Positions 1 to 64,000 of a stretch of 64,000 nt of DNA are shown one piece after another (within the stretch, counting starts at the first letter, position 1; each line of letters opens with the position of its first letter). The notes under the pieces were generated by a model. That model had not been told where the DNA came from. It was given only the letters and a program-made list of their open reading frames with translations, and made no database searches. This DNA comes from Candidatus Saccharicenans subterraneus (GTDB lineage: Bacteria > Acidobacteriota > Aminicenantia > Aminicenantales > Saccharicenantaceae): positions 62,001 through 126,000 of the forward strand of contig QUAH01000005.1 in assembly GCA_003426165.1 (NCBI GenBank). The letters run 5' to 3'. The translations under genes were made by a program, and so were the position numbers.

Positions 1-722
1 TGGTCTCTCCTTCTGAATTTTCTCTATCCAGGAACCTCAGCCGGAAATTGAACTGCCCGGTGGTCAGTCTGAGCGCGGCCGGCAGGATAGATGACCTGCT
101 GTCCGAAATTGAGATCCTGGCCAGGATTACCGGAAGCGAGAAACGCGGCCGCGACCTGACCGATTATATGCGTTCCCGGCTGGCTGACATAAAGGACCGG
201 TCCCGAAAAATACCGCTGGCTGAACGGCCGCTGGTCTATCTCAGTTTCTGGGGCTCTCTTCTGCGCTCTCCTGTCAATTATGAGCCGGTTGACCTGGCCG
301 GCGGGCGCAACCTGGCCAGCCACTTCCGGGGAGTTTACCAGGGTTCGGACACCACGGTGCTCAAGCTGGAAACCCTTCTGTCCCTTGACCCGAAAATAAT
401 CCTGGTCCATGGTAACTATCTCCCGGCAGAAAGAACGGTAACCGTGGAAACAGTTCTATCAGACCCGAGACTTCAGACCATCCGGGCCGTGCGTGAAAGG
501 AAATTATATTATACTTTTGGTTTCTGGTACTGGTGGGACCCGGCTCTGGTGCTGGTGGAGTGCCTTTACCTGTCCGAGCTACTGCATTCTGGACCGCCGG
601 ACAGCCAGGCCATGATCTCATCCGGGGATGAAATCTTTGCCTTTTTTTACGGCCGGCCGGGGTTATTCAGGGAGCTGTGTGCTAAAATAAAAGCTTATGA
701 CTGGTTCAAAAAGAAAGAATAA
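1..722 (+). CDS. ABC transporter substrate-binding protein, B12/iron-siderophore type (5' partial)
   Basis: C-terminal part of a periplasmic BtuF/FecB-class (PF01497-type) binding protein that delivers cobalamin, haem or a ferric chelate to the permease encoded next. The frame is open to the left window edge with no stop, so the real start lies outside; the TTG at 48 is not the start. Visible landmarks are a 'VVSLS...DDLLSEIEILARITG' stretch that links the two lobes in this family, then 'VYLSFWG' and a second lobe ending near 'KLYYTFGFWYWWDP'. The last 26 bases overlap the permease gene, indicating translational coupling. The ligand cannot be told from sequence alone. Confidence 0.85.
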   Translation, partial: VSPSEFSLSRNLSRKLNCPVVSLSAAGRIDDLLSEIEILARITGSEKRGRDLTDYMRSRLADIKDRSRKIPLAERPLVYLSFWGSLLRSPVNYEPVDLAGGRNLASHFRGVYQGSDTTVLKLETLLSLDPKIILVHGNYLPAERTVTVETVLSDPRLQTIRAVRERKLYYTFGFWYWWDPALVLVECLYLSELLHSGPPDSQAMISSGDEIFAFFYGRPGLFRELCAKIKAYDWFKKKE

Positions 723-1719
723 AAACAAGGCCATTCTTTATATAGCCATTTTATTTCCGCTGTTGTTGCTGTTGTTTTCTTTATGTCTCGGGACCCTCCG
801 GGTTTCCCTGAAAGAAGTGCTGGAAATTCTGCTGGCCAGGATATCAGGCTGGCCTTCCGACCTGTTGACCACGCCCGCGGCCAATATTATTTTGAACATC
901 AGGTTGCCGCGGGTGCTTCTGGCCCTGCTGGCCGGGGCTGCCTTTTCGGTCTCCGGGGCATCCCTGCAGTCTCTTTTCCGGAATCCCCTGGTTAATGAAT
1001 ACATACTGGGCGTGTCTTTCGGGGCAGGTTTTGGGGGCGCCGCCTCCCTGGTTCTGTTCAGCCGCAATTTCCCGCCCCAGGTATTGGCCTTTGCCTGCGG
1101 GCTGCTGGCCGTGGTCCTGGTCCTGGTCATCTCCGAGGGGGCCAGGAACACCCTGGTAGCGGTTCTGCTGACAGGAATAATTGTTTCGGCGCTTTTCCAG
1201 GCGCTTCTGTCAACCCTAGAATTTATAGCCAGTCCCTACGCCCTTCAGGCCCTCTTCTTCTGGCTGCTGGGCAGCTTTTCCCAGGCCACCTGGCCCGACC
1301 TGGCCTGGTCGGCACCTCTGATTCTGGTTGGCCTGGTCTTCCTGCTAAAGCTTGGCTGGCGGATAAACGTCCTGAGCCTGAGCGACGATGAAGCCAGGTC
1401 CTTAGGCCTGGCCGTCAAGAGAGAAAGAATTCTGATCATCTGCCTGGCCACGCTCGTAACCTCGGCCGTGGTGGCCATTGCCGGTATCATCGGCTGGGTC
1501 GGACTCATCGTGCCCCATGCGGTCAGGGGCCTGGTTGGCTCTGACAACCGGCTGGTTCTTCCGGTCTCGGCCGGGCTGGGAGCCAGTCTAATGCTGCTGG
1601 CCGATGACCTGATCAGAACCCTTTTGCCTTTTGAATTTCCGGTTGGCATTCTGACCAGCCTGGTGGGAATTCCATTTTTCCTGTACTTGATCAGTAGGGC
1701 CAGGACCAGCTGGAGTTAG
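697..1719 (+). CDS. ABC transporter permease, BtuC/FecCD family
   Basis: 340-residue inner-membrane permease for a cobalamin- or iron-chelate-type importer. It begins with a short basic stretch followed by the first membrane helix, and the whole chain is rich in hydrophobic segments, consistent with about ten helices. Family hallmarks include 'NIRLPRVLLALLAGAAFSVSG' near residues 65-85 (NxRLPRxLxAxLxGAxLxxxG motif), 'RNPLVNEYILGVSFGAGFG', and near the C terminus 'GWVGLIVPHAVRGLVG' (GFVGLIVPHxxR), the loop that contacts the ATPase. It overlaps the binding protein gene by 26 bases and is followed two bases later by the ATPase. Confidence 0.93.
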   Translation: MTGSKRKNKNKAILYIAILFPLLLLLFSLCLGTLRVSLKEVLEILLARISGWPSDLLTTPAANIILNIRLPRVLLALLAGAAFSVSGASLQSLFRNPLVNEYILGVSFGAGFGGAASLVLFSRNFPPQVLAFACGLLAVVLVLVISEGARNTLVAVLLTGIIVSALFQALLSTLEFIASPYALQALFFWLLGSFSQATWPDLAWSAPLILVGLVFLLKLGWRINVLSLSDDEARSLGLAVKRERILIICLATLVTSAVVAIAGIIGWVGLIVPHAVRGLVGSDNRLVLPVSAGLGASLMLLADDLIRTLLPFEFPVGILTSLVGIPFFLYLISRARTSWS

Positions 1720-1721
1720 GC

Positions 1722-2480
1722 ATGCAGATCAGGGTAGAACGACTTCGGGTCAGGCATGAGAATTTTGAACTCCGGGTTGACAACCTGCATTTTTCTGCCA
1801 ACCGGGTTTCGGCCCTGGTCGGTCCCAATGGCGCGGGCAAGTCAACACTGCTCAAAGCTCTGTCCGGGGTAATTAAGCCGGTTGCCGGCTCCATCTTTGT
1901 TGATGGCCGGGAGCTGTCCCGGCTCCGTGGTTCGGAAAGGGCTCGCCTGGTCAGTTACGTTCCACAGGAACACAGTACCGCCCTGAATTTCAGGGTTTTT
2001 GATTTCATCCTGATGGGTCGCAGCGGGTACCTTAATATCTTTTCGCCGCCGGCCAGGGCCGATTACGAAAAGACCGAAGAGGTCATTTCTTACCTGGGGC
2101 TGGAAGCCCTGGCCGCAAGGAAGTGCCAGGAGCTGAGCAGCGGCGAGAGAAGAATAGTGCTCATCGCCAGGGCCCTGGCCCAGGATTCAAAAATAATCCT
2201 CCTGGATGAGCCGACAACCTTTCTTGACCTGAAACACGAGATGGAAATAATCAACCTGCTGAGAAAGCTGGCTGAAGACCGGGGCAAGACCATAATAACT
2301 TCAGTTCACAGCATCGACCTGATACCACGGCTGGCCGATTTCCTGGTCATGATCAAGAACGGACAGATCCTGTCCGCCGGACCGACCACCGAAATCTTTC
2401 GGGCCGAACTTCTGGGGACTCTGTTCGACTATCCGCTCCGGGTGGTGGAGGCCGATGGCCGGCAGTTGATTCTGAGATGA
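1722..2480 (+). CDS. ABC transporter ATP-binding protein, BtuD/FecE type
   Basis: 252-residue ATPase that powers the upstream permease. Walker A is GPNGAGKST at residues 34-42, the signature motif is LSSGE at 138-142, and Walker B/DEPT ends at about 162-165, followed by a D-loop 'FLDL' and the switch His in 'TSVHSIDL'. Length is normal for this family. It closes a three-gene importer operon (binding protein, permease, ATPase) with two bases between permease stop and ATPase start. A convergent gene stops 24 bases beyond, so the operon most likely ends here. Confidence 0.93.
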   Translation: MQIRVERLRVRHENFELRVDNLHFSANRVSALVGPNGAGKSTLLKALSGVIKPVAGSIFVDGRELSRLRGSERARLVSYVPQEHSTALNFRVFDFILMGRSGYLNIFSPPARADYEKTEEVISYLGLEALAARKCQELSSGERRIVLIARALAQDSKIILLDEPTTFLDLKHEMEIINLLRKLAEDRGKTIITSVHSIDLIPRLADFLVMIKNGQILSAGPTTEIFRAELLGTLFDYPLRVVEADGRQLILR

Positions 2481-2504
2481 GATTTACTCCGGTTGGCTTC
2501 CGTC

Positions 2505-3662
2505 TTACTTCAACTTTTCTTCGCTGACGAAACTCCGGTACGGGGAGAGATAGGATAAGATTTCTTCATCGTCGGGTCCGGGCTCGCCGGCAACCAGCCT
2601 GGTCAGCAATTCAGCTACACCTGGACCGAGCATAAAGCCCTGTCCGCACATGCCCACTGCCAGAAGAAATCCGGACACCTCCCTCGACCAGCCGACGATG
2701 GGAAAGCCGTCTGGAGTCATCGGGTAAAGTCCGCGCCAGGTGCGCCTGACCCTAATATTCTGAAGCCTGGGCATGAGGTCAATCATTCTCCGGGAAACCA
2801 TCGGCAGGAATTCGCTGGTTTCGCGCTCGTCGAAACCCCAGATACTGGGGCTGGGAGTAATGCAGAAGATGATCTGTCCGGTGGCATGCTGGTAGAAATA
2901 ATAATTGGCCGAACCCTTAACCGGGCGCAGGTCGACCACCATGGGCTCAAAAAATCTCTGGACCGGTTCGGTGACCGCGGCCTCGTGGGAATCGGGTTTG
3001 ACCGGGACTTCCATTCCGGCCAGCCTGGCCACCTCGGCCGCCCAGGCCCCGGCGGCGTTGATGACGACGCCAGCCTCATATCTTCCGGACTCGGTAACCA
3101 CACCCCTGACCCGACCGTTTTCAATCACCAGGTTCCTGACATTTTCTCTGAACCTGAAGTCGGCTCCGGCCTTCCTGGCCTGGCGGTAAAAGGCCTCAAC
3201 CGCCAGCAGGGGAGAGGCGTGGCCATCTTCTGGAGAAAATGTTCCACCCCTGAGGCCACGGGGATTAAGGTCAGGAAGCAGTTTCCTGAGCTCTTCCGCT
3301 TCCAGCCAGTCTATCTTCAGGCCGTGTCTCTTTTGAAGCGGCAGGACTTCTTTCAGGGTCCTTTCTTCTTCTTCCCGGTAGGCCACGAAACAATAACCAC
3401 CCTGATGCCATTCAATGTCGTCTCCGTATGTTTCTTTCCAGGTGGAAAAAATCTTGAGGCTGCGCAGGCCAAGCCGGATCTTGGCCGGGTCAGAGTGGGT
3501 GGCCCTCAACCCTCCGATGGCCCTCTTATTGGAACTCTGACCGGGGCTGGGGTTGCGGTCCACAACCAGCACCCTTAAACCTTTCTGGGCCAGGAACAGG
3601 GCGGTGGGAGTGCCAACACTGCCAGCTCCGATGATGACGACGTCGTATTCAGCGCGGCTCAT
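2505..3662 (-). CDS. FAD-dependent amino-acid/opine dehydrogenase, beta (DAO-fold) subunit
   Basis: 385-residue flavoprotein of the DAO superfamily (relatives: sarcosine oxidase beta, HcnC, opine oxidase subunit B, dye-linked L-proline dehydrogenase beta). The dinucleotide fold starts at residue 8 with G12-A-G14-S-V-G17, followed by 'VLVVDRNP'; the flavin-binding C terminus has 'PDGFPIVGWS...GFLLAVGMCGQGFMLGPGVAELL'. It should oxidise an amino or imino acid and pass electrons to the iron-sulphur subunit encoded just upstream. Its ATG overlaps the upstream stop codon (ATGA at 3659-3662), so the two subunits are translationally coupled. The substrate is not evident: proline, hydroxyproline, sarcosine or an opine are all possible. 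Confidence 0.85.
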   Translation of the reverse strand: MSRAEYDVVIIGAGSVGTPTALFLAQKGLRVLVVDRNPSPGQSSNKRAIGGLRATHSDPAKIRLGLRSLKIFSTWKETYGDDIEWHQGGYCFVAYREEEERTLKEVLPLQKRHGLKIDWLEAEELRKLLPDLNPRGLRGGTFSPEDGHASPLLAVEAFYRQARKAGADFRFRENVRNLVIENGRVRGVVTESGRYEAGVVINAAGAWAAEVARLAGMEVPVKPDSHEAAVTEPVQRFFEPMVVDLRPVKGSANYYFYQHATGQIIFCITPSPSIWGFDERETSEFLPMVSRRMIDLMPRLQNIRVRRTWRGLYPMTPDGFPIVGWSREVSGFLLAVGMCGQGFMLGPGVAELLTRLVAGEPGPDDEEILSYLSPYRSFVSEEKLK

Positions 3663-5761
3663 TCGCAGACTCCTTTCCTCTCCAGACCGGCAAACAATCC
3701 CAAGGGTACTTCTATGAACAGGGGCCGCTTGGGCTGGTCCACTATTTCGCTTTCAGGTACTCCCTCTTCCCGGAACAGCCGGTGCACCAGCGGGGTACAG
3801 GTCTTGGCTCCGCAGGGCCCCATGCCGGCCCTGGTAATGGTCTTGATCTCGTTAATGTCCCTGACACCTTCCCGGATCAACTTCCTGATTTCGCCGGCCG
3901 TGACTCTCTCGCAGCGGCAGATGATGGCTTCATCCGGAATCCTGCCCAGGTATTTTTCCTCGACTTCGGTAATTTCAGGCTGCAATTTAATCCCGCTGAC
4001 CTTCTTGGCGACTGCTTTTGGTACCTGGACTTTGACCAGGATGGTGCGGTCGTTGCCCTTGATGGATTTAACCGAGGTCACCCGGCTCCTGGCCAGTTCC
4101 TGACCGGAAACATCCACCAGTGAGACTTCATCTCCGGGGTTGATGATTTCTTTCAGGAATTCAAAGGGAATGGTCACCTCTGGAAATTCTGGGTTCCGGC
4201 GGTAATCAATTAGGGTGATGGCCAGCCCCGGACAGAATACCACGCACCTTTCGCAGCCGCTGCATCCCTTGCCGTCTTTTTCCTCGTAATAGACGGGCAA
4301 CTTGCGAACATCGCTGCGGTCGACCTCGATAAGCTTCCTCGGGCACACGGCCGAACAGGGATCGCAGGGTATTTCCTGAAGGCAGTGGATTACCGGGAAT
4401 ACCCCTTCTTCTTTCTCCAGAAAATACTCGGGATAGGTCTGGCCGGGCCTGGATTTTAAGATCTCGGCGGTCCGGTACCAGTCTGCGGGGACCTCATCAC
4501 CGTACACACCAAGCTCTCTGGCAATCTCCAGCCCCCGGATCTTGCCGGAAAAGATGGCGGCAGAAGCTTCGGCAATTTCCTCGGCATCGCCGGCAGCATA
4601 GACCGGAAGGTCAAATTCCCGGGCCTTGAGATAAAACTCGTTAACCGGGTCGAGCCCGACGGCGATCAGGACGGTGTCACATTTGAGCGTTCTTTCGGTC
4701 CCGGGAACAGGCCGGAACTTTTCGTCCACCCGGGCTATGGTCACCGATTCGACGCAATCTTTTCCGTTGGCACTAAGAATGGTGTGGGAGGTGAGAATGG
4801 GTACCCCCAGCCTGGCCAGCTTGTCTTTATGAACCTTATAACCACCAACCTCGGGCATCACTTCCACCAGACCGACCACCTTGATGCCGGCCTGCAGCGC
4901 ATGGTAGCCGGCGATCAAACCGACGTTGCCTCCCCCGACGATAAACAGTTTCTCGGTGGGCTTGACCAGGTCGCGGTTGACCAGGGTCTGGAAGGCCCCG
5001 GCCCCGTAAACTCCCGGCAGGTCGTTGCCCGGAAAAGCCAGAGATTTTTCCCTGGCCCCGGCTGCCACCAGTAGAATCTTGGGTTTGACCAGCGCATACT
5101 GTTTATTTTCCTTCAGTATGCCGACTTTCTTATCGCTGAAAACGGCCAGGGCCGTGCTCTGCAACCAGATGGTGACCCGCGGGTACTGGCGTACTTCATT
5201 TTCCAGCCTGGTGGCGATGTCAATACCCCTGGTCCCGGCATAGACCGCCTCCACCGAGCCAAAGAAACGATGGGTCTGTAGGACCAGCTTGCCGCCCAGC
5301 CGATGTTTGTCGTCCACCAGCAGGCAGTCCACCCCGCGCTGGCCGAGTTCTATAGCTGCCGACAGTCCGGCCGGGCCACCGCCGATAATTAAAACCGAGA
5401 CTTCAATCTCTTCCACCGGCTTGAAGTCGAGCGGTGATTGCGGGTCAACCAGGGGAAGCTCGGGCAGGCCCACCACCGGCTCGATCTTCATTCCGGGTTT
5501 GATTAATTCCATGCAGGATTTAACCGGAAAGCCATCGGCCAGGACCAGGCACTGAGCACACTGGCCGTTGGCGCAGAAAATTCCCTGGGGAGCCCCGTCC
5601 TTGTGATGGTAGCTAAAAATCCTGATGCCGTTGGCAAAGAGGGCGGAAGCTATGGTTTCACCCTCCCTGGCTTTTAGCTCCCTGTCCTTAAAGTAAAAAG
5701 TGAATAGAGGTTTGTCCTCGACCGGCAGAATGGGATGTTTATAAAGACGGTTATCGATCAA
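3659..5761 (-). CDS. Multidomain iron-sulphur/FAD amino-acid dehydrogenase, alpha subunit
   Basis: 700-residue fusion. Residues about 18-95 form a 2Fe-2S ferredoxin-like domain with Cys 63, 68, 71 and 83. Residues about 120-420 are a pyridine-nucleotide-disulphide oxidoreductase domain (GGGPAG at 127-132, second dinucleotide site VGGGNVG at 275-281). A two-cluster 4Fe-4S module follows (Cys 460/466/469/473 and 500/503/506/510), then a BFD-like 2Fe-2S domain with Cys 615, 617, 650 and 655. The HcnA/HcnB-type and ferredoxin parts that are separate genes in some bacteria are joined here. With the DAO subunit it probably oxidises an amino acid and reduces ferredoxin or quinone. The start is TTG, six bases after an AAAGGAG Shine-Dalgarno sequence. 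Confidence 0.85.
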   Translation of the reverse strand: MIDNRLYKHPILPVEDKPLFTFYFKDRELKAREGETIASALFANGIRIFSYHHKDGAPQGIFCANGQCAQCLVLADGFPVKSCMELIKPGMKIEPVVGLPELPLVDPQSPLDFKPVEEIEVSVLIIGGGPAGLSAAIELGQRGVDCLLVDDKHRLGGKLVLQTHRFFGSVEAVYAGTRGIDIATRLENEVRQYPRVTIWLQSTALAVFSDKKVGILKENKQYALVKPKILLVAAGAREKSLAFPGNDLPGVYGAGAFQTLVNRDLVKPTEKLFIVGGGNVGLIAGYHALQAGIKVVGLVEVMPEVGGYKVHKDKLARLGVPILTSHTILSANGKDCVESVTIARVDEKFRPVPGTERTLKCDTVLIAVGLDPVNEFYLKAREFDLPVYAAGDAEEIAEASAAIFSGKIRGLEIARELGVYGDEVPADWYRTAEILKSRPGQTYPEYFLEKEEGVFPVIHCLQEIPCDPCSAVCPRKLIEVDRSDVRKLPVYYEEKDGKGCSGCERCVVFCPGLAITLIDYRRNPEFPEVTIPFEFLKEIINPGDEVSLVDVSGQELARSRVTSVKSIKGNDRTILVKVQVPKAVAKKVSGIKLQPEITEVEEKYLGRIPDEAIICRCERVTAGEIRKLIREGVRDINEIKTITRAGMGPCGAKTCTPLVHRLFREEGVPESEIVDQPKRPLFIEVPLGLFAGLERKGVCE

Positions 5762-5774
5762 AGGAGACTCCTTT
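5760..5774. promoter_or_regulatory. 15-base perfect inverted repeat over the ribosome binding site of the 5761(-) gene
   Basis: AAAGGAG and CTCCTTT flank a single central base. On the minus strand one arm is the Shine-Dalgarno sequence and the other ends at the TTG start codon. It could be chance or a small operator; the single-base centre makes a tight RNA hairpin unlikely. Confidence 0.3.
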
Positions 5775-5826
5775 AATCAAGAATGACCAGATTAAATATT
5801 CCAGGTCACCGAAATTTAAGACAGGC

Positions 5827-5835
5827 ATTATAGCA
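5827..5835 (-). promoter_or_regulatory. Extended -10 promoter for the amino-acid dehydrogenase operon
   Basis: On the minus strand the sequence reads TGCTATAAT, an extended -10 element (TGn plus a perfect TATAAT), about 65 bases before the TTG start at 5761. No convincing -35 box is seen, as expected for extended -10 promoters. Confidence 0.45.
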
Positions 5836-5947
5836 CAACCGATTTTAAGAAAAAAATGCAGTCCGGGAAAATTTTGGGGCGGAACCTGAGGAGGGGAGAG
5901 TCAGTCTTAAGCAAAAATTACAGGTTCAGGCCGGCTGAGAAATTTAT

Positions 5948-5953
5948 TATAAT
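5948..5953 (+). promoter_or_regulatory. -10 box TATAAT upstream of the 5965 mini-ORF
   Basis: Perfect TATAAT with a weak -35 (TTCAGG, 17-base spacer). Transcription would begin near 5960, only about five bases before the mini-ORF start codon. Confidence 0.45.
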
Positions 5954-5964
5954 TGAGCCGGTTT

Positions 5965-6045
5965 ATGAAGTTCAAAGACCTGGAGGTCGCCATGGACCCG
6001 AACAAACAGGGCGCCTCGTTCTATAACTTGCCCAAATGGCTTTAG
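5965..6045 (+). CDS. 26-residue leader ORF ahead of the acetyltransferase-like gene
   Basis: A 26-codon ATG-to-TAG reading frame beginning 11 bases after a perfect TATAAT. Translation gives MKFKDLEVAM followed by DPNKQGASFYNLPKWL. Its stop codon is embedded in the Shine-Dalgarno sequence (TTTAGGAG) of the gene starting at 6055, so ribosomes ending here would be delivered to that start. No homology is recognised. It may be a coupling leader peptide, a real small protein, or chance; there is no Shine-Dalgarno for it, so it would be translated from a leaderless mRNA. Confidence 0.35.
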   Translation: MKFKDLEVAMDPNKQGASFYNLPKWL

Positions 6046-6054
6046 GAGTGCCAG

Positions 6055-7140
6055 ATGTTGGAGCTTATGGATTTAAATGGAATCAGCATCGAGCCTTTCC
6101 ACGGTGACCTGGAAGCCCTGGAAAAGATGGCCCATCATTCCTGGCGTGATGAATACGGAATTGCCTCTTTTCCAAATCTCTACCGACAGGAATTTGTCAG
6201 ATACCTGATGGGACTGGCCCCCGACCCCAGACATTTCATCGCCGCTTACAGGGGCCAAGAAATCCTGGCCTTCCTGGCCAACATTCCCCGGAACTTTGCG
6301 GTCGGCAGTCAGAATGTCCGGGCCATTCTCAGCTGCCTGCTGGTCAGCCGCAGAGAATACGCCCGGAAAGGCCTGGCCCAGGCCATTATCAAGGAGGCCG
6401 TTAGAATTAACCAGGAAATCACCCGCTACGATCTGGCCCTGCTCTATCTGGAAGCCGGGCACCGTTCTTCACAGCTGATAGAAAAGTTCAAGAGAGAAGG
6501 ACAGCCCCTGCGGTTCTTAAAAAAAATGTATGTCCTGGGTCGAGTGCTGGACCTGGAAAGGGTGACTTATTCCGAGGGCCTTAAGAGCTGGGAAAAGCTG
6601 GCCATAAAAATCTGGGGAGCCCACAGGTTGCCTAAAGGCCCGCAGCCCGAGGGCCTGGACCTTGAAGAGCTGGAAACGGCCGACCTGCCGGAGGCCCTGC
6701 GCCTGCTCAATTCCTATAACGGGAAAGCCGACCTGGCCAGGGTCTGGACCGGGCCGGAAGAATTAAGAAAAGAGATTATCTATCCTGGAGTGTCCATCAG
6801 CCTGGCGATAAAAAGGGAAGGTCGGCTGGTCGGATTGATAAATTATCTTGAACATGAACACCTGGGAAAAAAGGTAGAACGCTGGGCCTGGTTGAACCAC
6901 CTGCATCTGGACCTGCTGGATTCGAAGGAAAAAAGACAGGTAATGAATTACTTCCTCAACTACCTGGCCACCCGGGATACAATCGGGGTTATTGAATGGA
7001 ACAAGGGTTATTATTCCCAGGGTTTTCTCTACCGGAGTCGCTTTTTCCCCTATTTCCGGAGTGTCAATCTCTATGCCTGGATTTTCAATCCTGCCCTGCA
7101 ACTTAAGAAAATGAATAAGATATATGAAGTTCAGATTTAA
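6055..7140 (+). CDS. GNAT-like N-acetyltransferase family protein
   Basis: 361-residue cytoplasmic protein. The first half looks like a GNAT fold: 'HFIAAYRGQEILAFLANIPR' is a beta4-like strand pair and 'SCLLVSRREYARKGLAQAIIKEAV' (residues about 94-117) fits motif A, with R/Q-x-x-G-x-A-like 'ARKGLA' where acetyl-CoA pyrophosphate binds. A second, more degenerate GNAT-like half follows ('SLAIKREGRLVGLINYLEHEH'). Substrate is unknown. An AGGAG Shine-Dalgarno site overlaps the stop codon of the preceding mini-ORF. No partner gene suggests its target; two-domain GNAT architecture is an inference from strand pattern. Confidence 0.6.
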   Translation: MLELMDLNGISIEPFHGDLEALEKMAHHSWRDEYGIASFPNLYRQEFVRYLMGLAPDPRHFIAAYRGQEILAFLANIPRNFAVGSQNVRAILSCLLVSRREYARKGLAQAIIKEAVRINQEITRYDLALLYLEAGHRSSQLIEKFKREGQPLRFLKKMYVLGRVLDLERVTYSEGLKSWEKLAIKIWGAHRLPKGPQPEGLDLEELETADLPEALRLLNSYNGKADLARVWTGPEELRKEIIYPGVSISLAIKREGRLVGLINYLEHEHLGKKVERWAWLNHLHLDLLDSKEKRQVMNYFLNYLATRDTIGVIEWNKGYYSQGFLYRSRFFPYFRSVNLYAWIFNPALQLKKMNKIYEVQI

Positions 7141-7239
7141 ATCCCCAAGCTTTCAGGCTGTCCTGGATGAGCAATTTTTTCTGACGGTATTAGGAATGTG
7201 ATACGGTTTATGCTTAAATGTAAATGACAGGAGCCAAAG

Positions 7240-9264
7240 ATGAACCGGTCCTGTGTGATATGTTTATTGATTCTGGTTTTATTGTTGGCAGCCAATATTT
7301 TCGGAGGAGAGACGGTGAACGAGGTCAGGATTGTCAGGACTCCGCCGGTCGACAGGATAAACTCTCACTACCAGGGAAACCGGCCTCCGCTTCGGGCCAA
7401 TCCTCTGCTCAAGCTTCCCCCGGGGCAGGTCGAAGCCCGTGGCTGGTTGTTAAGCCAGCTCCGGCTGATGGCCTCGGGATTGACGGGACGCCTGCCAGAA
7501 ATATCAAAGTTCTTGCAGGGCGATTCAGGCTGGCTGACCCTGAAAGGCCGCGGCTGGGAAGAGATGCCGTACTGGCTGAAGGGCTTCGGGGATCTGGCCT
7601 ACCTGCTCAAAGACCCGGAATTAATAGCCACCGCCAGGAAATGGATCGAAGCCATACTGAAGAGCCAGCAGCCCGACGGTTACTTCGGCCCGGTCGATAA
7701 CAGAGACAATAATGACCTCTGGCCCAACATGGTGGCCCTGGCCTGCCTGCAGAGCTATTATGAATTCAGCGGAGACAGGAGAGTGCTTGATTTCATGTCT
7801 GCCTATTTTCGCTATCAATTTAGCCTGCCCGAAGAAAAGCTTTTTCCAGGAAGCTGGCAGAAGCTGCGGGGAGGGGAAAACCTGGAAAGCGTTTACTGGC
7901 TTTATAACCGAACCGGTGAAGCCTGGCTCCTGGAACTGGCCAAAAGAATTTACCGGCGCACCGCCGACTGGGCCTCTCCGATACTTACCGCAGAACGCGA
8001 CCGGCACTGGGAAGAAAGTTCGTTCTACCACGGGGTAAATATTGCCATGGGCTTCAGATACCCCGGGGTTTATTATCAACAGGCAGGAGAGCCGGGATTG
8101 CTGGAAGCGGTAGAAAGAAACTACCGCCAGGTGATGGAAGCCTACGGACAGCAGCCCGGAGGTATGTTTGCCGCCGACGAAAATATAAGACCCGGATATG
8201 GCGACCCGAGACAGGGGGCTGAAACCTGCACCATGGTTGAATTCATGAACAGTTTTGAGTCCCTGCTGAAGATAACAGGGCAGGTGGTTTACGCCGACCG
8301 GGCTGAGGAGGTTGCTGTTAATTCACTGCCAGCGGCCCTGACTCCTGACTTAAAAGCCCTGCATTACCTGACGGCTGCCAACCTTATTTCCTGCGACAGT
8401 TCCGGAGATCACGATTTCCAGAATTCCGGCACGCTGCTATCTTTTGACCCCTGGAAGTATCGTTGCTGCCAGCACAACGTGGCTTTTGGCTGGCCCTATT
8501 ATATTGAGCACCTCTACCTGGCCACGTCCGAAAACGGCCTGGCGACTATTTTTTATGGACCTTCAATGGTTAATTTCAAGGCCGGGAATTTGGGGAAGGC
8601 GGCCAGGATTGTCCAGGATACGAATTATCCTTTTTCCGGCCGGATTGAGCTGACTGTCTATGCTGATGAGCCGGTTGCTTTTCCTCTGTATTTAAGAATG
8701 CCAGGCTGGGCAGAGAAGGCCTCGATTTCGATTAACGGGGGAAAGCCGCGGGAGATAAAGGCAGCCGGAGAATTTGCGGTCGTGGAACAAACCTGGAAAT
8801 ATGGAGACAGGATAACCCTCGACCTGGAACAATCAATAAAGGTTCATTTCTGGCCGGGCCTGGGCCAGGCTGCCTCCATCAGGCGGGGACCACTCTGGTA
8901 CTCACTGGAAATCAAGGAAGAATGGAAGAGGGCCGGGGGCAGCGACGACTGGCCGGCCTGGGAAGTGCTGCCAGCCTCGCCCTGGAATTTCGCCCTCCTT
9001 CTTGACCCCGAAGCTCCATCCAGTGACATCGAGCTCATCGAGGAAAGGCCTCTCGATTACCAACCTTTTTCGCTTGACTCAACCCCTCTGGTTCTGGAGG
9101 CCAGAGCCAGGAGGTTGCCAGAATGGAGGGAAGAAGGCCGGATGGTGGGAAAGGTTCCAGCCAGCCCGGTCAGTTCCAGGCAACCCGACACCAGAATCAG
9201 GTTGATTCCCATGGGGTGCGCCAGGCTGAGGATAACCTGCTTTCCCTGGGTTAAGGTAAACTGA
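7240..9264 (+). CDS. Secreted GH127 beta-L-arabinofuranosidase family protein
   Basis: 674-residue glycoside hydrolase of the GH127/DUF1680 family with an N-terminal signal peptide (MNRSCVICLLILVLLLAANIF). The family's zinc/cysteine site is intact: Glu328 and Cys330 in 'GAETC', and Cys409-Cys410 in 'YRCCQHN', matching the Glu, Cys, Cys, Cys ligand and nucleophile set known from Bifidobacterium HypBA1. An (alpha/alpha)6 barrel is followed by beta-sandwich domains ('LYLRMPGWAEKASISINGG'). It probably releases beta-L-arabinofuranose or a related sugar from plant or glycoprotein glycans in the periplasm or outside the cell. The ATG follows an AGGAG site. No other sugar-degradation genes are adjacent, so the substrate is open. 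Confidence 0.88.
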   Translation: MNRSCVICLLILVLLLAANIFGGETVNEVRIVRTPPVDRINSHYQGNRPPLRANPLLKLPPGQVEARGWLLSQLRLMASGLTGRLPEISKFLQGDSGWLTLKGRGWEEMPYWLKGFGDLAYLLKDPELIATARKWIEAILKSQQPDGYFGPVDNRDNNDLWPNMVALACLQSYYEFSGDRRVLDFMSAYFRYQFSLPEEKLFPGSWQKLRGGENLESVYWLYNRTGEAWLLELAKRIYRRTADWASPILTAERDRHWEESSFYHGVNIAMGFRYPGVYYQQAGEPGLLEAVERNYRQVMEAYGQQPGGMFAADENIRPGYGDPRQGAETCTMVEFMNSFESLLKITGQVVYADRAEEVAVNSLPAALTPDLKALHYLTAANLISCDSSGDHDFQNSGTLLSFDPWKYRCCQHNVAFGWPYYIEHLYLATSENGLATIFYGPSMVNFKAGNLGKAARIVQDTNYPFSGRIELTVYADEPVAFPLYLRMPGWAEKASISINGGKPREIKAAGEFAVVEQTWKYGDRITLDLEQSIKVHFWPGLGQAASIRRGPLWYSLEIKEEWKRAGGSDDWPAWEVLPASPWNFALLLDPEAPSSDIELIEERPLDYQPFSLDSTPLVLEARARRLPEWREEGRMVGKVPASPVSSRQPDTRIRLIPMGCARLRITCFPWVKVN

Positions 9265-9317
9265 TCGAGGACTTTATTAACTGGATAAAGGCCATGCGAA
9301 AACATGAAAGGTCAAAA

Positions 9318-10223
9318 ATGAAAAGAGCAATTGAAAACATGTTTCGTGCCGCAGCCCTTTTAACCCTGAACCTGATATTATTATCTGGGCTCCAGGCTCA
9401 GACTCCCGAGCGCCGCCTGGTATCGGGAGAATGGCTGGAGGCCAGCCTGAACCTGCCCAACCTCAGAATCATAGACATGAGAGCCGATATCAGGGATTAC
9501 TGGGCCGGACATATACCGGGAGCCGTTTACCTGGATGAAACCGCCCTGCGCTGGCCCCAGAACGGAGTTCCCGGACGTCTCATTCCCCCTGAAATCCTGA
9601 CCAGGTTGCTGGAGGAAATAGGAGTAAATCAGAAAACCACCGTCATTATTTACACCGAGATTAACAATTACCGTGCGACTTACCTGGCCTGGGCTCTTGA
9701 TTACCTAAGGCATACCGGCTGGGCCATTCTTGACGGCGGCTTTAACCGCTGGAAGAACGAGAACAGGCCGGTATCGCGCGATTATCCGGTGCTGAACCGG
9801 ACCAACTACGGCTCGAAAATAAATCCCGACGAATCAGTCAGGGCGGTTCTGGACCAGGTCAAGAACCGCGACCCCAGGACTACCGTGCTGCTTGATGTCA
9901 GGTCGGCCGAGTTGTACTCTGGTGAACGCGGTAACTGGAAGAGAAACGGACATATCCCGGGAGCGATCAACATATTCTGGGGATCTTTTCTGAGGGAGGA
10001 TGGGAGCTGGAAAGACCTTAAGGTGGTCGCCGGGAACCTGCGGGACATGGGTATAACGCCTGACAAGACCATAATTGTTTCTTGCGGACAGGGGTTGATG
10101 GCTTCCCACACCTATCTGACCCTCAAGTATCTGTTGAATTATCCGAAGGTTCGGTTGTACGACGGAAGCTTCAACGAGTGGAGTAACCGGGACGACCTCC
10201 CGGTAGAAACCGGCCAGAGGTAA
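9318..10223 (+). CDS. Exported tandem-rhodanese sulfurtransferase
   Basis: 301 residues with a signal peptide ending near 'LSGLQAQ' and two rhodanese domains. The N-terminal domain ('RIIDMRADIRDYWAGHIPGAVY') lacks a catalytic cysteine at its loop ('YTEINNYR'), which is usual for tandem rhodaneses. The C-terminal domain keeps the active-site loop C-G-Q-G-L-M-A with Cys256 and 'LLDVRSAELYSGERG'. It would move sulfane sulphur to thiols in the periplasm. I chose ATG 9318 over 9294 because AAGG sits six bases before it, whereas 9294 has only two bases between AAGG and ATG. It is the first gene of a three-gene unit with a CXXC miniprotein and a NapH-like ferredoxin membrane protein. Confidence 0.88.
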   Translation: MKRAIENMFRAAALLTLNLILLSGLQAQTPERRLVSGEWLEASLNLPNLRIIDMRADIRDYWAGHIPGAVYLDETALRWPQNGVPGRLIPPEILTRLLEEIGVNQKTTVIIYTEINNYRATYLAWALDYLRHTGWAILDGGFNRWKNENRPVSRDYPVLNRTNYGSKINPDESVRAVLDQVKNRDPRTTVLLDVRSAELYSGERGNWKRNGHIPGAINIFWGSFLREDGSWKDLKVVAGNLRDMGITPDKTIIVSCGQGLMASHTYLTLKYLLNYPKVRLYDGSFNEWSNRDDLPVETGQR

Positions 10224-10228
10224 GACTT

Positions 10229-10369
10229 ATGAAAAAAAGAAGGTTTTTGTTCTTTGTCTTTCTTTTCCTGTCGGCGGCTTTCATAGTCTTGGGGCTTCTG
10301 AGCGGAGAGTTCCGGGTCGTCTGGCAGAAAGCAGCTACCGTCTGTCTGGAATGCATCGGCATCGGGTAG
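10229..10369 (+). CDS. CD1871A-like CXXC membrane miniprotein
   Basis: 46 residues starting six bases after the rhodanese stop. It has a basic start (MKKRR), one hydrophobic helix of about 20 residues, and a conserved-looking C terminus CLECIGIG carrying a CXXC pair. This size and tail match the small 'CD1871A family CXXC motif-containing protein' group that is annotated beside NapH-type ferredoxin proteins in anaerobes; that match is from memory, not a search. It overlaps none of the neighbouring frames if NapH starts at 10381. The CXXC tail could be a thiol redox site or a cluster ligand for the downstream protein. Function is unknown. Confidence 0.75.
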   Translation: MKKRRFLFFVFLFLSAAFIVLGLLSGEFRVVWQKAATVCLECIGIG

Positions 10370-10380
10370 GAAGCCGGGCC

Positions 10381-11283
10381 ATGAAAACCAGAACTCTGAA
10401 AACTGAAAGCAAGAGAAGGTTATTTCAAGTAGTAGCCGCCCTCGGCTTCAACCTGGATTTTCTGTCGTTGCTAAAAGGGAATATCAGCCAGGCCAAAACC
10501 AAGGGGCTTTGTGTGCCAGCCCTGAATTGTTATTCCTGTCCGGCAGCGGTGGGGGCCTGCCCGGTGGGGGCGCTTCAAAACTCCCTGAATGCCCTGAGGT
10601 ATAACCTTGGAGTTGGGCAGAAGAAACTCGGGTTGTATGTTATCGGAAGTCTTGGTCTGATGGGAACCGTGGGCGGCCGGCTACCCTGCGGCTGGCTCTG
10701 TCCTTTTGGATTGCTGCAGGAGCTGGTCTATAAGGTCCCGCTGCCGAAGATAAAGCTTCCGGCTTTTTTAACAAATCTTAGGTACCTTGTCCTGGCGGTT
10801 CTGGTGTTACTGTTACCCCTCCTGGTGGTGGACACCTCCGGACTGGGCTGGCCCTGGTTCTGCAAGTGGGTCTGCCCGGCGGGCACCCTCGAGGCCGGAA
10901 TAGTTCTGTCAGCCCTGAATCCTGCCATCAGGGCCCAGCTGGGTTTTCTTTTCTCCTGGAAATTATCTCTGCTCATTCTTTTTCTGGTGTGGATGGCGGT
11001 TTCCATGAGACCGTTTTGCCGGACAGTCTGTCCGCTGGGGACCATTCTCGGGTTCTTCAACCGGGTCAGCGCCTTCAGGATGAAAGTTGACCTGGAAAGG
11101 TGCATAGTCTGCAACGCCTGCCAGAAAATCTGCCCGGTAGATATCAGGATTTACGAAGACCCGGACAGCTCGCAATGCATCAGGTGTCTGAAATGTGAAC
11201 AGGTCTGTCCCACGGTCTGCATTTCTCATGGATTCCGGTTGCCGGAGAGTGAGGGGAGTCAGCCGGCAAAAGTTCAGCCTTGA
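10381..11283 (+). CDS. NapH/CcoG-like 4Fe-4S membrane protein
   Basis: 300 residues with about four or five membrane helices and repeated Cys motifs typical of the NapH/MauN/RdxA group: 'CGWLCPFG', 'CKWVCPAG', 'CRTVCPLG' at membrane edges, plus an additional N-terminal Cys cluster (CYSCPAAVGACPVG) and two C-terminal 4Fe-4S ferredoxin motifs 'CIVCNACQKICP' and 'CIRCLKCEQVCP'. It should carry electrons across or along the membrane. Start at 10381 is preferred since a GGAAG site precedes it and it clears the miniprotein gene; an ATG at 10351 is in frame but overlaps. The rhodanese and CXXC neighbours suggest a sulphur or thiol redox role, but no terminal reductase is present. Confidence 0.85.
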   Translation: MKTRTLKTESKRRLFQVVAALGFNLDFLSLLKGNISQAKTKGLCVPALNCYSCPAAVGACPVGALQNSLNALRYNLGVGQKKLGLYVIGSLGLMGTVGGRLPCGWLCPFGLLQELVYKVPLPKIKLPAFLTNLRYLVLAVLVLLLPLLVVDTSGLGWPWFCKWVCPAGTLEAGIVLSALNPAIRAQLGFLFSWKLSLLILFLVWMAVSMRPFCRTVCPLGTILGFFNRVSAFRMKVDLERCIVCNACQKICPVDIRIYEDPDSSQCIRCLKCEQVCPTVCISHGFRLPESEGSQPAKVQP

Positions 11284-11368
11284 GAATCAACCCTGAAAAG
11301 GCGACCGAATTAAAACTTTAAGACTGCCAGTTGCGAAGACTTATTGGTTGTTGATAGGGAAGCAAATT

Positions 11369-12538
11369 TCAGAAGGATTCCCCGGCCTTGAAATAAATCC
11401 CGTAGGTCCCCGGTCCGAAGGCCAGGTCCACCCGCAGGTTGGCATTCTCTTTGGGAATAATCTTGAATCTCAGGCCGAAGCCGGCTGCGTACTTGAGGTT
11501 ATCGAAAGAAATGTCCCGGAAACGATTGGCCAGGCTGCCCATAGCTCCAAAGATTACCGCCCCCAGCCTCTTCCAAACAGGGAAGCGATACTCGGCCTGA
11601 AAGGCTACCAGATTCATGTCCCGGAAACGGCCATTATAAAAACCGCGGAGCAGGGAGTCCCCCCCGAGGCGCGGTAGCCGGTAGAAGGGGACATCACCGG
11701 TATTGGTTTCAGCCAGGGCCTGGACAGCCAGGACCTGGTCGTCGCCAACCCGGTGGTAATTGCGCAGGTCAAACTGCAAGCTCAGAAAATCATAATCGCT
11801 TCCGAAGAAATGATTGTTCCAGTTAAGATTGGCCTGGAGGTAAAGCCCGGTATTTGGATAGAAAATGTTATCGCGGTTATCATAGCTGGCGGCCAGGCCC
11901 GGCCCGGACAGAAGCCCGCCACGGCTGCCCGTAACCAGATCCTGGTCGAGAAGCTTCCCGGGTTCAGTCTCGACTATCTTGGTGCTTTCCAGGCGATACT
12001 TCAAACCTAGGTAGAGGGGAAGTTCCCGGCCGAGCCTCTGTTGCAGCCCGACTTCCATCAGAAATCTCTGAGGGGTGTAAACTTCTTCCATCTCATCAGG
12101 AGTGTTGGGGCCGATTCCCCAGAGCTTGGTCGGGAACCGTTCAGCCATGAAATTTCCCGCTAGGAAGAGCGAATTATCATTTAGATATATTTCCGGTTTA
12201 ATCTGAAGAATGAATTGTTTTAGCTGGGTATAGATAGCCCCTACGAACATGGTGCTGGGACGGGCCTTTTTGAAAACCAGACCGAAGCGGTAGGTAATAA
12301 GGCTACCCAGTCCAAAGGCCAGCCTGGTTTCGGGAGTGTAATAAACGATGGGCAAAAGTGTAAGGCCCATGCGGTCGGGCTCTGACTCCTCGCTTATCAC
12401 GATCTGCTGGCCGTCTTTCCTGGCGGCCGTCTTCTGGGAGAAAAGGTCCGAAGTCAGGAACATCAGGAAAAGGCAGAGAAAGAGCGTGCTGACTCTGGCA
12501 GTCTTCTTAATTCTTTTGTTTTCAGTCGACAACAACAT
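11369..12538 (-). CDS. BamA/TamA-like outer-membrane beta-barrel protein
   Basis: 389 residues with a signal peptide (hydrophobic run ending near 'TSDLFSQ'), no visible POTRA domains, and a barrel-like alternation of aromatic and polar residues. The surface-antigen (Omp85) C-terminal domain shows 'SYDNRDNIFYPNTGLYLQ', 'RLGGDSLLRGFYNGRF' (the conserved LRGF loop) and a terminal Phe (KAGESF), the outer-membrane insertion signal. It could be a lipid or peptide pore; a patatin-type or POTRA partner is not in the window. It is transcribed divergently from the sugar-isomerase-fold gene. The start codon has no Shine-Dalgarno and lies ten bases from a -10 box. Confidence 0.82.
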   Translation of the reverse strand: MLLSTENKRIKKTARVSTLFLCLFLMFLTSDLFSQKTAARKDGQQIVISEESEPDRMGLTLLPIVYYTPETRLAFGLGSLITYRFGLVFKKARPSTMFVGAIYTQLKQFILQIKPEIYLNDNSLFLAGNFMAERFPTKLWGIGPNTPDEMEEVYTPQRFLMEVGLQQRLGRELPLYLGLKYRLESTKIVETEPGKLLDQDLVTGSRGGLLSGPGLAASYDNRDNIFYPNTGLYLQANLNWNNHFFGSDYDFLSLQFDLRNYHRVGDDQVLAVQALAETNTGDVPFYRLPRLGGDSLLRGFYNGRFRDMNLVAFQAEYRFPVWKRLGAVIFGAMGSLANRFRDISFDNLKYAAGFGLRFKIIPKENANLRVDLAFGPGTYGIYFKAGESF

Positions 12539-12548
12539 TTTTCATAAG

Positions 12549-12577
12549 ATATTAGGCCTAAATTATTGAGCTGTCAA
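12549..12577 (-). promoter_or_regulatory. Promoter of the outer-membrane protein gene, near-leaderless
   Basis: On the minus strand a perfect TTGACA (12577-12572), 17-base spacer and TAATAT (12554-12549) precede the ATG at 12538 by ten bases. The start site of RNA should fall two to four bases before the start codon, and no Shine-Dalgarno sequence is present. Confidence 0.7.
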
Positions 12578-12638
12578 TATTTTTAGTCGATCTGGATCTA
12601 TTTTTTTCAAAAAATGTCATTTCAGGCATAATTTGGGC

Positions 12639-12668
12639 TTGACATAAACTCTGGACTGAAAGTATTGT
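12639..12668 (+). promoter_or_regulatory. Promoter of the sugar-isomerase-fold gene
   Basis: TTGACA at 12639-12644, an 18-base spacer and TATTGT at 12663-12668. The predicted leader is about 65 bases and ends in a GGAAGGGA Shine-Dalgarno site before ATG 12739. Confidence 0.55.
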
Positions 12669-12738
12669 CATCTATTATGGGTATTACCGATTTTAACAGA
12701 TATTTTTTTGAAAAAAGATGACCGGAAGGGATTAAGTT

Positions 12739-14343
12739 ATGAGTGATCGGGGATCAAAAAAAAGCAATAAATCAGCCAATAATCTCCTGAGAAGAAGGGA
12801 ATTTTTCCAGCATTGCGGCCGCTGCGCCCTGCTGGCCACCGGATGTCTTTATTCTGGTAGGAAAACAGGCGCTGCCCAGAACGTGGCTCTTCTCGACCTG
12901 TCGTCTCTGCCGGTCAAGAAAGAAGTCAGACTCAGATTGCTCTTCGCCCTGCACCGTCCGGTCCAGGACCGACCGGACTGGCCAAATCTTGGTTTTGACT
13001 TCAGGCCGGTCATGGAAAAATACCTGTCGATCCTGGAAAAGGGCCTGCCTGAATTCTCCTTCCTGGTCTCCACCGCCAGCAGTCCGGAAGAAACAGCCGC
13101 AATTTTGGAAGAGGACCGCGGAAAGCAGATTGACGGCTATGTGGTATTTCAACTTAACTGCTGGAACCGGGTGGTACAGCCCGCCGTCGAAACGGGAAAG
13201 CCCGTGCTCTATGTGGACTTTCAGTACGGGGGCAGTGGTGGTTTCCTGGTTTATACAGCCGGACTTCTCCGCCAGGGCAGAAAGAATTTTGGGTTCATAT
13301 GTTCTTCAAACCCGCAGCACCTGGTGGCCGCAGCCAGAGCCTTTAAGTCGGTCAGGGCGGCCACGGAAGAAAGCACTTTTTCCGGGCTGATTGAAGAGAT
13401 AAGGAAGAAACTGACTCCACCTACCGGCTATTTAAATTGTTACCCCGATCCAATGAAGCTTCTTCCTCCAGATGAAACAGCCTACCGGATGAAGTATTCG
13501 CCAATTCTTCTCTTCCGGGACCAGAATGGCGGAGAAGATCTGGAGATAGCCGGCATTCCCGTCATGAATCTTCCGTTTTCAGAATTGAACTCAGCCTGGG
13601 AAAAAGCGGACAGGGATGAGGCCGAAACTGTGGCCCGCGACTGGTGGAACCGGGCGGCCCTGGTGCAGAATGTAAAGTTTCGAGAGCTGATAAACTCGGC
13701 AGCCATGTACCTGGGAATGAAACAGTTGCTGCAACGTTACCAGGCCAGGGCCATTACCATAAATTGCCTGGGAGGATTTTATGGAGGCCATATCCACGCC
13801 TATCCCTGCCTGGGTTTTTACGAGCTCAACAACCAGGGGCTGGTCGGAGCCTGCGAGGCCGACCTGAGGTCGACGGCAACCATGGTGGCTTTCGGACTGA
13901 TGACCGGGGGACGTCCGGGGTACATATCAGACCCGGTTATGGACATATCCGGTCGCCATATCATCTATGCTCACTGTGTGGCTTCCAACCGGGTGTTCGG
14001 ACCGCATGGCCCGGCCAATCCATTTGAGATTCTAACTCATTCCGAAGACCGGCAGGGAGCCTCGGTGAGGTCTATCATGCCGGCTGGCTACCTGACCACC
14101 AGCCTGGAGATTGACCAGAACAAGAAAGCCATTCTGGTTCATCAGGCCAAGGCCGTTGGAAATTCCTTCGATGACCGGGCCTGCCGGACCAAGCTGGTAG
14201 CTGAGCCGCTCGGTGATTTTGAAAAGCTTTTTACCGAGTGGGACGAATGGGGCTGGCACCGGGTAACTTTTTATGGTGACCTGAAGAAGGCGGCCTATGA
14301 GCTGGGCTCGGTCCTGGGCTATTCAGTGTTGGAAGAAGCCTGA
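12739..14343 (+). CDS. Tat-exported L-fucose/L-arabinose-isomerase-fold protein
   Basis: 534 residues. The N terminus carries a twin-arginine-like signal (RRREFF at about 18-23 followed by a short hydrophobic stretch 'CALLATGC'), so a folded, cofactor-loaded protein is probably exported. The remainder resembles the FucI/AraA sugar-isomerase fold: 'GACEADLRSTATMVAFGLMTG' and 'ISDPVMD' put Glu373 and Asp398 25 residues apart, close to the 24-residue spacing of the two metal ligands in FucI, and His507 in 'GWHRVTFYGD' could be the third. Sugar isomerases are normally cytoplasmic, so an exported member is unusual; it might bind or modify a sugar in the periplasm. Substrate is unknown. Confidence 0.65.
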   Translation: MSDRGSKKSNKSANNLLRRREFFQHCGRCALLATGCLYSGRKTGAAQNVALLDLSSLPVKKEVRLRLLFALHRPVQDRPDWPNLGFDFRPVMEKYLSILEKGLPEFSFLVSTASSPEETAAILEEDRGKQIDGYVVFQLNCWNRVVQPAVETGKPVLYVDFQYGGSGGFLVYTAGLLRQGRKNFGFICSSNPQHLVAAARAFKSVRAATEESTFSGLIEEIRKKLTPPTGYLNCYPDPMKLLPPDETAYRMKYSPILLFRDQNGGEDLEIAGIPVMNLPFSELNSAWEKADRDEAETVARDWWNRAALVQNVKFRELINSAAMYLGMKQLLQRYQARAITINCLGGFYGGHIHAYPCLGFYELNNQGLVGACEADLRSTATMVAFGLMTGGRPGYISDPVMDISGRHIIYAHCVASNRVFGPHGPANPFEILTHSEDRQGASVRSIMPAGYLTTSLEIDQNKKAILVHQAKAVGNSFDDRACRTKLVAEPLGDFEKLFTEWDEWGWHRVTFYGDLKKAAYELGSVLGYSVLEEA

Positions 14344-14360
14344 GCCGAGCCAGGATTTGC

Positions 14361-14383
14361 GCCCGATTTGTTTTTCGGGCTTT
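14361..14383 (+). terminator. Weak terminator-like hairpin
   Basis: GCCCGA and TCGGGC form a six-pair stem around an eight-base loop, followed by only three T residues. It lies between two same-strand genes and could attenuate rather than stop transcription; a strong AGGAGGT Shine-Dalgarno site follows at once. Confidence 0.4.
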
Positions 14384-14400
14384 CAGGAAGGAGGTAAGTG

Positions 14401-17133
14401 ATGAACCTCAAAAGGACCTTAATCTGTCTGATGTCTGCATTTATACTGACCGGATCTTTAACTTCGGCGGCTCAGACCGCAAAGGAGAAAACCGGTGCAG
14501 CCGTCCGGCTGAATGAGTCCCTGTTTCAGGCGGTAAAATATCGTTCCATAGGACCTACCAGGCAGAGCGGGCGCTTTGTGGACTTTGCCGTGCCACGTCA
14601 GAAGCCCTTCACGTTTTATGCCGCCACCGCCTCCGGGGGCCTCTGGAAGACAGTCAACAATGGTCTTACCTTTGAACCGATTTTTGACCACGAACGAGTC
14701 GTTTCCATAGGTGATATTGAAGTTGCTCCCTCCAGCCCGGAAGTCATCTGGGTGGGAACGGGTGAGGCCAACAATTCCCGGTCGACCTACTGGGGAGATG
14801 GGGTTTACAAGAGTACCGACGGCGGAAAAACCTGGAAGAACATGGGCCTTAAGGACACCCACCATATAGGCAGAATTTTGATCGACCCGGTCAACCCGGA
14901 TGTGGTTTACGTGGCGGCCCTGGGACACCTTTACTCGGAAAATGATGACAGGGGGCTTTACAAGACTACCGACGGCGGAAAAACCTGGCAGAGGGTCCTT
15001 GAAGTCAGGGTCGAGAACCGGGCTGTGGGCGTGGTCGATGTGGTCATGGACCCGGAAAATTCCAGCGTCTTGTATGCGGCTGCTTATGACCGGCTCCGAA
15101 AACCATGGAACTATCAGCTGGGCGGACCGGGCAGCGGAATTTACAAGACCACCGATGGCGGCCGAACCTGGAAGAAGCTGGAGAACGGCTTGCCGGGTGG
15201 TATCCTGGGTAGAATCGGCCTGGCCGTCTACCTGAGAAACCCGAGAATCGTATATGCCTGCATAGAGAATGCCAACAAGCCCGGGATGAGCCCGGAAGAC
15301 AGGTACAGGGAGATTGTCCTGGGCCTGCCCAGTGCTGGCATGATCGACGGCGAGGTCTATCGTTCGGACGACGGCGGAGAAAGCTGGAGAAAAATAAGCC
15401 CCGAAGGGCAGAGTATTGGCGGGGCTCCCGGTTACTATTATGGACAGATTGTAGTTGACCCCAACGATGACAAAGTGGTTTACGTTCTCAGCGTTTCCGT
15501 CCTGGGCACCCGCGATGCCGGCCGGACCTGGAATCGCCGTGTTTTTAATTTCGGGGGAGATAACCATGCCCTGTGGATCAATCCTGAAAATTCGAACCAT
15601 ATGCTGCTCGGTTATGACCACGGGATGGGCGTAACTTATGATGGCGGAAAAACCTGGTATCATCCGGACTTCCTGCCGCTGGCTCAATTCTATGCTGTTG
15701 GCCTTGACAATTCCTATCCATACCGGGTAGCTGGCGGGACTCAGGATAACGGTTCGCATCTCGGTCCCAGTACCAGGCCGGGCGGCAAACCGGTTCGCCT
15801 GGAACACTGGGCGACGGTTGGCGGCGGAGATGGCATGTACAATGTCTTTGACTGGAAGACCAACCGCTACCTGTACAATGAATCCCAGTTCGGGGCCATC
15901 CAGAGAATTGACCTCCAGACCGGCGAAAGAAAGAGTATCCGGTACCAGAGAGAAGACCTGCGCTGGAACTGGTGCGCGCCCATCATGGTTTCCAGGCATA
16001 ACAGTGATGTCATTTACCACGCGGCCAATATTCTTCTAAAATCGCCTTACCGGGGCGAATACTGGGTAGAGGTCAGTCCAGACCTGACCACCAACGATAA
16101 AGAGAAATTGCCGCAGGGAAAGGGCGGTGACGGCAACATCCAGTATTGCACCATCACCACCATAGACGAATCACCCCTGGTGGAAGGCCTGCTCTGGGTC
16201 GGGACCGATGACGGGCAGGTCTGGGTAACCAGGGATGGAGGAAAGAACTGGGAGAAACTGACAGATAAGATTAAAGGTCATCCCGGCTACTGGGTAAGCC
16301 GGGTGGTGGCTTCCAATTTCAGTCCCGGGACGGCCTACCTGACAGTAACCGGCTTCCGGCAAGATGACTTCCGGCCCTATATTTTCAAGACAGATGATTA
16401 CGGACAGACCTGGGTCCCGATTGTCGGGAATCTTGCGGAAGGTCCGGTCAATGTCATCCGTGAAGACCACAGGAATCCACAGCTGCTCATCGCCGGGACC
16501 GATTTTGGCGTTTATGCCACCCTGGACGGCGGTAAGAATTGGTTCAATCTTAAAGGAAATATGCCAACCCAGCCGGTTCACGACCTCATCATACATCCGA
16601 GGGACAATGACCTGGTGGTAGCCACCCATGGTCGGGGAATCTTCATTACCGATATCTCCTGGCTTCAAGAGCTGACCCCTGAGATCTTGAACCGCGAACT
16701 CCATCTCTTCTCGGTGGAACCCAAAATTAGATGGATAGACAAGGACATGGGCCATTCCAGCTCGCTGAATTACGAAGGCGAGAGCGAACCGGAGGCCGCG
16801 GTCATCAATTATTACCTGAAATCGGAGGTGGGGGGGGAGGTCAAGGTCAGGATTTACCAGGGCCAGATGCTCATCAACGAACTCAAGGGATCGTCCGGGG
16901 CCGGGTTCAACCAGGTTCTCTGGAATCTGACCGCCCGCCGGGAAAGAACCCCGGAGGAAAAGAAACGGTTTGAACAGATGATGACCAGGATGGCTTCTGC
17001 CGGTTACCGTTCTCAGGTCGACCCCAACTATGTTTACAGCCCCGTCCGGGAAGGAGAGTACCGGGTGGTCGTTGAGGCCGGGGGACAGCAGGTTTCCGGA
17101 GTGATAAGAATTCTTCCAGATTTATGGAATTAA
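14401..17133 (+). CDS. Secreted Asp-box/VPS10-like beta-propeller protein
   Basis: 910 residues with a signal peptide (ends near 'LTSAAQ'). At least five Asp-box motifs (S/T-x-D-x-G-x-x-W) are visible, for example 'KSTDGGKTWKNMG', 'KTTDGGKTWQRV', 'KTTDGGRTWKKL', 'RSDDGGESWRKI' and 'VTRDGGKNWEKL'. They build the sortilin/VPS10-type propeller found in many exported 'glycosyl hydrolase' annotations of Acidobacteriota and Bacteroidota. A C-terminal segment after about residue 780 ('VRIYQGQMLINELKG') looks like a FlgD-type immunoglobulin fold. Enzymatic activity is unproven for this group; ligand binding is equally likely. ATG 14401 is preferred to the adjacent GTG 14398 because of spacing from AGGAGGT. 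Confidence 0.82.
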   Translation: MNLKRTLICLMSAFILTGSLTSAAQTAKEKTGAAVRLNESLFQAVKYRSIGPTRQSGRFVDFAVPRQKPFTFYAATASGGLWKTVNNGLTFEPIFDHERVVSIGDIEVAPSSPEVIWVGTGEANNSRSTYWGDGVYKSTDGGKTWKNMGLKDTHHIGRILIDPVNPDVVYVAALGHLYSENDDRGLYKTTDGGKTWQRVLEVRVENRAVGVVDVVMDPENSSVLYAAAYDRLRKPWNYQLGGPGSGIYKTTDGGRTWKKLENGLPGGILGRIGLAVYLRNPRIVYACIENANKPGMSPEDRYREIVLGLPSAGMIDGEVYRSDDGGESWRKISPEGQSIGGAPGYYYGQIVVDPNDDKVVYVLSVSVLGTRDAGRTWNRRVFNFGGDNHALWINPENSNHMLLGYDHGMGVTYDGGKTWYHPDFLPLAQFYAVGLDNSYPYRVAGGTQDNGSHLGPSTRPGGKPVRLEHWATVGGGDGMYNVFDWKTNRYLYNESQFGAIQRIDLQTGERKSIRYQREDLRWNWCAPIMVSRHNSDVIYHAANILLKSPYRGEYWVEVSPDLTTNDKEKLPQGKGGDGNIQYCTITTIDESPLVEGLLWVGTDDGQVWVTRDGGKNWEKLTDKIKGHPGYWVSRVVASNFSPGTAYLTVTGFRQDDFRPYIFKTDDYGQTWVPIVGNLAEGPVNVIREDHRNPQLLIAGTDFGVYATLDGGKNWFNLKGNMPTQPVHDLIIHPRDNDLVVATHGRGIFITDISWLQELTPEILNRELHLFSVEPKIRWIDKDMGHSSSLNYEGESEPEAAVINYYLKSEVGGEVKVRIYQGQMLINELKGSSGAGFNQVLWNLTARRERTPEEKKRFEQMMTRMASAGYRSQVDPNYVYSPVREGEYRVVVEAGGQQVSGVIRILPDLWN

Positions 17134-17227
17134 CCGTTAACCTTGAAGCCCAGGTGGCCCTGTTGGGAACAGAAGGCCCTGGCTCTGGCCACGGCTTCAG
17201 GCTTAAGTTTATCTACAGGAGAATTGG

Positions 17228-18289
17228 ATGAGCGCCTACAGCCCGGATCAACTGGAAAGGTTGATTAATAAATGGCCGCGGGTCAGGCTGACCTGCCTGC
17301 CCACACCGCTTTACCGTCTGGAGAACCTGTCCGGCGAGCTCGGTTTGCGGGAAATTATGGTCAAGCGGGACGACCTGACCGGACTGGTCTTCGGGGGCAA
17401 CAAGTCCCGCAAGCTGGAATTCATCCTGGCCGATGCTCTGAGCCAGGAAGCTGACACCATTATCACCTGGGGCAGCCTGCAATCGAACTGGTGTCTGCAG
17501 ACGGCTGCCGCCGCCAGGAAGTGCGGGCTGAGGCCCATCCTGGTCCTTTTCAAAACTTATGAATTATCGTCTCTGGACCAGGGCAACATCCTTATAGAAA
17601 AACTGCTGGGTGCTGAAATCAGGATTACCGAGACCGGGGCCAGGGGCAAATCTCCCGACCAGGAACAGGCCTTCACGATCCTGGATGAAGTGGCCAGGGA
17701 TGAAAGGCGAAGTGGTCATAACCCCTACCTGGTTTCTGTTGGTGGTTCCATGACCGGAGGAAACATGGCCAGGCCGCTGGGCGCTCTGGCCTATATGCTG
17801 GATATGATAGAAATTGCCAGGCAGACGGCCGGTTCGGGAGCACCTGATTATGTGGTGGTAGCCACCGGTTCCGGGGCTACCCAGGCCGGGCTGATGGTTG
17901 GGGCCAAGGCCCTGGGACTGAAGACCAGGATTATCGGCATCTGCGTATCGGACAGGAAAGAAGATTTCCTGCCCCAGGTTAGAAAAATCGCCTTGGAACT
18001 GGTGGAAACTCTCGGCCTAAGGATCAGCCTTGATGACCGGGACATAATCCTGTTTGACGATTACCTGGGCCAGGGTTATGGCCGGGTCAGCCCGGAAATC
18101 TCCGGGGTCATACGAACAATTTTGCAAAAAGAGGGATTAGCCCTGGACCCGGTTTACACCAGCAAGGCCATGATCGGGCTGGTCGATCTCGCCAGGAAAG
18201 GATACTTGACGGCTTCAGACAGGATAGTCTTCATCCATACCGGCGGAACCCCGGCCCTGTTTGCTTTCTCTGATCAGTTACTCTCTTAG
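17228..18289 (+). CDS. PLP-dependent D-cysteine desulfhydrase / ACC-deaminase family enzyme
   Basis: 353-residue fold-type II PLP enzyme. The Schiff-base lysine lies in 'GGNKSRKLEF' at about residues 57-66, and the phosphate-binding Gly-rich loop is 'ATGSGATQAG'. The substrate loop reads 'SLQSNWCLQTAAAAR', where most D-cysteine desulfhydrases and ACC deaminases have QSNH or QSNQ, so substrate preference may differ. The family eliminates H2S and ammonia from D-cysteine, beta-chloroalanine or related amino acids, giving pyruvate. AGGAG precedes the ATG. It stands alone; a convergent hflC gene lies beyond. Confidence 0.82.
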   Translation: MSAYSPDQLERLINKWPRVRLTCLPTPLYRLENLSGELGLREIMVKRDDLTGLVFGGNKSRKLEFILADALSQEADTIITWGSLQSNWCLQTAAAARKCGLRPILVLFKTYELSSLDQGNILIEKLLGAEIRITETGARGKSPDQEQAFTILDEVARDERRSGHNPYLVSVGGSMTGGNMARPLGALAYMLDMIEIARQTAGSGAPDYVVVATGSGATQAGLMVGAKALGLKTRIIGICVSDRKEDFLPQVRKIALELVETLGLRISLDDRDIILFDDYLGQGYGRVSPEISGVIRTILQKEGLALDPVYTSKAMIGLVDLARKGYLTASDRIVFIHTGGTPALFAFSDQLLS

Positions 18290-18324
18290 CTGGCCCCGGG
18301 CCCCCACTTGCGGCCTTCGCTGGC

Positions 18325-19269
18325 TTAGCGTGAGGTTGACTTCAGGTATCTGAGAAACTCGGAATTGGTGGTCAGTATCAACCAGGTATTTTTGGCCAGC
18401 GTGGCCCGGTAGGTTTCCAGCGTCTTCAGGAACTGATAGAATTCCGGGTCGAGGTTATAGGCCTGGGCATAGATTTTGGTGGCCTCAGCTTCAGCCTGCC
18501 CCCTTATTTCCTGGGCTTTGCGGTAGGCTTCCGAAGTTATGATCTTCAGCTCGCGCTCTTTCTGGCCCCTGATTTCGGCGCTGCGGCCATCTCCCTCGGA
18601 ACGGTACCTGGAGGCAATCCGCTTCCTTTCGGCTATCATCCGGTCAAAGACTTTCTTCTGAACTTCATCCACGTAGTTCACTCTCTTTATCCTGACATCC
18701 TTCAATTCGACCCCGAACTCGGGCGTTATCTTCGAGGCTTTTTCCAGGATCATCTCGGCAATCCGGCCGCGGCCCACCTGGATCTTGCCGATAACTTCCG
18801 AGTAATCGAGCAGGGCAGATTCTTCGCTAAGGTTGAATTCCCGGTTGGTGGAACGGACGATTTCTATCAGGTCGTAGCTGGCAATTACATTCCTGGTTTC
18901 GCCATCAACCACATCGTCAAGGCGGGAGTGAGCCCCCCGTTCATCCTTGACCCTCTGGTAAAAGACCAGGGGGTCGCTGATTCGCCAGCGGCAGTAAGTA
19001 TCAACCCAGATGTACTTTTTGTCCCTGGTCGGAATCTGGTTGGCGTCCCCGTCCCACTCCAGCCATCTCTTTTCAAAGTAGTTGGCTTTCTGGATGAATG
19101 GAACCTTGAAATGCATTCCGGGAGCGGTCACGGCGGCACCGATAGGTTGGCCGAACTGGGTGATGATCACCTGGTTGGTCTCGGAAACTATGTAGACCCC
19201 ATCAATCAGAGACAACAAAACGATTACTATTATGATTGTTATGAGTATCTTCAGCGTGGAAGTCTTCAT
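18325..19269 (-). CDS. hflC: HflC, SPFH-domain modulator of FtsH
   Basis: 314-residue band-7/SPFH membrane protein. One N-terminal membrane helix (about residues 8-27) is followed by the SPFH domain ('VYIVSETNQVIITQFGQPIG') and a long charged helical region ('IRGQKERELKIITSEAYRKAQEIRGQAEAEA') that assembles the ring. With HflK it encloses the FtsH protease and controls access of membrane substrates. The ATG overlaps the hflK stop (ATGA at 19266-19269), so the two are made in equal amounts. Confidence 0.93.
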   Translation of the reverse strand: MKTSTLKILITIIIVIVLLSLIDGVYIVSETNQVIITQFGQPIGAAVTAPGMHFKVPFIQKANYFEKRWLEWDGDANQIPTRDKKYIWVDTYCRWRISDPLVFYQRVKDERGAHSRLDDVVDGETRNVIASYDLIEIVRSTNREFNLSEESALLDYSEVIGKIQVGRGRIAEMILEKASKITPEFGVELKDVRIKRVNYVDEVQKKVFDRMIAERKRIASRYRSEGDGRSAEIRGQKERELKIITSEAYRKAQEIRGQAEAEATKIYAQAYNLDPEFYQFLKTLETYRATLAKNTWLILTTNSEFLRYLKSTSR

Positions 19270-20249
19270 TTTTTCACCTCCTCTCCCAGGTTCAGCAGGG
19301 GAACCAGGTTCTTCTGGGCCTCGTCAACGATGATCTTTCGGTCTATTCCGGCCAGGACCTCATTGAGCGTTTCCAGGTAGAGCCGTTTCCTGGTGACCAC
19401 CGGGGCCTTGGAGTATTCCCGGTAGATGGAAATGAACCTGGCAGCGTCACCACGGGCATTGTTGACGCGTTCGGCGGCGTAGCCTTCGGCTCCCCGGATC
19501 ATCTGCTCGGCTTCTCCCTGGGCTTTTGGTATTTCCTGGTTATATTCGGCCCAGGCCTCGTTGATCTTCCGTTCCTTTTCCTGGAGGGCCTGGTTGACCT
19601 CGTTGAAAGAGGGCTTGACCGGGTCGGGCGGGTTGACATCCTGGAAAATGAGCTGGTTAATTTCCAGCCCGAGTTCATAGGTGTCCACCAGCTTTTGCAG
19701 GGCAGTCATGGCCTCGGCGGCCAGGTTCGCCCGGCCGAAGGTTATGACCTCATCCACCGAGGCGTCTCCCACCACCTGCCTGACCACGGCTTCGGTCATG
19801 GCCCGGAAGGTCAGCACCGGGTCACGCACCTTGAACAGGAATTTATATGGGTCTTTAATCTTGTACTGCACAATCCACTCGGCTACCACCACGTTCAGGT
19901 CGCCGGTCAGCATCATCGATTCCTTCTTGGTTTCTTCGGTCACGTAATATTCGGATTTTACTCCCGGCCTGGCCGTGCGATAGCCAAATTCCAGCTTAAG
20001 CTGACGCTGCACCGGCACCCTGGTCAGCCTTTCAATCCCCAGCGGCAGCCGGAAATGCAGGCCGGGTTCGGTGGTCCGGACAAACCGGCCGAAGCGCAGG
20101 ATGACACCGATTTCCTCGGGTTTGATCTGATAGATTGAGGTGGCCAGCAGGATGATCACCAGAATGGCGGCGGCGGCATATTTTAGCCAGCGGCCCGGGA
20201 TCCTGGGAAGGTCGTAGCCGGACCAACCGGTCTTAAATTCTCCAGGCAT
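19266..20249 (-). CDS. hflK: HflK, SPFH-domain modulator of FtsH
   Basis: 327-residue partner of HflC. A short cytoplasmic N terminus ('MPGEFKTGWSGYDLPRIPG') leads to a membrane helix near residues 22-42, then the SPFH domain ('KPEEIGVILRFGRFVRTTEPGLHFRLP') and an Ala/Glu-rich coiled region. The Gly/Pro-rich N terminus of proteobacterial HflK is short here. It starts behind a strong AAAGGAGGG site and is the first gene of the hflK-hflC pair. Confidence 0.93.
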   Translation of the reverse strand: MPGEFKTGWSGYDLPRIPGRWLKYAAAAILVIILLATSIYQIKPEEIGVILRFGRFVRTTEPGLHFRLPLGIERLTRVPVQRQLKLEFGYRTARPGVKSEYYVTEETKKESMMLTGDLNVVVAEWIVQYKIKDPYKFLFKVRDPVLTFRAMTEAVVRQVVGDASVDEVITFGRANLAAEAMTALQKLVDTYELGLEINQLIFQDVNPPDPVKPSFNEVNQALQEKERKINEAWAEYNQEIPKAQGEAEQMIRGAEGYAAERVNNARGDAARFISIYREYSKAPVVTRKRLYLETLNEVLAGIDRKIIVDEAQKNLVPLLNLGEEVKK

Positions 20250-20280
20250 AGTCCCTCCTTTCGGTTCAATTCTTGATATC

Positions 20281-21471
20281 TTATTTCCGATGATAAACGG
20301 AGCGGAAAAATTCTTTTAATTCACCGGGGTCCGCGGCCTGGTGGTTCAAGCCTTCCAGCTGGGGCTGATGGGCGGCCTTCAGACCCTGCCCGGTCAGAAC
20401 CAGGACCGACGTCCCCTCGAAGCGGTGACGCAGCTTGAAATAGGCAGCCAGGGCGGAGGCCGACTCCGGCTGGACAAACAGTCCCTCATCCCTGGCCAGC
20501 TGCTTCTGGGCCAGGAGCATATCTTCATCCGTTACAGAAGTCAAAAAGCCATCATAATCATTCACCAGCTTAAGAACCAGATTTCCGGCTGGAGGATCGG
20601 GGTTGGCAATGGAATGAGCGATTGTTTCAGATGGCTGGATCTTGCTGACCGAGTTTTTCCCTGCTTCAAAAGCCCGTACCATCGGGGCACAGCCAGCAGC
20701 CTGGACTCCTACCATGACCGGAATCTTCTCGATGTATCCGGCCTGGTTCATCTCGATGAACCCTTTGTATAGGCCTACAAAATGGCCGCCCGAGCTGACC
20801 GGAACGTACACGTAACCCGGAGCGTGACCCAATTGCAGGCAGAGTTCGAAGGCCGCGAGCTTATAACCTTCCAGCCGAACCGGGTCAACTGAATTGGCAA
20901 AATAGATGCCGAATTCTTTCCCCAGCTCGTAGCTTCCTCTAAAAAGCTGCCCGTAATCACCGCCAACTTCTATAATCAGGGGATGAAAGATGGCCGAGGA
21001 CAACAGGGCCCCGACCGATGTGCCTTTCTTTACCAGCAGGGTACACTTAAGTCCCGCCCGGGCAGCGTAGGCGGCCGTGGAAGAAGCCATGTTTCCGGTT
21101 GAAACTGTCCCCACGGCCGACCAGCCCAGTTCCAGGGCTTTTTGCACCACCAGGGCTGAACCCCGGTCCTTGAAACTCAGGGTGGGATTGGCCGATTCCA
21201 GCTTGGCCAGAAGTCGGCCGCTGCTATCCAGGTTAGCCAGGGAGAGCAGGGGAGTATGTCCTTCCCCCAGGCTTAGTTCGGGCCGGACCTGCTTCAGGGG
21301 AAGAAATGGAGCAAATCTTTCCAGGGCCGTGGTGCCCGTTAGCTTGAGGCCTGCCTTCTTGGCAACTGAACTATGAAAAAGCCCGAGATGGCCACAGCCG
21401 GGGCAAAAAATATCGTTGGGAACAAAGTTAAATTCCAGCCCGCAGACCAGGCATTTCAAGCGGTCATTCAT
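20281..21471 (-). CDS. thrC: Threonine synthase
   Basis: 396-residue fold-type II PLP enzyme converting O-phosphohomoserine to threonine. An N-terminal zinc ribbon ('CLVCG' and 'CPGCG') is present, the PLP lysine is in 'NPTLSFKDRGS', and the phosphate loop follows in 'STGNMASSTAAYAARAG'. Start ATG 21471 is chosen over the TTG one codon earlier because AAAGGAAAA lies at good spacing. Homoserine dehydrogenase lies 800 bases away on the other strand, so the threonine pathway genes are close but not one operon. No homoserine kinase is seen. Confidence 0.9.
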   Translation of the reverse strand: MNDRLKCLVCGLEFNFVPNDIFCPGCGHLGLFHSSVAKKAGLKLTGTTALERFAPFLPLKQVRPELSLGEGHTPLLSLANLDSSGRLLAKLESANPTLSFKDRGSALVVQKALELGWSAVGTVSTGNMASSTAAYAARAGLKCTLLVKKGTSVGALLSSAIFHPLIIEVGGDYGQLFRGSYELGKEFGIYFANSVDPVRLEGYKLAAFELCLQLGHAPGYVYVPVSSGGHFVGLYKGFIEMNQAGYIEKIPVMVGVQAAGCAPMVRAFEAGKNSVSKIQPSETIAHSIANPDPPAGNLVLKLVNDYDGFLTSVTDEDMLLAQKQLARDEGLFVQPESASALAAYFKLRHRFEGTSVLVLTGQGLKAAHQPQLEGLNHQAADPGELKEFFRSVYHRK

Positions 21472-21536
21472 CAAGAATTTTCCTTTGTGGTTAGTCTACC
21501 TGAAGGTCATGGCCAAGTAAAGCCAGCCTTAATTGG

Positions 21537-21550
21537 CGAGTTCTAACTCG
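21537..21550. repeat. Palindrome between thrC and tadA
   Basis: CGAGTT and AACTCG flank two bases in the divergent intergenic region. It could be an operator, but there is nothing further to support that. Confidence 0.2.
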
Positions 21551-21593
21551 AACCAAAATTCAAGCCTATCGGCCTCTGCGCCTCAGAAGTTAT

Positions 21594-21622
21594 TTGCCTC
21601 GAAGAAAGGATAGTTCTAAAAT
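21594..21622 (+). promoter_or_regulatory. Promoter of tadA, near-leaderless
   Basis: TTGCCT (21594-21599), 17-base spacer, TAAAAT (21617-21622). The predicted RNA start is within three bases of the GTG start codon at 21632, and no Shine-Dalgarno sequence is present. Confidence 0.6.
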
Positions 21623-21631
21623 TACCGTGCG

Positions 21632-22141
21632 GTGAAAAAGAAACCTGAAGCCCCGGATATCTTCTATATGCAACTGGCTCTGGCTGAAGCCAGAAAGGCT
21701 GCGTCCAGGGGAGAGGTGCCGGTAGGGGCGGTTCTGGTTCAGGAAGGGCGGGTGCTGGCCCGAGGTCGTAACAGACCTATTTGCAGCTCGGACCCGACGG
21801 CCCATGCCGAAATTGTGGCCATCAGGAAAGCGGCCAAGAAGGTTGGTAATTACCGGCTGCCCGGTTCCACCCTTTATGTAACCGTTGAGCCCTGTCCCAT
21901 GTGCCTGGGGGCCATAATTCAGGCCCGCATCCGGCGGCTGGTCTTTGGAGCCGAGGACACCAAGGCCGGCGCTGTTGTTTCCCGGCTGAAATTCAGTCTG
22001 AACCAGGCCAATCACAGGCCGGAGATCAGCGGCGGGCTGTGCCGCGAAGAATGTGGACGGTTGCTGAAAGATTTTTTTCGGCTGAAAAGGCAGGGCAAAA
22101 AAAAATGCCGGGTGGTTGAAAACCGGTCAACCTTCAAGTAA
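21632..22141 (+). CDS. tadA: tRNA adenosine(34) deaminase TadA
   Basis: 169-residue zinc deaminase making inosine at the wobble position of tRNA-Arg(ACG). The catalytic 'HAEIVAI' and zinc-binding 'PCPMCLGAI' motifs are intact. The start GTG gives an N terminus that reaches the normal 'FYMQLALAEARKA' helix; the alternative ATG at 21668 would cut into that helix. The C terminus is slightly extended and basic ('RLKRQGKKKCRVV'). It is followed 13 bases later by a tRNA-Ser gene, so the tRNA and the modifying enzyme may share a transcript. Confidence 0.92.
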   Translation: MKKKPEAPDIFYMQLALAEARKAASRGEVPVGAVLVQEGRVLARGRNRPICSSDPTAHAEIVAIRKAAKKVGNYRLPGSTLYVTVEPCPMCLGAIIQARIRRLVFGAEDTKAGAVVSRLKFSLNQANHRPEISGGLCREECGRLLKDFFRLKRQGKKKCRVVENRSTFK

Positions 22142-22154
22142 ATTACAGGAAAGT

Positions 22155-22249
22155 GGAGAGGTGGCCGAGTGGTTGAAGGCGACGGTCTCGAAAACCGTTA
22201 TTCCGGTTAACAACCGGAATCGCGGGTTCGAATCCCGCCCTCTCCGCCA
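22155..22249 (+). tRNA. tRNA-Ser (anticodon CGA)
   Basis: 95 bases with CCA encoded. Acceptor GGAGAGG pairs with CCTCTCC, discriminator is G, the anticodon arm is ACGGT-CTCGAAA-ACCGT, a long variable arm (TTCCGG/CCGGAA) marks the serine class, and the T arm is CGGGTTCGAATCCCG. It reads UCG. Confidence 0.97.
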
Positions 22250-22283
22250 TCATTTAAATGAATAAATTAGGGCGGGTGGCAGG

Positions 22284-23315
22284 ATGCAAAAAGTAAACAT
22301 CATTCTGGTAGGGTTCGGCCGGGTAGGTCGCGCTTTCTACGAGCTGCTCAAAGAAAAATACGATCACTACCGGGAACGTTACGGCCTTTTCCTGGAATTA
22401 AGAGCAATAGTAAGGAAATCAGGAACGGTGCTACTTTCCGGTACCAGAAAAATGGTGTCAGAGGCCGAATCGGGTAGCGGGGAAAAGTCTGAACTTTCCG
22501 GCTGGATACAGACCTTCAGCCTGGCCGACCTTCTTGAGGAATTCAAGTCCGGGGTGCTGGTCGACTGCACTCCCTCCGACCTGAAAACCGGAGAGCCGGG
22601 CTACAGCCTGACCAAGATGGCCCTGTCCCAAGGCTGGCATGTGGTAACGGCCAGCAAGGGGGCCCTGGTGGTCCACCCTTCAGAACTGGCTGCTGAAGCC
22701 CGAAAGAATCAGTTGGCCCTCAAGGCCAGTGGAGCCACGGCTGCCGCCCTGCCGACTCTGGACGTAGGCCTGCACTCCCTGGCCGGCGCTGAAATCCTGG
22801 CCATAGAAGGAATACTTAACGGAACGACCAACTACATTCTGACCAGGATGGCCGATGGTCTGAGCTTTTCGCGAGCCCTGATGGAGGCCAGCGAAAAGGG
22901 AATCGCCGAACCCAACCCGGTTCAGGACATAGAGGGCTGGGATACTGCGGCCAAGATGATCATCATTGCCAACAAGGTTCTGGGAACCGAGATCAAAATG
23001 TCAGAAACCAGGGTCCACGGGATTAACGGGTTGACTGAGGAAATAATGGCCAGGGCCGCCCAAATAGGCAAGACCATCAAACTGATCGGTCGCTGCAGCC
23101 GGGAATCACCCGGGGCCCCCTGGAAGGTGGAGGTTGGCCTGGCCCTGCTCAATCCCGACCATCCCCTGGCCATGGTTGATGGAAGCAACAAGGGAATAAT
23201 CTTTTACACTGACTGCATGGGCTATGTAGTGGTGACCGGAGGGAAGTCCGACCCAAGGGGCGCAGCCGCAGCCCTGATCAAGGATATCATCTCCATCTAC
23301 TGGCGTGATTTTTAG
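22284..23315 (+). CDS. hom: Homoserine dehydrogenase
   Basis: 343 residues. The N-terminal NAD(P) domain begins 'VGFGRVGRAFYELL'; the catalytic domain has 'GILNGTTNYILTRM' and 'GWDTAAKMIIIAN' (Asp/Lys active-site region). It reduces aspartate semialdehyde to homoserine for threonine and methionine synthesis. It lacks the C-terminal ACT domain that gives threonine feedback control in many bacteria, so it may be unregulated or regulated elsewhere. It sits between two tRNA-Ser genes and may be transcribed with the first. Confidence 0.92.
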   Translation: MQKVNIILVGFGRVGRAFYELLKEKYDHYRERYGLFLELRAIVRKSGTVLLSGTRKMVSEAESGSGEKSELSGWIQTFSLADLLEEFKSGVLVDCTPSDLKTGEPGYSLTKMALSQGWHVVTASKGALVVHPSELAAEARKNQLALKASGATAAALPTLDVGLHSLAGAEILAIEGILNGTTNYILTRMADGLSFSRALMEASEKGIAEPNPVQDIEGWDTAAKMIIIANKVLGTEIKMSETRVHGINGLTEEIMARAAQIGKTIKLIGRCSRESPGAPWKVEVGLALLNPDHPLAMVDGSNKGIIFYTDCMGYVVVTGGKSDPRGAAAALIKDIISIYWRDF

Positions 23316-23385
23316 CCACAGGCCTCGGGTTGGCAATTGATTTAACAATCTTATTCTGATAATCTAAGGAAGAATTTTGACCATC

Positions 23386-23478
<93 letters not shown>

Positions 23479-23501
23479 TAAATTTTTGAGGGAGTAATAA
23501 T

Positions 23502-24713
23502 ATGGAAAACCGGGATTATATCGTTCTGGAAGACATGTACGGCGCCCACAATTACCATCCCCTGGATGTGGTCATTACCAAGGCCAAGGGAATCTGGATG
23601 TGGGATGTCGAGGGGAAAAAATATCTTGATTTCCTGAGTGCCTACTCGGCCGTCAACCAGGGGCACTGCCATCCCCGTATTGTTAAGACTCTCCAGAAGC
23701 AGGCCAAGAGGTTGACCCTGACCTCCCGGGCTTTCAGGAATGACCAGTGGCCTCTGCTGGCCAAAGAGCTCTGCGACCTGACCGGTTTCAACAAGGTTCT
23801 GCCGATGAACTCCGGGGCCGAGGCGGTGGAGACCGCCATCAAGATCGCCCGTAAATGGGCTTACCTGAAAAAGGGAGTGCCCCAGGACCAGGCCGAGATT
23901 ATTGCCTGCGCCAATAATTTCCACGGAAGAACCGTCACCGTTATCAGCTTTTCCACCGAACCGCTCTACCGCCAGGATTTTGGACCGTTTACTCCCGGTT
24001 TTAAGATAATACCGTTTGGCGACGTGGCGGCCCTGGAGTCAGCCATCACCCCCAACACCGCGGCCTTTCTGGTCGAACCGATTCAGGCGGAAGCCGGCAT
24101 CCTGATACCACCCGATGGGTTCCTGAGAAAGGCCTGGGAAATATGCCAGAAAAACAATGTGCTGTTCATCGCTGATGAAATCCAGACCGGATTGGGACGG
24201 GTGGGACGGATGTTCGCCTGTGAATACGAAGGCGTCAAACCCGACCTGCTGGTCATAGGCAAGTCCCTGGGTGGGGGCTGCTATGCCATTTCTGCTGTCC
24301 TCTCGACCAACGAGGTCATGGAAGTTATCAAGCCAGGACAGCACGGCTCAACTTTTGGCGGCAACCCGCTGGCCTGTGCCGTGGCCCGCGAAGCCCTAAG
24401 AGTTATCCAGGAAGAAAAGCTGGTTCAAAACGCCGAGGAAAAAGGCGCCTATTTTCTGGAGAAATTGAAAACCATCAGGAGCCGGAAAATTAAGGAAGTG
24501 CGGGGCCGGGGACTGCTGATCGGTATAGAACTCAAGCCAGAAGCAGGTGGAGCCCGTCGTTACTGCGAAGAATTAATGAAGGAAGGCCTTCTCTGCAAGG
24601 AAACCCATGAGCATGTCATCAGGTTTGCCCCTCCTCTTATCATCAGTAAGAAGGAACTGGACTGGGCCTTTAAGAGGATTAAAAGGGTGTTCAAAAGACT
24701 GGAAAAAGCCTGA
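23502..24713 (+). CDS. rocD: Ornithine--oxo-acid aminotransferase
   Basis: 403-residue class-III PLP aminotransferase. '[22 protein letters not shown]' is the N-terminal signature of ornithine aminotransferase, the PLP lysine lies in '[12 protein letters not shown]', and '[17 protein letters not shown]' and '[12 protein letters not shown]' are the substrate/PLP loops. It converts ornithine and 2-oxoglutarate to glutamate semialdehyde and glutamate, linking arginine/ornithine breakdown to proline and glutamate. The gene starts behind GAGGGAG, 23 bases after tRNA-Ser. Confidence 0.9.
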
Positions 24714-24831
24714 TCTCAGGAAGGTGTCCGAAATAGAGGACGCTCTGTAACTGCATCAAAACGGACCGACAACTCCGGTCACGGCAGAAGAGCCGGCATG
24801 TTTCTTGCTATTTTATTAGCGGGAGGACGAG

Positions 24832-25983
24832 ATGAAAAAGCTTAGCCTCATCCTTTCTTTGATTCTCCTGGCTTCGGGCTGCGTCATGTACGTACCCTAT
24901 AATGAGTCCGGAAACAGGGGGGTCAGGACCTACGAGCCGCCACCCACTCCCGCTGCTCCAGTTTACGGCGAAATTTCCATCTCCTACATCTTCGACTATC
25001 TCGGTAACTATGGCTACTGGGTTTATTATAATCCCTACGGTTATGTCTGGATCCCGAGGGGAGTTGGCCGTCACTGGAGACCCTATACCTATGGGCGCTG
25101 GGTCTGGACCGAGTATGGCTGGACCTGGGTTTCGCATCATCCATGGGGCTGGATCCCATTCCATTATGGACGCTGGGGCTGGGACAACCGACTTGGTTGG
25201 TTCTGGGTGCCTGATGTAATCTGGGCCCCAGCCTGGGTAATCTGGAGGTTCGGCGACCTCTACATAGGTTGGGCACCCTTGCCTCCTGGCGTAGACTTTG
25301 TCCCGGGCTTGGGCCTGAGGTGGGGAAGACGTGACTTGCCGAATTATTACTGGGTATTTATCGAGGGGCGTCGTTTCTACTCCAACCAGCTTCAGCCCTG
25401 GATTCTGCCGCTCGAGCGAAACGTCACCATTATCAATTATACGGTGATCAGGGACAGGTATACTGTCAGGGGACGGGATATGGTTATAAACGATGCCCTT
25501 TCTCCTCAGGAAATTGAAAGGCTGACCCGAAGACCCGTGACCAGGGTCAGCGTGAGGGAAGTCAAAAAGCCCGAGGAGGCCGGAGGCGGAATCGATGAAG
25601 TCAGAATTTACCGGCCGCAGATAAAGCAGGAGGAAACCGCTCCCAAGACAGTGCTGAAAAGAGAAGAGGCCGAACAGAAAATAGGGCCCGTCCGTGAAGA
25701 CCGGCCGGAAGAAGTTGAAGTTATTCACCGGCAGGAGAACAGTTTGCTGGAGAGGACCCAGAGGCTCGAGCTGGAACGCCTGAAGCGACAGGCTGAAGAA
25801 GAAGCCAGGAACGCTCCGCCCCAGGACAGGCAGAAAAAGTTAATTGAAGTTCAGTCCAGGTTGGAAGAGCTCAAGAAAAAACACGAGCAGGAAAAGCAGG
25901 AAATGCAGAAAAGACAGGCCGAGGAGAAAAAAGTCATCCGCAAAGAAGACCTGAAGCGCAAGACGGATGAAGAGAAACGCTGA
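24832..25983 (+). CDS. DUF6600-like aromatic-rich lipoprotein with coiled-coil tail
   Basis: 383 residues. A lipoprotein signal with lipobox 'LASGC' puts the mature N-terminal Cys near residue 17. Residues about 45-165 are extremely rich in Trp, Tyr, Gly and Pro with repeats such as 'YWVYYNPYGYVWIPRG' and 'GWTWVSHHPWGWIPFHYGRW', the pattern of the DUF6600 family of envelope proteins. After about residue 230 the chain is highly charged and predicted coiled coil ('LERLKRQAEEEARN', 'EELKKKHEQEKQEMQKR'). It is probably anchored in the outer membrane and reaches across the periplasm. Function is unknown. The ATG follows a GGGAGG site. Confidence 0.75.
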   Translation: MKKLSLILSLILLASGCVMYVPYNESGNRGVRTYEPPPTPAAPVYGEISISYIFDYLGNYGYWVYYNPYGYVWIPRGVGRHWRPYTYGRWVWTEYGWTWVSHHPWGWIPFHYGRWGWDNRLGWFWVPDVIWAPAWVIWRFGDLYIGWAPLPPGVDFVPGLGLRWGRRDLPNYYWVFIEGRRFYSNQLQPWILPLERNVTIINYTVIRDRYTVRGRDMVINDALSPQEIERLTRRPVTRVSVREVKKPEEAGGGIDEVRIYRPQIKQEETAPKTVLKREEAEQKIGPVREDRPEEVEVIHRQENSLLERTQRLELERLKRQAEEEARNAPPQDRQKKLIEVQSRLEELKKKHEQEKQEMQKRQAEEKKVIRKEDLKRKTDEEKR

Positions 25984-25994
25984 GTAGTCGGCAG

Positions 25995-26864
25995 TCAGGA
26001 CCCCAGGCCAGGGCTTTTCCAGGAGATTATGACTACCGAGGCCAGAATCAACAGCCCCCCGGCCACGGTCCTGAAGCCGGGAAGCTCACCCAGGAACAGG
26101 TAGCCAAAAATAATTCCGTAAACCGGTTCCAGGGAGCTGATCAGGCTGGACAGTCTGGCCTCTATAAAGCGCAAACCCCTGATAAAAATGGTATGGGCTC
26201 CAGCCGTGCAGACCAGGCCAAGAAAAAGAATCAATCCGGCGTTTACAGTGCCAAGAGGCAGCGGCCCGGGCTGGCTCAAGAACAGAGGCAACAGGAATAT
26301 CATGGCCAGGCTATCCTGGTAGAAAGCCAGCACCAGGCTGGAGTGACCGGGTGATAGCATCCGGTTGATTATGGCCAGCAGGGCAAAAGACAGGCCCGAG
26401 AGAATTCCCCAGACCACTCCCTGAAAAATCCGGTTGCTCAGGCTAAATTCCGGTACCATCAGCCCGACCCCCAGGAAACAGAGTACAGCGAAATAAAGGT
26501 ATGACCTCCTGAATTTTGTCCTTAATAACCATGGTTCCAGGAAGACCGTAAAAACCGGGAAGGTGGAATAGGACAGCAATCCCACTGCCACCGTGGAAAC
26601 CTGCACCGCGCGGAAAAAGGCGGTCCAGTGAAAGGCCAGCAGAAAGCCCGCAGCCAGAAGCAGTAACCTCGGTCCATGGCCGGGAACCTGCGGTTTAACT
26701 TTCTGGATGAGAAGGACCACCAGCAAAGCCAGGCTGGCCAGGAAAACGCGCAGCCAGGTCAGTTGCACCGGACTGAGTGGCAATACTTTGCCGATGACCC
26801 CGGGAAAGCCAAAAAAAAGAACGGCCAGGTTGACCAGCAGTACACCTTGAGTCCTTGGTCTCAT
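25995..26864 (-). CDS. EamA (drug/metabolite) family transporter
   Basis: 289 residues with ten hydrophobic helices arranged as two EamA repeats; the repeats begin near 'LVNLAVLFFGFPGVIGKVLPL' and 'GVVWGILSGLSFALLAIINRM'. Family members export amino acids, nucleosides or metabolites, and the substrate cannot be inferred. It is divergent from dnaX. The start ATG has no Shine-Dalgarno; a TATAAG -10 box lies 13 bases upstream, predicting a leader of only about six bases. Confidence 0.85.
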   Translation of the reverse strand: MRPRTQGVLLVNLAVLFFGFPGVIGKVLPLSPVQLTWLRVFLASLALLVVLLIQKVKPQVPGHGPRLLLLAAGFLLAFHWTAFFRAVQVSTVAVGLLSYSTFPVFTVFLEPWLLRTKFRRSYLYFAVLCFLGVGLMVPEFSLSNRIFQGVVWGILSGLSFALLAIINRMLSPGHSSLVLAFYQDSLAMIFLLPLFLSQPGPLPLGTVNAGLILFLGLVCTAGAHTIFIRGLRFIEARLSSLISSLEPVYGIIFGYLFLGELPGFRTVAGGLLILASVVIISWKSPGLGS

Positions 26865-26877
26865 ATTTAACAGACAT

Positions 26878-26906
26878 CTTATACGCCAGGCAAGAAAAAA
26901 TTGCCA
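26878..26906 (-). promoter_or_regulatory. Promoter of the EamA gene
   Basis: Minus strand TGGCAA (26906-26901), 17-base spacer, TATAAG (26883-26878). The ATG follows 13 bases after the -10 box, giving a very short leader. Confidence 0.4.
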
Positions 26907-26934
26907 GCGATTTTAGCCAGCAGGTCAATCCGGT

Positions 26935-26962
26935 TTGAATTTTGAGCAGGTTGTGGTAAGAT
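26935..26962 (+). promoter_or_regulatory. Promoter of the dnaX-ybaB-recR operon
   Basis: TTGAAT (26935-26940), 16-base spacer, TAAGAT (26957-26962), about 30 bases before the dnaX ATG. Confidence 0.5.
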
Positions 26963-26992
26963 AAGCGCTGATCTCGTTTAACTCGGAAAAAA

Positions 26993-28738
26993 ATGTCTTC
27001 CAGACCTGAAGAAACCACTAAGTCCGGCTATCTGGTTCTGGCCAGGAAATACCGACCGCGCCAGTTTTCCGAAGTGGTCGGCCAGGAAGCCGTAGTCAGA
27101 ACCATTCAGAACGCCATAAAGGAAAATCGTATCGGTCATGCTTACCTGTTTTCCGGAATGCGGGGAGTGGGCAAGACCACCGTGGCCAGGATTCTGGCCA
27201 AGGCTCTCAACTGTGAACGGGGGCCGGCTCCCGAACCCTGCAACCAATGCTCGATCTGCCGGGCTATCAACGAAGAATCGCTTCTTGATTTCATAGAGAT
27301 CGACGGGGCTTCCAACCGGGGGATAGAAGATGTCAAGGCCCTGAGGGACAGTATCCAGTATGAACCCATGCACAGCCGCTACCGGGTGATCATCATTGAC
27401 GAAGTCCACCAGCTCAGCCGGGATGCTTTCAACGCTCTTCTGAAAACTCTGGAAGAGCCTCCCAGCAGAACAGTCTTCATTTTTGCCACCACCGAGTTTC
27501 ATAAGGTGCCCCGGACCATCGCCTCCCGCTGCCAGCATTTTGTTTTCAAGAGGCTGTCCAGCCAGCAGATAATTGATCACCTGCAATTTATTGCCGGTCA
27601 GGAAAACATTGCCATCAGCCCTTACAGTCTCAAGCTGATTGCCGGCGCTGCCGACGGCAGCCTTCGAGATGCCGAGACGCTTCTGGACATGGTGGTTTCT
27701 TTCAGTGGAGCCCAGGTCCCGGACAGGGAAACCGAGGAAGTACTGGGAGTCATCAACCGCGGCCTTTTTGAAAACCTGGCCCGGGCCATCCTGACCGGAC
27801 AGGCTCAGGAAATATTTCCTCTGGTTGAGTCCCTGGTTTCGGCCGGAATCGACCTCAGGCATTTTTACAGCGGGCTGATCGAATACTTTCGAAACCTTCT
27901 GGTGGCCGGTATTTCTTCAAAGCCACAGGAGCTGCTGCTTCTGTCTGAAGATGAAATCAGAGAATTGCAGGAACTGGCCAGAGACTTCCAGCCGGAAGAA
28001 CTGTTACGGTACATACTGATATTGCAGGAGGGCGAGTCAGGCCTGCGCTATTCTTCGCAGCCACGGCTATTTCTGGAAGCCTGGTTGATCAAACTCTGTT
28101 ACCTCAGGAACCTTAAACCCCTGGAGCAGGCCCTGGAAGAGCTGGCGACCCTCAAATCCAGGCCAGAAGAACGCAAGCCGGTCGATTCAGGATATTCTCC
28201 AACTCCGGCTTCCAGCCGCCCCGGAAGCGGTAACTCGGTCCGGGCTTCCACCACCAGCCGGACCAAGAACAATCTGAATTCGGCCATAAAGAATAGCCCG
28301 TCCGTTTTCAACCAGGAAAAGGCTGACGCGCTCTATTTCCGGGTGATGCGGGAAAAACCGGCCCTGGCTCCTATAGTTAAAATGGCCAGCCGGTTAGAAG
28401 TCATAGAAGGGAAGCTGAGTTTGATTTACCCCCGTGACCGGAAACATTTTGCCGACCTGATAGAGCAAAACCTAACCTACCTTAACCGAGTCTGGGCCGA
28501 ACTCGGCGGCCAGGACCTGGAATTAAGACTGGAAGAGACCGGAACTTCGGCCGGGGTCTCTGGTTCCAGCCGTCCCCAGCCTGCGGTCAGAGAAAGGTCA
28601 GAGCAGATTCATAATAAAAGTGTCACCGGCGATGAAACCCGGGCCCTGCTGGATGACCCCAAGGCCCGGGCCCTGCTGAGCACCCTCAAGGGGCAGGTGG
28701 TGGCGGTGAGAAAAAAAACCGGGCCGGATAAAACATAG
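26993..28738 (+). CDS. dnaX: DNA polymerase III subunit gamma/tau
   Basis: 581-residue clamp-loader ATPase. Walker A is GMRGVGKT at 55-62, the zinc module uses Cys74, 83, 86 and 89, and the DExx/sensor region is 'VIIIDEVHQLSRDAFNALLKTLEEP'. Domain III and a variable C-terminal part follow, ending in a short basic tail. It loads the sliding clamp and tethers the replicase. A run of eight A residues near 28711 is only eight codons from the end, so it is not a programmed gamma/tau frameshift. dnaX is followed by ybaB and recR, a widely conserved order. Confidence 0.95.
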   Translation: MSSRPEETTKSGYLVLARKYRPRQFSEVVGQEAVVRTIQNAIKENRIGHAYLFSGMRGVGKTTVARILAKALNCERGPAPEPCNQCSICRAINEESLLDFIEIDGASNRGIEDVKALRDSIQYEPMHSRYRVIIIDEVHQLSRDAFNALLKTLEEPPSRTVFIFATTEFHKVPRTIASRCQHFVFKRLSSQQIIDHLQFIAGQENIAISPYSLKLIAGAADGSLRDAETLLDMVVSFSGAQVPDRETEEVLGVINRGLFENLARAILTGQAQEIFPLVESLVSAGIDLRHFYSGLIEYFRNLLVAGISSKPQELLLLSEDEIRELQELARDFQPEELLRYILILQEGESGLRYSSQPRLFLEAWLIKLCYLRNLKPLEQALEELATLKSRPEERKPVDSGYSPTPASSRPGSGNSVRASTTSRTKNNLNSAIKNSPSVFNQEKADALYFRVMREKPALAPIVKMASRLEVIEGKLSLIYPRDRKHFADLIEQNLTYLNRVWAELGGQDLELRLEETGTSAGVSGSSRPQPAVRERSEQIHNKSVTGDETRALLDDPKARALLSTLKGQVVAVRKKTGPDKT

Positions 28739-28766
28739 CCGGCCCAATCCAGGCAGAGGAAATGAG

Positions 28767-29078
28767 ATGAAAAATTTAGCCGACCTGCAAAAAATGATGA
28801 AGGCGGCCCAGGAAATGCAGGAAAAACTGCAGAAAGAGCTGGCCGAAATGAGAATTGAAGGGTCAAGTGGCGGTGGCATGGTGACGGTGGTCCTGGATGG
28901 CCATAAGAATTGTCTGGAAGTAAGGCTGGACCCGGAAGTGGTCAACCGGGACGACTTGGAAATGCTGCAGGACCTGATCGTCTCAGCTTTCCGGGAAGCG
29001 GTGGCCAGGGTAGAGTCGGAAGTCCAGGCCAAGATGTCCGGGCTGGCCGGCGGCCTGAAGATTCCTGGGCTGTTCTGA
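28767..29078 (+). CDS. ybaB: YbaB/EbfC family nucleoid-associated protein
   Basis: 103 residues. The N-terminal helix is Met/Lys/Gln rich ('LADLQKMMKAAQEMQEKLQKEL'), then the 'GSSGGGMVTVVLDGHKN' beta-hairpin, and the usual Met/Gly-rich tail ('SGLAGGLKIPGLF'). It is a small dimeric DNA-binding protein. Position between dnaX and recR is the standard arrangement. Confidence 0.95.
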   Translation: MKNLADLQKMMKAAQEMQEKLQKELAEMRIEGSSGGGMVTVVLDGHKNCLEVRLDPEVVNRDDLEMLQDLIVSAFREAVARVESEVQAKMSGLAGGLKIPGLF

Positions 29079-29088
29079 GGGGCTTACA

Positions 29089-29694
29089 ATGTTTGAATAT
29101 GCCAGGCCGCTGCATGACCTGATCGAGCAGCTGCGGAAGTTTCCGGGGGTGGGGCTGAAGTCAGCCCAGCGCATGGCCTTTTATTTACTGGGACTTCCCT
29201 CCGAGGAAGCGGCCGAGCTGGTCAGGGCCATAGTCGAAGTCAAGAACAAGATATTTTACTGCTCGGTCTGCAACAACATCACCGACGTCGACCCCTGCCT
29301 GCTCTGCACCGACCCCCGCCGCAGCGATGAACAACTATGCGTGGTGGAAGAACCTTTCAACGTGGCTTCGATCGAAAAAACCGGGATATTCAGCGGCCGT
29401 TATCATGTTCTCCTCGGTTCCCTGTCGCCAATCAAAGGCATCGGGCCAGACGAACTCAGGCTGGAGAAACTGGTCACCCGCCTGCGGAGTGGCCAATTCA
29501 GGGAAGTGATCATTGCCACCAACCCGACCGTGGAGGGAGAAGCCACCGCTTCGCTCATCTGTCAGGTTCTGAGAGAACTGCCGGTCAAGATAACCAGGCT
29601 GGCTATGGGCCTGCCGGTCGGAGCCGACCTGGACTTTGCCGACCAGCTGACCATTAAAAAGGCGCTGGAAGGCCGGACTGAATTGAAAGGTTAA
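29089..29694 (+). CDS. recR: Recombination mediator RecR
   Basis: 201 residues with a helix-hairpin-helix (FPGVGLKSAQRMA), a four-cysteine zinc finger (Cys58, 61, 70, 73), and a Toprim domain ('LCVVEEPFNVASIEKTGIFSGRYHVLLG'). It acts with RecF/RecO to load RecA on gapped DNA. It starts ten bases after ybaB and ends the operon. Confidence 0.95.
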   Translation: MFEYARPLHDLIEQLRKFPGVGLKSAQRMAFYLLGLPSEEAAELVRAIVEVKNKIFYCSVCNNITDVDPCLLCTDPRRSDEQLCVVEEPFNVASIEKTGIFSGRYHVLLGSLSPIKGIGPDELRLEKLVTRLRSGQFREVIIATNPTVEGEATASLICQVLRELPVKITRLAMGLPVGADLDFADQLTIKKALEGRTELKG

Positions 29695-29731
29695 AATTCG
29701 GTTCCCGGTTAGATATTTGCCGGCATTCTGA

Positions 29732-29737
29732 TATAAT
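29732..29737 (+). promoter_or_regulatory. -10 box of nifJ
   Basis: Perfect TATAAT, 27 bases before the ATG at 29765, which is preceded by AAGGAG. The -35 region is weak. Confidence 0.45.
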
Positions 29738-29764
29738 AATTTGTTTAATTTAATAAGGAGCGTT

Positions 29765-32700
29765 ATGATGGCAAAAACATTCAAAGCAATCGACGGTAAT
29801 ACCGCGGCCACTCACGTGGCCTACGCTTATTCGGAAGTGGCGGCCATCTATCCGATTACTCCTTCTTCCACCATGGGTGAAATGGCCGATGAATGGTCAG
29901 CCCAGGGAAGAAAGAATATTTTCGGACAGAAGGTGGAAGTGGTGGAAATGCAGTCAGAGGCCGGGGCGGCCGGGGCCGTCCACGGCTCCCTGAGCGCCGG
30001 GTGCCTGACCACCACCTTTACCGCTTCCCAGGGCCTGATGCTGATGCTGCCCAACATGCACAAGATTGCCGGGGAATTGCTGCCGACGGTCTTTCATGTT
30101 TCAGCCCGGTCCCTGGCCTGCCAGTCCCTCTCCATCTTTGGCGACCATTCCGACGTTATGGCCGCCAGAAATACCGGTTTTGCCATGGTGTGTTCCGGTT
30201 CGGTTCAGGAAATCATGGACCTGGCCATCGTCTGCCATCTGGCCAGCCTCAAGAGCAAGGTGCCTTTCCTGCATTTCTTTGACGGTTTCCGCACCTCCAG
30301 CGAAGTCCAGAAGATTGAAGTTGTTCCCTACGAAACCCTGGCCGAGCTATTCGAACCCAAGTACCTGGAAGATTTCAGGCAAAGGGCGTTGAACCCGGAA
30401 AAACCGATGATGAAGGTGGGAGCCCAGAATCCCGATGTCTATTTCCAGGGGCGGGAAACGGTTAACAAATATTACGCGGCCACTCCTGGCATCGTCCAGG
30501 AATACATGGACAAGGTGGCCAGGGTTACCGGTCGGCAGTACCACCTGTTTGATTATTTCGGCGCGCCCGATGCCGACCGGGTGATAGTCATCATGGGGTC
30601 TGGAGCTGAAACTGTCGAAGAGACCATCGATTATCTCAACCAACATGGTTACAAGGTGGGTCTGGTCAAAGTTCGCCTTTACCGGCCTTTTTCTGCCGAG
30701 GCCTTCCGGGCCGTCATTCCCCAGACCGTCAAGAAAATCGCCGTGCTGGACAGGACCAAGGAACCAGGGGCCATCGGCGAACCACTCTACCTGGACGTGG
30801 TCACGGCTCTCTTCGGACGCGATATCCGGATAATCGGCGGTCGCTACGGGCTGTCTTCCAAGGAATTCACCCCGGCCATGGTCAAGGCCGTCTATGATCA
30901 TCTCAACGGTCCGGCCTTCCACGGCTTCACCGTGGGCATCGAGGATGACGTCAGCGGGACTTCTCTGCCGGTGGGTCAGGTCCTGGAAACTGAGCCCGCC
31001 GGAACCGTTCGCTGCAAATTCTGGGGCTATGGTTCCGACGGAACCGTGGGCGCCAACAAGAACTCCATCACCATCATCGGCGATAACACCGACCTCTATG
31101 CTCAGGGCTATTTCGAGTACGATTCCAAGAAGTCGGGCGGGGTGACCATCTCCCACCTGAGGTTCGGAAAACACCCGATCAAGTCCGAGTACCTGCTGAA
31201 CACGGTTGACTTTGTGGCCCTGCATAAACCGGCCTACATCGGCCGCTACGACGTGCTGGAAGGCCTGAGGGAAGGGGGGACCTTCCTGCTGAACTCGCCC
31301 TGGAAAAAAGAGGAAGTCTTCGAGCACCTGACCGAGGACATGCAGAAGACCATAATCCAGAAGAAGATCAAAGTTTACAATATCGACGCCTTCAGGATCG
31401 CCGGGGAAGTCGGGCTGAAGAACAGGATCAATACCATCATGCAGGTCTGCTTCTTCAAGATCTCGGGTGTTCTGCCTGAAGCCGAGGCCATTGACCTCAT
31501 CAAAAAGGCCATTTATAAGACCTATCACAAGAAGGGTGAGGACGTGGTCAAGATGAACATGGCGGCGGTGGATAAGGCCCTGGAAGCCCTGGAAGAGGTT
31601 CCCGTTCCAAGCAGAATCACCAAGTCGGCCCCGGTGCCCAGGCTGATTCCCGAAGAGGCCAGCGATTTTGCCCGCAACGTTATCGAACCCATCATGCATT
31701 TCAAGGGAAATATTATTCCCGTTTCCAAGATGCCCGACGACGGACGCATCCCGACCGATACGGCCAAGCTGGAAAAAAGAGGCATTGCCGAGCTGGTTCC
31801 GCGCTGGCTGCCGGACAAGTGTATCCAGTGCAACCAGTGCGCTCTGGTCTGCCCGCATGCCGCGATCAGGGCCAAGCAAATTCTGCCGGCCGACCTGAAG
31901 GACGCCCCGGCCAATTTCAACACCCTGGTTTCCAATACCAAGAATGATAAGGATCTGAGGTACCGTCTTCAGGTATACATCGAAGACTGCGTGGGCTGCG
32001 GGGTCTGTGTGGAAACCTGCCCGGCCAAGGAAAAAGCCCTGGTCATGGTCCCGATTGAAGAAGAGCGGGCAGCCGGCCAGAACGCCAACGAAAAATTCTT
32101 CGAAAGCCTGCCCGACAGCCACCTGGACGGTGTCAAGATTGATACCATCAAGGGCTCCCAGTTCCTGACCCCGCTCTTTGAGTTCAGCGGAGCCTGCGCC
32201 GGCTGCGGAGAAACCCCCTACATCAAGCTGGCCACCCAGCTCTTCGGCGACCGGATGATAATCGCCAACGCCACCGGCTGTTCCTCCATCTACGGCGGAA
32301 CCTTCCCCGTTTCTCCATATGCCAAGAATAAAGAAGGAAAGGGGCCGGCCTGGGCCAACTCCCTGTTCGAGGACAACGCCGAATATGGTTTCGGGATGAG
32401 GCTGGCGGTGGATACCATCAGAAGGCAGCTCTGGACCAGCCTGAACGCCGCCCTCGAAGCCGGAACCCTGCCCGAGCTGGTTGAGGCCCTGCAGAAAATG
32501 AAGGAACTCTGGAATGACAGGGGCGACCAGGCCAAGGCCACAGCCCGCAAGATCCGCGAACTGTTGCCCAAGGCCCTGGCCCGGAACGATGCGGCCAAGC
32601 CCTACCTGACCAGGGTGGCCGAGTTGCAGGACTACCTGGTCGATAAGAGCGTCTGGTGCATCGGCGGCGACGGCTGGGCCTACGACATAGGTTACGGCGG

Positions 32701-33286
32701 CTTGGACCACGTGGTGGCCATGAACCGGAACGTCAACCTGCTGGTGCTGGACACCGAGGTTTATTCCAATACCGGCGGCCAGGCTTCCAAGGCCACGCCC
32801 ACCGGTTCCCGGGCCAAGTTCGCTTCTTCCGGCAAGAAAACGGTCAAGAAGGACCTGGGCCGGATGGCCATGAGCTACGGCTATGTTTATGTGGCTTCGG
32901 TGGCCCTGGGAGCCAACATGAACCAGTGCCTGAAAGCATTTCTGGAAGCGGAAGCCTATGACGGCCCCTCACTCATCATTGCCTATTCTCCCTGCATCAA
33001 CCACGGAATCGATATGAGCAAGTCCATCCAGGAAGAGAAACTGGCCGTGGATACCGGTTACTGGATACTGTACCGTTATAACCCGCTGCTGGCCCGGGAA
33101 GGCAAGAACCCGTTCATCCTCGATTCCAAGGAACCGAAGATGGAGTACGAAGCCTTCCTGAAGAATGAGATCCGTTACCGGTCGGTCCTCCAGGATTACC
33201 CGGAGATAGCCCGCGAGCTGTTTGCCCAGGCAGCCCAGGAAGCCAAAAAGCGGTTCGAATATTACAAGAAACTGGCCGAGGGCTGA
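29765..33286 (+). CDS. nifJ: Pyruvate:ferredoxin (flavodoxin) oxidoreductase, single-chain
   Basis: 1173-residue fusion enzyme that splits pyruvate plus CoA to acetyl-CoA, CO2 and reduced ferredoxin. From N to C terminus: TPP-binding/pyrimidine domain ('YPITPSSTMGEMADEWS'), gamma-like domain, two 4Fe-4S motifs (CIQCNQCALVCP and CVGCGVCVETCP), and the TPP-pyrophosphate domain with the third cluster ligands ('CAGCGETPYIK', 'ATGCSSIYGG') and 'GGDGWAYDIGYGGLDH'. Full length for the family. AAGGAG at 29755-29760 decides the start at 29765. It marks an anaerobic fermentative or acetate-producing metabolism; electrons probably go to ferredoxin-using hydrogenases or reductases outside the window. Confidence 0.96.
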   Translation: MMAKTFKAIDGNTAATHVAYAYSEVAAIYPITPSSTMGEMADEWSAQGRKNIFGQKVEVVEMQSEAGAAGAVHGSLSAGCLTTTFTASQGLMLMLPNMHKIAGELLPTVFHVSARSLACQSLSIFGDHSDVMAARNTGFAMVCSGSVQEIMDLAIVCHLASLKSKVPFLHFFDGFRTSSEVQKIEVVPYETLAELFEPKYLEDFRQRALNPEKPMMKVGAQNPDVYFQGRETVNKYYAATPGIVQEYMDKVARVTGRQYHLFDYFGAPDADRVIVIMGSGAETVEETIDYLNQHGYKVGLVKVRLYRPFSAEAFRAVIPQTVKKIAVLDRTKEPGAIGEPLYLDVVTALFGRDIRIIGGRYGLSSKEFTPAMVKAVYDHLNGPAFHGFTVGIEDDVSGTSLPVGQVLETEPAGTVRCKFWGYGSDGTVGANKNSITIIGDNTDLYAQGYFEYDSKKSGGVTISHLRFGKHPIKSEYLLNTVDFVALHKPAYIGRYDVLEGLREGGTFLLNSPWKKEEVFEHLTEDMQKTIIQKKIKVYNIDAFRIAGEVGLKNRINTIMQVCFFKISGVLPEAEAIDLIKKAIYKTYHKKGEDVVKMNMAAVDKALEALEEVPVPSRITKSAPVPRLIPEEASDFARNVIEPIMHFKGNIIPVSKMPDDGRIPTDTAKLEKRGIAELVPRWLPDKCIQCNQCALVCPHAAIRAKQILPADLKDAPANFNTLVSNTKNDKDLRYRLQVYIEDCVGCGVCVETCPAKEKALVMVPIEEERAAGQNANEKFFESLPDSHLDGVKIDTIKGSQFLTPLFEFSGACAGCGETPYIKLATQLFGDRMIIANATGCSSIYGGTFPVSPYAKNKEGKGPAWANSLFEDNAEYGFGMRLAVDTIRRQLWTSLNAALEAGTLPELVEALQKMKELWNDRGDQAKATARKIRELLPKALARNDAAKPYLTRVAELQDYLVDKSVWCIGGDGWAYDIGYGGLDHVVAMNRNVNLLVLDTEVYSNTGGQASKATPTGSRAKFASSGKKTVKKDLGRMAMSYGYVYVASVALGANMNQCLKAFLEAEAYDGPSLIIAYSPCINHGIDMSKSIQEEKLAVDTGYWILYRYNPLLAREGKNPFILDSKEPKMEYEAFLKNEIRYRSVLQDYPEIARELFAQAAQEAKKRFEYYKKLAEG

Positions 33287-34606
33287 TCATTCCCTGACTA
33301 TTACCACCTCGTAGGCCCGGTCAGAAGAGAAAGTGGCCCTGATCAGCTCGTTGAGCTGGTCAGGGCTTTTTTTATCCAGTAGCTCCAGGAAGTTGTTGAA
33401 AAAATCCAGCGGCAGGCCGCCGGCTAGCACCAACGACAGGAATCCCAGGCGGCTGTCCCGGGAAAAAGATTCGCGCCGAAAGCCGTTTCTGGCCATGACC
33501 TTACCCCGGGCCACCGCTTCCGGGTCAAGCCCTTTCTGGCCCAGAGTGGAGAAAGTCTGTTTTAACAGGGAGAGAGAGGAAGCGGCCAGTTCTCTTTCTG
33601 TCTCCAGATAGCTGACGAACATTATTTTCCCGCCCAGGATTTCCAGCCGGCTGTTAAGGTTATAGGCCAGCCCGCTCTCCTGGCGCAGGTTCCAGATAAG
33701 GGAACCGGGGCCTTCCCCGATTATTTTCTCCAGAAGATAGGCAGCCGGATAGGTCTCGGCCAGCTCGCCGGGAAAAAGATAGCCCAGGGCTACCGCCGCT
33801 CCCCCGGGCCCCTGGTAATGGTCGCAACCCCCGACCGCAGCCTTTTCGGAAGGCAGATCCGCAGTCTGAAATCTTTTTCCAGGCACAGGCGCTTTGCCTT
33901 TAACCCAGGACAGGTGCCTGGCCAGGATTTCCTGAAGGCTTTTTTTCTCCAGGTCGGTTATTACCAGGAGGCTGAGGACCCCGCTATTCATAATGGAGTC
34001 ATAAAACTGGCTGATGTCCTTTCTGGATATGGACCTTAAGTCGGCCTCCCGCCCGTATATAGACTGGCCGTAAGGACTCCCTGGAAAGATCAGGCGCCTC
34101 AAACAGATCAAAGCCGAATCCACCAGGCGACAGGCTTCCTGGCTGGCTTCAAGCTTGAGAGTGCTTCTGACCCGGTCTATCCTGGGACCTGAGAAAAGAG
34201 GGTTCTTGAGGCCGGCGGCCACAATTTGAAGCGTTCTATCAAGATGGCGGGTAAGCCCTTCAAACTGGATGACCGAAAAATCAGCCCGGCTCCCGGCCGA
34301 AAGGTTGACTCCTGAAGCCAGCAATTCAGACAACCGGTCCTCATCGGTCACCTCGGCCATCAGCCTGGTGGCCAGGTAGGCCAGGCCAGCCTGGCCGGGG
34401 GTTTCCAGGGCCTGGCCTCCCAGGAAATGAAAGACAACAGTGGTTAAATTAGTCCCTGGCTGATACTGGTAATAGACTTTAAGGCCGTTATCCAGGCTGA
34501 AGACCTCAAAAGTTAAAGGCTGGGCCGGCAGAGTCTTCGGCCAGACCAGAACAGCCAGCAGTGCAACCAGAACCAGTTGTTTGATCGGGCGTTCACGCTC
34601 TTTCAT
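33287..34606 (-). CDS. M16 peptidase-like protein, non-catalytic (pair 1)
   Basis: 439 residues with a signal peptide. It has the insulinase fold ('FSLDNGLKVYYQYQPG') but the zinc motif HxxEH is replaced by Y77-L-A-T-R81 in 'GLAYLATRLMAE', so it cannot be a peptidase alone. The C-terminal half retains the 'GLAYNLNSRLEILGG' substrate-side segment typical of the M16C partner. In M16B systems a catalytic and a non-catalytic chain form one clamshell, and the catalytic chain is encoded immediately upstream with ATGA overlap (34603-34606). Confidence 0.85.
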   Translation of the reverse strand: MKERERPIKQLVLVALLAVLVWPKTLPAQPLTFEVFSLDNGLKVYYQYQPGTNLTTVVFHFLGGQALETPGQAGLAYLATRLMAEVTDEDRLSELLASGVNLSAGSRADFSVIQFEGLTRHLDRTLQIVAAGLKNPLFSGPRIDRVRSTLKLEASQEACRLVDSALICLRRLIFPGSPYGQSIYGREADLRSISRKDISQFYDSIMNSGVLSLLVITDLEKKSLQEILARHLSWVKGKAPVPGKRFQTADLPSEKAAVGGCDHYQGPGGAAVALGYLFPGELAETYPAAYLLEKIIGEGPGSLIWNLRQESGLAYNLNSRLEILGGKIMFVSYLETERELAASSLSLLKQTFSTLGQKGLDPEAVARGKVMARNGFRRESFSRDSRLGFLSLVLAGGLPLDFFNNFLELLDKKSPDQLNELIRATFSSDRAYEVVIVRE

Positions 34607-35973
34607 TTTTTTTCCGGCTTTATCACCACCCAGACCGGCCTGGCCCTGGACAGGTATTTGCGGGCGATCTTTCTCAGGCCGGATGAATCCAGTCTGTTTA
34701 TTGTTTCAAGATAATTTTTTTGCTCCCGGTCGTTTTTAAGCAGCAGGTGTCTGGCCAGTGACAGGGCCAGGACCGAGGGACTTTCTGTCATCTTTTCGGA
34801 TAACCATTGAAACCGGTTTTTACCACCCTGAAGAAAATCGAAGGCCAGAGATTGCTGGTCGGGAAGATAGTCATCACGGGAATAATTCATTTCGGCCAGC
34901 CGCGGCAGGAAGTTCTGCAGCAATCGCCTGACCGTGGGAACTCTGTCTTCCCTGGTGGTAACCGATATAAAAATCAGCCCGGCCTGCTCATGGCTGAAGT
35001 AATGAAGGTGGGCCGAATAAATGAGGTCGGGTTGGCCGGCAAAGGCCTGGTAGACCAGGGGACTCAAGCCGGCTCCGGCCAGCTCGCTGAGCATATCCAT
35101 GGAAGGACGGTCGGGGCTGTCGTATTCTGGCGCCAGTAGCCCGGCCATGATATAGGTATCGGAGACCTTCATTTTGAGCTCGACCTGGGGAGCCGAGTCT
35201 GGAAATTTCAAGGCTGTTGAGGGCCGAACGGACCGGCCTCCACCGCTTTTCAGGTCCGAAAAAATGGTCTTGAGGTTCGACCTAAGCCTTTCTGGCTCGA
35301 TGTCTCCCACCACCGCCAGGGCGGCATTATCGGGCCGGAAAAATTTCTGGTGCAGGTCTTTTAGGTCCGCCAGACTGGCTCGACTGATAACCTCGGATTT
35401 TCCAAAAACGGGAAGGGCATAACCGGATTCAGGAAAGGCCAGCTCGTAGACCCGGGCCAGCCCGACTTTTTCTGGCTGCCGGGAATAATCGGCGAGTTCC
35501 TTGAGCAGTACAGCTTTTTCCTGTTCCAGAGACTCTTGGCTGATATTGAAGGGAAAGACCACCTCCTTTAACAGGCCCAGGCCGGACTCCAGGTGGTCTG
35601 CGGGCAGACTGATCTCAAAGAACATCAGGTCCTGTTCGGTACGGGCATTATAATAAAGCCCGTACTGACTGATTGTCCGGAAAAGACGATTATCGGAGGT
35701 CAGGTGAGATTGTCGGAAAAGAAGACAGTGCTCCAGCAGATGGAGCAGGCCGCTTGACTCCGGGGTTTCATCGGCCGTCCCGACCTTGACGGCCAGGACT
35801 ATGGTGACCAGAGAAGAACCCGGGTAGGGAAGAAAATAAACCCTGAGGCCGTTATCCAGGCTGAACTCCGTTTCGGTTTGGAGCCCGGGGAGTCCGGCCA
35901 GGCTCAGGGCCGGCCCTGAAATTACGAGAAAGCAGAGCCAGAACAGGCAGAAAAACCCACGGGCCGGAATCAA
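34603..35973 (-). CDS. Exported M16 zinc metallopeptidase (catalytic chain, pair 1)
   Basis: 456 residues with an N-terminal signal peptide. The inverted zinc motif H78-L-L-E81-H82 is intact and the third ligand is Glu159, giving the exact HxxEH-x76-E spacing of the family. It should cut peptides in the periplasm or at the outer membrane, as a heterodimer with the next gene. The start is TTG with GGAAAAG ahead. It is divergent from the response regulator gene; the intergenic region holds an inverted repeat. Confidence 0.9.
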   Translation of the reverse strand: MIPARGFFCLFWLCFLVISGPALSLAGLPGLQTETEFSLDNGLRVYFLPYPGSSLVTIVLAVKVGTADETPESSGLLHLLEHCLLFRQSHLTSDNRLFRTISQYGLYYNARTEQDLMFFEISLPADHLESGLGLLKEVVFPFNISQESLEQEKAVLLKELADYSRQPEKVGLARVYELAFPESGYALPVFGKSEVISRASLADLKDLHQKFFRPDNAALAVVGDIEPERLRSNLKTIFSDLKSGGGRSVRPSTALKFPDSAPQVELKMKVSDTYIMAGLLAPEYDSPDRPSMDMLSELAGAGLSPLVYQAFAGQPDLIYSAHLHYFSHEQAGLIFISVTTREDRVPTVRRLLQNFLPRLAEMNYSRDDYLPDQQSLAFDFLQGGKNRFQWLSEKMTESPSVLALSLARHLLLKNDREQKNYLETINRLDSSGLRKIARKYLSRARPVWVVIKPEKK

Positions 35974-36050
35974 CTTTTCCGGGATAAAAATTTTGATCCT
36001 CCATCAAAAAATATAGGAGCATAAGGCAATTTAATCAACATTTATTTTCG

Positions 36051-36075
36051 AGCCCGGGCCGGGCTGTGTTAGAAT
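36051..36075 (+). promoter_or_regulatory. Response regulator promoter with overlapping inverted repeat
   Basis: AGCCCG and CGGGCT flank GGC at 36051-36065, just ahead of a -10 box TAGAAT at 36070-36075. The -35 is poor. Only six bases separate the -10 box from the ATG at 36082, so RNA should start at or beside the A of ATG. The repeat is placed where a repressor or autoregulator would block RNA polymerase. Confidence 0.45.
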
Positions 36076-36081
36076 AAGGAC

Positions 36082-37539
36082 ATGAACACCAAGGAAAGAA
36101 AATACCGGGTTCTGGTGGTGGATGATGAGGATAACATCCGCAAGACCCTGAAAATGATTCTGGAGTACGAAGGTTATACCTTCTTTGAAGCGGCTGACGG
36201 GGTAACCGCCAGGGAAGTGCTGGAGAACCATCCAGAAATTGACCTCGTCCTGCTGGATATCAGGCTTCCGGATAGCGATGGCCTGAGTCTGCTGGCCGAG
36301 TTCAGGAAAAAACCACTGGCCCCGGAGGTCATCATGATTTCCGGCCACGGAACGATTGCCATGGCGGTCGAGGCCACCAAACTGGGAGCCTTCGACTTCC
36401 TGGAAAAGCCCCTGCACCGGGAACGGGTCCTGCTCAGCGTCCGTAATGCCCTGGAAGCCAGGCGGCTGAGGACAACCGTCCAGGATATAAAGAAAAAAAC
36501 AGAAAAAAAATACCGGCTCATCGGCCAGCATCCCCTGATGCTGGGTCTCTGGCAGGAAATACAGAAAATTGCTCCGACCAACGCCACCGTCCTCATCCAG
36601 GGTGAAAGCGGCACCGGGAAAGAACTGGTGGCCAGAGCTATCCATGATAACAGTCCCCGGGCTGAGGAGAACTTCGTCCAGGTCAACTGCGCCGCCATTC
36701 CCGAGGAATTGATCGAGAGCGAGCTGTTCGGCCATGAGAAGGGAGCTTTCACCGGAGCTACCGAGCGCAAGCCGGGCAAGTTCGAGCTGGCTGACGGCGG
36801 CACGATTTTTCTGGATGAAATAGGGGATATGAGCCTGAAAACCCAGTCCAAGGTACTCAGGGTCCTGGAAGAGGGGGAAGTTCAGAGGGTCGGCTCCAGC
36901 AAGATCATCAAGGTTGACGTCCGGATTATCGCCGCCACCAACAAGGACCTCAAAAAGGAGATGAAGGAGGGCCGCTTCCGTGACGACCTGTTTTTCCGGC
37001 TGAACGTGGTCCCGATTTATGTTCCGCCGCTCAGAGACCGGAAGGAAGACATTCCCCTTCTGGTTGATTATTTCTGCGCCGTCTATTCGGAAGAGAACAA
37101 TTTCCGGCGCAAAAAATTTTCGACCGAAGCCCTGGAAATCATGATGAAGTACCCCTGGAAGGGAAATGTCAGGGAGCTGAGGAACCTGGTGGAGAGACTG
37201 ATTATCCTGACCGACAGGGAGGTGATCGGGCCGGAAGACCTGCCCGAATACCTGGTGCAGGACAGGGAAATCCTGCTGCCAGACCTGCGCCGGGTCAAGA
37301 CCCTGAAGGACTTTCGGGAGGAAGCCGAGAAGAACTTCATCCTGTTCAAGCTGAAGAGCAACAACTGGAATGTCTCCCGGACGGCCAGGGAAATCGACAC
37401 CCCCCGCAGCAACCTCTACAAAAAACTGGAGCAATATGGTATAAAATTAAAGGCTGGAGCAGGCGAGGCGGTCGCTTCTTCTTCCGATGAGGAAGAAGGG
37501 GAGGAAAGTCCGAACTCCACAGGGCAGGATGGTCGCTAA
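36082..37539 (+). CDS. NtrC-family sigma54-dependent response regulator
   Basis: 485 residues in three domains. Receiver at about 8-120 with acidic pocket D14/D15, phosphoryl Asp59 and Lys109. AAA+ domain at about 145-385 with Walker A G174-ESGTG-K180 and the sigma54-contact loop GAFTGA at 221-226. C-terminal Fis-type helix-turn-helix ('NWNVSRTAREIDTPRSNLYKKL'). It activates sigma54 promoters when phosphorylated. No histidine kinase is next to it. The normal family end is near 'LYKKLEQYGIK'; here 28 more codons run into the RNase P RNA gene and give a low-complexity acidic tail (ASSSDEEEGEESP). The start has no usable Shine-Dalgarno, and the mRNA is probably leaderless. Confidence 0.93.
   Translation: MNTKERKYRVLVVDDEDNIRKTLKMILEYEGYTFFEAADGVTAREVLENHPEIDLVLLDIRLPDSDGLSLLAEFRKKPLAPEVIMISGHGTIAMAVEATKLGAFDFLEKPLHRERVLLSVRNALEARRLRTTVQDIKKKTEKKYRLIGQHPLMLGLWQEIQKIAPTNATVLIQGESGTGKELVARAIHDNSPRAEENFVQVNCAAIPEELIESELFGHEKGAFTGATERKPGKFELADGGTIFLDEIGDMSLKTQSKVLRVLEEGEVQRVGSSKIIKVDVRIIAATNKDLKKEMKEGRFRDDLFFRLNVVPIYVPPLRDRKEDIPLLVDYFCAVYSEENNFRRKKFSTEALEIMMKYPWKGNVRELRNLVERLIILTDREVIGPEDLPEYLVQDREILLPDLRRVKTLKDFREEAEKNFILFKLKSNNWNVSRTAREIDTPRSNLYKKLEQYGIKLKAGAGEAVASSSDEEEGEESPNSTGQDGR
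37436..37445 (+). promoter_or_regulatory. Extended -10 promoter of rnpB inside the response regulator gene
   Basis: TGGTATAAA (TGn plus TATAAA at 37440-37445) lies in the last Fis-domain codons, and predicts a start at about 37452, precisely where the P1 helix of RNase P RNA begins. A TCTACA at 37415-37420 may be the -35 with a long spacer. Confidence 0.6.
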
Positions 37540-37823
37540 CCGCGACTCCGGGCGACCGGGGGAAAGTGCCACAGAAAACATACCGCCCGCTTCCTCTGGA
37601 AGCGGGTAAGGGTGAAAAGGTGAGGTAAGAGCTCACCGCTCCGCCGGTGACGGCGGAGGCAGGGCAAACCCCATCCGGAGCAAGACCAAATTAGCCCCGC
37701 TTGAGGACGGCCCGTCCGATGGGGTGGGTAGGTCGCTAAACCGGCTGAGCAATCAGCCGGTCAGACAAATGACCGCCGCTGCCTCGGGCAGTAACTGAAT
37801 TCGGCTTACGTCCTGCTCCAGCC
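37452..37823 (+). ncRNA. rnpB: RNase P RNA (bacterial type A)
   Basis: All conserved blocks are present: GAGGAAAGTCC at 37501-37511, ACAGAAAACATACCGCC at 37571-37587, GAGGTAAGAGCTCACCG at 37622-37638, the GGCAAACCCC...GGAGCAAGACCAAAT region near 37662-37690, GGGGTGGGTAGGTCG near 37720 and AGACAAATGACCGCC near 37763. The ends are fixed by a perfect 12-pair P1 helix (37452-37463 with 37812-37823). A T5 run follows, so P1 can also serve in termination. The first 88 bases overlap the response regulator reading frame. Confidence 0.95.
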
Positions 37824-37829
37824 ATTTTT
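37812..37829 (+). terminator. Terminator-like end of rnpB
   Basis: The 3' strand of the P1 helix (CCTGCTCCAGCC) is followed by ATTTTT. This T tract is shared with the -35 box of the initiator tRNA promoter. Confidence 0.4.
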
Positions 37830-37855
37830 GACAAAAAGAGTTTTTCTGTTATAAT
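37828..37855 (+). promoter_or_regulatory. Consensus promoter of initiator tRNA
   Basis: Perfect TTGACA (37828-37833) and perfect TATAAT (37850-37855) with a 16-base spacer, 10 bases ahead of the tRNA. It is the best sigma70-type promoter in the window, as expected for a highly expressed tRNA. Confidence 0.85.
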
Positions 37856-37865
37856 TGAAATTGAT

Positions 37866-37942
<77 letters not shown>

Positions 37943-38111
37943 TTTTTTTAACCCATCCCCAACTCATTTTATCCCCGCTTGTTTTTACTTTTTTATTCCA
38001 GAGAAGAGTGGAGCCGGTTTTACCCGAACCAGGCTTTCAGGTTGATGGCCACCAAAGAATCCAGCCAAATTTTTCCCGGCGGTCTTGGCCAGCTCTGCTG
38101 ACCGTTTCTTT

Positions 38112-38140
38112 TTGATTTAATCAGCTAAATCTGGTATAGA
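38112..38140 (+). promoter_or_regulatory. Promoter of the aminopeptidase P gene
   Basis: TTGATT (38112-38117), 17-base spacer, TATAGA (38135-38140) with TGn extension. The ATG at 38169 follows a GAGGAGG site. The rest of the stretch 37943-38111 holds no gene or clear structure that I can see. Confidence 0.6.
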
Positions 38141-38168
38141 TGATTTGATAGTTTAGAGAGGAGGAACA

Positions 38169-39554
38169 ATGTTCAAACCAGAAACCTATCAACAGAGAAG
38201 GAAGAAGCTCAAGAGCCTGGTCAAGAAAGGCCTGTGCCTGTTCCCGGGCAACGTCGATAGCCCGATGAACTATAAGGCCAACGCCTATCCTTTCCGCCAG
38301 GATAGCACTTTCCTGTACTTTTTTGGTCTGGATTCTCCGGGCCTGGCTGCCGTGGTTGATATCGATGAGGGCCAGGACATTATCTTCGGTGATGACGTCA
38401 CTCTCGAAGATATCATCTGGGTCGGCCCGCAGCCGAAGATGAAAGATAGGGCAGCAGCGGTGGGAGTCAGGCAGGTTAAACCTTACGCCACCATTCAGGA
38501 CTATCTGCAGAAGGCCCGGAGCCAGGGTCGGGTGATCCATTTCCTGCCGCCTTACAGGGCTGAAACCAGCCTGCAGCTCGCCGACTGGCTGGGCCTGTCG
38601 CCGAGCGAAATTAAAGCCGGGGCTTCGCTGGAATTGATCCGGGCCGTGGTAGCCCTGCGTTCGGTAAAGAGCCCGGAAGAAATCAAGGAGATAGAGAAAG
38701 CCCTCTGCGTTACCAGAGAGATGTACCTGGCAGCCATACCCAGGGTCAAACCCGGGGCCAGGGAACAGGAAGTCCTGGCCTTCATGGATATGGTTTTGAG
38801 AGCCAACGGCCTGTCCTTTGCCTTTCCGCCCATCATCACCATAAACGGACAGATATTCCACAAGACCTCATATGGCGACACCCTGAAAAAGGGCCGGATG
38901 ATGGTCATGGATGCCGGCGCTGAATCGGCCCGGCACTATGCCTGCGACATTACCAGGTCTGTCCCGGTGGGAGGAAAGTTCAACCAGCGTCAGCGGGATA
39001 TTTATTCTATTGTCCTTAAGGGTCAGGAAGAGGCCATCAGGACCATCGGTCCCGGTGTCAAGTATCGCCAGGTTCATCTCCGGGCAGCCCGGGTTATGGC
39101 CGAGGGATTAAAAGACCTGGGCTTGATGAAAGGTAACCTGGACGAGGCTGTCGACAGGGGAGCCCATGCCCTGTTTTTCCCGCACGGGCTGGGTCACATG
39201 CTGGGTCTGGATGTCCATGACATGGAAAACCTCGGGGAAAACCACGTTGGCTACGACCAGACGGTCAAACGCAGCGAACAGTTTGGTCTGGGCTACCTGA
39301 GGCTGGCCCGAACCTTAGAACCGGGTTTTGTGCTGACGGTTGAGCCCGGAATTTATTTCATTCCGGCGCTGGTGGCAACCTGGAAAAAAGAAAAGAAGCA
39401 TTCTGAATTCATCAACTACGCGACCGTGGAGAAATACCTTGACTTTGGCGGCATCAGGATCGAGGACGACGTCCTGGTAACCGAGGACGGTTGCCGGGTG
39501 CTCGGGCCCAAGATCCCCAAAAAGATTAAAGACATAGAGAGCCAGTTTTCCTGA
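38169..39554 (+). CDS. Xaa-Pro aminopeptidase (M24B, aminopeptidase P type)
   Basis: 461 residues. The N-terminal creatinase-like domain is followed by the pita-bread metallopeptidase domain. The five metal ligands are visible in order: Asp in 'VMDAGAES', Asp in 'ACDITRSVP', His in 'HGLGHMLGLDVHD', Glu in 'LTVEPGIYF' and Glu in 'GGIRIEDDVL'. It removes N-terminal residues that precede proline and acts in the cytoplasm (no signal peptide). It has its own promoter and Shine-Dalgarno site, and fits the peptide-degrading gene content of this genome. Confidence 0.92.
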   Translation: MFKPETYQQRRKKLKSLVKKGLCLFPGNVDSPMNYKANAYPFRQDSTFLYFFGLDSPGLAAVVDIDEGQDIIFGDDVTLEDIIWVGPQPKMKDRAAAVGVRQVKPYATIQDYLQKARSQGRVIHFLPPYRAETSLQLADWLGLSPSEIKAGASLELIRAVVALRSVKSPEEIKEIEKALCVTREMYLAAIPRVKPGAREQEVLAFMDMVLRANGLSFAFPPIITINGQIFHKTSYGDTLKKGRMMVMDAGAESARHYACDITRSVPVGGKFNQRQRDIYSIVLKGQEEAIRTIGPGVKYRQVHLRAARVMAEGLKDLGLMKGNLDEAVDRGAHALFFPHGLGHMLGLDVHDMENLGENHVGYDQTVKRSEQFGLGYLRLARTLEPGFVLTVEPGIYFIPALVATWKKEKKHSEFINYATVEKYLDFGGIRIEDDVLVTEDGCRVLGPKIPKKIKDIESQFS

Positions 39555-39609
39555 GCGGGGAGCCAGACATTGTCCCCGGATAAAGCTGGTGAACAGGTAA
39601 CCGGCCAGA

Positions 39610-40116
39610 ATGATCAGGTGGTATGTAATCCGAACCAAAGCCAAGAAAGAATTTCAGGTCGAGCATCTTTTCGGTCAGGCCGGATTTACGGTCTATAACC
39701 CGAAATATCGCCAGGATGGAGCCATCAGGCCGTTTTTCCCGGGCTATCTCTTCCTGAAATTCCGGTACCCGGAACAGTACCGAACGGTGATTTATACCCG
39801 GGGGGTGCAGAAGGTGGTGGGGAATGCCTCTGGCCCCATTTCAATCGAGGCCGAAATCATCAGGTGCCTGAAAGCCAGGGAGAAGAACGGCTTGATCGAG
39901 CTGATGAAATACGGAGAAGAGCCCCAGCCGGGCGATGAGATTATGGTGATGGAAGGGCCACTCAAAGGTCTGCGGGGTTTGTTTTACCGGAATCTGAGCG
40001 ATAAAGAGAGGGTGATGATTCTTTTGAATTATGTCGCCTACCAGGGATCGCTGACCATAGAAAAGAGTAAAATTAAAAAGGTCGGCCGGGGTCAAAACCA
40101 GGCCAGGCACACTTAA
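39610..40116 (+). CDS. NusG-paralogue transcription factor (NGN plus KOW)
   Basis: 168 residues. The NGN domain starts 'WYVIRTKAKKEFQVEHLF' and contains 'IRPFFPGYLFLKF', and a KOW segment follows ('GDEIMVMEGPLKGLRGLFYR'). Housekeeping NusG normally lies beside secE/rplK, so this stand-alone copy is more like RfaH/UpxY/LoaP specialised antiterminators that act on long polysaccharide or secondary-metabolite operons. It is followed by glmS, 40 bases later, which makes glucosamine-6-phosphate for cell-wall and surface sugars. No large polysaccharide cluster is in the window. Confidence 0.8.
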   Translation: MIRWYVIRTKAKKEFQVEHLFGQAGFTVYNPKYRQDGAIRPFFPGYLFLKFRYPEQYRTVIYTRGVQKVVGNASGPISIEAEIIRCLKAREKNGLIELMKYGEEPQPGDEIMVMEGPLKGLRGLFYRNLSDKERVMILLNYVAYQGSLTIEKSKIKKVGRGQNQARHT

Positions 40117-40156
40117 GGATGGGCTTGTAATTAGCCCGCCCGGGGAGGAGATGGGC

Positions 40157-41971
40157 ATGTGTGGAATCTTCGGTATTATTTTCCAGGACAGGCGCCAGGA
40201 CCTGGGAGGAATTCTCCTGGCCGCCGGCCGGCGCCTGACCTACCGGGGATATGACTCGGTAGGTATGGGTGTCTTTGACGGCGACCGGGTCGACCTCAGA
40301 AAAGACGTGGGCAAGATCGATGAGGTCAACCAAAAGCTGCACTTTGAGGAGATGCAGGGATACAAGGGAATCGTCCAGCTCCGCTGGGCCACCTTCGGGC
40401 AGCCCCTGCCGCGCAATGCCCAGCCCCACTTTGACTGCAAGCAGCGGCTGGTCGGTGCCCATAACGGAAACATCGTCAACACCAGGGAACTGATTTCTTC
40501 GCTGACTTCGGCCGGACACAGGTTCCGCGGTGAAAACGACGGAGAGGTCTGTGTCCACGCGGTGGAAGAAGCCCTGAAGACGTCCGGCAACCTGGGATGG
40601 GCCCTGGAAAAAGCGGACCGGATGCTCCAGGGTGATTATGCCTTCTGCGTGACAGAGATCGGAAGCGAGTTGATGTACTGTGTCAAGAAGTATTCCTCGC
40701 TTTATCTCGGGGTGGGAGAGGGCTTTATCTGTTGCTCTTCCGACCTGCCTTCAATTCTCCCTCTGACCAGGAAAATCGTTTCCATAAAAGATGGAGAATA
40801 CGTGGAATTTTCCGCCAGCAGCTACCGGATTAAGAGCCTGTCCACCGGGCAGCTCATAGAACGCGCCCCTTATGAATGCACGCTGGACCTGGAACAGGCC
40901 CAGAAGGGCGCTTATCCTCACTTCATGCTGAAGGAAATCCACGAGCAGCCGGAAAAAGCCCGGGCCCTGCTGGACTACCTCGAGCAGAGAGAAAATCTCC
41001 AGGGAATTCTTAACGTCTTAAAAAAGGCCAGGCGGGTCTTCCTGGTAGGCTCGGGGTCCTCCTACAATGCCTGTACCATCGGCGCCTGTTATCTCAATGC
41101 CATCGGTCAGGTGGAAGCCACCCCGGTAGTGGCCGGGGCCTTTGCCGAATTCTACAGGAATTTCAATCCCGACCGGGAGGCTTTTATCCTGGTTTCCCAG
41201 AGCGGAGAAACCAAGGATGTCATCAACGTTCTAAACCTCCTCCAAAGCAAGAAGGCCCGGAACATAGTTGCCGTGGTCAATGTCCTCGGTTCTTCTCTTC
41301 AGCTCCGGGTCAGGCATTACCTGCCACTCCTGACCGGAGTCGAGATTTCAGTTCCGGCTACCAAGACCTTTCTCAACCAGGTTTTGACTTTCCTGGTGCT
41401 GGCCTGCGAACTGGCCAGGCTTAAAGGCCTGCGCTCTCCCGTTTCCAGGAAAGAACTCCGGGCCCTGCCGGGACTGCTGGCCGAGACCCTGACCCAGACA
41501 CCCGGTCCGGTCAGGGAGCTGGCCAGGGTTCTGAAGGGGAAGAAATACCTTTATTACCTCGGCTACGGGCTGTCCTACGGGGCCTGCCTGGAAGGGGCCC
41601 TGAAGCTAAAGGAAGTATCTTACATTCCCTGCGAGGCCATGTACTCTTCCGAATTCAAGCACGGCCCCCTAGCCATAATCTCGCCCGATGACTGGGTGGT
41701 GTTTATAAGCACAGTTCAGGACGCCAGGATGAGCATCTCCCACATGAACGAGGTCAGCTGCCGTTACGGGAAGATTGCCCTGATCGCGCCCGACGACCAG
41801 TCCCTGCGGCTGAACGCTCACTTCCTGATTCCCCTGGTCTCGGATAATTATTATTTCAGCCCGATCCTTAGCGTGCTGGTAGCCCAACTGCTGGCCTATT
41901 ATGTCAGTCAGGAACTGGGTCTCGACCCGGACCAGCCTCGAAACATCAGTAAGACCCTGACCGTGGATTAA
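40157..41971 (+). CDS. glmS: Glutamine--fructose-6-phosphate aminotransferase
   Basis: 604 residues. The start at 40157 is chosen because it gives MCGIFG, so Cys becomes the N-terminal nucleophile after Met removal, and GAGGAG lies six bases upstream; ATG 40151 would bury the Cys. The glutaminase domain has 'RWATFG' and 'GAHNGNIVN'; two SIS domains follow ('VGSGSSYNA', 'SQSGETKDV', 'YLGYGLSYGACLEGALKLKE'); the C terminus 'QPRNISKTLTVD' matches the family. It makes glucosamine-6-phosphate for peptidoglycan and lipopolysaccharide. No glmS ribozyme is visible in the short leader. Confidence 0.92.
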   Translation: MCGIFGIIFQDRRQDLGGILLAAGRRLTYRGYDSVGMGVFDGDRVDLRKDVGKIDEVNQKLHFEEMQGYKGIVQLRWATFGQPLPRNAQPHFDCKQRLVGAHNGNIVNTRELISSLTSAGHRFRGENDGEVCVHAVEEALKTSGNLGWALEKADRMLQGDYAFCVTEIGSELMYCVKKYSSLYLGVGEGFICCSSDLPSILPLTRKIVSIKDGEYVEFSASSYRIKSLSTGQLIERAPYECTLDLEQAQKGAYPHFMLKEIHEQPEKARALLDYLEQRENLQGILNVLKKARRVFLVGSGSSYNACTIGACYLNAIGQVEATPVVAGAFAEFYRNFNPDREAFILVSQSGETKDVINVLNLLQSKKARNIVAVVNVLGSSLQLRVRHYLPLLTGVEISVPATKTFLNQVLTFLVLACELARLKGLRSPVSRKELRALPGLLAETLTQTPGPVRELARVLKGKKYLYYLGYGLSYGACLEGALKLKEVSYIPCEAMYSSEFKHGPLAIISPDDWVVFISTVQDARMSISHMNEVSCRYGKIALIAPDDQSLRLNAHFLIPLVSDNYYFSPILSVLVAQLLAYYVSQELGLDPDQPRNISKTLTVD

Positions 41972-41979
41972 GCGCGGGC

Positions 41980-43548
41980 TCAGTCTTCGGGCCTACCGTA
42001 GCCGCCGCCGCCGGGAGTTTCAATCCTGAGAATGTCCCCGGCTTCCAGTTTCAGGTTGACCTTGGAGTCCAGGGTCTGCCGGCGTCCATTCCTGATCAGG
42101 ATGTTAACCCCGGCCCGTCCGGGTTGTCCTCCGGCCAGGCCGTAGGGGCGCCGTTTTCTCCGGTCGGAAATTATGGTCAGGTTAACCGGCACCAGGAACT
42201 GATATTCCCTGACCAGCCCATCTCCACCTCGCTGCCTTCCGGAACCACCGGAATTTTTTCTCAGGGCATATTGTCTGATCTTGACCGGAAGGTAATTCTC
42301 CAGGGCTTCAATCGGAGTATTCAGGGAGTTGGTCATGTGGCAGTGGACTCCGCTCAAACCCGGCAGGGTGGGGGAGGCACCCAGTCCGCCACCGATGGTT
42401 TCATAATAAGCAAAGTTGGTTCGGGTGCGCGGGTTAAAACCGCCAAAGGCCACGTTGTTCATCGTTCCCTGGCTGGCCGCCGGAATCCTTTCTGGCAGGG
42501 CCCGGGCCAGGGCACCCAGCAGGACGTCCACTATTCTCTGGGAAGTCTCGACGTTGCCGCCGGCCAGGGCCGAGGGAAAGGTGGCGTTGACCACCGAGCC
42601 CTCCGGGGCGATTATCCTGACCGGTTTCATGAGACCGGTATTGAATGGTATATCTTCTTCCACCAGCGAGCGGAAGACGTAGAGAACGGCCGAGTAGGTA
42701 ACGGCGAAATTGGCGTTAATCGAACCGGCCACCTGCTCCGAGGAACCATTGAAATCCACCCAGGCTTCCTCGCCTCTTACGGTCAGGGCCACCCTGACCT
42801 TCACCGGCTTCCGGCTGACGCCGTCATCATCAAGGTAATCCTCGAACTGGTAAAGGCCGTCGGGGATGGCCTTGATGGTGGCCCTTAGAATTTTTTCGGT
42901 GTAATCCTGTATCTGGTCAGCATAAAGGGTCAACTTTTCCAGGCCGTAATGGTCGAGCATTTCACCCAGGCGCCTGGCTCCCCGGGAATTGGCCGCCACC
43001 TGGGCCAGGATATCGCCGCGCCTTTCTTCCGGAGTCCGGACGTTGGCCAGAAACAGGCTGAGGACCTCTTCGTTCAGGCGACCGCGGCGGTATAGTTTCA
43101 AGGGGGGGATGATCACCCCTTCCTGGAAAATCTCGGTGGCCAGCGGCATGGAACCCGGGGTGATGCCGCCCACGTCAGAATGATGGGCCCGGTTGGCCAC
43201 CAGGAAGCAGAGGTTGTCGTCGACGAAATAAGGCTGAATACAGGTTATGTCTGGCAGGTGAGTTCCACCCTTATAGGGGTCATTTAATATAACCACATCA
43301 CCCGGCTCGAATTCCACCGCCTGCAGGGCGGCCTGAACCGAAAGCGGCATGGCCCCCAGGTGTACCGGGATGTGGGAGCCCTGGGCGAAGGTCTCGCCCA
43401 GCCTGGTAAACAGGGCGCAGGAAAAGTCCCTTCTCTCCTTGATGTTAGGTGATAGGGCTGTCCGCTGCAGCACGGCGGCCATCTCCTCGGTTATCGAGGT
43501 GAACAGATTCTTGAACAGTTCGAGTTCGATGGGGTCAAACTGGCTCAT
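41980..43548 (-). CDS. hyuB: Hydantoinase/oxoprolinase subunit B
   Basis: 522 residues of the HyuB (PF02538-type) family: 'DPIELELFKNLFTSITEEMA' at the start, 'HSDVGG' and 'PGSMPLATEIFQEGV' in the middle, and 'GGGYGRPED' at the end. With HyuA it hydrolyses a cyclic amide (N-methylhydantoin, 5-oxoproline) using ATP, or carboxylates a ketone in the acetone/acetophenone carboxylase branch; sequence alone does not separate these. Start codon overlaps the hyuA stop (43545-43548). Confidence 0.88.
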   Translation of the reverse strand: MSQFDPIELELFKNLFTSITEEMAAVLQRTALSPNIKERRDFSCALFTRLGETFAQGSHIPVHLGAMPLSVQAALQAVEFEPGDVVILNDPYKGGTHLPDITCIQPYFVDDNLCFLVANRAHHSDVGGITPGSMPLATEIFQEGVIIPPLKLYRRGRLNEEVLSLFLANVRTPEERRGDILAQVAANSRGARRLGEMLDHYGLEKLTLYADQIQDYTEKILRATIKAIPDGLYQFEDYLDDDGVSRKPVKVRVALTVRGEEAWVDFNGSSEQVAGSINANFAVTYSAVLYVFRSLVEEDIPFNTGLMKPVRIIAPEGSVVNATFPSALAGGNVETSQRIVDVLLGALARALPERIPAASQGTMNNVAFGGFNPRTRTNFAYYETIGGGLGASPTLPGLSGVHCHMTNSLNTPIEALENYLPVKIRQYALRKNSGGSGRQRGGDGLVREYQFLVPVNLTIISDRRKRRPYGLAGGQPGRAGVNILIRNGRRQTLDSKVNLKLEAGDILRIETPGGGGYGRPED

Positions 43549-45560
43549 GCTCGGCCCGCCTTTTCTATTATCAAATTCAAGAAGCGGTCGGTGGTGGCAG
43601 CATAGCCCGGCGGAACGAAGGTGGTCGATTCAGCATCGACGATCAGTACCGGACCGGGCAGCCTGTTGCCGGCCAGCAACCGGGAGCGGTCGATGACCTC
43701 CACCCGGTATTTTTCTCTTCCGTAGTACAGCCACTGCTTTTTTATCCTGGCTGATCCCGGCACATCCGGGCAACTCTCACCTGACTTCAGTTTGATTTTC
43801 TGGGCCCTGGCCAGCGCCCGGACTCTCAGGTTGACAATTTCCACGGGGCGGTGCTGGTGGTAATAAGAAAACAGTCGCCGGTGCTGGCGATGGAATTCAT
43901 TGAGGTAGCTGAAATTGTGAAAGGCCCCCGGCCGGTAGGGAATGGTCAGTTCATGGGATTGGCCGAGGTACCTCAGGTCAAGCTGCCTTTCAACCAGGAG
44001 GTCCTCGGGACCAAACCCGTCTTCGGCCATCTCGGCCAGGGCCTGTTCGGTCATTTCAGCAAAGGCCCTTTCCAGTTCTTGCGGGTCGGTCTTCTGGGCC
44101 AGGCGGATGAAAGACCGGGAATAATCCTTGACTGAATCGGCCAGCAGCAGTCCCAGGGCTGACAGCACCCCGGCAAATCTCGGGATGATAACCCGGGGAA
44201 TCATCAGGTGCTCGGCCATCTCCACCGCATGCAGCCCGCCGGCCCCGCCAAACGAGACCAGTGAAAATTGCCGCGGGTCATAGCCGCGCTCCACCGAAAT
44301 TACCCGGATGGCCTTTTCCATGCTGGCGTTAGCGATGGCCACCACCCCGAGAGCGGTCTCAATCAGACTACGTCCGATTTTCCTGGCCACGTTTTCCAGG
44401 GCCCGGTGGCTTCTTTCCGGGAAGATCTTCATTCGGCCACCCAGGAAGAATTCAGGGTCCAGCCGCCCCAGACATAGATTGGCATCCGTAACCGAGGGAA
44501 TATCACCCTGGCCGTAGCAGGCCGGCCCGGGATTGGCCCCGACACTCTGCGGACCCACCCGGAGCAGGCCCCCCTTATCCACGTAGATTACCGAGCCTCC
44601 GCCCGCACCTACCGAGTGGACGTCCACCATCGGCAGTCGCACCGGAAAATCTCCGACCAGGTTTTCAGTCGACCTTTTAATCCGGCCGTCGATCAGCGAA
44701 ACATCGGTTGAAGTCCCGCCCATGTCAAAACTGATTACCTTGCGGAAACCGGCTGCCCGGGCCAGGTGAAGGGCCCCGACTACACCGCCGGTGGGTCCGG
44801 ACAGGATGGTCTTGATGGGTTCCTGCCTGGCCTTTTCAGCCGAGATATAGCCCTCGTTGGATTGCATGATTTTAAGCTGGGCTCCCTTCAGTTTGCCCTG
44901 CAGTTCACCCAGGTAGCGGTCCATGACCGGCAGAAGGTAGGCGTTGATGACTGTGGTCGAGGCTCTTTCATACTCCCGGTATTCAGGCAAAAGAGTAGAG
45001 GAAGGAGAAACCTTAAACCCGGCCTGTCGCAATTTCTCGGCCACGACCTGCTCGTGGGCCGGGTTGGCATAAGAATGCAGCAGGCAGAGGGCCACAGCCT
45101 CAACTTTTTCTTTTTTCAGGATTTCGATGATGCGGTCCAGGTCTTTCTTTCTGAGAGGTTTTTCCACCCGGCCGCCGGCCTGAATTCTTTCCTCCAGGCC
45201 GAAGCAGAGGCGGGGCGATATGATATGACTCCGCTCTTCACCCTTGAGGCTGTACAGGTGTTTTCTGGTCTGCCGCCCGATAAAAATGATATCTTCGAAT
45301 CCGGCCGTGGTGATAAAAGCGATGCGGCCTCCCTTCTTTTCCAGCAGGGCATTGGTTCCAACCGTGGTGCCATGGATTATCAGGGTGTGGTTAGCCGGCA
45401 GAAAGTCAGACAGTCCCTGAAGAATGGCATCCGAGGGATCGGCCGGAGTGGAAGGAACTTTCCTGACGGTCAGCTGGCCGGCGGAATGGATGACAAAATC
45501 GGTGAAGGTTCCGCCCGAATCCACCCCGATCCTCAAGTCGGGTTTCTTGCTTTCAGCCAA
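43545..45560 (-). CDS. hyuA: Hydantoinase/oxoprolinase subunit A
   Basis: 671 residues. ATP-binding acetate/sugar-kinase-like fold with 'GVDSGGTFTDFV' at the start and 'SFDMGGTSTDVSLI' midway; 'SGPTGGVVGALHLA' is also typical. I prefer the TTG at 45560 because AGAGGAG lies just upstream of it; the longer in-frame TTG at 45590 would place that site inside the coding region. It works with HyuB, and the pair sits among peptide and amino-acid genes, which favours 5-oxoproline or hydantoin as substrate. Confidence 0.88.
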   Translation of the reverse strand: MAESKKPDLRIGVDSGGTFTDFVIHSAGQLTVRKVPSTPADPSDAILQGLSDFLPANHTLIIHGTTVGTNALLEKKGGRIAFITTAGFEDIIFIGRQTRKHLYSLKGEERSHIISPRLCFGLEERIQAGGRVEKPLRKKDLDRIIEILKKEKVEAVALCLLHSYANPAHEQVVAEKLRQAGFKVSPSSTLLPEYREYERASTTVINAYLLPVMDRYLGELQGKLKGAQLKIMQSNEGYISAEKARQEPIKTILSGPTGGVVGALHLARAAGFRKVISFDMGGTSTDVSLIDGRIKRSTENLVGDFPVRLPMVDVHSVGAGGGSVIYVDKGGLLRVGPQSVGANPGPACYGQGDIPSVTDANLCLGRLDPEFFLGGRMKIFPERSHRALENVARKIGRSLIETALGVVAIANASMEKAIRVISVERGYDPRQFSLVSFGGAGGLHAVEMAEHLMIPRVIIPRFAGVLSALGLLLADSVKDYSRSFIRLAQKTDPQELERAFAEMTEQALAEMAEDGFGPEDLLVERQLDLRYLGQSHELTIPYRPGAFHNFSYLNEFHRQHRRLFSYYHQHRPVEIVNLRVRALARAQKIKLKSGESCPDVPGSARIKKQWLYYGREKYRVEVIDRSRLLAGNRLPGPVLIVDAESTTFVPPGYAATTDRFLNLIIEKAGRA

Positions 45561-45645
45561 GGAATTCTTACTCCTCTGCTCTTGTCTCAAAAATTTTTAG
45601 TGAATAGATTTACAGGAACGAGGCTGTCGATGTCAAGGAAAAGCT

Positions 45646-45864
45646 TTATTTGCAGGTGGAACAGCTATGAGAGGAGCAGCCGGAGCAGCTGCCGGAACTG
45701 CTCTTAATCCGGCTACCGCCCCCGCCGATTCCGAAAGAGGAGACCAGCCGCTTCACCCGGTCGCCGTGACATTCCGGGCAGGTAACCTTCACGGTGCTGT
45801 TCGGGCTGACCAGTACTTCAAACCTCTTCTGGCAATTCTGGCAGATAAATTCATATATTGGCAT
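45646..45864 (-). CDS. FmdB-family zinc ribbon protein
   Basis: 72 residues. 'MPIYEFICQNCQKRFEVLV' opens the FmdB zinc ribbon; Cys8, 11, 29 and 32 are the metal ligands. A flexible Gly/Ser-rich tail carries five further Cys ('CSGCSSHSCSTCK'), common in this family. The role is unclear; it has been proposed as a regulator. Confidence 0.88.
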   Translation of the reverse strand: MPIYEFICQNCQKRFEVLVSPNSTVKVTCPECHGDRVKRLVSSFGIGGGGSRIKSSSGSCSGCSSHSCSTCK

Positions 45865-45936
45865 TTCCAGTCCTCATCAATAATTATACTACAGACCCTG
45901 CGATTTTTAAGGGCCTGGCCGTAGTGGTTACCGGGT

Positions 45937-46341
45937 TTATTTCACCACCGGAATCACTTCCGGGCCGGAGGCAGCTATCACCTCGATCTCGATCTTCACA
46001 TCCCGGGGCAAACGGACCACCTGGAAAGCTGCCCTGGCCGGGAAGGGCTCGGGAAAATACTGGGCGTAGATGGTGTTCATCCTGGAAAAATCGTTCAGGT
46101 CAGCCAGGTAGACAGTGGCCTTGACCACGTCCGACATGGAGCTTCCAGCCGCTTCCAGAATGGCCTGGATATTTTTCAGAACCCGGTGGGTCTGTTCCTC
46201 TATGGTCGTACCGGCTATTTCTCCCGTGGCCGGGTCCAGGGGAATCTGTCCCGAAACGAAGATAAAACCGTTAGCCTTGATGGCCTGAGAATAGGGGCCA
46301 ATGGCCCGGGGAGCCCGGTCGGTTTGAATGGCTTTTTTCAT
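45937..46341 (-). CDS. ridA: RidA family enamine/imine deaminase
   Basis: 134 residues from ATG 46341, the usual RidA length. '[22 protein letters not shown]' and the conserved Arg in '[11 protein letters not shown]' are the active-site landmarks. It hydrolyses reactive 2-aminoacrylate made by PLP enzymes. GGGAGG lies six bases before this ATG. In the same frame, a second ATG at 46431 has its own strong GAGGAGG site and would add 30 residues with a basic, hydrophobic N terminus ([17 protein letters not shown]), resembling an export signal. Both forms may be made, or the longer one could be the main one. Confidence 0.9.
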
Positions 46342-46448
46342 GATCATCCTCCCTTGTCTTAGCGCAGACTTCAGCCTGGATGGCAGAGAAGAAAATATCC
46401 CCAGGAACAGAAGAAATTTTCTCCTCTTCATTATATCCTCCTCTACGT

Positions 46449-47900
46449 TCAGGCTAATTTTTGCAAAGCTTCCAGCAAGAACTGCCAGAACTTTTCCACC
46501 GAACTTATGCTGACCCTTTCGTCCGGGGAATGCGGATACCTGATGGTCGGTCCAAAAGAAATCATATCCATCCCGGCATATTTTTCTCCGATAATTCCGC
46601 ATTCCAGCCCGGCGTGGACGGCCTTGACCTCAGGTTCTTTCTGAAACAGGTTGCGGTATATCTCCACCATTTTCTGCAGCAGCCTGGATTCGAGGTTGGG
46701 GGTCCAGGAGGGATAGCCCTGGGGCTGATTGACTTTGGCTCCGGCCAGCTGGCAGCAGGACCTGATCACCAGCCTGACCGCCTCCAGGGCAGTAAAGACC
46801 GAGCTCCTGGTGTTACAGATTATCCTGGCCGCTCTGGGTTCGGTGTTGACTATGGCCAGGTTGCTGGAGGTTTCCACCAGTCCGGCAATCTGGGGATGCA
46901 TGGCCATCACTCCGTGGGGAAGGGCCAGGATAAGGTTCAGCAGTCGTTTCTGGGATTCGCCGCTCAGCGGAAAGTTGGAGTCAACAGAATTTCTGATATC
47001 GTAAGCCAGCTCCGGCTCGGTTACCCTGTACTCTGATTTTATGGCTTCAAATTCTTTCTGCAGAAAGCTGGCCACGGCCCGGCGGGAATTCTTCTCATAT
47101 CCAACCAGAGCCCAGGCCTCCCGTGGTATGGCATTTCTCTTGCTACCACCGTTTATAGAGATCAGCTCCAGTTTGAACTTTTCCGAAGCTGTGGCCAGAA
47201 CCCGGGCCAGCAGCTTGATGGCATTGCCTCGCCCTAGGTTTATGTCCAGTCCGGAATGACCGCCGCGCAGACCAGAAATTTTAACCAGCAGAACCTGCCC
47301 GGGTTTCTTCTTCTTTCGCTCGAGAGTCAGGTTGATTTCTGAATCGGCTCCGCCGGCGCAACCGATGGTGAAAGTGCCTTCATCCTCGCTATCCAGGTTG
47401 AGCAGAAGTTTACCGGTCAGCATGTCCTTTCCCAGCTTGAAAGCTCCGGTCAGTCCGGTCTCCTCGTCCACAGTAAACAGGCACTCCAGCGGGCCATGAA
47501 CCAGCGTTTTGTCCTCCAGAATGGCCAGACAGGCAGCCAAACCGATACCGTTGTCAGCGCCCAGCGTGGTACCCCTGGCCTTGACCCAGTCGCCGTCAAC
47601 GTAGGCCTGGATCGGGTCCTTGAGGAAATCATGGCTGACCTCTGAGTTTTTCTCACAGACCATGTCCAGGTGGGCCTGCAGGACCACGCCCGGAGAATTT
47701 TCCTTCCCGGCAGCGGCCGGCTTTCGAACCACTACATTTCCGACTTTATCCTGGCGGGCTTCCAGGCCCCAGCTCCTGGCCAGATTGATGATGTGAGCAG
47801 CCAGGGCTTTTTCGTTTCCCGAACCATGAGGAATGGTCAGAATCTGGCTGAAGTGTTTCCAGATTTTTTCCGGTTTAAGAGAAGTCAAATCATGGCTCAT
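46449..47900 (-). CDS. pepD: Aminoacyl-histidine dipeptidase
   Basis: 483-residue M20/M28-type di-zinc peptidase. Metal ligands are in '[12 protein letters not shown]', '[14 protein letters not shown]' and '[14 protein letters not shown]', with the catalytic Glu pair 'EE' and the downstream His in 'PHSPDERVS'. It splits Xaa-His and many other dipeptides in the cytoplasm. The ATG follows AAGGAG. It is divergent from the zinc importer, so the putative Zur operator between them could also affect it; PepD itself needs zinc. Confidence 0.92.
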
Positions 47901-47923
47901 TTTTAGCTCCTTCCGTAAATTAT

Positions 47924-47941
47924 TGATATGTTATAATATCA
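47924..47941. promoter_or_regulatory. Zur-like operator over the znuA -10 box
   Basis: TGATAT and ATATCA flank GTTATA, an 18-base inverted repeat. The surrounding TGATATGTTATAATATCA closely resembles the known proteobacterial Zur boxes (GAAATGTTATAnTATAACATTTC type). It contains a perfect TATAAT (47932-47937) in the znuA direction, so bound repressor would block transcription. Confidence 0.6.
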
Positions 47942-47982
47942 TAAAAATAAGGTATGATTTCAAGTTGCGGCAGGTGGTGTAG

Positions 47983-48903
47983 TTGAGCAGCCATAACGTA
48001 TTTAATTTGATAAGAATTTTTGCTGCCTCCATTCTTATTACGACCCTGGCCAGCCCTTCGTTGCTGCTGGCAGCCGGGTCTGCGCGACCGGTCCTGGTGA
48101 CCACAATTTTCCCCCTGACCGAACTGGCCAGGGGAGTGGTCGGCCAGCGGGCTGAGGTCCGCCAGGTAATCCCACCCTCAGCGGAAATCCATCATTTCCA
48201 GCTGACCCCTTCCGACCTGAAGCTTCTGGCCGAGGCCGACCTGGTGATTGCCGTGGGTGGTGGTTTGGAACCCTGGCTGGTCAAACTGGAAAAGTCTCTG
48301 AGAAAGGCCCAAACTGCCAGAACCCTGAGGTTCATTGATTACCTGCGGTCAGCAGACTACCGGGCTTTGAGGCAGGACGACCCCCACGTCTGGCTGGATT
48401 TTGAGGCTGACCGTATCCTGGTTGGCCGATTGGTGGAAGAACTCTGTGCTCTGGACCCGGAAGGTGAAGAATACTACCGGGAAAGAGGCCGGGCCCTTAG
48501 CGCCGAGCTCTCGGCCCTGGATGCCCGCTTCCGGCAGGAGCTAGGACGCTGCGCCGGCAAGGAAATGATAATTGCCGGTCATCAGGCCTTTGCCTACCTG
48601 GCCACCCGCTACGGCCTGGTACCGGTCAGCCTGAGTGGTCCGCAACCTGAGGCCCAGCCCGGAGCCAGGAGATTGCAGGACATAATCAGGCTGGTCAGGG
48701 AGAAAAATATCGGGGCAGTTTTCTACGAAAGCTCAGAACCGCCGGCTTATGCCAGCACCATTGCCCTAGAAACGGGAGTGAGGTTCTACAGCCTTTCCGC
48801 CGGCGTCAATCTTACCAGGGACCAGCTCCAGGAAAACAAGTCTTTTCTGGAGTTGATGGCCGACAACCTTCAGATACTTAAGAAGGCCCTCGGGTGCGAA
48901 TGA
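47983..48903 (+). CDS. znuA: Zinc ABC transporter substrate-binding protein
   Basis: 306 residues with signal peptide and a TroA/ZnuA fold. Metal ligands are His70/71 ('AEIHHFQLTP'), His135 ('DPHVWLDF'), His200 ('AGHQAFAY') and an acidic residue in 'YESSEPPAYAS'. The charged His-rich loop of proteobacterial ZnuA is absent, as in many manganese/zinc binders. It starts with TTG after AGGTGG. It binds zinc, or possibly manganese, in the periplasm and passes it to ZnuB. Confidence 0.88.
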   Translation: MSSHNVFNLIRIFAASILITTLASPSLLLAAGSARPVLVTTIFPLTELARGVVGQRAEVRQVIPPSAEIHHFQLTPSDLKLLAEADLVIAVGGGLEPWLVKLEKSLRKAQTARTLRFIDYLRSADYRALRQDDPHVWLDFEADRILVGRLVEELCALDPEGEEYYRERGRALSAELSALDARFRQELGRCAGKEMIIAGHQAFAYLATRYGLVPVSLSGPQPEAQPGARRLQDIIRLVREKNIGAVFYESSEPPAYASTIALETGVRFYSLSAGVNLTRDQLQENKSFLELMADNLQILKKALGCE

Positions 48904-49664
48904 TCATGGAAGACAAGACGGAAGAAATCATCAGGGTGGAAGGAGTGAGTTTTGCCTACGATGGTGTGCCCGCGCTGGTCGATATCAACCTGTCCGTTCA
49001 CCGGGGCGATTTCCTGGCCATCATCGGGCCCAACGGCTCGGGTAAGACCACTCTCCTGAAAATAATGGTGGGTCTGCTTAAGCCGAAGCAGGGTCGGGTC
49101 TGGCTATTCGGACAACCTCTGGAAGCCTTTAAACATTGGCATAAAATAGGCTATATCCAGCAGAAGGCAACCAATTTCGACCCGATCTTTCCCATCTCGG
49201 TGGCCGAGGTAATAGCGGCCAGCCTTAACTCGGTAAGCCGTCCGGTAAAGACCGGCCGTCGCCAGGTCAAAAATAAAATAATGGGGGCACTGCAGACGGT
49301 CGGACTGGAGACTGAGGCGGGCAAGCCCATGAACAGCCTGTCTGGCGGGCAGCAGCAGCGGGTCCTGATCGCCAGGGCCCTGGCCACCGAACCGGAAATC
49401 CTGTTACTGGATGAACCGACAACAGGCATTGACTATCCGTCCCAGGAGAATTTTTACGACCTCCTGGGTAAACTCAACAAACAGGAACGACTGACCATAG
49501 TCCTGGTAACTCATGATTACGGTATAGTCAACCGTCATGTTAACCGCGTGGCCTGCCTGAACCAGAAACTGGTCTATCATGGAGAGCATTCAGAATTCTG
49601 CCAGTCTGACCGTTTCCGCGAATTGTTACACGGCGGCCACCACCTGATCTCGCACAGGCACTGA
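48900..49664 (+). CDS. znuC: Zinc ABC transporter ATP-binding protein
   Basis: 254 residues. Walker A 'GPNGSGKTT', signature 'LSGGQQQRVLIARAL', Walker B 'ILLLDEPTTGID', and 'VTHDYG' as the switch His. The ATG at 48900 overlaps the znuA stop (ATGA). The C terminus is His-rich ('HGGHHLISHRH'), compatible with a zinc-sensing or zinc-handling tail. It forms the importer with ZnuB encoded two bases downstream. Confidence 0.92.
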   Translation: MIMEDKTEEIIRVEGVSFAYDGVPALVDINLSVHRGDFLAIIGPNGSGKTTLLKIMVGLLKPKQGRVWLFGQPLEAFKHWHKIGYIQQKATNFDPIFPISVAEVIAASLNSVSRPVKTGRRQVKNKIMGALQTVGLETEAGKPMNSLSGGQQQRVLIARALATEPEILLLDEPTTGIDYPSQENFYDLLGKLNKQERLTIVLVTHDYGIVNRHVNRVACLNQKLVYHGEHSEFCQSDRFRELLHGGHHLISHRH

Positions 49665-49666
49665 AC

Positions 49667-50464
49667 ATGAACGGAGACCTGATCTTTAGCGGCCTTTTCC
49701 TTCGGGCCCTGCTGGCTGGTGGGGGCCTGGCCCTGGCCTGCGGCCTGCTGGGAGTTTTCCTGGTACTCAGGCGCGATGCCATGATCAGCCACGGGCTGTC
49801 CCACGTGGCCTTTGCCGGGGTGGCCCTGGGGCTGGCCCTGAACCTGATGCCGGTAATCTTTTCAATAGTCGTCTGCCTGGTTGGCTCCCTCCTGATCCTG
49901 AAGCTCAAGCAGGCGGCCCGGCTTCCCGGTGACACGGCCATCGCCCTGCTGAGCAGCGGCGGCCTGGCCCTGGCCGTTTTCCTGATGTCAATAAAGAAGG
50001 ACTTCGGGGCCGAGTTGATGGCCTACCTGTTTGGAGATATTCTGGCCATCGCCCCTTCTGAAGTTTACCTGGCCCTCGGTCTGGCGGTTGTGGTCACGGC
50101 CGGTATCCTCCTGAATCTGTCCAGGTTGGTCTTCATGACTTTTGACCGGGAAGCAGCCCTGGTTTCGGGACTTGGCCTGGGCCGACTCGACCGGTTGCTG
50201 GTCATGATGACGGCTATGACCATAGTCCTGGGGCTGAGGATAGTCGGTTTGTTACTGGTGACCGGACTCACGGTGATTCCGGCCGCTTCGGCCCTGCAGC
50301 TGGCCCGAAATTTCAAACAGGCACTTCTTGTCTCCAGCCTTTTCAGCCTGCTGTCCATACTGGGAGGGATTGTCCTGGCCTATGTTTTTAACCTTCCGGC
50401 CTCGGCCGCCATCATTTTTCTCGCCCTGCTTATCTTCATCCTCAGCCACCTGCTGAAAAGGTAG
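49667..50464 (+). CDS. znuB: Zinc ABC transporter permease
   Basis: 265 residues, about eight membrane helices, ABC-3 family: 'LGVFLVLRRDAMISHGLSHVAFAGVALG' near the N terminus and 'VGLLLVTGLTVIPAASALQLA' near the C terminus. It closes the znuACB operon; a convergent gene ends at 50594. The 129-base gap in between shows no clear terminator. Confidence 0.93.
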   Translation: MNGDLIFSGLFLRALLAGGGLALACGLLGVFLVLRRDAMISHGLSHVAFAGVALGLALNLMPVIFSIVVCLVGSLLILKLKQAARLPGDTAIALLSSGGLALAVFLMSIKKDFGAELMAYLFGDILAIAPSEVYLALGLAVVVTAGILLNLSRLVFMTFDREAALVSGLGLGRLDRLLVMMTAMTIVLGLRIVGLLLVTGLTVIPAASALQLARNFKQALLVSSLFSLLSILGGIVLAYVFNLPASAAIIFLALLIFILSHLLKR

Positions 50465-50593
50465 CAGAGAAGTTCAGCTTAAACTACCTGGCTGGAATCC
50501 GCGCGAATTGAACTCCGGTTGAATAGAAAACGGTTTTTCCGGGCTCAGGCCTCTGAAGCCTATGCTGTCTTCATGGCCCTGACCGGGATTATG

Positions 50594-52270
50594 TCAATCA
50601 GCGCTGAGGACTCTGGCCATTAGCTTTTCCAGCTTCTGAACTCCATTTTCGAGTTTTTTCTTCAGCTGTTCGGCCCTGGCCAGGGTCTTCTTTTTGAATT
50701 TTTCATCCTTCAGCCCGGGCAGGTTGATCCGAACATTGTAATAAGCTCCCAGACCACAGCTTCTGGCAGTAAGTCCGGCCACCCCGGCATCACTGACCGA
50801 ATTCCTGTTCCCCTGGCTGGCGGCCAGCCAGGCCAGCTCAACCAGTTCCAGCGATTTTTCCAGGACCGACAGCGGCACCAGGGTTGCCTCTTTGTTAGCC
50901 TCTTCTATAGCTGCTTCTCTTTCTTTTGCCTGTTCTTCGGTGGCCTTTGGCAGGCGGTAGGCTTCCATTACCCGATTAAAGGCCCTGGTATCGAGATCCA
51001 CGGCCTGCAGCAGTTCGTCCTTCAACTTCTGGCCCCTCAGGGCTACCGTTTTCATCAGGTCAAAGGACTGCTCATAGCCCTTTTTGCCAACTGTCAGATT
51101 GGCCACCATGGCCGAAAGGGCGGCCGACAGGCTGCCGCAGAGGGCGGCCACGCTACCTCCCCCCGGGGCGGGAGAATCCATCGACAGTTCGTCGGCAAAC
51201 TCGTTCAGCCTGAGGCGGAGCAGAGACTTTTCGTCGGGAGGAAACTGGTACTCGATAATTTTCTTGGCCGGATCGAAGGGGACAATGTCACCCAGGCCCA
51301 GGGACCTGACGGCTATCCTGACCAGCTCTTTCTCCGGCACCCCGGGGCTCTTACCCTGTTTTTCCAGGTAATGGCGGCCGGCCATCAGCAGTGCTTCCAG
51401 CGGGATTAAGCCAACCAGTTCGCTGCCGGTCACCCGAACTCCCATCTTCTCAGCCAGCCGGCAGGCTTCATCAAAGACAATGTGGGGCGGCGTAATCTTG
51501 TAATTGGTAAAGTTTATTGAAATCTGGGCGATTCCGTATTCGTCAATATACCAGCCAACGGCTTTGACCGCCTTGAACTTTCCTGGAACCTTCACCGGCT
51601 GACCGTTTTTATCATAAACGATATTTCCCTTCTTATCTTTTTTAGGACGTCCGCTTTCCCTGAGATAGGAAGCTATCTCCTGGGCAATCTTTCTGTCCCT
51701 GGTGTTAAGGTTGATGTTATAGGCAATCAGGAACTCCCTGGCCCCGATGACCGTGGCCCCGGACCGGGGGTTGAAGACGGCCGGTCCATAATCCGGCTTC
51801 CAGTTGGGGTCCCGGAGCTTATCGGCCAGGCCTTCATACTCTCCCGCCCGGATGGTGGCCAGGTTTTTACGGTCGGGACTGGTGGCCGCTTCTTCGTATA
51901 GATAAACGGGAATCCCCAGTTCTTCCCCGACTCTCCGCCCGAGTTCGTGGGCCAGCCGGACACAATCTTCCATGGTAACCCCGGATACCGGGACGAACGG
52001 ACAGACGTCGGTGGCTCCAATCCTGGGATGGGCTCCCTTGTGCTGGCTCATGTCGATGAGCTCTGCTGCCTTCCTTATGGACTTGAAAGCTGCCTCTTTT
52101 ACGGCCTCTGGCGAACCGATGAAGGTGACCACGGTCCGGTTGGTGGCTTCTCCCGGGTCCACATCCAGCAGCTTGACCCCGGGGGTTGCTTCTATTTCCC
52201 GAACGATGGCCTGAATCTTGGCCCGGTCGCGGCCCTCGCTGAAATTTGGGACGCACTCAACGATTTTCAT
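50594..52270 (-). CDS. Glutamate formiminotransferase / formimino-THF cyclodeaminase (bifunctional)
   Basis: 558 residues. Residues 1 to about 330 are the formiminotransferase ('VECVPNFSEGRDRAKIQ', 'GAHPRIGATDVCPFVP') and about 340-558 the cyclodeaminase ('DSPAPGGGSVAALCGSLSAAL'). It moves the formimino group from formiminoglutamate to tetrahydrofolate and then releases ammonia, the last step of histidine breakdown, producing methenyl-THF. A charged insert 'KKDKKGNIVYDKNGQPVKV' is present in the transferase part. It overlaps the upstream M16 gene by 14 bases and starts after AAAGGAG. Other histidine-degradation genes are not in the window. Confidence 0.92.
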   Translation of the reverse strand: MKIVECVPNFSEGRDRAKIQAIVREIEATPGVKLLDVDPGEATNRTVVTFIGSPEAVKEAAFKSIRKAAELIDMSQHKGAHPRIGATDVCPFVPVSGVTMEDCVRLAHELGRRVGEELGIPVYLYEEAATSPDRKNLATIRAGEYEGLADKLRDPNWKPDYGPAVFNPRSGATVIGAREFLIAYNINLNTRDRKIAQEIASYLRESGRPKKDKKGNIVYDKNGQPVKVPGKFKAVKAVGWYIDEYGIAQISINFTNYKITPPHIVFDEACRLAEKMGVRVTGSELVGLIPLEALLMAGRHYLEKQGKSPGVPEKELVRIAVRSLGLGDIVPFDPAKKIIEYQFPPDEKSLLRLRLNEFADELSMDSPAPGGGSVAALCGSLSAALSAMVANLTVGKKGYEQSFDLMKTVALRGQKLKDELLQAVDLDTRAFNRVMEAYRLPKATEEQAKEREAAIEEANKEATLVPLSVLEKSLELVELAWLAASQGNRNSVSDAGVAGLTARSCGLGAYYNVRINLPGLKDEKFKKKTLARAEQLKKKLENGVQKLEKLMARVLSAD

Positions 52271-53732
52271 ACTTCAAGACTCCTTTCTGGAAAACACCCT
52301 GAAATTGACCCTTACGGTTATAGACATCAATTTTGTCAAATTCTCTTAAGTAGTCAAGGGTCCCGGCGGCTTCGGCCGCGATCACCACCAGAGGTCGGGT
52401 GGAGAGGTACTTTCTGGCCACGACCTGAACGCTGTCGGCATTGACCGGCATTATGTTCTGAGAATACCTGGCCCAGAAATCCGGGGGCAACTCTAAGAGT
52501 TCCAGCAATCCGATTCTTCTGCTCAGAGCCTCTGGAGATTGCAGCTGAAGCGGCAGGTTGCCCATCAGGTAGGCCTTGGCCCTTTCCAGCTCTTCCGGTG
52601 CTATTTTCTCCTCCGACAGGCTACGCATCGTTTGCTGGATGGCGGCCATGGTTTCAACTATGGCCGGGGGAGAAGTCTTGGCCCTGATCCAGTACAGACC
52701 GTTACCCCGGAAAAAACTGAGGTCGCTGAAGGCATAGAAGGCCAGTCCTTTCAACTCCCGCAGCTGGAGAAAAAGACGGCTACCGGTGGTCCCGCCCAGG
52801 AGGTGGTTCAGGACCAGCAGCGGGTGGTAGTCCGGGCTGGCTATGGGAACTGTCAGGTTGCCGACAATCACCGCCACCTCGGGACCCGGAACGTCCAGAA
52901 AACAGACCTGGTTGAGGTCCCGGTTTTCCAGCTTCTGGACCGAGGGCCTCTCCACCGGTCTCGGCACCCAGCGCCGGAAATTCTGGGCGGCCAGGCGCCG
53001 GGCTTCGGCCAGCGAGACCTGACCATTGAAAATGATAATGGAATTATTCGGACGGAGAAAACGCTGGTGAAACTGGGCCACCTCGCGGGTGGAGATATTC
53101 TTAATAGTCTCGGCTTCCAGGATTCCCGGGTTGTAGCCCGAGCCGGCAAATATTCTTTTCAGAAAAAAATCGTAACCCGCATTTTCCGGGTCCTGGTTCC
53201 GGCGCAGCAGCTGGTAGTAAAGTTCGCGCTTGACGGCCGAGAGTTCCAGGGCCGGGAAGGAGGGTTCGACAAAAAACAGGCTGATTAAACCCAGGGCCTC
53301 CTCCAGGTTCTCGTCGAGAAAAGAAAAGGAGAAAATACTATAGTCAGCCTGAACTTCAATTGAGTATTCTATTCCCAGAAAGGCCAGTCTTTCTTCAACC
53401 TCGGCCGGGTTGATGCTGGCCGTTCCCCGCAGCATCATTCGGGCGGTGGCCGTGGCCAGCCCGGGCAGCTCAGCCGGAGAATCACTCTCTCCGGCCCGAA
53501 TCAGAACCTGGAGGTTGAACAGACGGTTATTGTTCCTGGAAATCACCATAAGTTTCAGGCCATTGCCTATGACCTCGGATTCCACCGGAGGCAGAACCAG
53601 GGAGGGCAGGGGGTCGGGATAGGGAGGATTTCGTCTGAATTTCTCCTGGGCTGGTAGCGGCCCGGCCAGGCACAGGACCGCCAGCAGGGCGGCCACCAGC
53701 CGCGGCCAGAAATTATATGAACAACCTTTCAT
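52257..53732 (-). CDS. M16 peptidase-like protein, non-catalytic (pair 2)
   Basis: 491 residues with a signal peptide. The insulinase fold is clear ('VIGNGLKLMVISRNNN', 'TGSRLFLQLRELKGLAFYAFS'), but HxxEH is replaced by residues in 'GLATATARMMLRG' (T93-A-T-A-R97). The C-terminal substrate-binding 'TGSRL...GLAF' segment is retained. It would be the M16C-like chain paired with the protein encoded two bases upstream. Confidence 0.85.
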   Translation of the reverse strand: MKGCSYNFWPRLVAALLAVLCLAGPLPAQEKFRRNPPYPDPLPSLVLPPVESEVIGNGLKLMVISRNNNRLFNLQVLIRAGESDSPAELPGLATATARMMLRGTASINPAEVEERLAFLGIEYSIEVQADYSIFSFSFLDENLEEALGLISLFFVEPSFPALELSAVKRELYYQLLRRNQDPENAGYDFFLKRIFAGSGYNPGILEAETIKNISTREVAQFHQRFLRPNNSIIIFNGQVSLAEARRLAAQNFRRWVPRPVERPSVQKLENRDLNQVCFLDVPGPEVAVIVGNLTVPIASPDYHPLLVLNHLLGGTTGSRLFLQLRELKGLAFYAFSDLSFFRGNGLYWIRAKTSPPAIVETMAAIQQTMRSLSEEKIAPEELERAKAYLMGNLPLQLQSPEALSRRIGLLELLELPPDFWARYSQNIMPVNADSVQVVARKYLSTRPLVVIAAEAAGTLDYLREFDKIDVYNRKGQFQGVFQKGVLKYENR

Positions 53733-53734
53733 AT

Positions 53735-55099
53735 TTAATACCTGGGTAGAATGGTCAGGAAACAGAACCGTTCCTCCCTGATCTGCCGCCTGGCCAGGGC
53801 CAGGATGGAATAGGGAGTCAGTTTTTCCAGCCGGTCGAGCTCCCCGGCAATATCCGGCACCCGGCCTTCCTTTAGGTAGAGGTCGGACAGGGCCAGGGCC
53901 CGCGACAGGTTATTGCCGGTCATCTGGTTCAGGTAGTTGAATTTATGAATGTTCTTGGCCTTGAGGAATTCCCTCTCGGGCATCATCTCGGTCTTCAGCC
54001 GGTTCAGTTCATCGGCCAGGACTCTCTTGGCCCGCTCCACCATGATCTGGGTATTGGACAGCACGAAAATTTTCAGCGATTGAAACTGGCCCCTTTCTTC
54101 CAGTCCTCCGCTCAGGAAAAGGGCCAGGCGTTCTTTCTTGACCAGCCGGTTGACCAGGCGGCTGGTTCCCCCCTGGACCAGCACCTGCTCCATCAGCCTC
54201 AGGACCAGGTTGTCCTCCGGACGCAGGTTCTCCAGCCTGACCCCGAATTGCAGGGCCGGGGAGGAAACCATCGGGTCAACCATAACCTGATCCCGGGCCG
54301 AGAGCGAGGGAATGAATTCGGGTTGAGGGTATGGTTCCGGCTCCTCTCCTCGAGGAATCGTTTCAAAATAGCGGTTGACCAGCTCCCTGGCCCTGGCCAC
54401 CTTCAGGTCACCGCTCAGGCAGAGGACGGCATTGTTGGGAACATAATATTTCCGGTAAAAGCGGATGACGTCTTCCAGGCTGATTCCCCTGATCGATTCT
54501 GGCGTGCCGGTCAGAGAATGCCCGTAGCGAAAATCGGGAAACATGATCTGGTCTATCAGGAAAAAATAACGGCTGAAGGGTTCCTGCAAATAACGCTGAT
54601 TTTCATTGCGAATCAGGTTTTCCTTTTCCCTGGCCAGGACGGCCTCGGTAACCTGAAGAAAATGCATGCGGTCCGCTTCCAGCCAGAGGACCAGTCCCAG
54701 CTGGTTGGCCGGGACTGTTTCATAAAAAAAAGTCTTGTCAAAGGTGGTGGCGGCGTTCAGCTCGCCCCCGACATTTTGCACATAGTTGAGATGCTGCAGG
54801 GGCCCGACGTTTTCCGAACCCTGGAACATCAGGTTCTGCATCAGGTAAGCCAGCCCATCCTTTCCCTCGGGGTCATTGACCGAACCGACCCGGTAGGCCA
54901 TGACGGCGGTGATCACCGGCAGGGAAGAATCTTCGACCACGATGACCGTCAGGCCGTTTTTCAGTTTGAAGCTGACCGGGTTGAAATTCTGGGCCGGGGC
55001 CTGAACCGACCAGAGCCCACCCTGCAGGACAAGAACTGCCAGCAGGACCAGGCTGGCCCGCCCTGACCTTTTAACTTCTTTTCCTGTCAGTTTTTTCAT
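53735..55099 (-). CDS. M16 peptidase-like protein with lost zinc motif (pair 2)
   Basis: 454 residues with signal peptide. Everything around the catalytic site is conserved (family 'GLAHxxEHMxFxGS' versus here 'GLAYLMQNLMFQGS') except the metal-binding residues: Y85-L-M-Q88-N89 replaces HxxEH. The third ligand Glu166, 77 residues downstream, is kept. This chain has the position and sequence of the normally catalytic M16B subunit, so the whole pair is probably a peptide-binding or chaperone-like complex rather than a protease. It is the first gene of an M16-M16-formiminotransferase operon. Confidence 0.85.
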   Translation of the reverse strand: MKKLTGKEVKRSGRASLVLLAVLVLQGGLWSVQAPAQNFNPVSFKLKNGLTVIVVEDSSLPVITAVMAYRVGSVNDPEGKDGLAYLMQNLMFQGSENVGPLQHLNYVQNVGGELNAATTFDKTFFYETVPANQLGLVLWLEADRMHFLQVTEAVLAREKENLIRNENQRYLQEPFSRYFFLIDQIMFPDFRYGHSLTGTPESIRGISLEDVIRFYRKYYVPNNAVLCLSGDLKVARARELVNRYFETIPRGEEPEPYPQPEFIPSLSARDQVMVDPMVSSPALQFGVRLENLRPEDNLVLRLMEQVLVQGGTSRLVNRLVKKERLALFLSGGLEERGQFQSLKIFVLSNTQIMVERAKRVLADELNRLKTEMMPEREFLKAKNIHKFNYLNQMTGNNLSRALALSDLYLKEGRVPDIAGELDRLEKLTPYSILALARRQIREERFCFLTILPRY

Positions 55100-55155
55100 C
55101 TGGCACTGGAAACAATCAGACTATAAATATCACAAATGTCCCAAAAGTTAAACCG

Positions 55156-55178
55156 ACCGGGTTGCAAACCTGCCCGGT
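55156..55178. repeat. Inverted repeat at the S-adenosylhomocysteinase promoter
   Basis: ACCGGG (55156-55161) and CCCGGT (55173-55178) flank eleven bases and straddle a TTGCAA -35-like box; a TAAAAA -10-like box with TGn lies at 55185-55190. It could be an operator. I see no SAH-riboswitch consensus in it. Confidence 0.3.
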
Positions 55179-55223
55179 TTATGTTAAAAATGGCTACCAA
55201 TCAAGCCCGGGAGAGAGGATAAC

Positions 55224-56480
55224 ATGGAATACGAAGTCAAGGATTTAAGACTGGCCGAAGACGGCTTGCGCCGGATCGAGTGGGCCGCCCGGTCTATGCC
55301 CGTCCTGAATAAAATCAGGGAAAAATGGCAGAAGGAAAAACCCCTGGCCGGTTTGCGCCTGGCCGCCTGCCTGCACGTTACTTCTGAGACCGCCAACCTG
55401 GTGATGACCCTGAAGGCGGGCGGGGCCGAAGTCAGGCTGGCTGCCTCCAACCCTCTCAGCACCCAGGACGAGGTGGCCGCGGCCCTGGTCAGGTTCGAAA
55501 AAATTCCGGTCTTTGCCATCAAGGGTGAGGACCAGAAGAGCTATTACCGGCACCTGGAAAAAACCCTGGCTCACCGACCCCAGGTCACCATGGATGACGG
55601 AGCCGACCTGGTGTCAACCCTGCATCAGAAAAAGCCCGGCTGGCTAAAGGAAATCATCGGCGGAACGGAAGAAACCACCACCGGGGTTATCAGGCTGCGC
55701 AGCATGGCTGAGAACGGAGTCCTGGGCTATCCGATCATTGCCGTTAACGATGCCCTGACCAAGCACCTGTTTGATAACCGTTACGGCACCGGCCAGAGCA
55801 CCATCGACGGCATCCTGCGCTGCACAAATATTCTCCTGGCCGGCCTGACCGTGGTCGTCTGCGGTTATGGCTGGTGCGGGAAGGGCGTGGCCACCAGGGC
55901 CCGGGGAGCCGGGGCCAGGGTCATTGTCTGCGAGGTCGACCCCTTGAAAGCCCTGGAGGCGCTGATGGACGGCTTCCAGGTCAAAACTCTTCTGGAAGCA
56001 GCAGGGGAGGCAGATGTTTTTATTACCGTTACCGGAAACAAGAATGTCATCCGGGCCGAGCATTTCCGGAAGATGAAGGACGGAGCCATCATCGCCAACG
56101 CCGGCCATTTCAACGTGGAAATTGACCTGCCGGCCCTGAAGTCGCTGGCCAGAAGTCGCCGGCCGCTGCGGCCATTCGTCGAAGAATATCGTCTGGCTGG
56201 AGGCAAGCGCCTGTTTGTCCTGGCCGAGGGCCGGCTGATTAACCTGTCGGCGGCCGAGGGGCACCCGGCCATGGTCATGGACATGAGCTTTGCCAACCAG
56301 GCCCTGAGCGTTCTCTACCTGAAGCAGCACGGCCGCGAACTGCAAAAGCGCGTCTATCCGGTCCCCGAAAACATTGACCGGGAAATCGCCCGGTTAAAAC
56401 TGGAATCGATGGGCATAAAGATCGACCGCCTGACGGCTGAACAGAAAAAATATCTCAAAGCCTGGCAGGAAGGAACCTGA
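55224..56480 (+). CDS. ahcY: Adenosylhomocysteinase
   Basis: 418 residues, NAD-dependent enzyme that splits S-adenosylhomocysteine to adenosine and homocysteine and so relieves inhibition of methyltransferases. '[20 protein letters not shown]' is the substrate domain start, 'LDDGADL'-like '[12 protein letters not shown]' follows, and the NAD loop is '[13 protein letters not shown]'. The C terminus is full length. It has its own promoter region divergent from the M16 pair. Confidence 0.94.
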
Positions 56481-56515
56481 AAAAGCCGGACCGGGTTCGG
56501 GAACCGGAGCTGGCC

Positions 56516-57298
56516 TCAGTCCTTGACCAGTTTCTTTAATTCTTCTAAGTACTTCCTGACAGTTTCCCGGTCTTCCTGAGCAACCAGTTTTGGATAGAGC
56601 TTTTCAAAGTTTTCCTTGGCCGAGCGGTACAGCCCGGCATTGTACTGGGCCCGGGCCAGGTTAAAAAGAAAGGTCGTATCATCGGGAACGATCTTGGCTG
56701 CCTGCTCGAAGGCCAGCACCGCCTCGTCCAGGTCTCCGGTCTTCTCCAGAATCAGGCCCCGCAGGTTGTGGGCCATGGCAAAGCGATTCTTGACCTGGAT
56801 GGCCTTCTGCACGTTATCGTAGGCCTCATCGTATTTTTCCTGGACAAAGTACATCCGGGCCAGGTTGTAAAAGGGCAGTTCCCGGGTCGGGTAATTGGGG
56901 TCGAGCAGGGCCTGGCGGTACTCGGCCTCGGCCCGGTCATACTGGCCAAGCTCGAAGTAGATGGTACCGAGGTTGTTGTGGGCTTCGGTGAACTGGGGGT
57001 TGGCTTCCAGGGCTTTCTTGAAAGCCTGGATGGAAGCCTCGAAGTTGCCCTTCATCGACTGGGTCAGACCCAGGGCGTTCCAGGCCAGGTGGTTCTTGGG
57101 ATTGAGGGACAGGCTCTTATTAAAATACTTGATGGCTTCATCAAGGTTGTTGTTGTTCAGGTAAAACAAACCCAGGTTGTACTGGTACTGGGGGTCGTTG
57201 GCCCTGGCTTTTTCCAGCTTGCTCTGGGTGGAAGCGCAGGTGGCCAGGGCCAGGAGTAATAATAGCACCAGCAGCGTTTGCGCCTTTTGCCTTTTCAT
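56516..57298 (-). CDS. TPR-repeat lipoprotein
   Basis: 260 residues. A lipoprotein signal ends in 'LALATCAS' (lipobox before Cys21). Six or so TPR units follow from about residue 35 ('YNLGLFYLNNNNLDEAIKYFNKSLSLNPKN', given here as the first), ending at 'YLEELKKLVKD'. It resembles PilW/PilF-type or BamD-like scaffolds that assemble envelope machines. It lies 34 bases downstream of gpsA and may be the last gene of the asnS operon. Confidence 0.82.
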   Translation of the reverse strand: MKRQKAQTLLVLLLLLALATCASTQSKLEKARANDPQYQYNLGLFYLNNNNLDEAIKYFNKSLSLNPKNHLAWNALGLTQSMKGNFEASIQAFKKALEANPQFTEAHNNLGTIYFELGQYDRAEAEYRQALLDPNYPTRELPFYNLARMYFVQEKYDEAYDNVQKAIQVKNRFAMAHNLRGLILEKTGDLDEAVLAFEQAAKIVPDDTTFLFNLARAQYNAGLYRSAKENFEKLYPKLVAQEDRETVRKYLEELKKLVKD

Positions 57299-57332
57299 TT
57301 TTTCCTCCTGCCTTCTATTTTCATTAATGTAT

Positions 57333-58337
57333 TTATACCTTTTCTTCCTTCAGGCTCCGGGACATCAGTTCCTCCAGGGCCTTGTGAGCCGGCTTGCCCA
57401 GGTAGAGGACCTCGTAGACCTGCTGGCAGATGGGCATTTCTATTTTTTTATGATGGGCCAGCTTATGCACGGTCAGGGTATTCCTGACACCCTCGGCCAC
57501 CATTTTCATCTCGGAGAGAATCTGTTTCAGGGATTTACCCCTCGAAAGTTCCAGCCCGACCCGGTAATTCCGGCTCATTTCGCTGGTACAGGTCAGGACC
57601 AGGTCGCCCAGGCCGGCCAGCCCGTAGAAGGTTTCCTTCCTGGCTCCCAGGGCCAGCCCCAGCCTGGTCATTTCCACCAGGCCGCGGGTGATGAGGGTAG
57701 CCCGGGAGTTGTTGCCGTAGCCCAGCCCGACAGAAATTCCGGCGGCAATGGCCATGACATTCTTGACCGCCCCGCCCAGTTCCACGCCGGTGATATCGGT
57801 CGAGGTGTAAATCCGGAGCTGCCGGCTGGAAATAGTTTCCTGAAGTTCTCTTATCATTATCTGGTCCCGGCCGGCCAGGACCAGGGCCGTGGGATGACCG
57901 GCGGCCACCTCGCGGGCAAAACTCGGCCCGGAGAGGACGGCCAGCTTCAACTTCCGGCCAGAATCGAAGACCTCTTCCATGACCTCGGTCATGGTTTTGA
58001 AAGTCTTCTGTTCCAGGCCTTTGGTCAGGCTGACTATCAGCTGTCCCTTTTTCAGGTGTTCATCCATTCTCTGGTAGACCTGGCGACAGAACTGCGAGGG
58101 CACGGCTACAAAGACCACCTCGCTCCCTTCCAGCGCTTCGGCTATGGTCTTGTGAAAACTGACCGTGACGGGAAACTCGTAACCCGGCAGAAAGGTGTGG
58201 TTGACCCTGGTTTGAACCAGGTCGGCCAGGACTTCTTCCTCGCGGACCCAGAGTTTGGTGGGAAAGCCCAGCCGGCCGAGATAGTAGGCCATGGCTGAAC
58301 CCCAGCTTCCAGCCCCGATGACGGCAAATTTAACCAT
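57333..58337 (-). CDS. gpsA: Glycerol-3-phosphate dehydrogenase [NAD(P)+]
   Basis: 334 residues. N-terminal dinucleotide fold 'FAVIGAGSWGSAMAYYLGRLG', substrate region 'LGGAVKNVMAIAAGISVGLGYGNN' with the catalytic Lys in 'AVKN', and C-terminal helical domain. It makes sn-glycerol-3-phosphate for phospholipids. It overlaps plsY by eight bases, and the product is used by PlsY, so this is a coherent lipid-synthesis pair. Confidence 0.95.
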   Translation of the reverse strand: MVKFAVIGAGSWGSAMAYYLGRLGFPTKLWVREEEVLADLVQTRVNHTFLPGYEFPVTVSFHKTIAEALEGSEVVFVAVPSQFCRQVYQRMDEHLKKGQLIVSLTKGLEQKTFKTMTEVMEEVFDSGRKLKLAVLSGPSFAREVAAGHPTALVLAGRDQIMIRELQETISSRQLRIYTSTDITGVELGGAVKNVMAIAAGISVGLGYGNNSRATLITRGLVEMTRLGLALGARKETFYGLAGLGDLVLTCTSEMSRNYRVGLELSRGKSLKQILSEMKMVAEGVRNTLTVHKLAHHKKIEMPICQQVYEVLYLGKPAHKALEELMSRSLKEEKV

Positions 58338-58923
58338 TCAATTTTTCTCCAAATTTTCTTTCTGTTCCCGCCAGCAACCTCTTTATGTTTTCTCTATGCC
58401 TGAATAATATCACCAGGAAAAAAATCCAGCCCGTCCAGAAAAGAAAATAATCCTTTGTCAGCAAGAGGACCAGAAGGGGTAGAGCCAGAAGGCCGGTCAG
58501 GGTGGCCAGGGAAACGTACCTGAAAAACAGAAGCATCAAGAGGGTTAGGCCAAGACTGATGACAAGTGGCAGGGGAGCCAGGTACAGGAAGCCCCCGACG
58601 GTGGTGGCCACTCCTTTGCCTCCCCGGAATCCCAGATAAATCGGATAACAGTGGCCGATAACCGCGGCCAGCAGGGCCCAGACGGCCAGCCTGCGGTCGG
58701 CCAAAAGGCTCACTGCCAGGAAAGCCGGCAGAAAACCCTTTAGTAAATCGATGACCATCACCGGAATGGCCATCTTCCAGCCGCCGTAGCGAAGGACGTT
58801 GGTGGCCCCGGTCGAACCGCTGCCGATTTTCCTGATATCTTTTCTGGAGGACAGCCTGACCAGCAGGAAGCCGGTGGGAAAGGCACCCAGGAAATATGAA
58901 GCTACGACCAGAAGTATTTTCAT
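58330..58923 (-). CDS. plsY: Glycerol-3-phosphate acyltransferase
   Basis: 197 residues, five membrane helices. The three PlsY motifs are visible: 'SGSTGATNVLRYGGW', 'GHCYPIYLGFRGGKGVAT' and the Lys/Glu region in the C terminus ('FRHRENIKRLLAGTERKFGEK'). It acylates glycerol-3-phosphate with acyl-phosphate at the membrane. ATG overlaps the thpR stop by four bases. Confidence 0.95.
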   Translation of the reverse strand: MKILLVVASYFLGAFPTGFLLVRLSSRKDIRKIGSGSTGATNVLRYGGWKMAIPVMVIDLLKGFLPAFLAVSLLADRRLAVWALLAAVIGHCYPIYLGFRGGKGVATTVGGFLYLAPLPLVISLGLTLLMLLFFRYVSLATLTGLLALPLLVLLLTKDYFLFWTGWIFFLVILFRHRENIKRLLAGTERKFGEKLNG

Positions 58924-59477
58924 TTCAGGTAATGGCGACTGATAATTCTGTACTCCGGACCCTCAGGGCGCAGAATACTCTGGAAAAGCTCGATTTCCTT
59001 AACCTCCATGCTCCCGAATTCTTGCTGGCCGAGCCGGTCCAGTTCTGCCTTAAGCCGGTCCTGTCTCTGGGGTTCCCTGGCCCGGCCGATCGTCAGGTGA
59101 GGGGAGAAGGGCCGTTCTTCCTTTTCAAACCCCTGCTGACTCAGCGCCTCTTCCAGTTCGGCTTGAATGGAAAAAAGTTCAGGCCCGGCTTCAAGCCCGA
59201 CCCAGATCACCCTCATCCGGCTCTGTCCGGGCGGAAAGCTTCCCGTGCCTCTGGCCACGAGGTTGAACTTCTGGTATTTCCCGGACAGATTGTCCAGGAT
59301 AGCCTTGATGTCTTCAATCCTCGATTCGGCCACCTCTCCCATAAACTTAAGGGTCAGGTGATAGTTTTCTGGAGCCACCCACTTAATGCCCGTGGCCAGG
59401 GGCTTGAGCTGCTTTACGGCCGCGGTCAACCTGTTCTTAATTTCCTGACTGAGGTCGATGGCGATGAAGGTTCTCAT
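58920..59477 (-). CDS. thpR: RNA 2',3'-cyclic phosphodiesterase (LigT/ThpR)
   Basis: 185-residue 2H phosphoesterase. The two catalytic motifs are HLTLKFMG and HLTIGRAR; the protein begins 'MRTFIAIDLSQEIKNRL', typical of the family. It opens 2',3'-cyclic phosphates on RNA ends. It overlaps cinA and plsY by ATGA junctions, so it is in the middle of a tight operon. Confidence 0.93.
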   Translation of the reverse strand: MRTFIAIDLSQEIKNRLTAAVKQLKPLATGIKWVAPENYHLTLKFMGEVAESRIEDIKAILDNLSGKYQKFNLVARGTGSFPPGQSRMRVIWVGLEAGPELFSIQAELEEALSQQGFEKEERPFSPHLTIGRAREPQRQDRLKAELDRLGQQEFGSMEVKEIELFQSILRPEGPEYRIISRHYLK

Positions 59478-60754
59478 TCAGGTCCTGCCTCTTTTGACAT
59501 CTCTATCAATTTTAACCTTAACATATCCAGGGCTTTTTGAGTAGCCTGAAATTTGATCTGTTCCCGGCTGCCGCGAAAAAGATTCCTGGTAACGGTCGAG
59601 CCGCCAGGAAAGGCCAGTCCCACATAAACCAGCCCGACGGGCTTGGCCTGGCTGCCACCGCCTGGCCCGGCAATTCCGGTGGTGGATAGGGCGAAATCAG
59701 CCCCGGATTTTTTTCGCAGGCCCTCGGCCATGGCCAGGGCCACCTCTTCGCTGACCGCTCCTTTTACAGCTATAAGCTCCTCCGGTACTCCCAGTTCCAG
59801 GTTCTTGCTGCGGTTGCTGTAGGTCACGATTCCTTCCAGAAAATAATCCGAACTGCCAGGAATATTGGTAATCCGGTTGGCCAGCAGGCCCCCGCTGCAG
59901 GACTCGGCACAGGCCAGGGTCCAGCCGGCCGCCCGGAGTTTCTCCCCGATTACCTGTTCCAGGGATTTGCCTTCATCCGAATAGACCAGGTTGCCCAGAA
60001 GCCGGACTATTCTGGCCTTTACCCGGTTGAAAGCTTTTTCATCAGCTCCCGGTCGGCCGCTTCTAACCGGCATTTCCAGCCTGATCTGAACGTCACCGGG
60101 TGAGGCCAGGGTGATCAGTTGAAGGTCGGAAGGCAGACTTTTATAAACGGGCCTGATCAGATCTTCGACCATGGATTCTCCGGCCCCGGTTATCCTGATC
60201 ACTGACCTAAGTACCCTGACTTCTCCGAACTGTTTGAGCCGCGGCAACACCAGGTTCTCGAACATGGGTTTTAATTCAGAAGGTGGACCTGGCAGAAGAA
60301 CCATGATCCGGCTTTTTTTCTCCAGCCACAACCCTGGAGCCGTTCCGTGTGGATTTCCCAGGACCTCGGCTCCCTCTATCACGTAGGCCTGGCGGCGGTT
60401 GGAAGAGGGCATCTTCAAGCCACGACTTTCAAACCTGAGCCTGATCTTATCCAGGATATCCCGCCGAAAGACCAGCCGGGCTCCCAGCATCTCGGCCACC
60501 GCCTGCCGGGTGCGGTCGTCATCGGTAGGTCCCAGGCCGCCGCAGACCAGGATCAGCCAGCTGCGTCTCCAGGCAATTTTAAGGACCTGTTTCAGGTCCT
60601 CCAGCCGGTCGCTGACCACGGTCTTGAAGGCTAATGTCCAGCCTAGTTCCTGGAGCTTTTCGGAAATGAAAAGAGAGTTGGTTTCCTGAAAATGAGGTGT
60701 CAGCAGCTCGCTGCCGACGGCTATGAACTCGATGGTCTTCTGATCGCGTTCCAT
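59474..60754 (-). CDS. cinA: CinA family nicotinamide-nucleotide amidase
   Basis: 426 residues. N-terminal molybdopterin-binding-like (COG1058) domain, 'IEFIAVGSELL' and 'CGGLGPTDDDRTRQAVAEML', and C-terminal amidase domain with 'ACAESCSGGLLANRITNIPGSS' and 'STTGIAGPGGG'. It hydrolyses NMN and ADP-ribose in pyridine nucleotide salvage. Long-form CinA is complete here. Four bases separate it from pgpA. Confidence 0.94.
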   Translation of the reverse strand: MERDQKTIEFIAVGSELLTPHFQETNSLFISEKLQELGWTLAFKTVVSDRLEDLKQVLKIAWRRSWLILVCGGLGPTDDDRTRQAVAEMLGARLVFRRDILDKIRLRFESRGLKMPSSNRRQAYVIEGAEVLGNPHGTAPGLWLEKKSRIMVLLPGPPSELKPMFENLVLPRLKQFGEVRVLRSVIRITGAGESMVEDLIRPVYKSLPSDLQLITLASPGDVQIRLEMPVRSGRPGADEKAFNRVKARIVRLLGNLVYSDEGKSLEQVIGEKLRAAGWTLACAESCSGGLLANRITNIPGSSDYFLEGIVTYSNRSKNLELGVPEELIAVKGAVSEEVALAMAEGLRKKSGADFALSTTGIAGPGGGSQAKPVGLVYVGLAFPGGSTVTRNLFRGSREQIKFQATQKALDMLRLKLIEMSKEAGPE

Positions 60755-60758
60755 AATG

Positions 60759-61214
60759 CTACAGCCCGAAAATAAGTATCGTCAGCTGAAGCAGAATGTT
60801 AACGACCAACCCGGTGCCCAGGTCATCGGCCATTATGCCCCAGCCGGACGGAAGGGTTTCCAGCTTCTTCACCCCCATGGGTTTTATGATATCGAGAAAG
60901 CGGAAAAGTATAAAGGCCGGGGCCAGAACGACCCAGTCCGGCCTCAGCAGGAAGACAGCCAGAAGCTGGCCGGCCACCTCGTCGATGACCACCTTGCCCG
61001 GGTCTTTCAGGTTGAGGCTCCGGGCATAAATCGAAGAAAAATAAACTCCAGCAGCAATCAGCAGGAACAGGACGGCCAGATAAAGAGGCCATGCCAGGCG
61101 ATATAGATAATACTTGTAAAGGACCACCATGGCCAGGCTGGCCAGGGTTCCCGGAGCCAAAGGAAATAGACCTATGCCAAAAAACGTAGAAATTATCTTG
61201 GCCAGTTTAATCAT
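60759..61214 (-). CDS. pgpA: Phosphatidylglycerophosphatase A
   Basis: 151 residues, four membrane helices. Signature 'GIGLFPLAPGTLASL' and 'VIDEVAGQLLAVFLL' carry the acidic active-site residues, and 'FRFLDIIKPMGVKKLE' follows. It removes phosphate from phosphatidylglycerophosphate. It overlaps the rimO stop by eight bases. Confidence 0.93.
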   Translation of the reverse strand: MIKLAKIISTFFGIGLFPLAPGTLASLAMVVLYKYYLYRLAWPLYLAVLFLLIAAGVYFSSIYARSLNLKDPGKVVIDEVAGQLLAVFLLRPDWVVLAPAFILFRFLDIIKPMGVKKLETLPSGWGIMADDLGTGLVVNILLQLTILIFGL

Positions 61215-62529
61215 CAGTCACCCGTCCTATCAGGTCGTAATCCAGAGAGCGTTTTACCCGGACTTTCAGGAAAGCCGGCAGGTCTTTTCCCTTCAATCCG
61301 GGGGCCGGTTCGACCAGAACCTGACCGTCAACCTCGGGGGCCTGGAACCTGGCCCGGGTAGCCAGATAACCGGGCTTCCGGGCTTCTGAACCGTCGACGA
61401 TTACTTCCAGGGTTTGTCCGCGAAAGTTTGCGTAGAATTGGCGGGAAATCTCCCTCTGCTGCCACATGACTTCCTGCTGCCTTTTTTTCTTTTCAGCCTC
61501 GGGAACGGTGTCGCCCAGTCCGGCCGCCACCGTTCCGGGCTCCGGCGAGTAGCAGAAAACCCCCAGGTGCTCAAACCTAGCCCGAGCCACAAAAGACCGT
61601 AGTTCCCTGAATTCTTTCCGTCCTTCGCCGGGAAAGCCCACAATCAAAGAACTCCGGATAGCCACTCCCGGCACCTTTTCTCTGATTCTGTCCAGCAGCC
61701 TTAAGGCCCTGGCTCCGCCGAGCCCGCGGCCCATCCTCTTCAGGATGGAATTGGAAGCATGCTGGAAGGGCAGGTCGAGGTAACGACACATCTTGGGTTC
61801 CAGCATCACCTCCAGCAGGCTATCATCCACTTCTTCAGGATAGCCGTAAAGCAACCTGATCCACTCTATTCCTTTTATCGACAGCAGTCTTGATAGCAAA
61901 ACGGTCAGGCCCGGCCCTTTTCTATCGCGCCCGAAATAGGTGGTATCGTGGGAAATAAGGTTAATTTCCCTGATACCCAGGTCGGCCAGGTTCTTCACCT
62001 CTCTTACCACCGATTCCACAGTTCTCGATTTATAGGGCCCCTTGATCAGGGGAATGCTGCAGAAAGAGCAACGATGGGAGCAACCTTCCGAGATTTTAAC
62101 GTAGGCCCAGTGAGGACCGGTGGAGATCACCCGCGGCGTCCGGTGGTCCAGAAGAAAGGTACCGGCTCGGGACACATCTTTCTTCTTTTCGATTATCTCG
62201 TCTATCCGGTCGAAGGCCCTGACCCCGCTCCAGACATCAACCTGGGGATAGCGGGCTTTCAGGTAATCGGGGAATCTTTCCGGGTAGCAGCCGACCACCA
62301 CCAGCAGTCTTCCGGGCCTGGCCTGCTTCCAGCTCAACCCCTGGTCAATTGTCCTGTGAGCTTCTTCCCTGGCCGGTCCGATAAAGCCGCAGGTATTGAT
62401 GACCAGGATATCGGCCTGAGAGAGGTCAGCGGTGAAACTGTAACCCCTGGAATCCAGCCTGGCCAGCATGACCTCGGAGTCGACCAGATTCTTGGCACAA
62501 CCGAGGGTGACCAGCGAAACTTTTGGCAT
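61207..62529 (-). CDS. rimO: Ribosomal protein S12 methylthiotransferase
   Basis: 440 residues from ATG 62529. The N-terminal MTTase domain has 'VTLGCAKNLVDSE' and 'NTCGFIGPAREE', the radical-SAM core has CSHRCSFC (CxxxCxxC), and a TRAM domain ends the protein. It methylthiolates Asp of ribosomal protein S12. A longer in-frame start at 62607 would overlap asnS and add residues not found in the family, so MPKVSLVTLG is preferred. Its Shine-Dalgarno is poor, and it lies 11 bases after the asnS stop, suggesting coupling. Confidence 0.94.
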   Translation of the reverse strand: MPKVSLVTLGCAKNLVDSEVMLARLDSRGYSFTADLSQADILVINTCGFIGPAREEAHRTIDQGLSWKQARPGRLLVVVGCYPERFPDYLKARYPQVDVWSGVRAFDRIDEIIEKKKDVSRAGTFLLDHRTPRVISTGPHWAYVKISEGCSHRCSFCSIPLIKGPYKSRTVESVVREVKNLADLGIREINLISHDTTYFGRDRKGPGLTVLLSRLLSIKGIEWIRLLYGYPEEVDDSLLEVMLEPKMCRYLDLPFQHASNSILKRMGRGLGGARALRLLDRIREKVPGVAIRSSLIVGFPGEGRKEFRELRSFVARARFEHLGVFCYSPEPGTVAAGLGDTVPEAEKKKRQQEVMWQQREISRQFYANFRGQTLEVIVDGSEARKPGYLATRARFQAPEVDGQVLVEPAPGLKGKDLPAFLKVRVKRSLDYDLIGRVTDD

Positions 62530-62540
62530 CAAACCGAATT

Positions 62541-63833
62541 TCAGGGATAAATTCTGTAAAGCAGCCTGGGGAAGGGAATGGTTTCCCTGATATGAGGCAA
62601 CTTGCATATCCAGGCCACAGTCCTTTCCAGCCCGAGCCCGAAGCCGGAGTGGGGGAAGGTTCCGTAGCGCCGCAGGTCAACGTACCATTTATAGGCTTCC
62701 TCGGGCAGGTTGAACTCCTTGATTCTCCTTTCCAGGAGCTCCAGGTCATGAATCCTCTGGCCACCGCCGATGATCTCCCCGTAACCTTCAGATGCCATGA
62801 AATCAACACCCAAAGCCAGGTCGGGTCGCTGGGGGTCAGGCTGCATGTAGAAGGCCTTGATCTTGGCCGGAAAGTGGGTGACGCAGACCGGGCGGTCATA
62901 AATCTGGGAAAGGATTGTTTCTTCCGGGGCCCCGAAATCGTCGCCGTAGACCATTTTGGAGCCGTGTTCCACCAGCTGTTTTACCGCCTCGTCGTAGGTA
63001 AGTCGGGGGAAGGGCTTGGTTATTCTCTCCAGCGGAGCAGTATCCCTCTCCAGGACTTCCAGGTCCCTTTTCCTTCTTTCCAGGACCCTTTCCAGGATGA
63101 ACAGGATAAGGTCCTGGCCCAGCTCGATAATATCTTCCAGAGTGGCAAAGGCCACCTCCGGTTCTACCATCCAGAACTCGATCAGGTGTCGCCGTGTTTT
63201 TGATTTTTCGGCCCGGAAAGTTGGCCCGAAACAGTAGACCTTGCCGAAGGCCGCGGCCGTGGCCTCGTTGTAGAGCTGGCCGCTCTGGCTGAGGTAAGCT
63301 TTCTGGTCAAAGTACTGGGTTTCAAACAGGGTGGTGGTTCCCTCGCAGGCGCTGGGAGTCAGGATGGGGGTGTCCATCAACCTGAAGCCCCGGCCATCAA
63401 AAAAATCACGGATAGCCCTGACCGTTTCCGCCCTGACCTGGAGGATGGCGTGCTGCTTCTGGGAGCGGAGCCAGAGGTGGCGGTGCTCCATCAGGAATGG
63501 AACCGAATGTTCCTTGGGAGTGATGGGATAGTCCCTGGCAATCTGGATTACTTCAATGTCGGATATCTCCAGCTCGTAGCCGCCGGGGGCCCGCCGGTCC
63601 TCCCTGACTTTACCCCTGACGATGACTGAAGACTCCTGCGTCAAGTCGTCAAAGACTTTGAACAGCGGGAAATCCTTGTCGGGGTGAAAGACCGTTCCCT
63701 GGATAATCCCGGTGCCGTCGCGGACCAGCAGGAAGCGCACCTTGCCGCTGGACCTTTTATTGTAAACCCAGCCGCGAATTTCAACTTCCTGTCCGTTGTG
63801 CTGGCTTATATCCTCTATATAGACCCATTTCAT
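62541..63833 (-). CDS. asnS: Asparaginyl-tRNA synthetase
   Basis: 430-residue class II synthetase. N-terminal OB-fold '[24 protein letters not shown]', motif 2 '[19 protein letters not shown]' and motif 3 '[16 protein letters not shown]'. It charges tRNA-Asn. It is the first gene of an eight-gene minus-strand operon. The start ATG lacks a Shine-Dalgarno sequence and lies nine bases beyond a TGATATAAT extended -10 element, so its mRNA is probably leaderless. Confidence 0.95.
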
Positions 63834-63842
63834 AATGGAAGA

Positions 63843-63870
63843 ATTATATCAAAATGACCACCTAAATCAA
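63843..63870 (-). promoter_or_regulatory. Promoter of the asnS operon, near-leaderless
   Basis: Minus strand TTGATT (63870-63865), 16-base spacer, perfect TATAAT (63848-63843) with TGn extension; the ATG follows nine bases later. Confidence 0.65.
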
Positions 63871-63966
63871 TCCGCCGGCCTCAACCGGGCTGTGGTTTTG
63901 AAAGCTCCTCAAGGCCAGGCCCTTGCAAATTTATTCCGGTTGCTCTAATTTAGCGAGTGGAAAGAC

Positions 63967-64000
63967 ATGGCTGAAATCAAGCCCTACAAACCGGTCAAGT
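63967..64000 (+). CDS. Start of an unidentified gene (3' partial)
   Basis: An ATG preceded by GTGGAAAG gives MAEIKPYKPVK before the window ends. Eleven residues do not identify a family. A TTGCAA-TCTAAT pair upstream (63923-63949, 15-base spacer) may be its promoter. Confidence 0.4.
   Translation, partial: MAEIKPYKPVK

Follow-up and report, generated by a model that had tools for sequence, protein, structure and literature searches.

A CXXC miniprotein and a NapH-like iron-sulfur protein as a candidate membrane relay for exocytoplasmic thiols, paired with a sulfurtransferase in Candidatus Saccharicenans

Introduction

In Candidatus Saccharicenans (Aminicenantes), an exported two-domain rhodanese, a miniprotein with a CXXC motif and a polytopic Fe-S protein are encoded in a single run of genes separated by 5 and 11 bases. 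What could these three proteins do together, and which of them belong together in the first place? A preliminary description, made from the sequence of the 64,000-nucleotide stretch of DNA analysed here (the window), had proposed a membrane thiol or sulfane-sulphur redox system and had placed its emphasis on the pairing with the rhodanese.

The miniprotein falls into CD1871A, a named NCBI family that has no assigned function and of which we found no mention in the open-access literature. Better described are the relatives of the Fe-S protein: work on PceC describes a membrane module with two CX3CP motifs that RdhC, NapH and NosR have in common, and leaves it unsettled whether these motifs ligate a cluster or form a disulfide (PMC5928378). 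NapH-like electron transfer systems have been described as modular in a survey based on flavinylation-associated gene clusters; the part of that survey considered here mentions neither the miniprotein nor a thioredoxin partner of NapH (PMC8238504). In the open-access literature, we found nothing on TlpA together with NapH-like and CXXC proteins.

Results

The open reading frames and intergenic gaps match the preliminary description exactly (Table 1). The rhodanese frame opens at 9294, and the ATG chosen as its start stands ahead of the export-type segment. A longer frame for the NapH-like protein, starting at 10351, was rejected as an artefact that overlaps the miniprotein gene; relatives begin at the equivalent of 10381. 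The operon is flanked upstream by a GH127-type beta-L-arabinofuranosidase-like gene (7240-9264, +) and downstream by an Omp85-family gene (11369-12538, -), both of which are syntenic within Saccharicenans and not elsewhere. Region 12739-14343 holds a gene whose order beside the operon is kept across the genus; its 534-aa product weakly resembles models of sugar isomerases (sulfoquinovose and L-arabinose isomerase).

Table 1. Features of the three-gene locus (positions in the window)
Feature	Position	Strand	Basis
Exported two-domain rhodanese / 3-mercaptopyruvate-sulfurtransferase-like protein	9318..10223	+	Domain matches, export-type N-terminus
Single Cys of the rhodanese, in loop CGQGLMAS	Cys codon 10083-10085	+	Only Cys of the protein
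CD1871A-family miniprotein, 46 aa, one transmembrane helix	10229..10369	+	NF040920 match; C-terminus predicted outside
C-terminal CLECIGIG of the miniprotein	CXXC codons 10343-10354	+	Sequence
NapH/NosR-type polytopic Fe-S protein, miniprotein-associated subfamily	10381..11283	+	18 conserved Cys
N-terminal motif CVPALNCYSCPAAVGAC of the NapH-like protein	10510..10560	+	Four Cys missing in E. coli NapH and YccM
Third CX3CP motif, CKWVC(P), of the NapH-like protein	10861..10875	+	Missing in E. coli NapH and YccM; estimated exocytoplasmic

The miniprotein matches the CD1871A model (NF040920) over its whole profile (1-38), reaching 56.9 bits where the cut-off is 32, and agrees with the family in length, transmembrane helix and CXXC-I-G-x-G ending, without any difference; its single hydrophobic segment is preceded by KKRR at the N-terminus. 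Across 13 Saccharicenans loci, its frame has a mean dN/dS of 0.19, while the other two forward frames reach 1.36 and 1.40, and 20 of the 21 good-quality genomes in the taxonomic family carry the miniprotein, showing that it is a real gene under purifying selection rather than a chance reading frame. Mean values for the NapH-like protein and the rhodanese in the same loci are 0.10 each. In the phylum at large, the miniprotein occurs in 12 of 258 genomes, all within one order. The suggestion that such genes are easily missed by gene callers holds in part: the Peptoclostridium homolog is annotated, while divergent copies escape the NCBI model. Three of these, each next to a NapH gene, end in CLSCIGVQ, CFSCIGLE and CLDCIGLA (L246, L247 and L130), so that NF040920 seems too narrow.

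To which protein is the miniprotein tied? A search with the NapH-like protein as query yielded 80 named loci from Aminicenantes, Treponema, Clostridia, Desulfobacterota, Actinomycetota MAGs, Poribacteria and Ratteibacteria, and in 77 of them the miniprotein lies directly 5' of the NapH gene, a count that is not circular since the miniprotein was not the query. The three exceptions all come from organisms that encode a miniprotein elsewhere. The association was also tested in both directions on 299 genomes of the phylum Bacillota, where 40 genomes carry the miniprotein and 43 the NapH subfamily (E up to 1e-30), with all 40 contained in the 43; a looser search uncovered a divergent miniprotein beside NapH in two of the three leftover genomes, raising the overlap to 42 of the 43. 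Neither outcome that would have refuted the preliminary description, absence of conserved co-occurrence or absence of purifying selection on the 46-codon frame, was found; the true partner of the miniprotein is the NapH-like Fe-S protein, with which it co-occurs nearly perfectly. Most of the genomes surveyed are MAGs; a row of the alignment that came from a plasmid record was excluded, and row L080 was disregarded in the NapH tree owing to a misread frame. Saccharicenans also contains a second NapH-like paralogue (L002 at G000:C2:15803-16651, L081 and L082), 52-53% identical, which keeps all 18 cysteines, has no adjoining miniprotein and forms a long branch in the tree.

By its hydrophobic segments and three Fer4_5 stretches (PF12801, 53.5 bits against a cut-off of 22), the NapH-like protein belongs to the Fer4_5 superfamily, and Pfam additionally detects two Fer4 domains. 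It stays well short of the cut-offs for NapH proper (TIGR02163, 51.5 versus 213 bits; NF007013, 42 versus 234) and is 23% identical to E. coli NapH. Its cysteine motifs comprise an N-terminal CX5CX2CX6CP, CGWLCP, CKWVCP, RPFCRTVCP and those of the Fer4 domains, and their 18 cysteines are kept in 74 of 74 aligned sequences (one site in 73), as are both miniprotein cysteines in 19 of 19 paired miniproteins. Six of the 18 are extra relative to E. coli NapH and YccM, four of them in the N-terminal motif and two in CKWVCP; in agreement with this, Pfam finds only two Fer4_5 stretches in the E. coli proteins. The polytopic membrane part and CX3CP motifs are common to NapH, NosR and PceC (RdhC), and the two C-terminal Fer4 domains to NapH and NosR, whereas the six extra conserved cysteines, including a third CX3CP motif, the near-obligatory miniprotein and the lack of an FMN-binding domain set the window protein apart. 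Judged by sequence, the miniprotein-associated proteins are a distinct NapH-like subfamily.

Where these cysteines lie was estimated from hydropathy and the positive-inside rule, which put CGWLCP, RPFCRTVCP and the Fer4 domains on the inner side; CKWVCP and the N-terminal motif come out on the outer side, as does the miniprotein CXXC. The extra cysteines would thus be located mostly on the outer side, together with the miniprotein CXXC, although the side of the N-terminal motif is the least certain, because the motif itself is hydrophobic; that of C44 is likewise uncertain by this estimate. An AlphaFold2 model of the miniprotein and NapH-like protein of locus L089, joined in silico as a read-through fusion, was of moderate confidence (pLDDT 79.8, pTM 0.79), with pLDDT values near 50 in the N-terminal cysteine region. 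Neither sequence nor fold searches returned a solved structure of the membrane core.

The third gene of the operon identifies itself as a rhodanese by a match to PF00581 in two stretches (110.1 bits), with a hydrophobic export-type segment at its N-terminus. Among proteins of solved structure, those closest to it are two-domain rhodaneses and 3-mercaptopyruvate sulfurtransferases (1UAR, 1URH), which match across the whole mature protein and likewise have one catalytic cysteine; the window protein differs from them in its export-type N-terminus, its linkage to the miniprotein and NapH-like genes, and a score below the SseA cut-off (NF008557, 141.4 versus 250 bits). Its distribution is narrow. 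The rhodanese occupies the position upstream of the miniprotein in every one of the 13 named Saccharicenans loci that have a miniprotein, compared to none of the 65 other named loci, and in none of 30 Bacillota loci; outside the genus, we saw it in this position only in one genome of a neighbouring sister genus (G297). In three Saccharicenans genomes (G315, G307 and G316) it is reduced to fragments next to intact miniprotein and NapH-like genes, and in G315 the catalytic cysteine has become glycine. As the NapH protein of G315 nests within the rhodanese-bearing clade of the NapH tree, the rhodanese was lost there after it had been gained. Being lineage-specific and decaying, it was ruled out as the core of the system.

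Elsewhere, the same position is taken by an exported TlpA-like thioredoxin with AhpC-TSA, Redoxin and Thioredoxin matches. Such a gene is present in 12 of 13 other Aminicenantes (the contig of the thirteenth stops at this point), 18 of 21 Treponema and three of four named Clostridia loci, and lies either directly upstream of the miniprotein or directly after NapH in 21 of 30 Bacillota loci. In Peptoclostridium acidaminophilum, the annotated genes for TlpA, CD1871A and the 4Fe-4S protein adjoin one another but for a single MFS gene between them. This exported thioredoxin, together with the near-perfect pairing of miniprotein and NapH-like protein, strengthens the thiol part of the original proposal, but sulfane sulphur does not hold as its general core: with the rhodanese confined to two genera and lost in three genomes, it is a lineage-specific possibility. 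The emphasis on the rhodanese pairing as a general feature is thereby lost.

Desulfobacterota loci mostly lack an adjoining thioredoxin gene. In Desulfobacterales, the pair follows an FdhE-like gene (L091, L093-L098, L102 and L117), in most cases with Fe-S and molybdopterin subunits also ahead of it, which suggests a partner of the formate-dehydrogenase type; in a set of deltaproteobacterial MAGs (L099, L101, L109, L110, L120, L125, L127 and L128), a thiamine-binding-family gene (PF01910) stands directly upstream of the miniprotein. Considering these loci, the pair may serve partners other than thioredoxin.

A membrane protein coupled to an exported TlpA-like protein is also what DsbD/CcdA systems with TlpA/ResA-type partners consist of, whose role the window system may fill, with the difference that it has no DsbD_TM homology and carries Fe-S motifs in place of a pure cysteine-pair shuttle. 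DsbD_TM (PF02683) has no match among the operon proteins or in the window genome, and 18 of 19 Saccharicenans genomes lack it, while 276 of the 297 genomes sampled across the phylum have it (93%). Within the phylum sample, 7 of 12 miniprotein-positive genomes lack DsbD, compared to 14 of 285 negative ones. However, since these genomes are related, the DsbD losses amount to few independent events and DsbD is retained by 7 of the 15 members of the family that lie outside the genus, the link is suggestive only. A strict replacement of DsbD is not supported outside the genus.

Discussion

Taken together, these results speak for a membrane Fe-S module of two proteins with an outer cysteine site that includes the miniprotein, and with exocytoplasmic partners from cysteine-sulfur chemistry. 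Gene order, co-occurrence, cysteine conservation, purifying selection and the exchange of TlpA for rhodanese in the same position are computed properties of these loci; from this genomic association, we infer a function as transmembrane thiol reductase. This suggests an undescribed Fe-S machine that moves electrons to thiols outside the membrane, and we give an about even chance to the reading that it is an Fe-S transmembrane electron relay for exocytoplasmic thiols, which in Saccharicenans has been re-aimed at the persulfide of a sulfurtransferase. In such a relay, Fe-S clusters would replace the cysteine-pair shuttle of DsbD/CcdA. A cytoplasmic donor (ferredoxin) or the quinol pool would supply electrons to the two [4Fe-4S] ferredoxin domains of the NapH-like protein, from which they would pass through the inner pair of CX3CP motifs to the outer cysteine site, composed of CX5CX2CX6CP, CKWVCP and the C-terminal CXXC of the miniprotein. 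In most lineages, this site would reduce the disulfide of the exported TlpA-like thioredoxin, while in Saccharicenans it would discharge the persulfide on the single cysteine of the exported rhodanese (RS-SH to RSH and sulfide). The topology, the cluster content, the direction of flow, the electron donor, the chemistry and the physical contact between miniprotein and NapH-like protein are what we infer to complete this picture.

The pair could instead be a general respiratory conduit in the manner of NapH, NosR and PceC, exchanging electrons with quinones, with the miniprotein as a small structural or cluster-ligating subunit, an outer partner that changes between thioredoxin, rhodanese and a formate-dehydrogenase-like enzyme, and no core role for thiol chemistry. 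We regard this as improbable, yet as an alternative to be taken seriously: the survey of flavinylation-associated gene clusters portrays NapH-like proteins as modular carriers with unrelated partners (PMC8238504), in the Desulfobacterota loci the thioredoxin gives way to an FdhE-like gene together with molybdopterin and Fe-S subunits, and the 18 plus two cysteines would provide exactly five [4Fe-4S] sites. A freely changing partner is at odds, however, with the recurrence of a thioredoxin-like protein in at least three phyla, and where the Saccharicenans lineage departs from it, the replacement is again a cysteine-sulfur enzyme. That the rhodanese is a mere neighbour without shared function, leaving the miniprotein and NapH-like protein as the entire unit, would fit its decay in three genomes in which the other two genes persist; its fixed place directly upstream in every named Saccharicenans locus with a miniprotein, at a dN/dS of 0.10, its presence upstream of the miniprotein in a second genus and its occupation of the thioredoxin position make this rather unlikely.

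Two further readings accept a role for sulfur or thiols and alter what the pair does with them. No feature of the sequence sets the direction of the relay, and exocytoplasmic thiols or persulfides might be oxidised and their electrons passed inward to quinones or cytoplasmic acceptors; NapH-like systems have been proposed for both reductases and oxidases (PMC8238504). TlpA-like proteins usually act as reductants. This and the loss of DsbD in Saccharicenans, both indirect arguments, speak against the inward direction, which we consider quite unlikely. Delivery of sulfur, with the rhodanese carrying sulfane sulfur and the other two proteins supplying the reducing power with which an exported Fe-S or molybdenum enzyme is matured, appears very improbable to us: while the position upstream of the miniprotein does hold a rhodanese in Saccharicenans and an FdhE-like accessory gene in Desulfobacterales, the rhodanese is restricted to two genera and was lost three times in Saccharicenans with the miniprotein and NapH-like protein staying behind, and the locus encodes no exported client enzyme.

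A counterpart to the proposed thiol relay in concept is the soluble ferredoxin:thioredoxin reductase, whose Fe-S cluster passes electrons to a thioredoxin disulfide. That enzyme is unrelated in sequence, whereas here the protein sits in the membrane and its partner outside. Tentatively, and with more doubt than we attach to the relay itself, the miniprotein and NapH-like protein could be its membrane-embedded counterpart in anaerobic bacteria, in which Fe-S clusters would serve to reduce disulfides outside the membrane, independent of DsbD/CcdA, with the C-terminal miniprotein CXXC as exchange site and with protein persulfides as the new target in Saccharicenans.

How anaerobes without DsbD/CcdA reduce thiols outside the membrane is poorly described, and the module would offer a testable answer, consisting of just two genes, one of them for a 46-residue CXXC partner, and spread over Bacillota, Spirochaetota, Desulfobacterota and Aminicenantes. 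What its partners have in common is, to judge from the natural replacement of a thioredoxin by a sulfurtransferase, cysteine-sulfur chemistry, and the relay would give a role to CD1871A, an annotated small-protein family that has had none.
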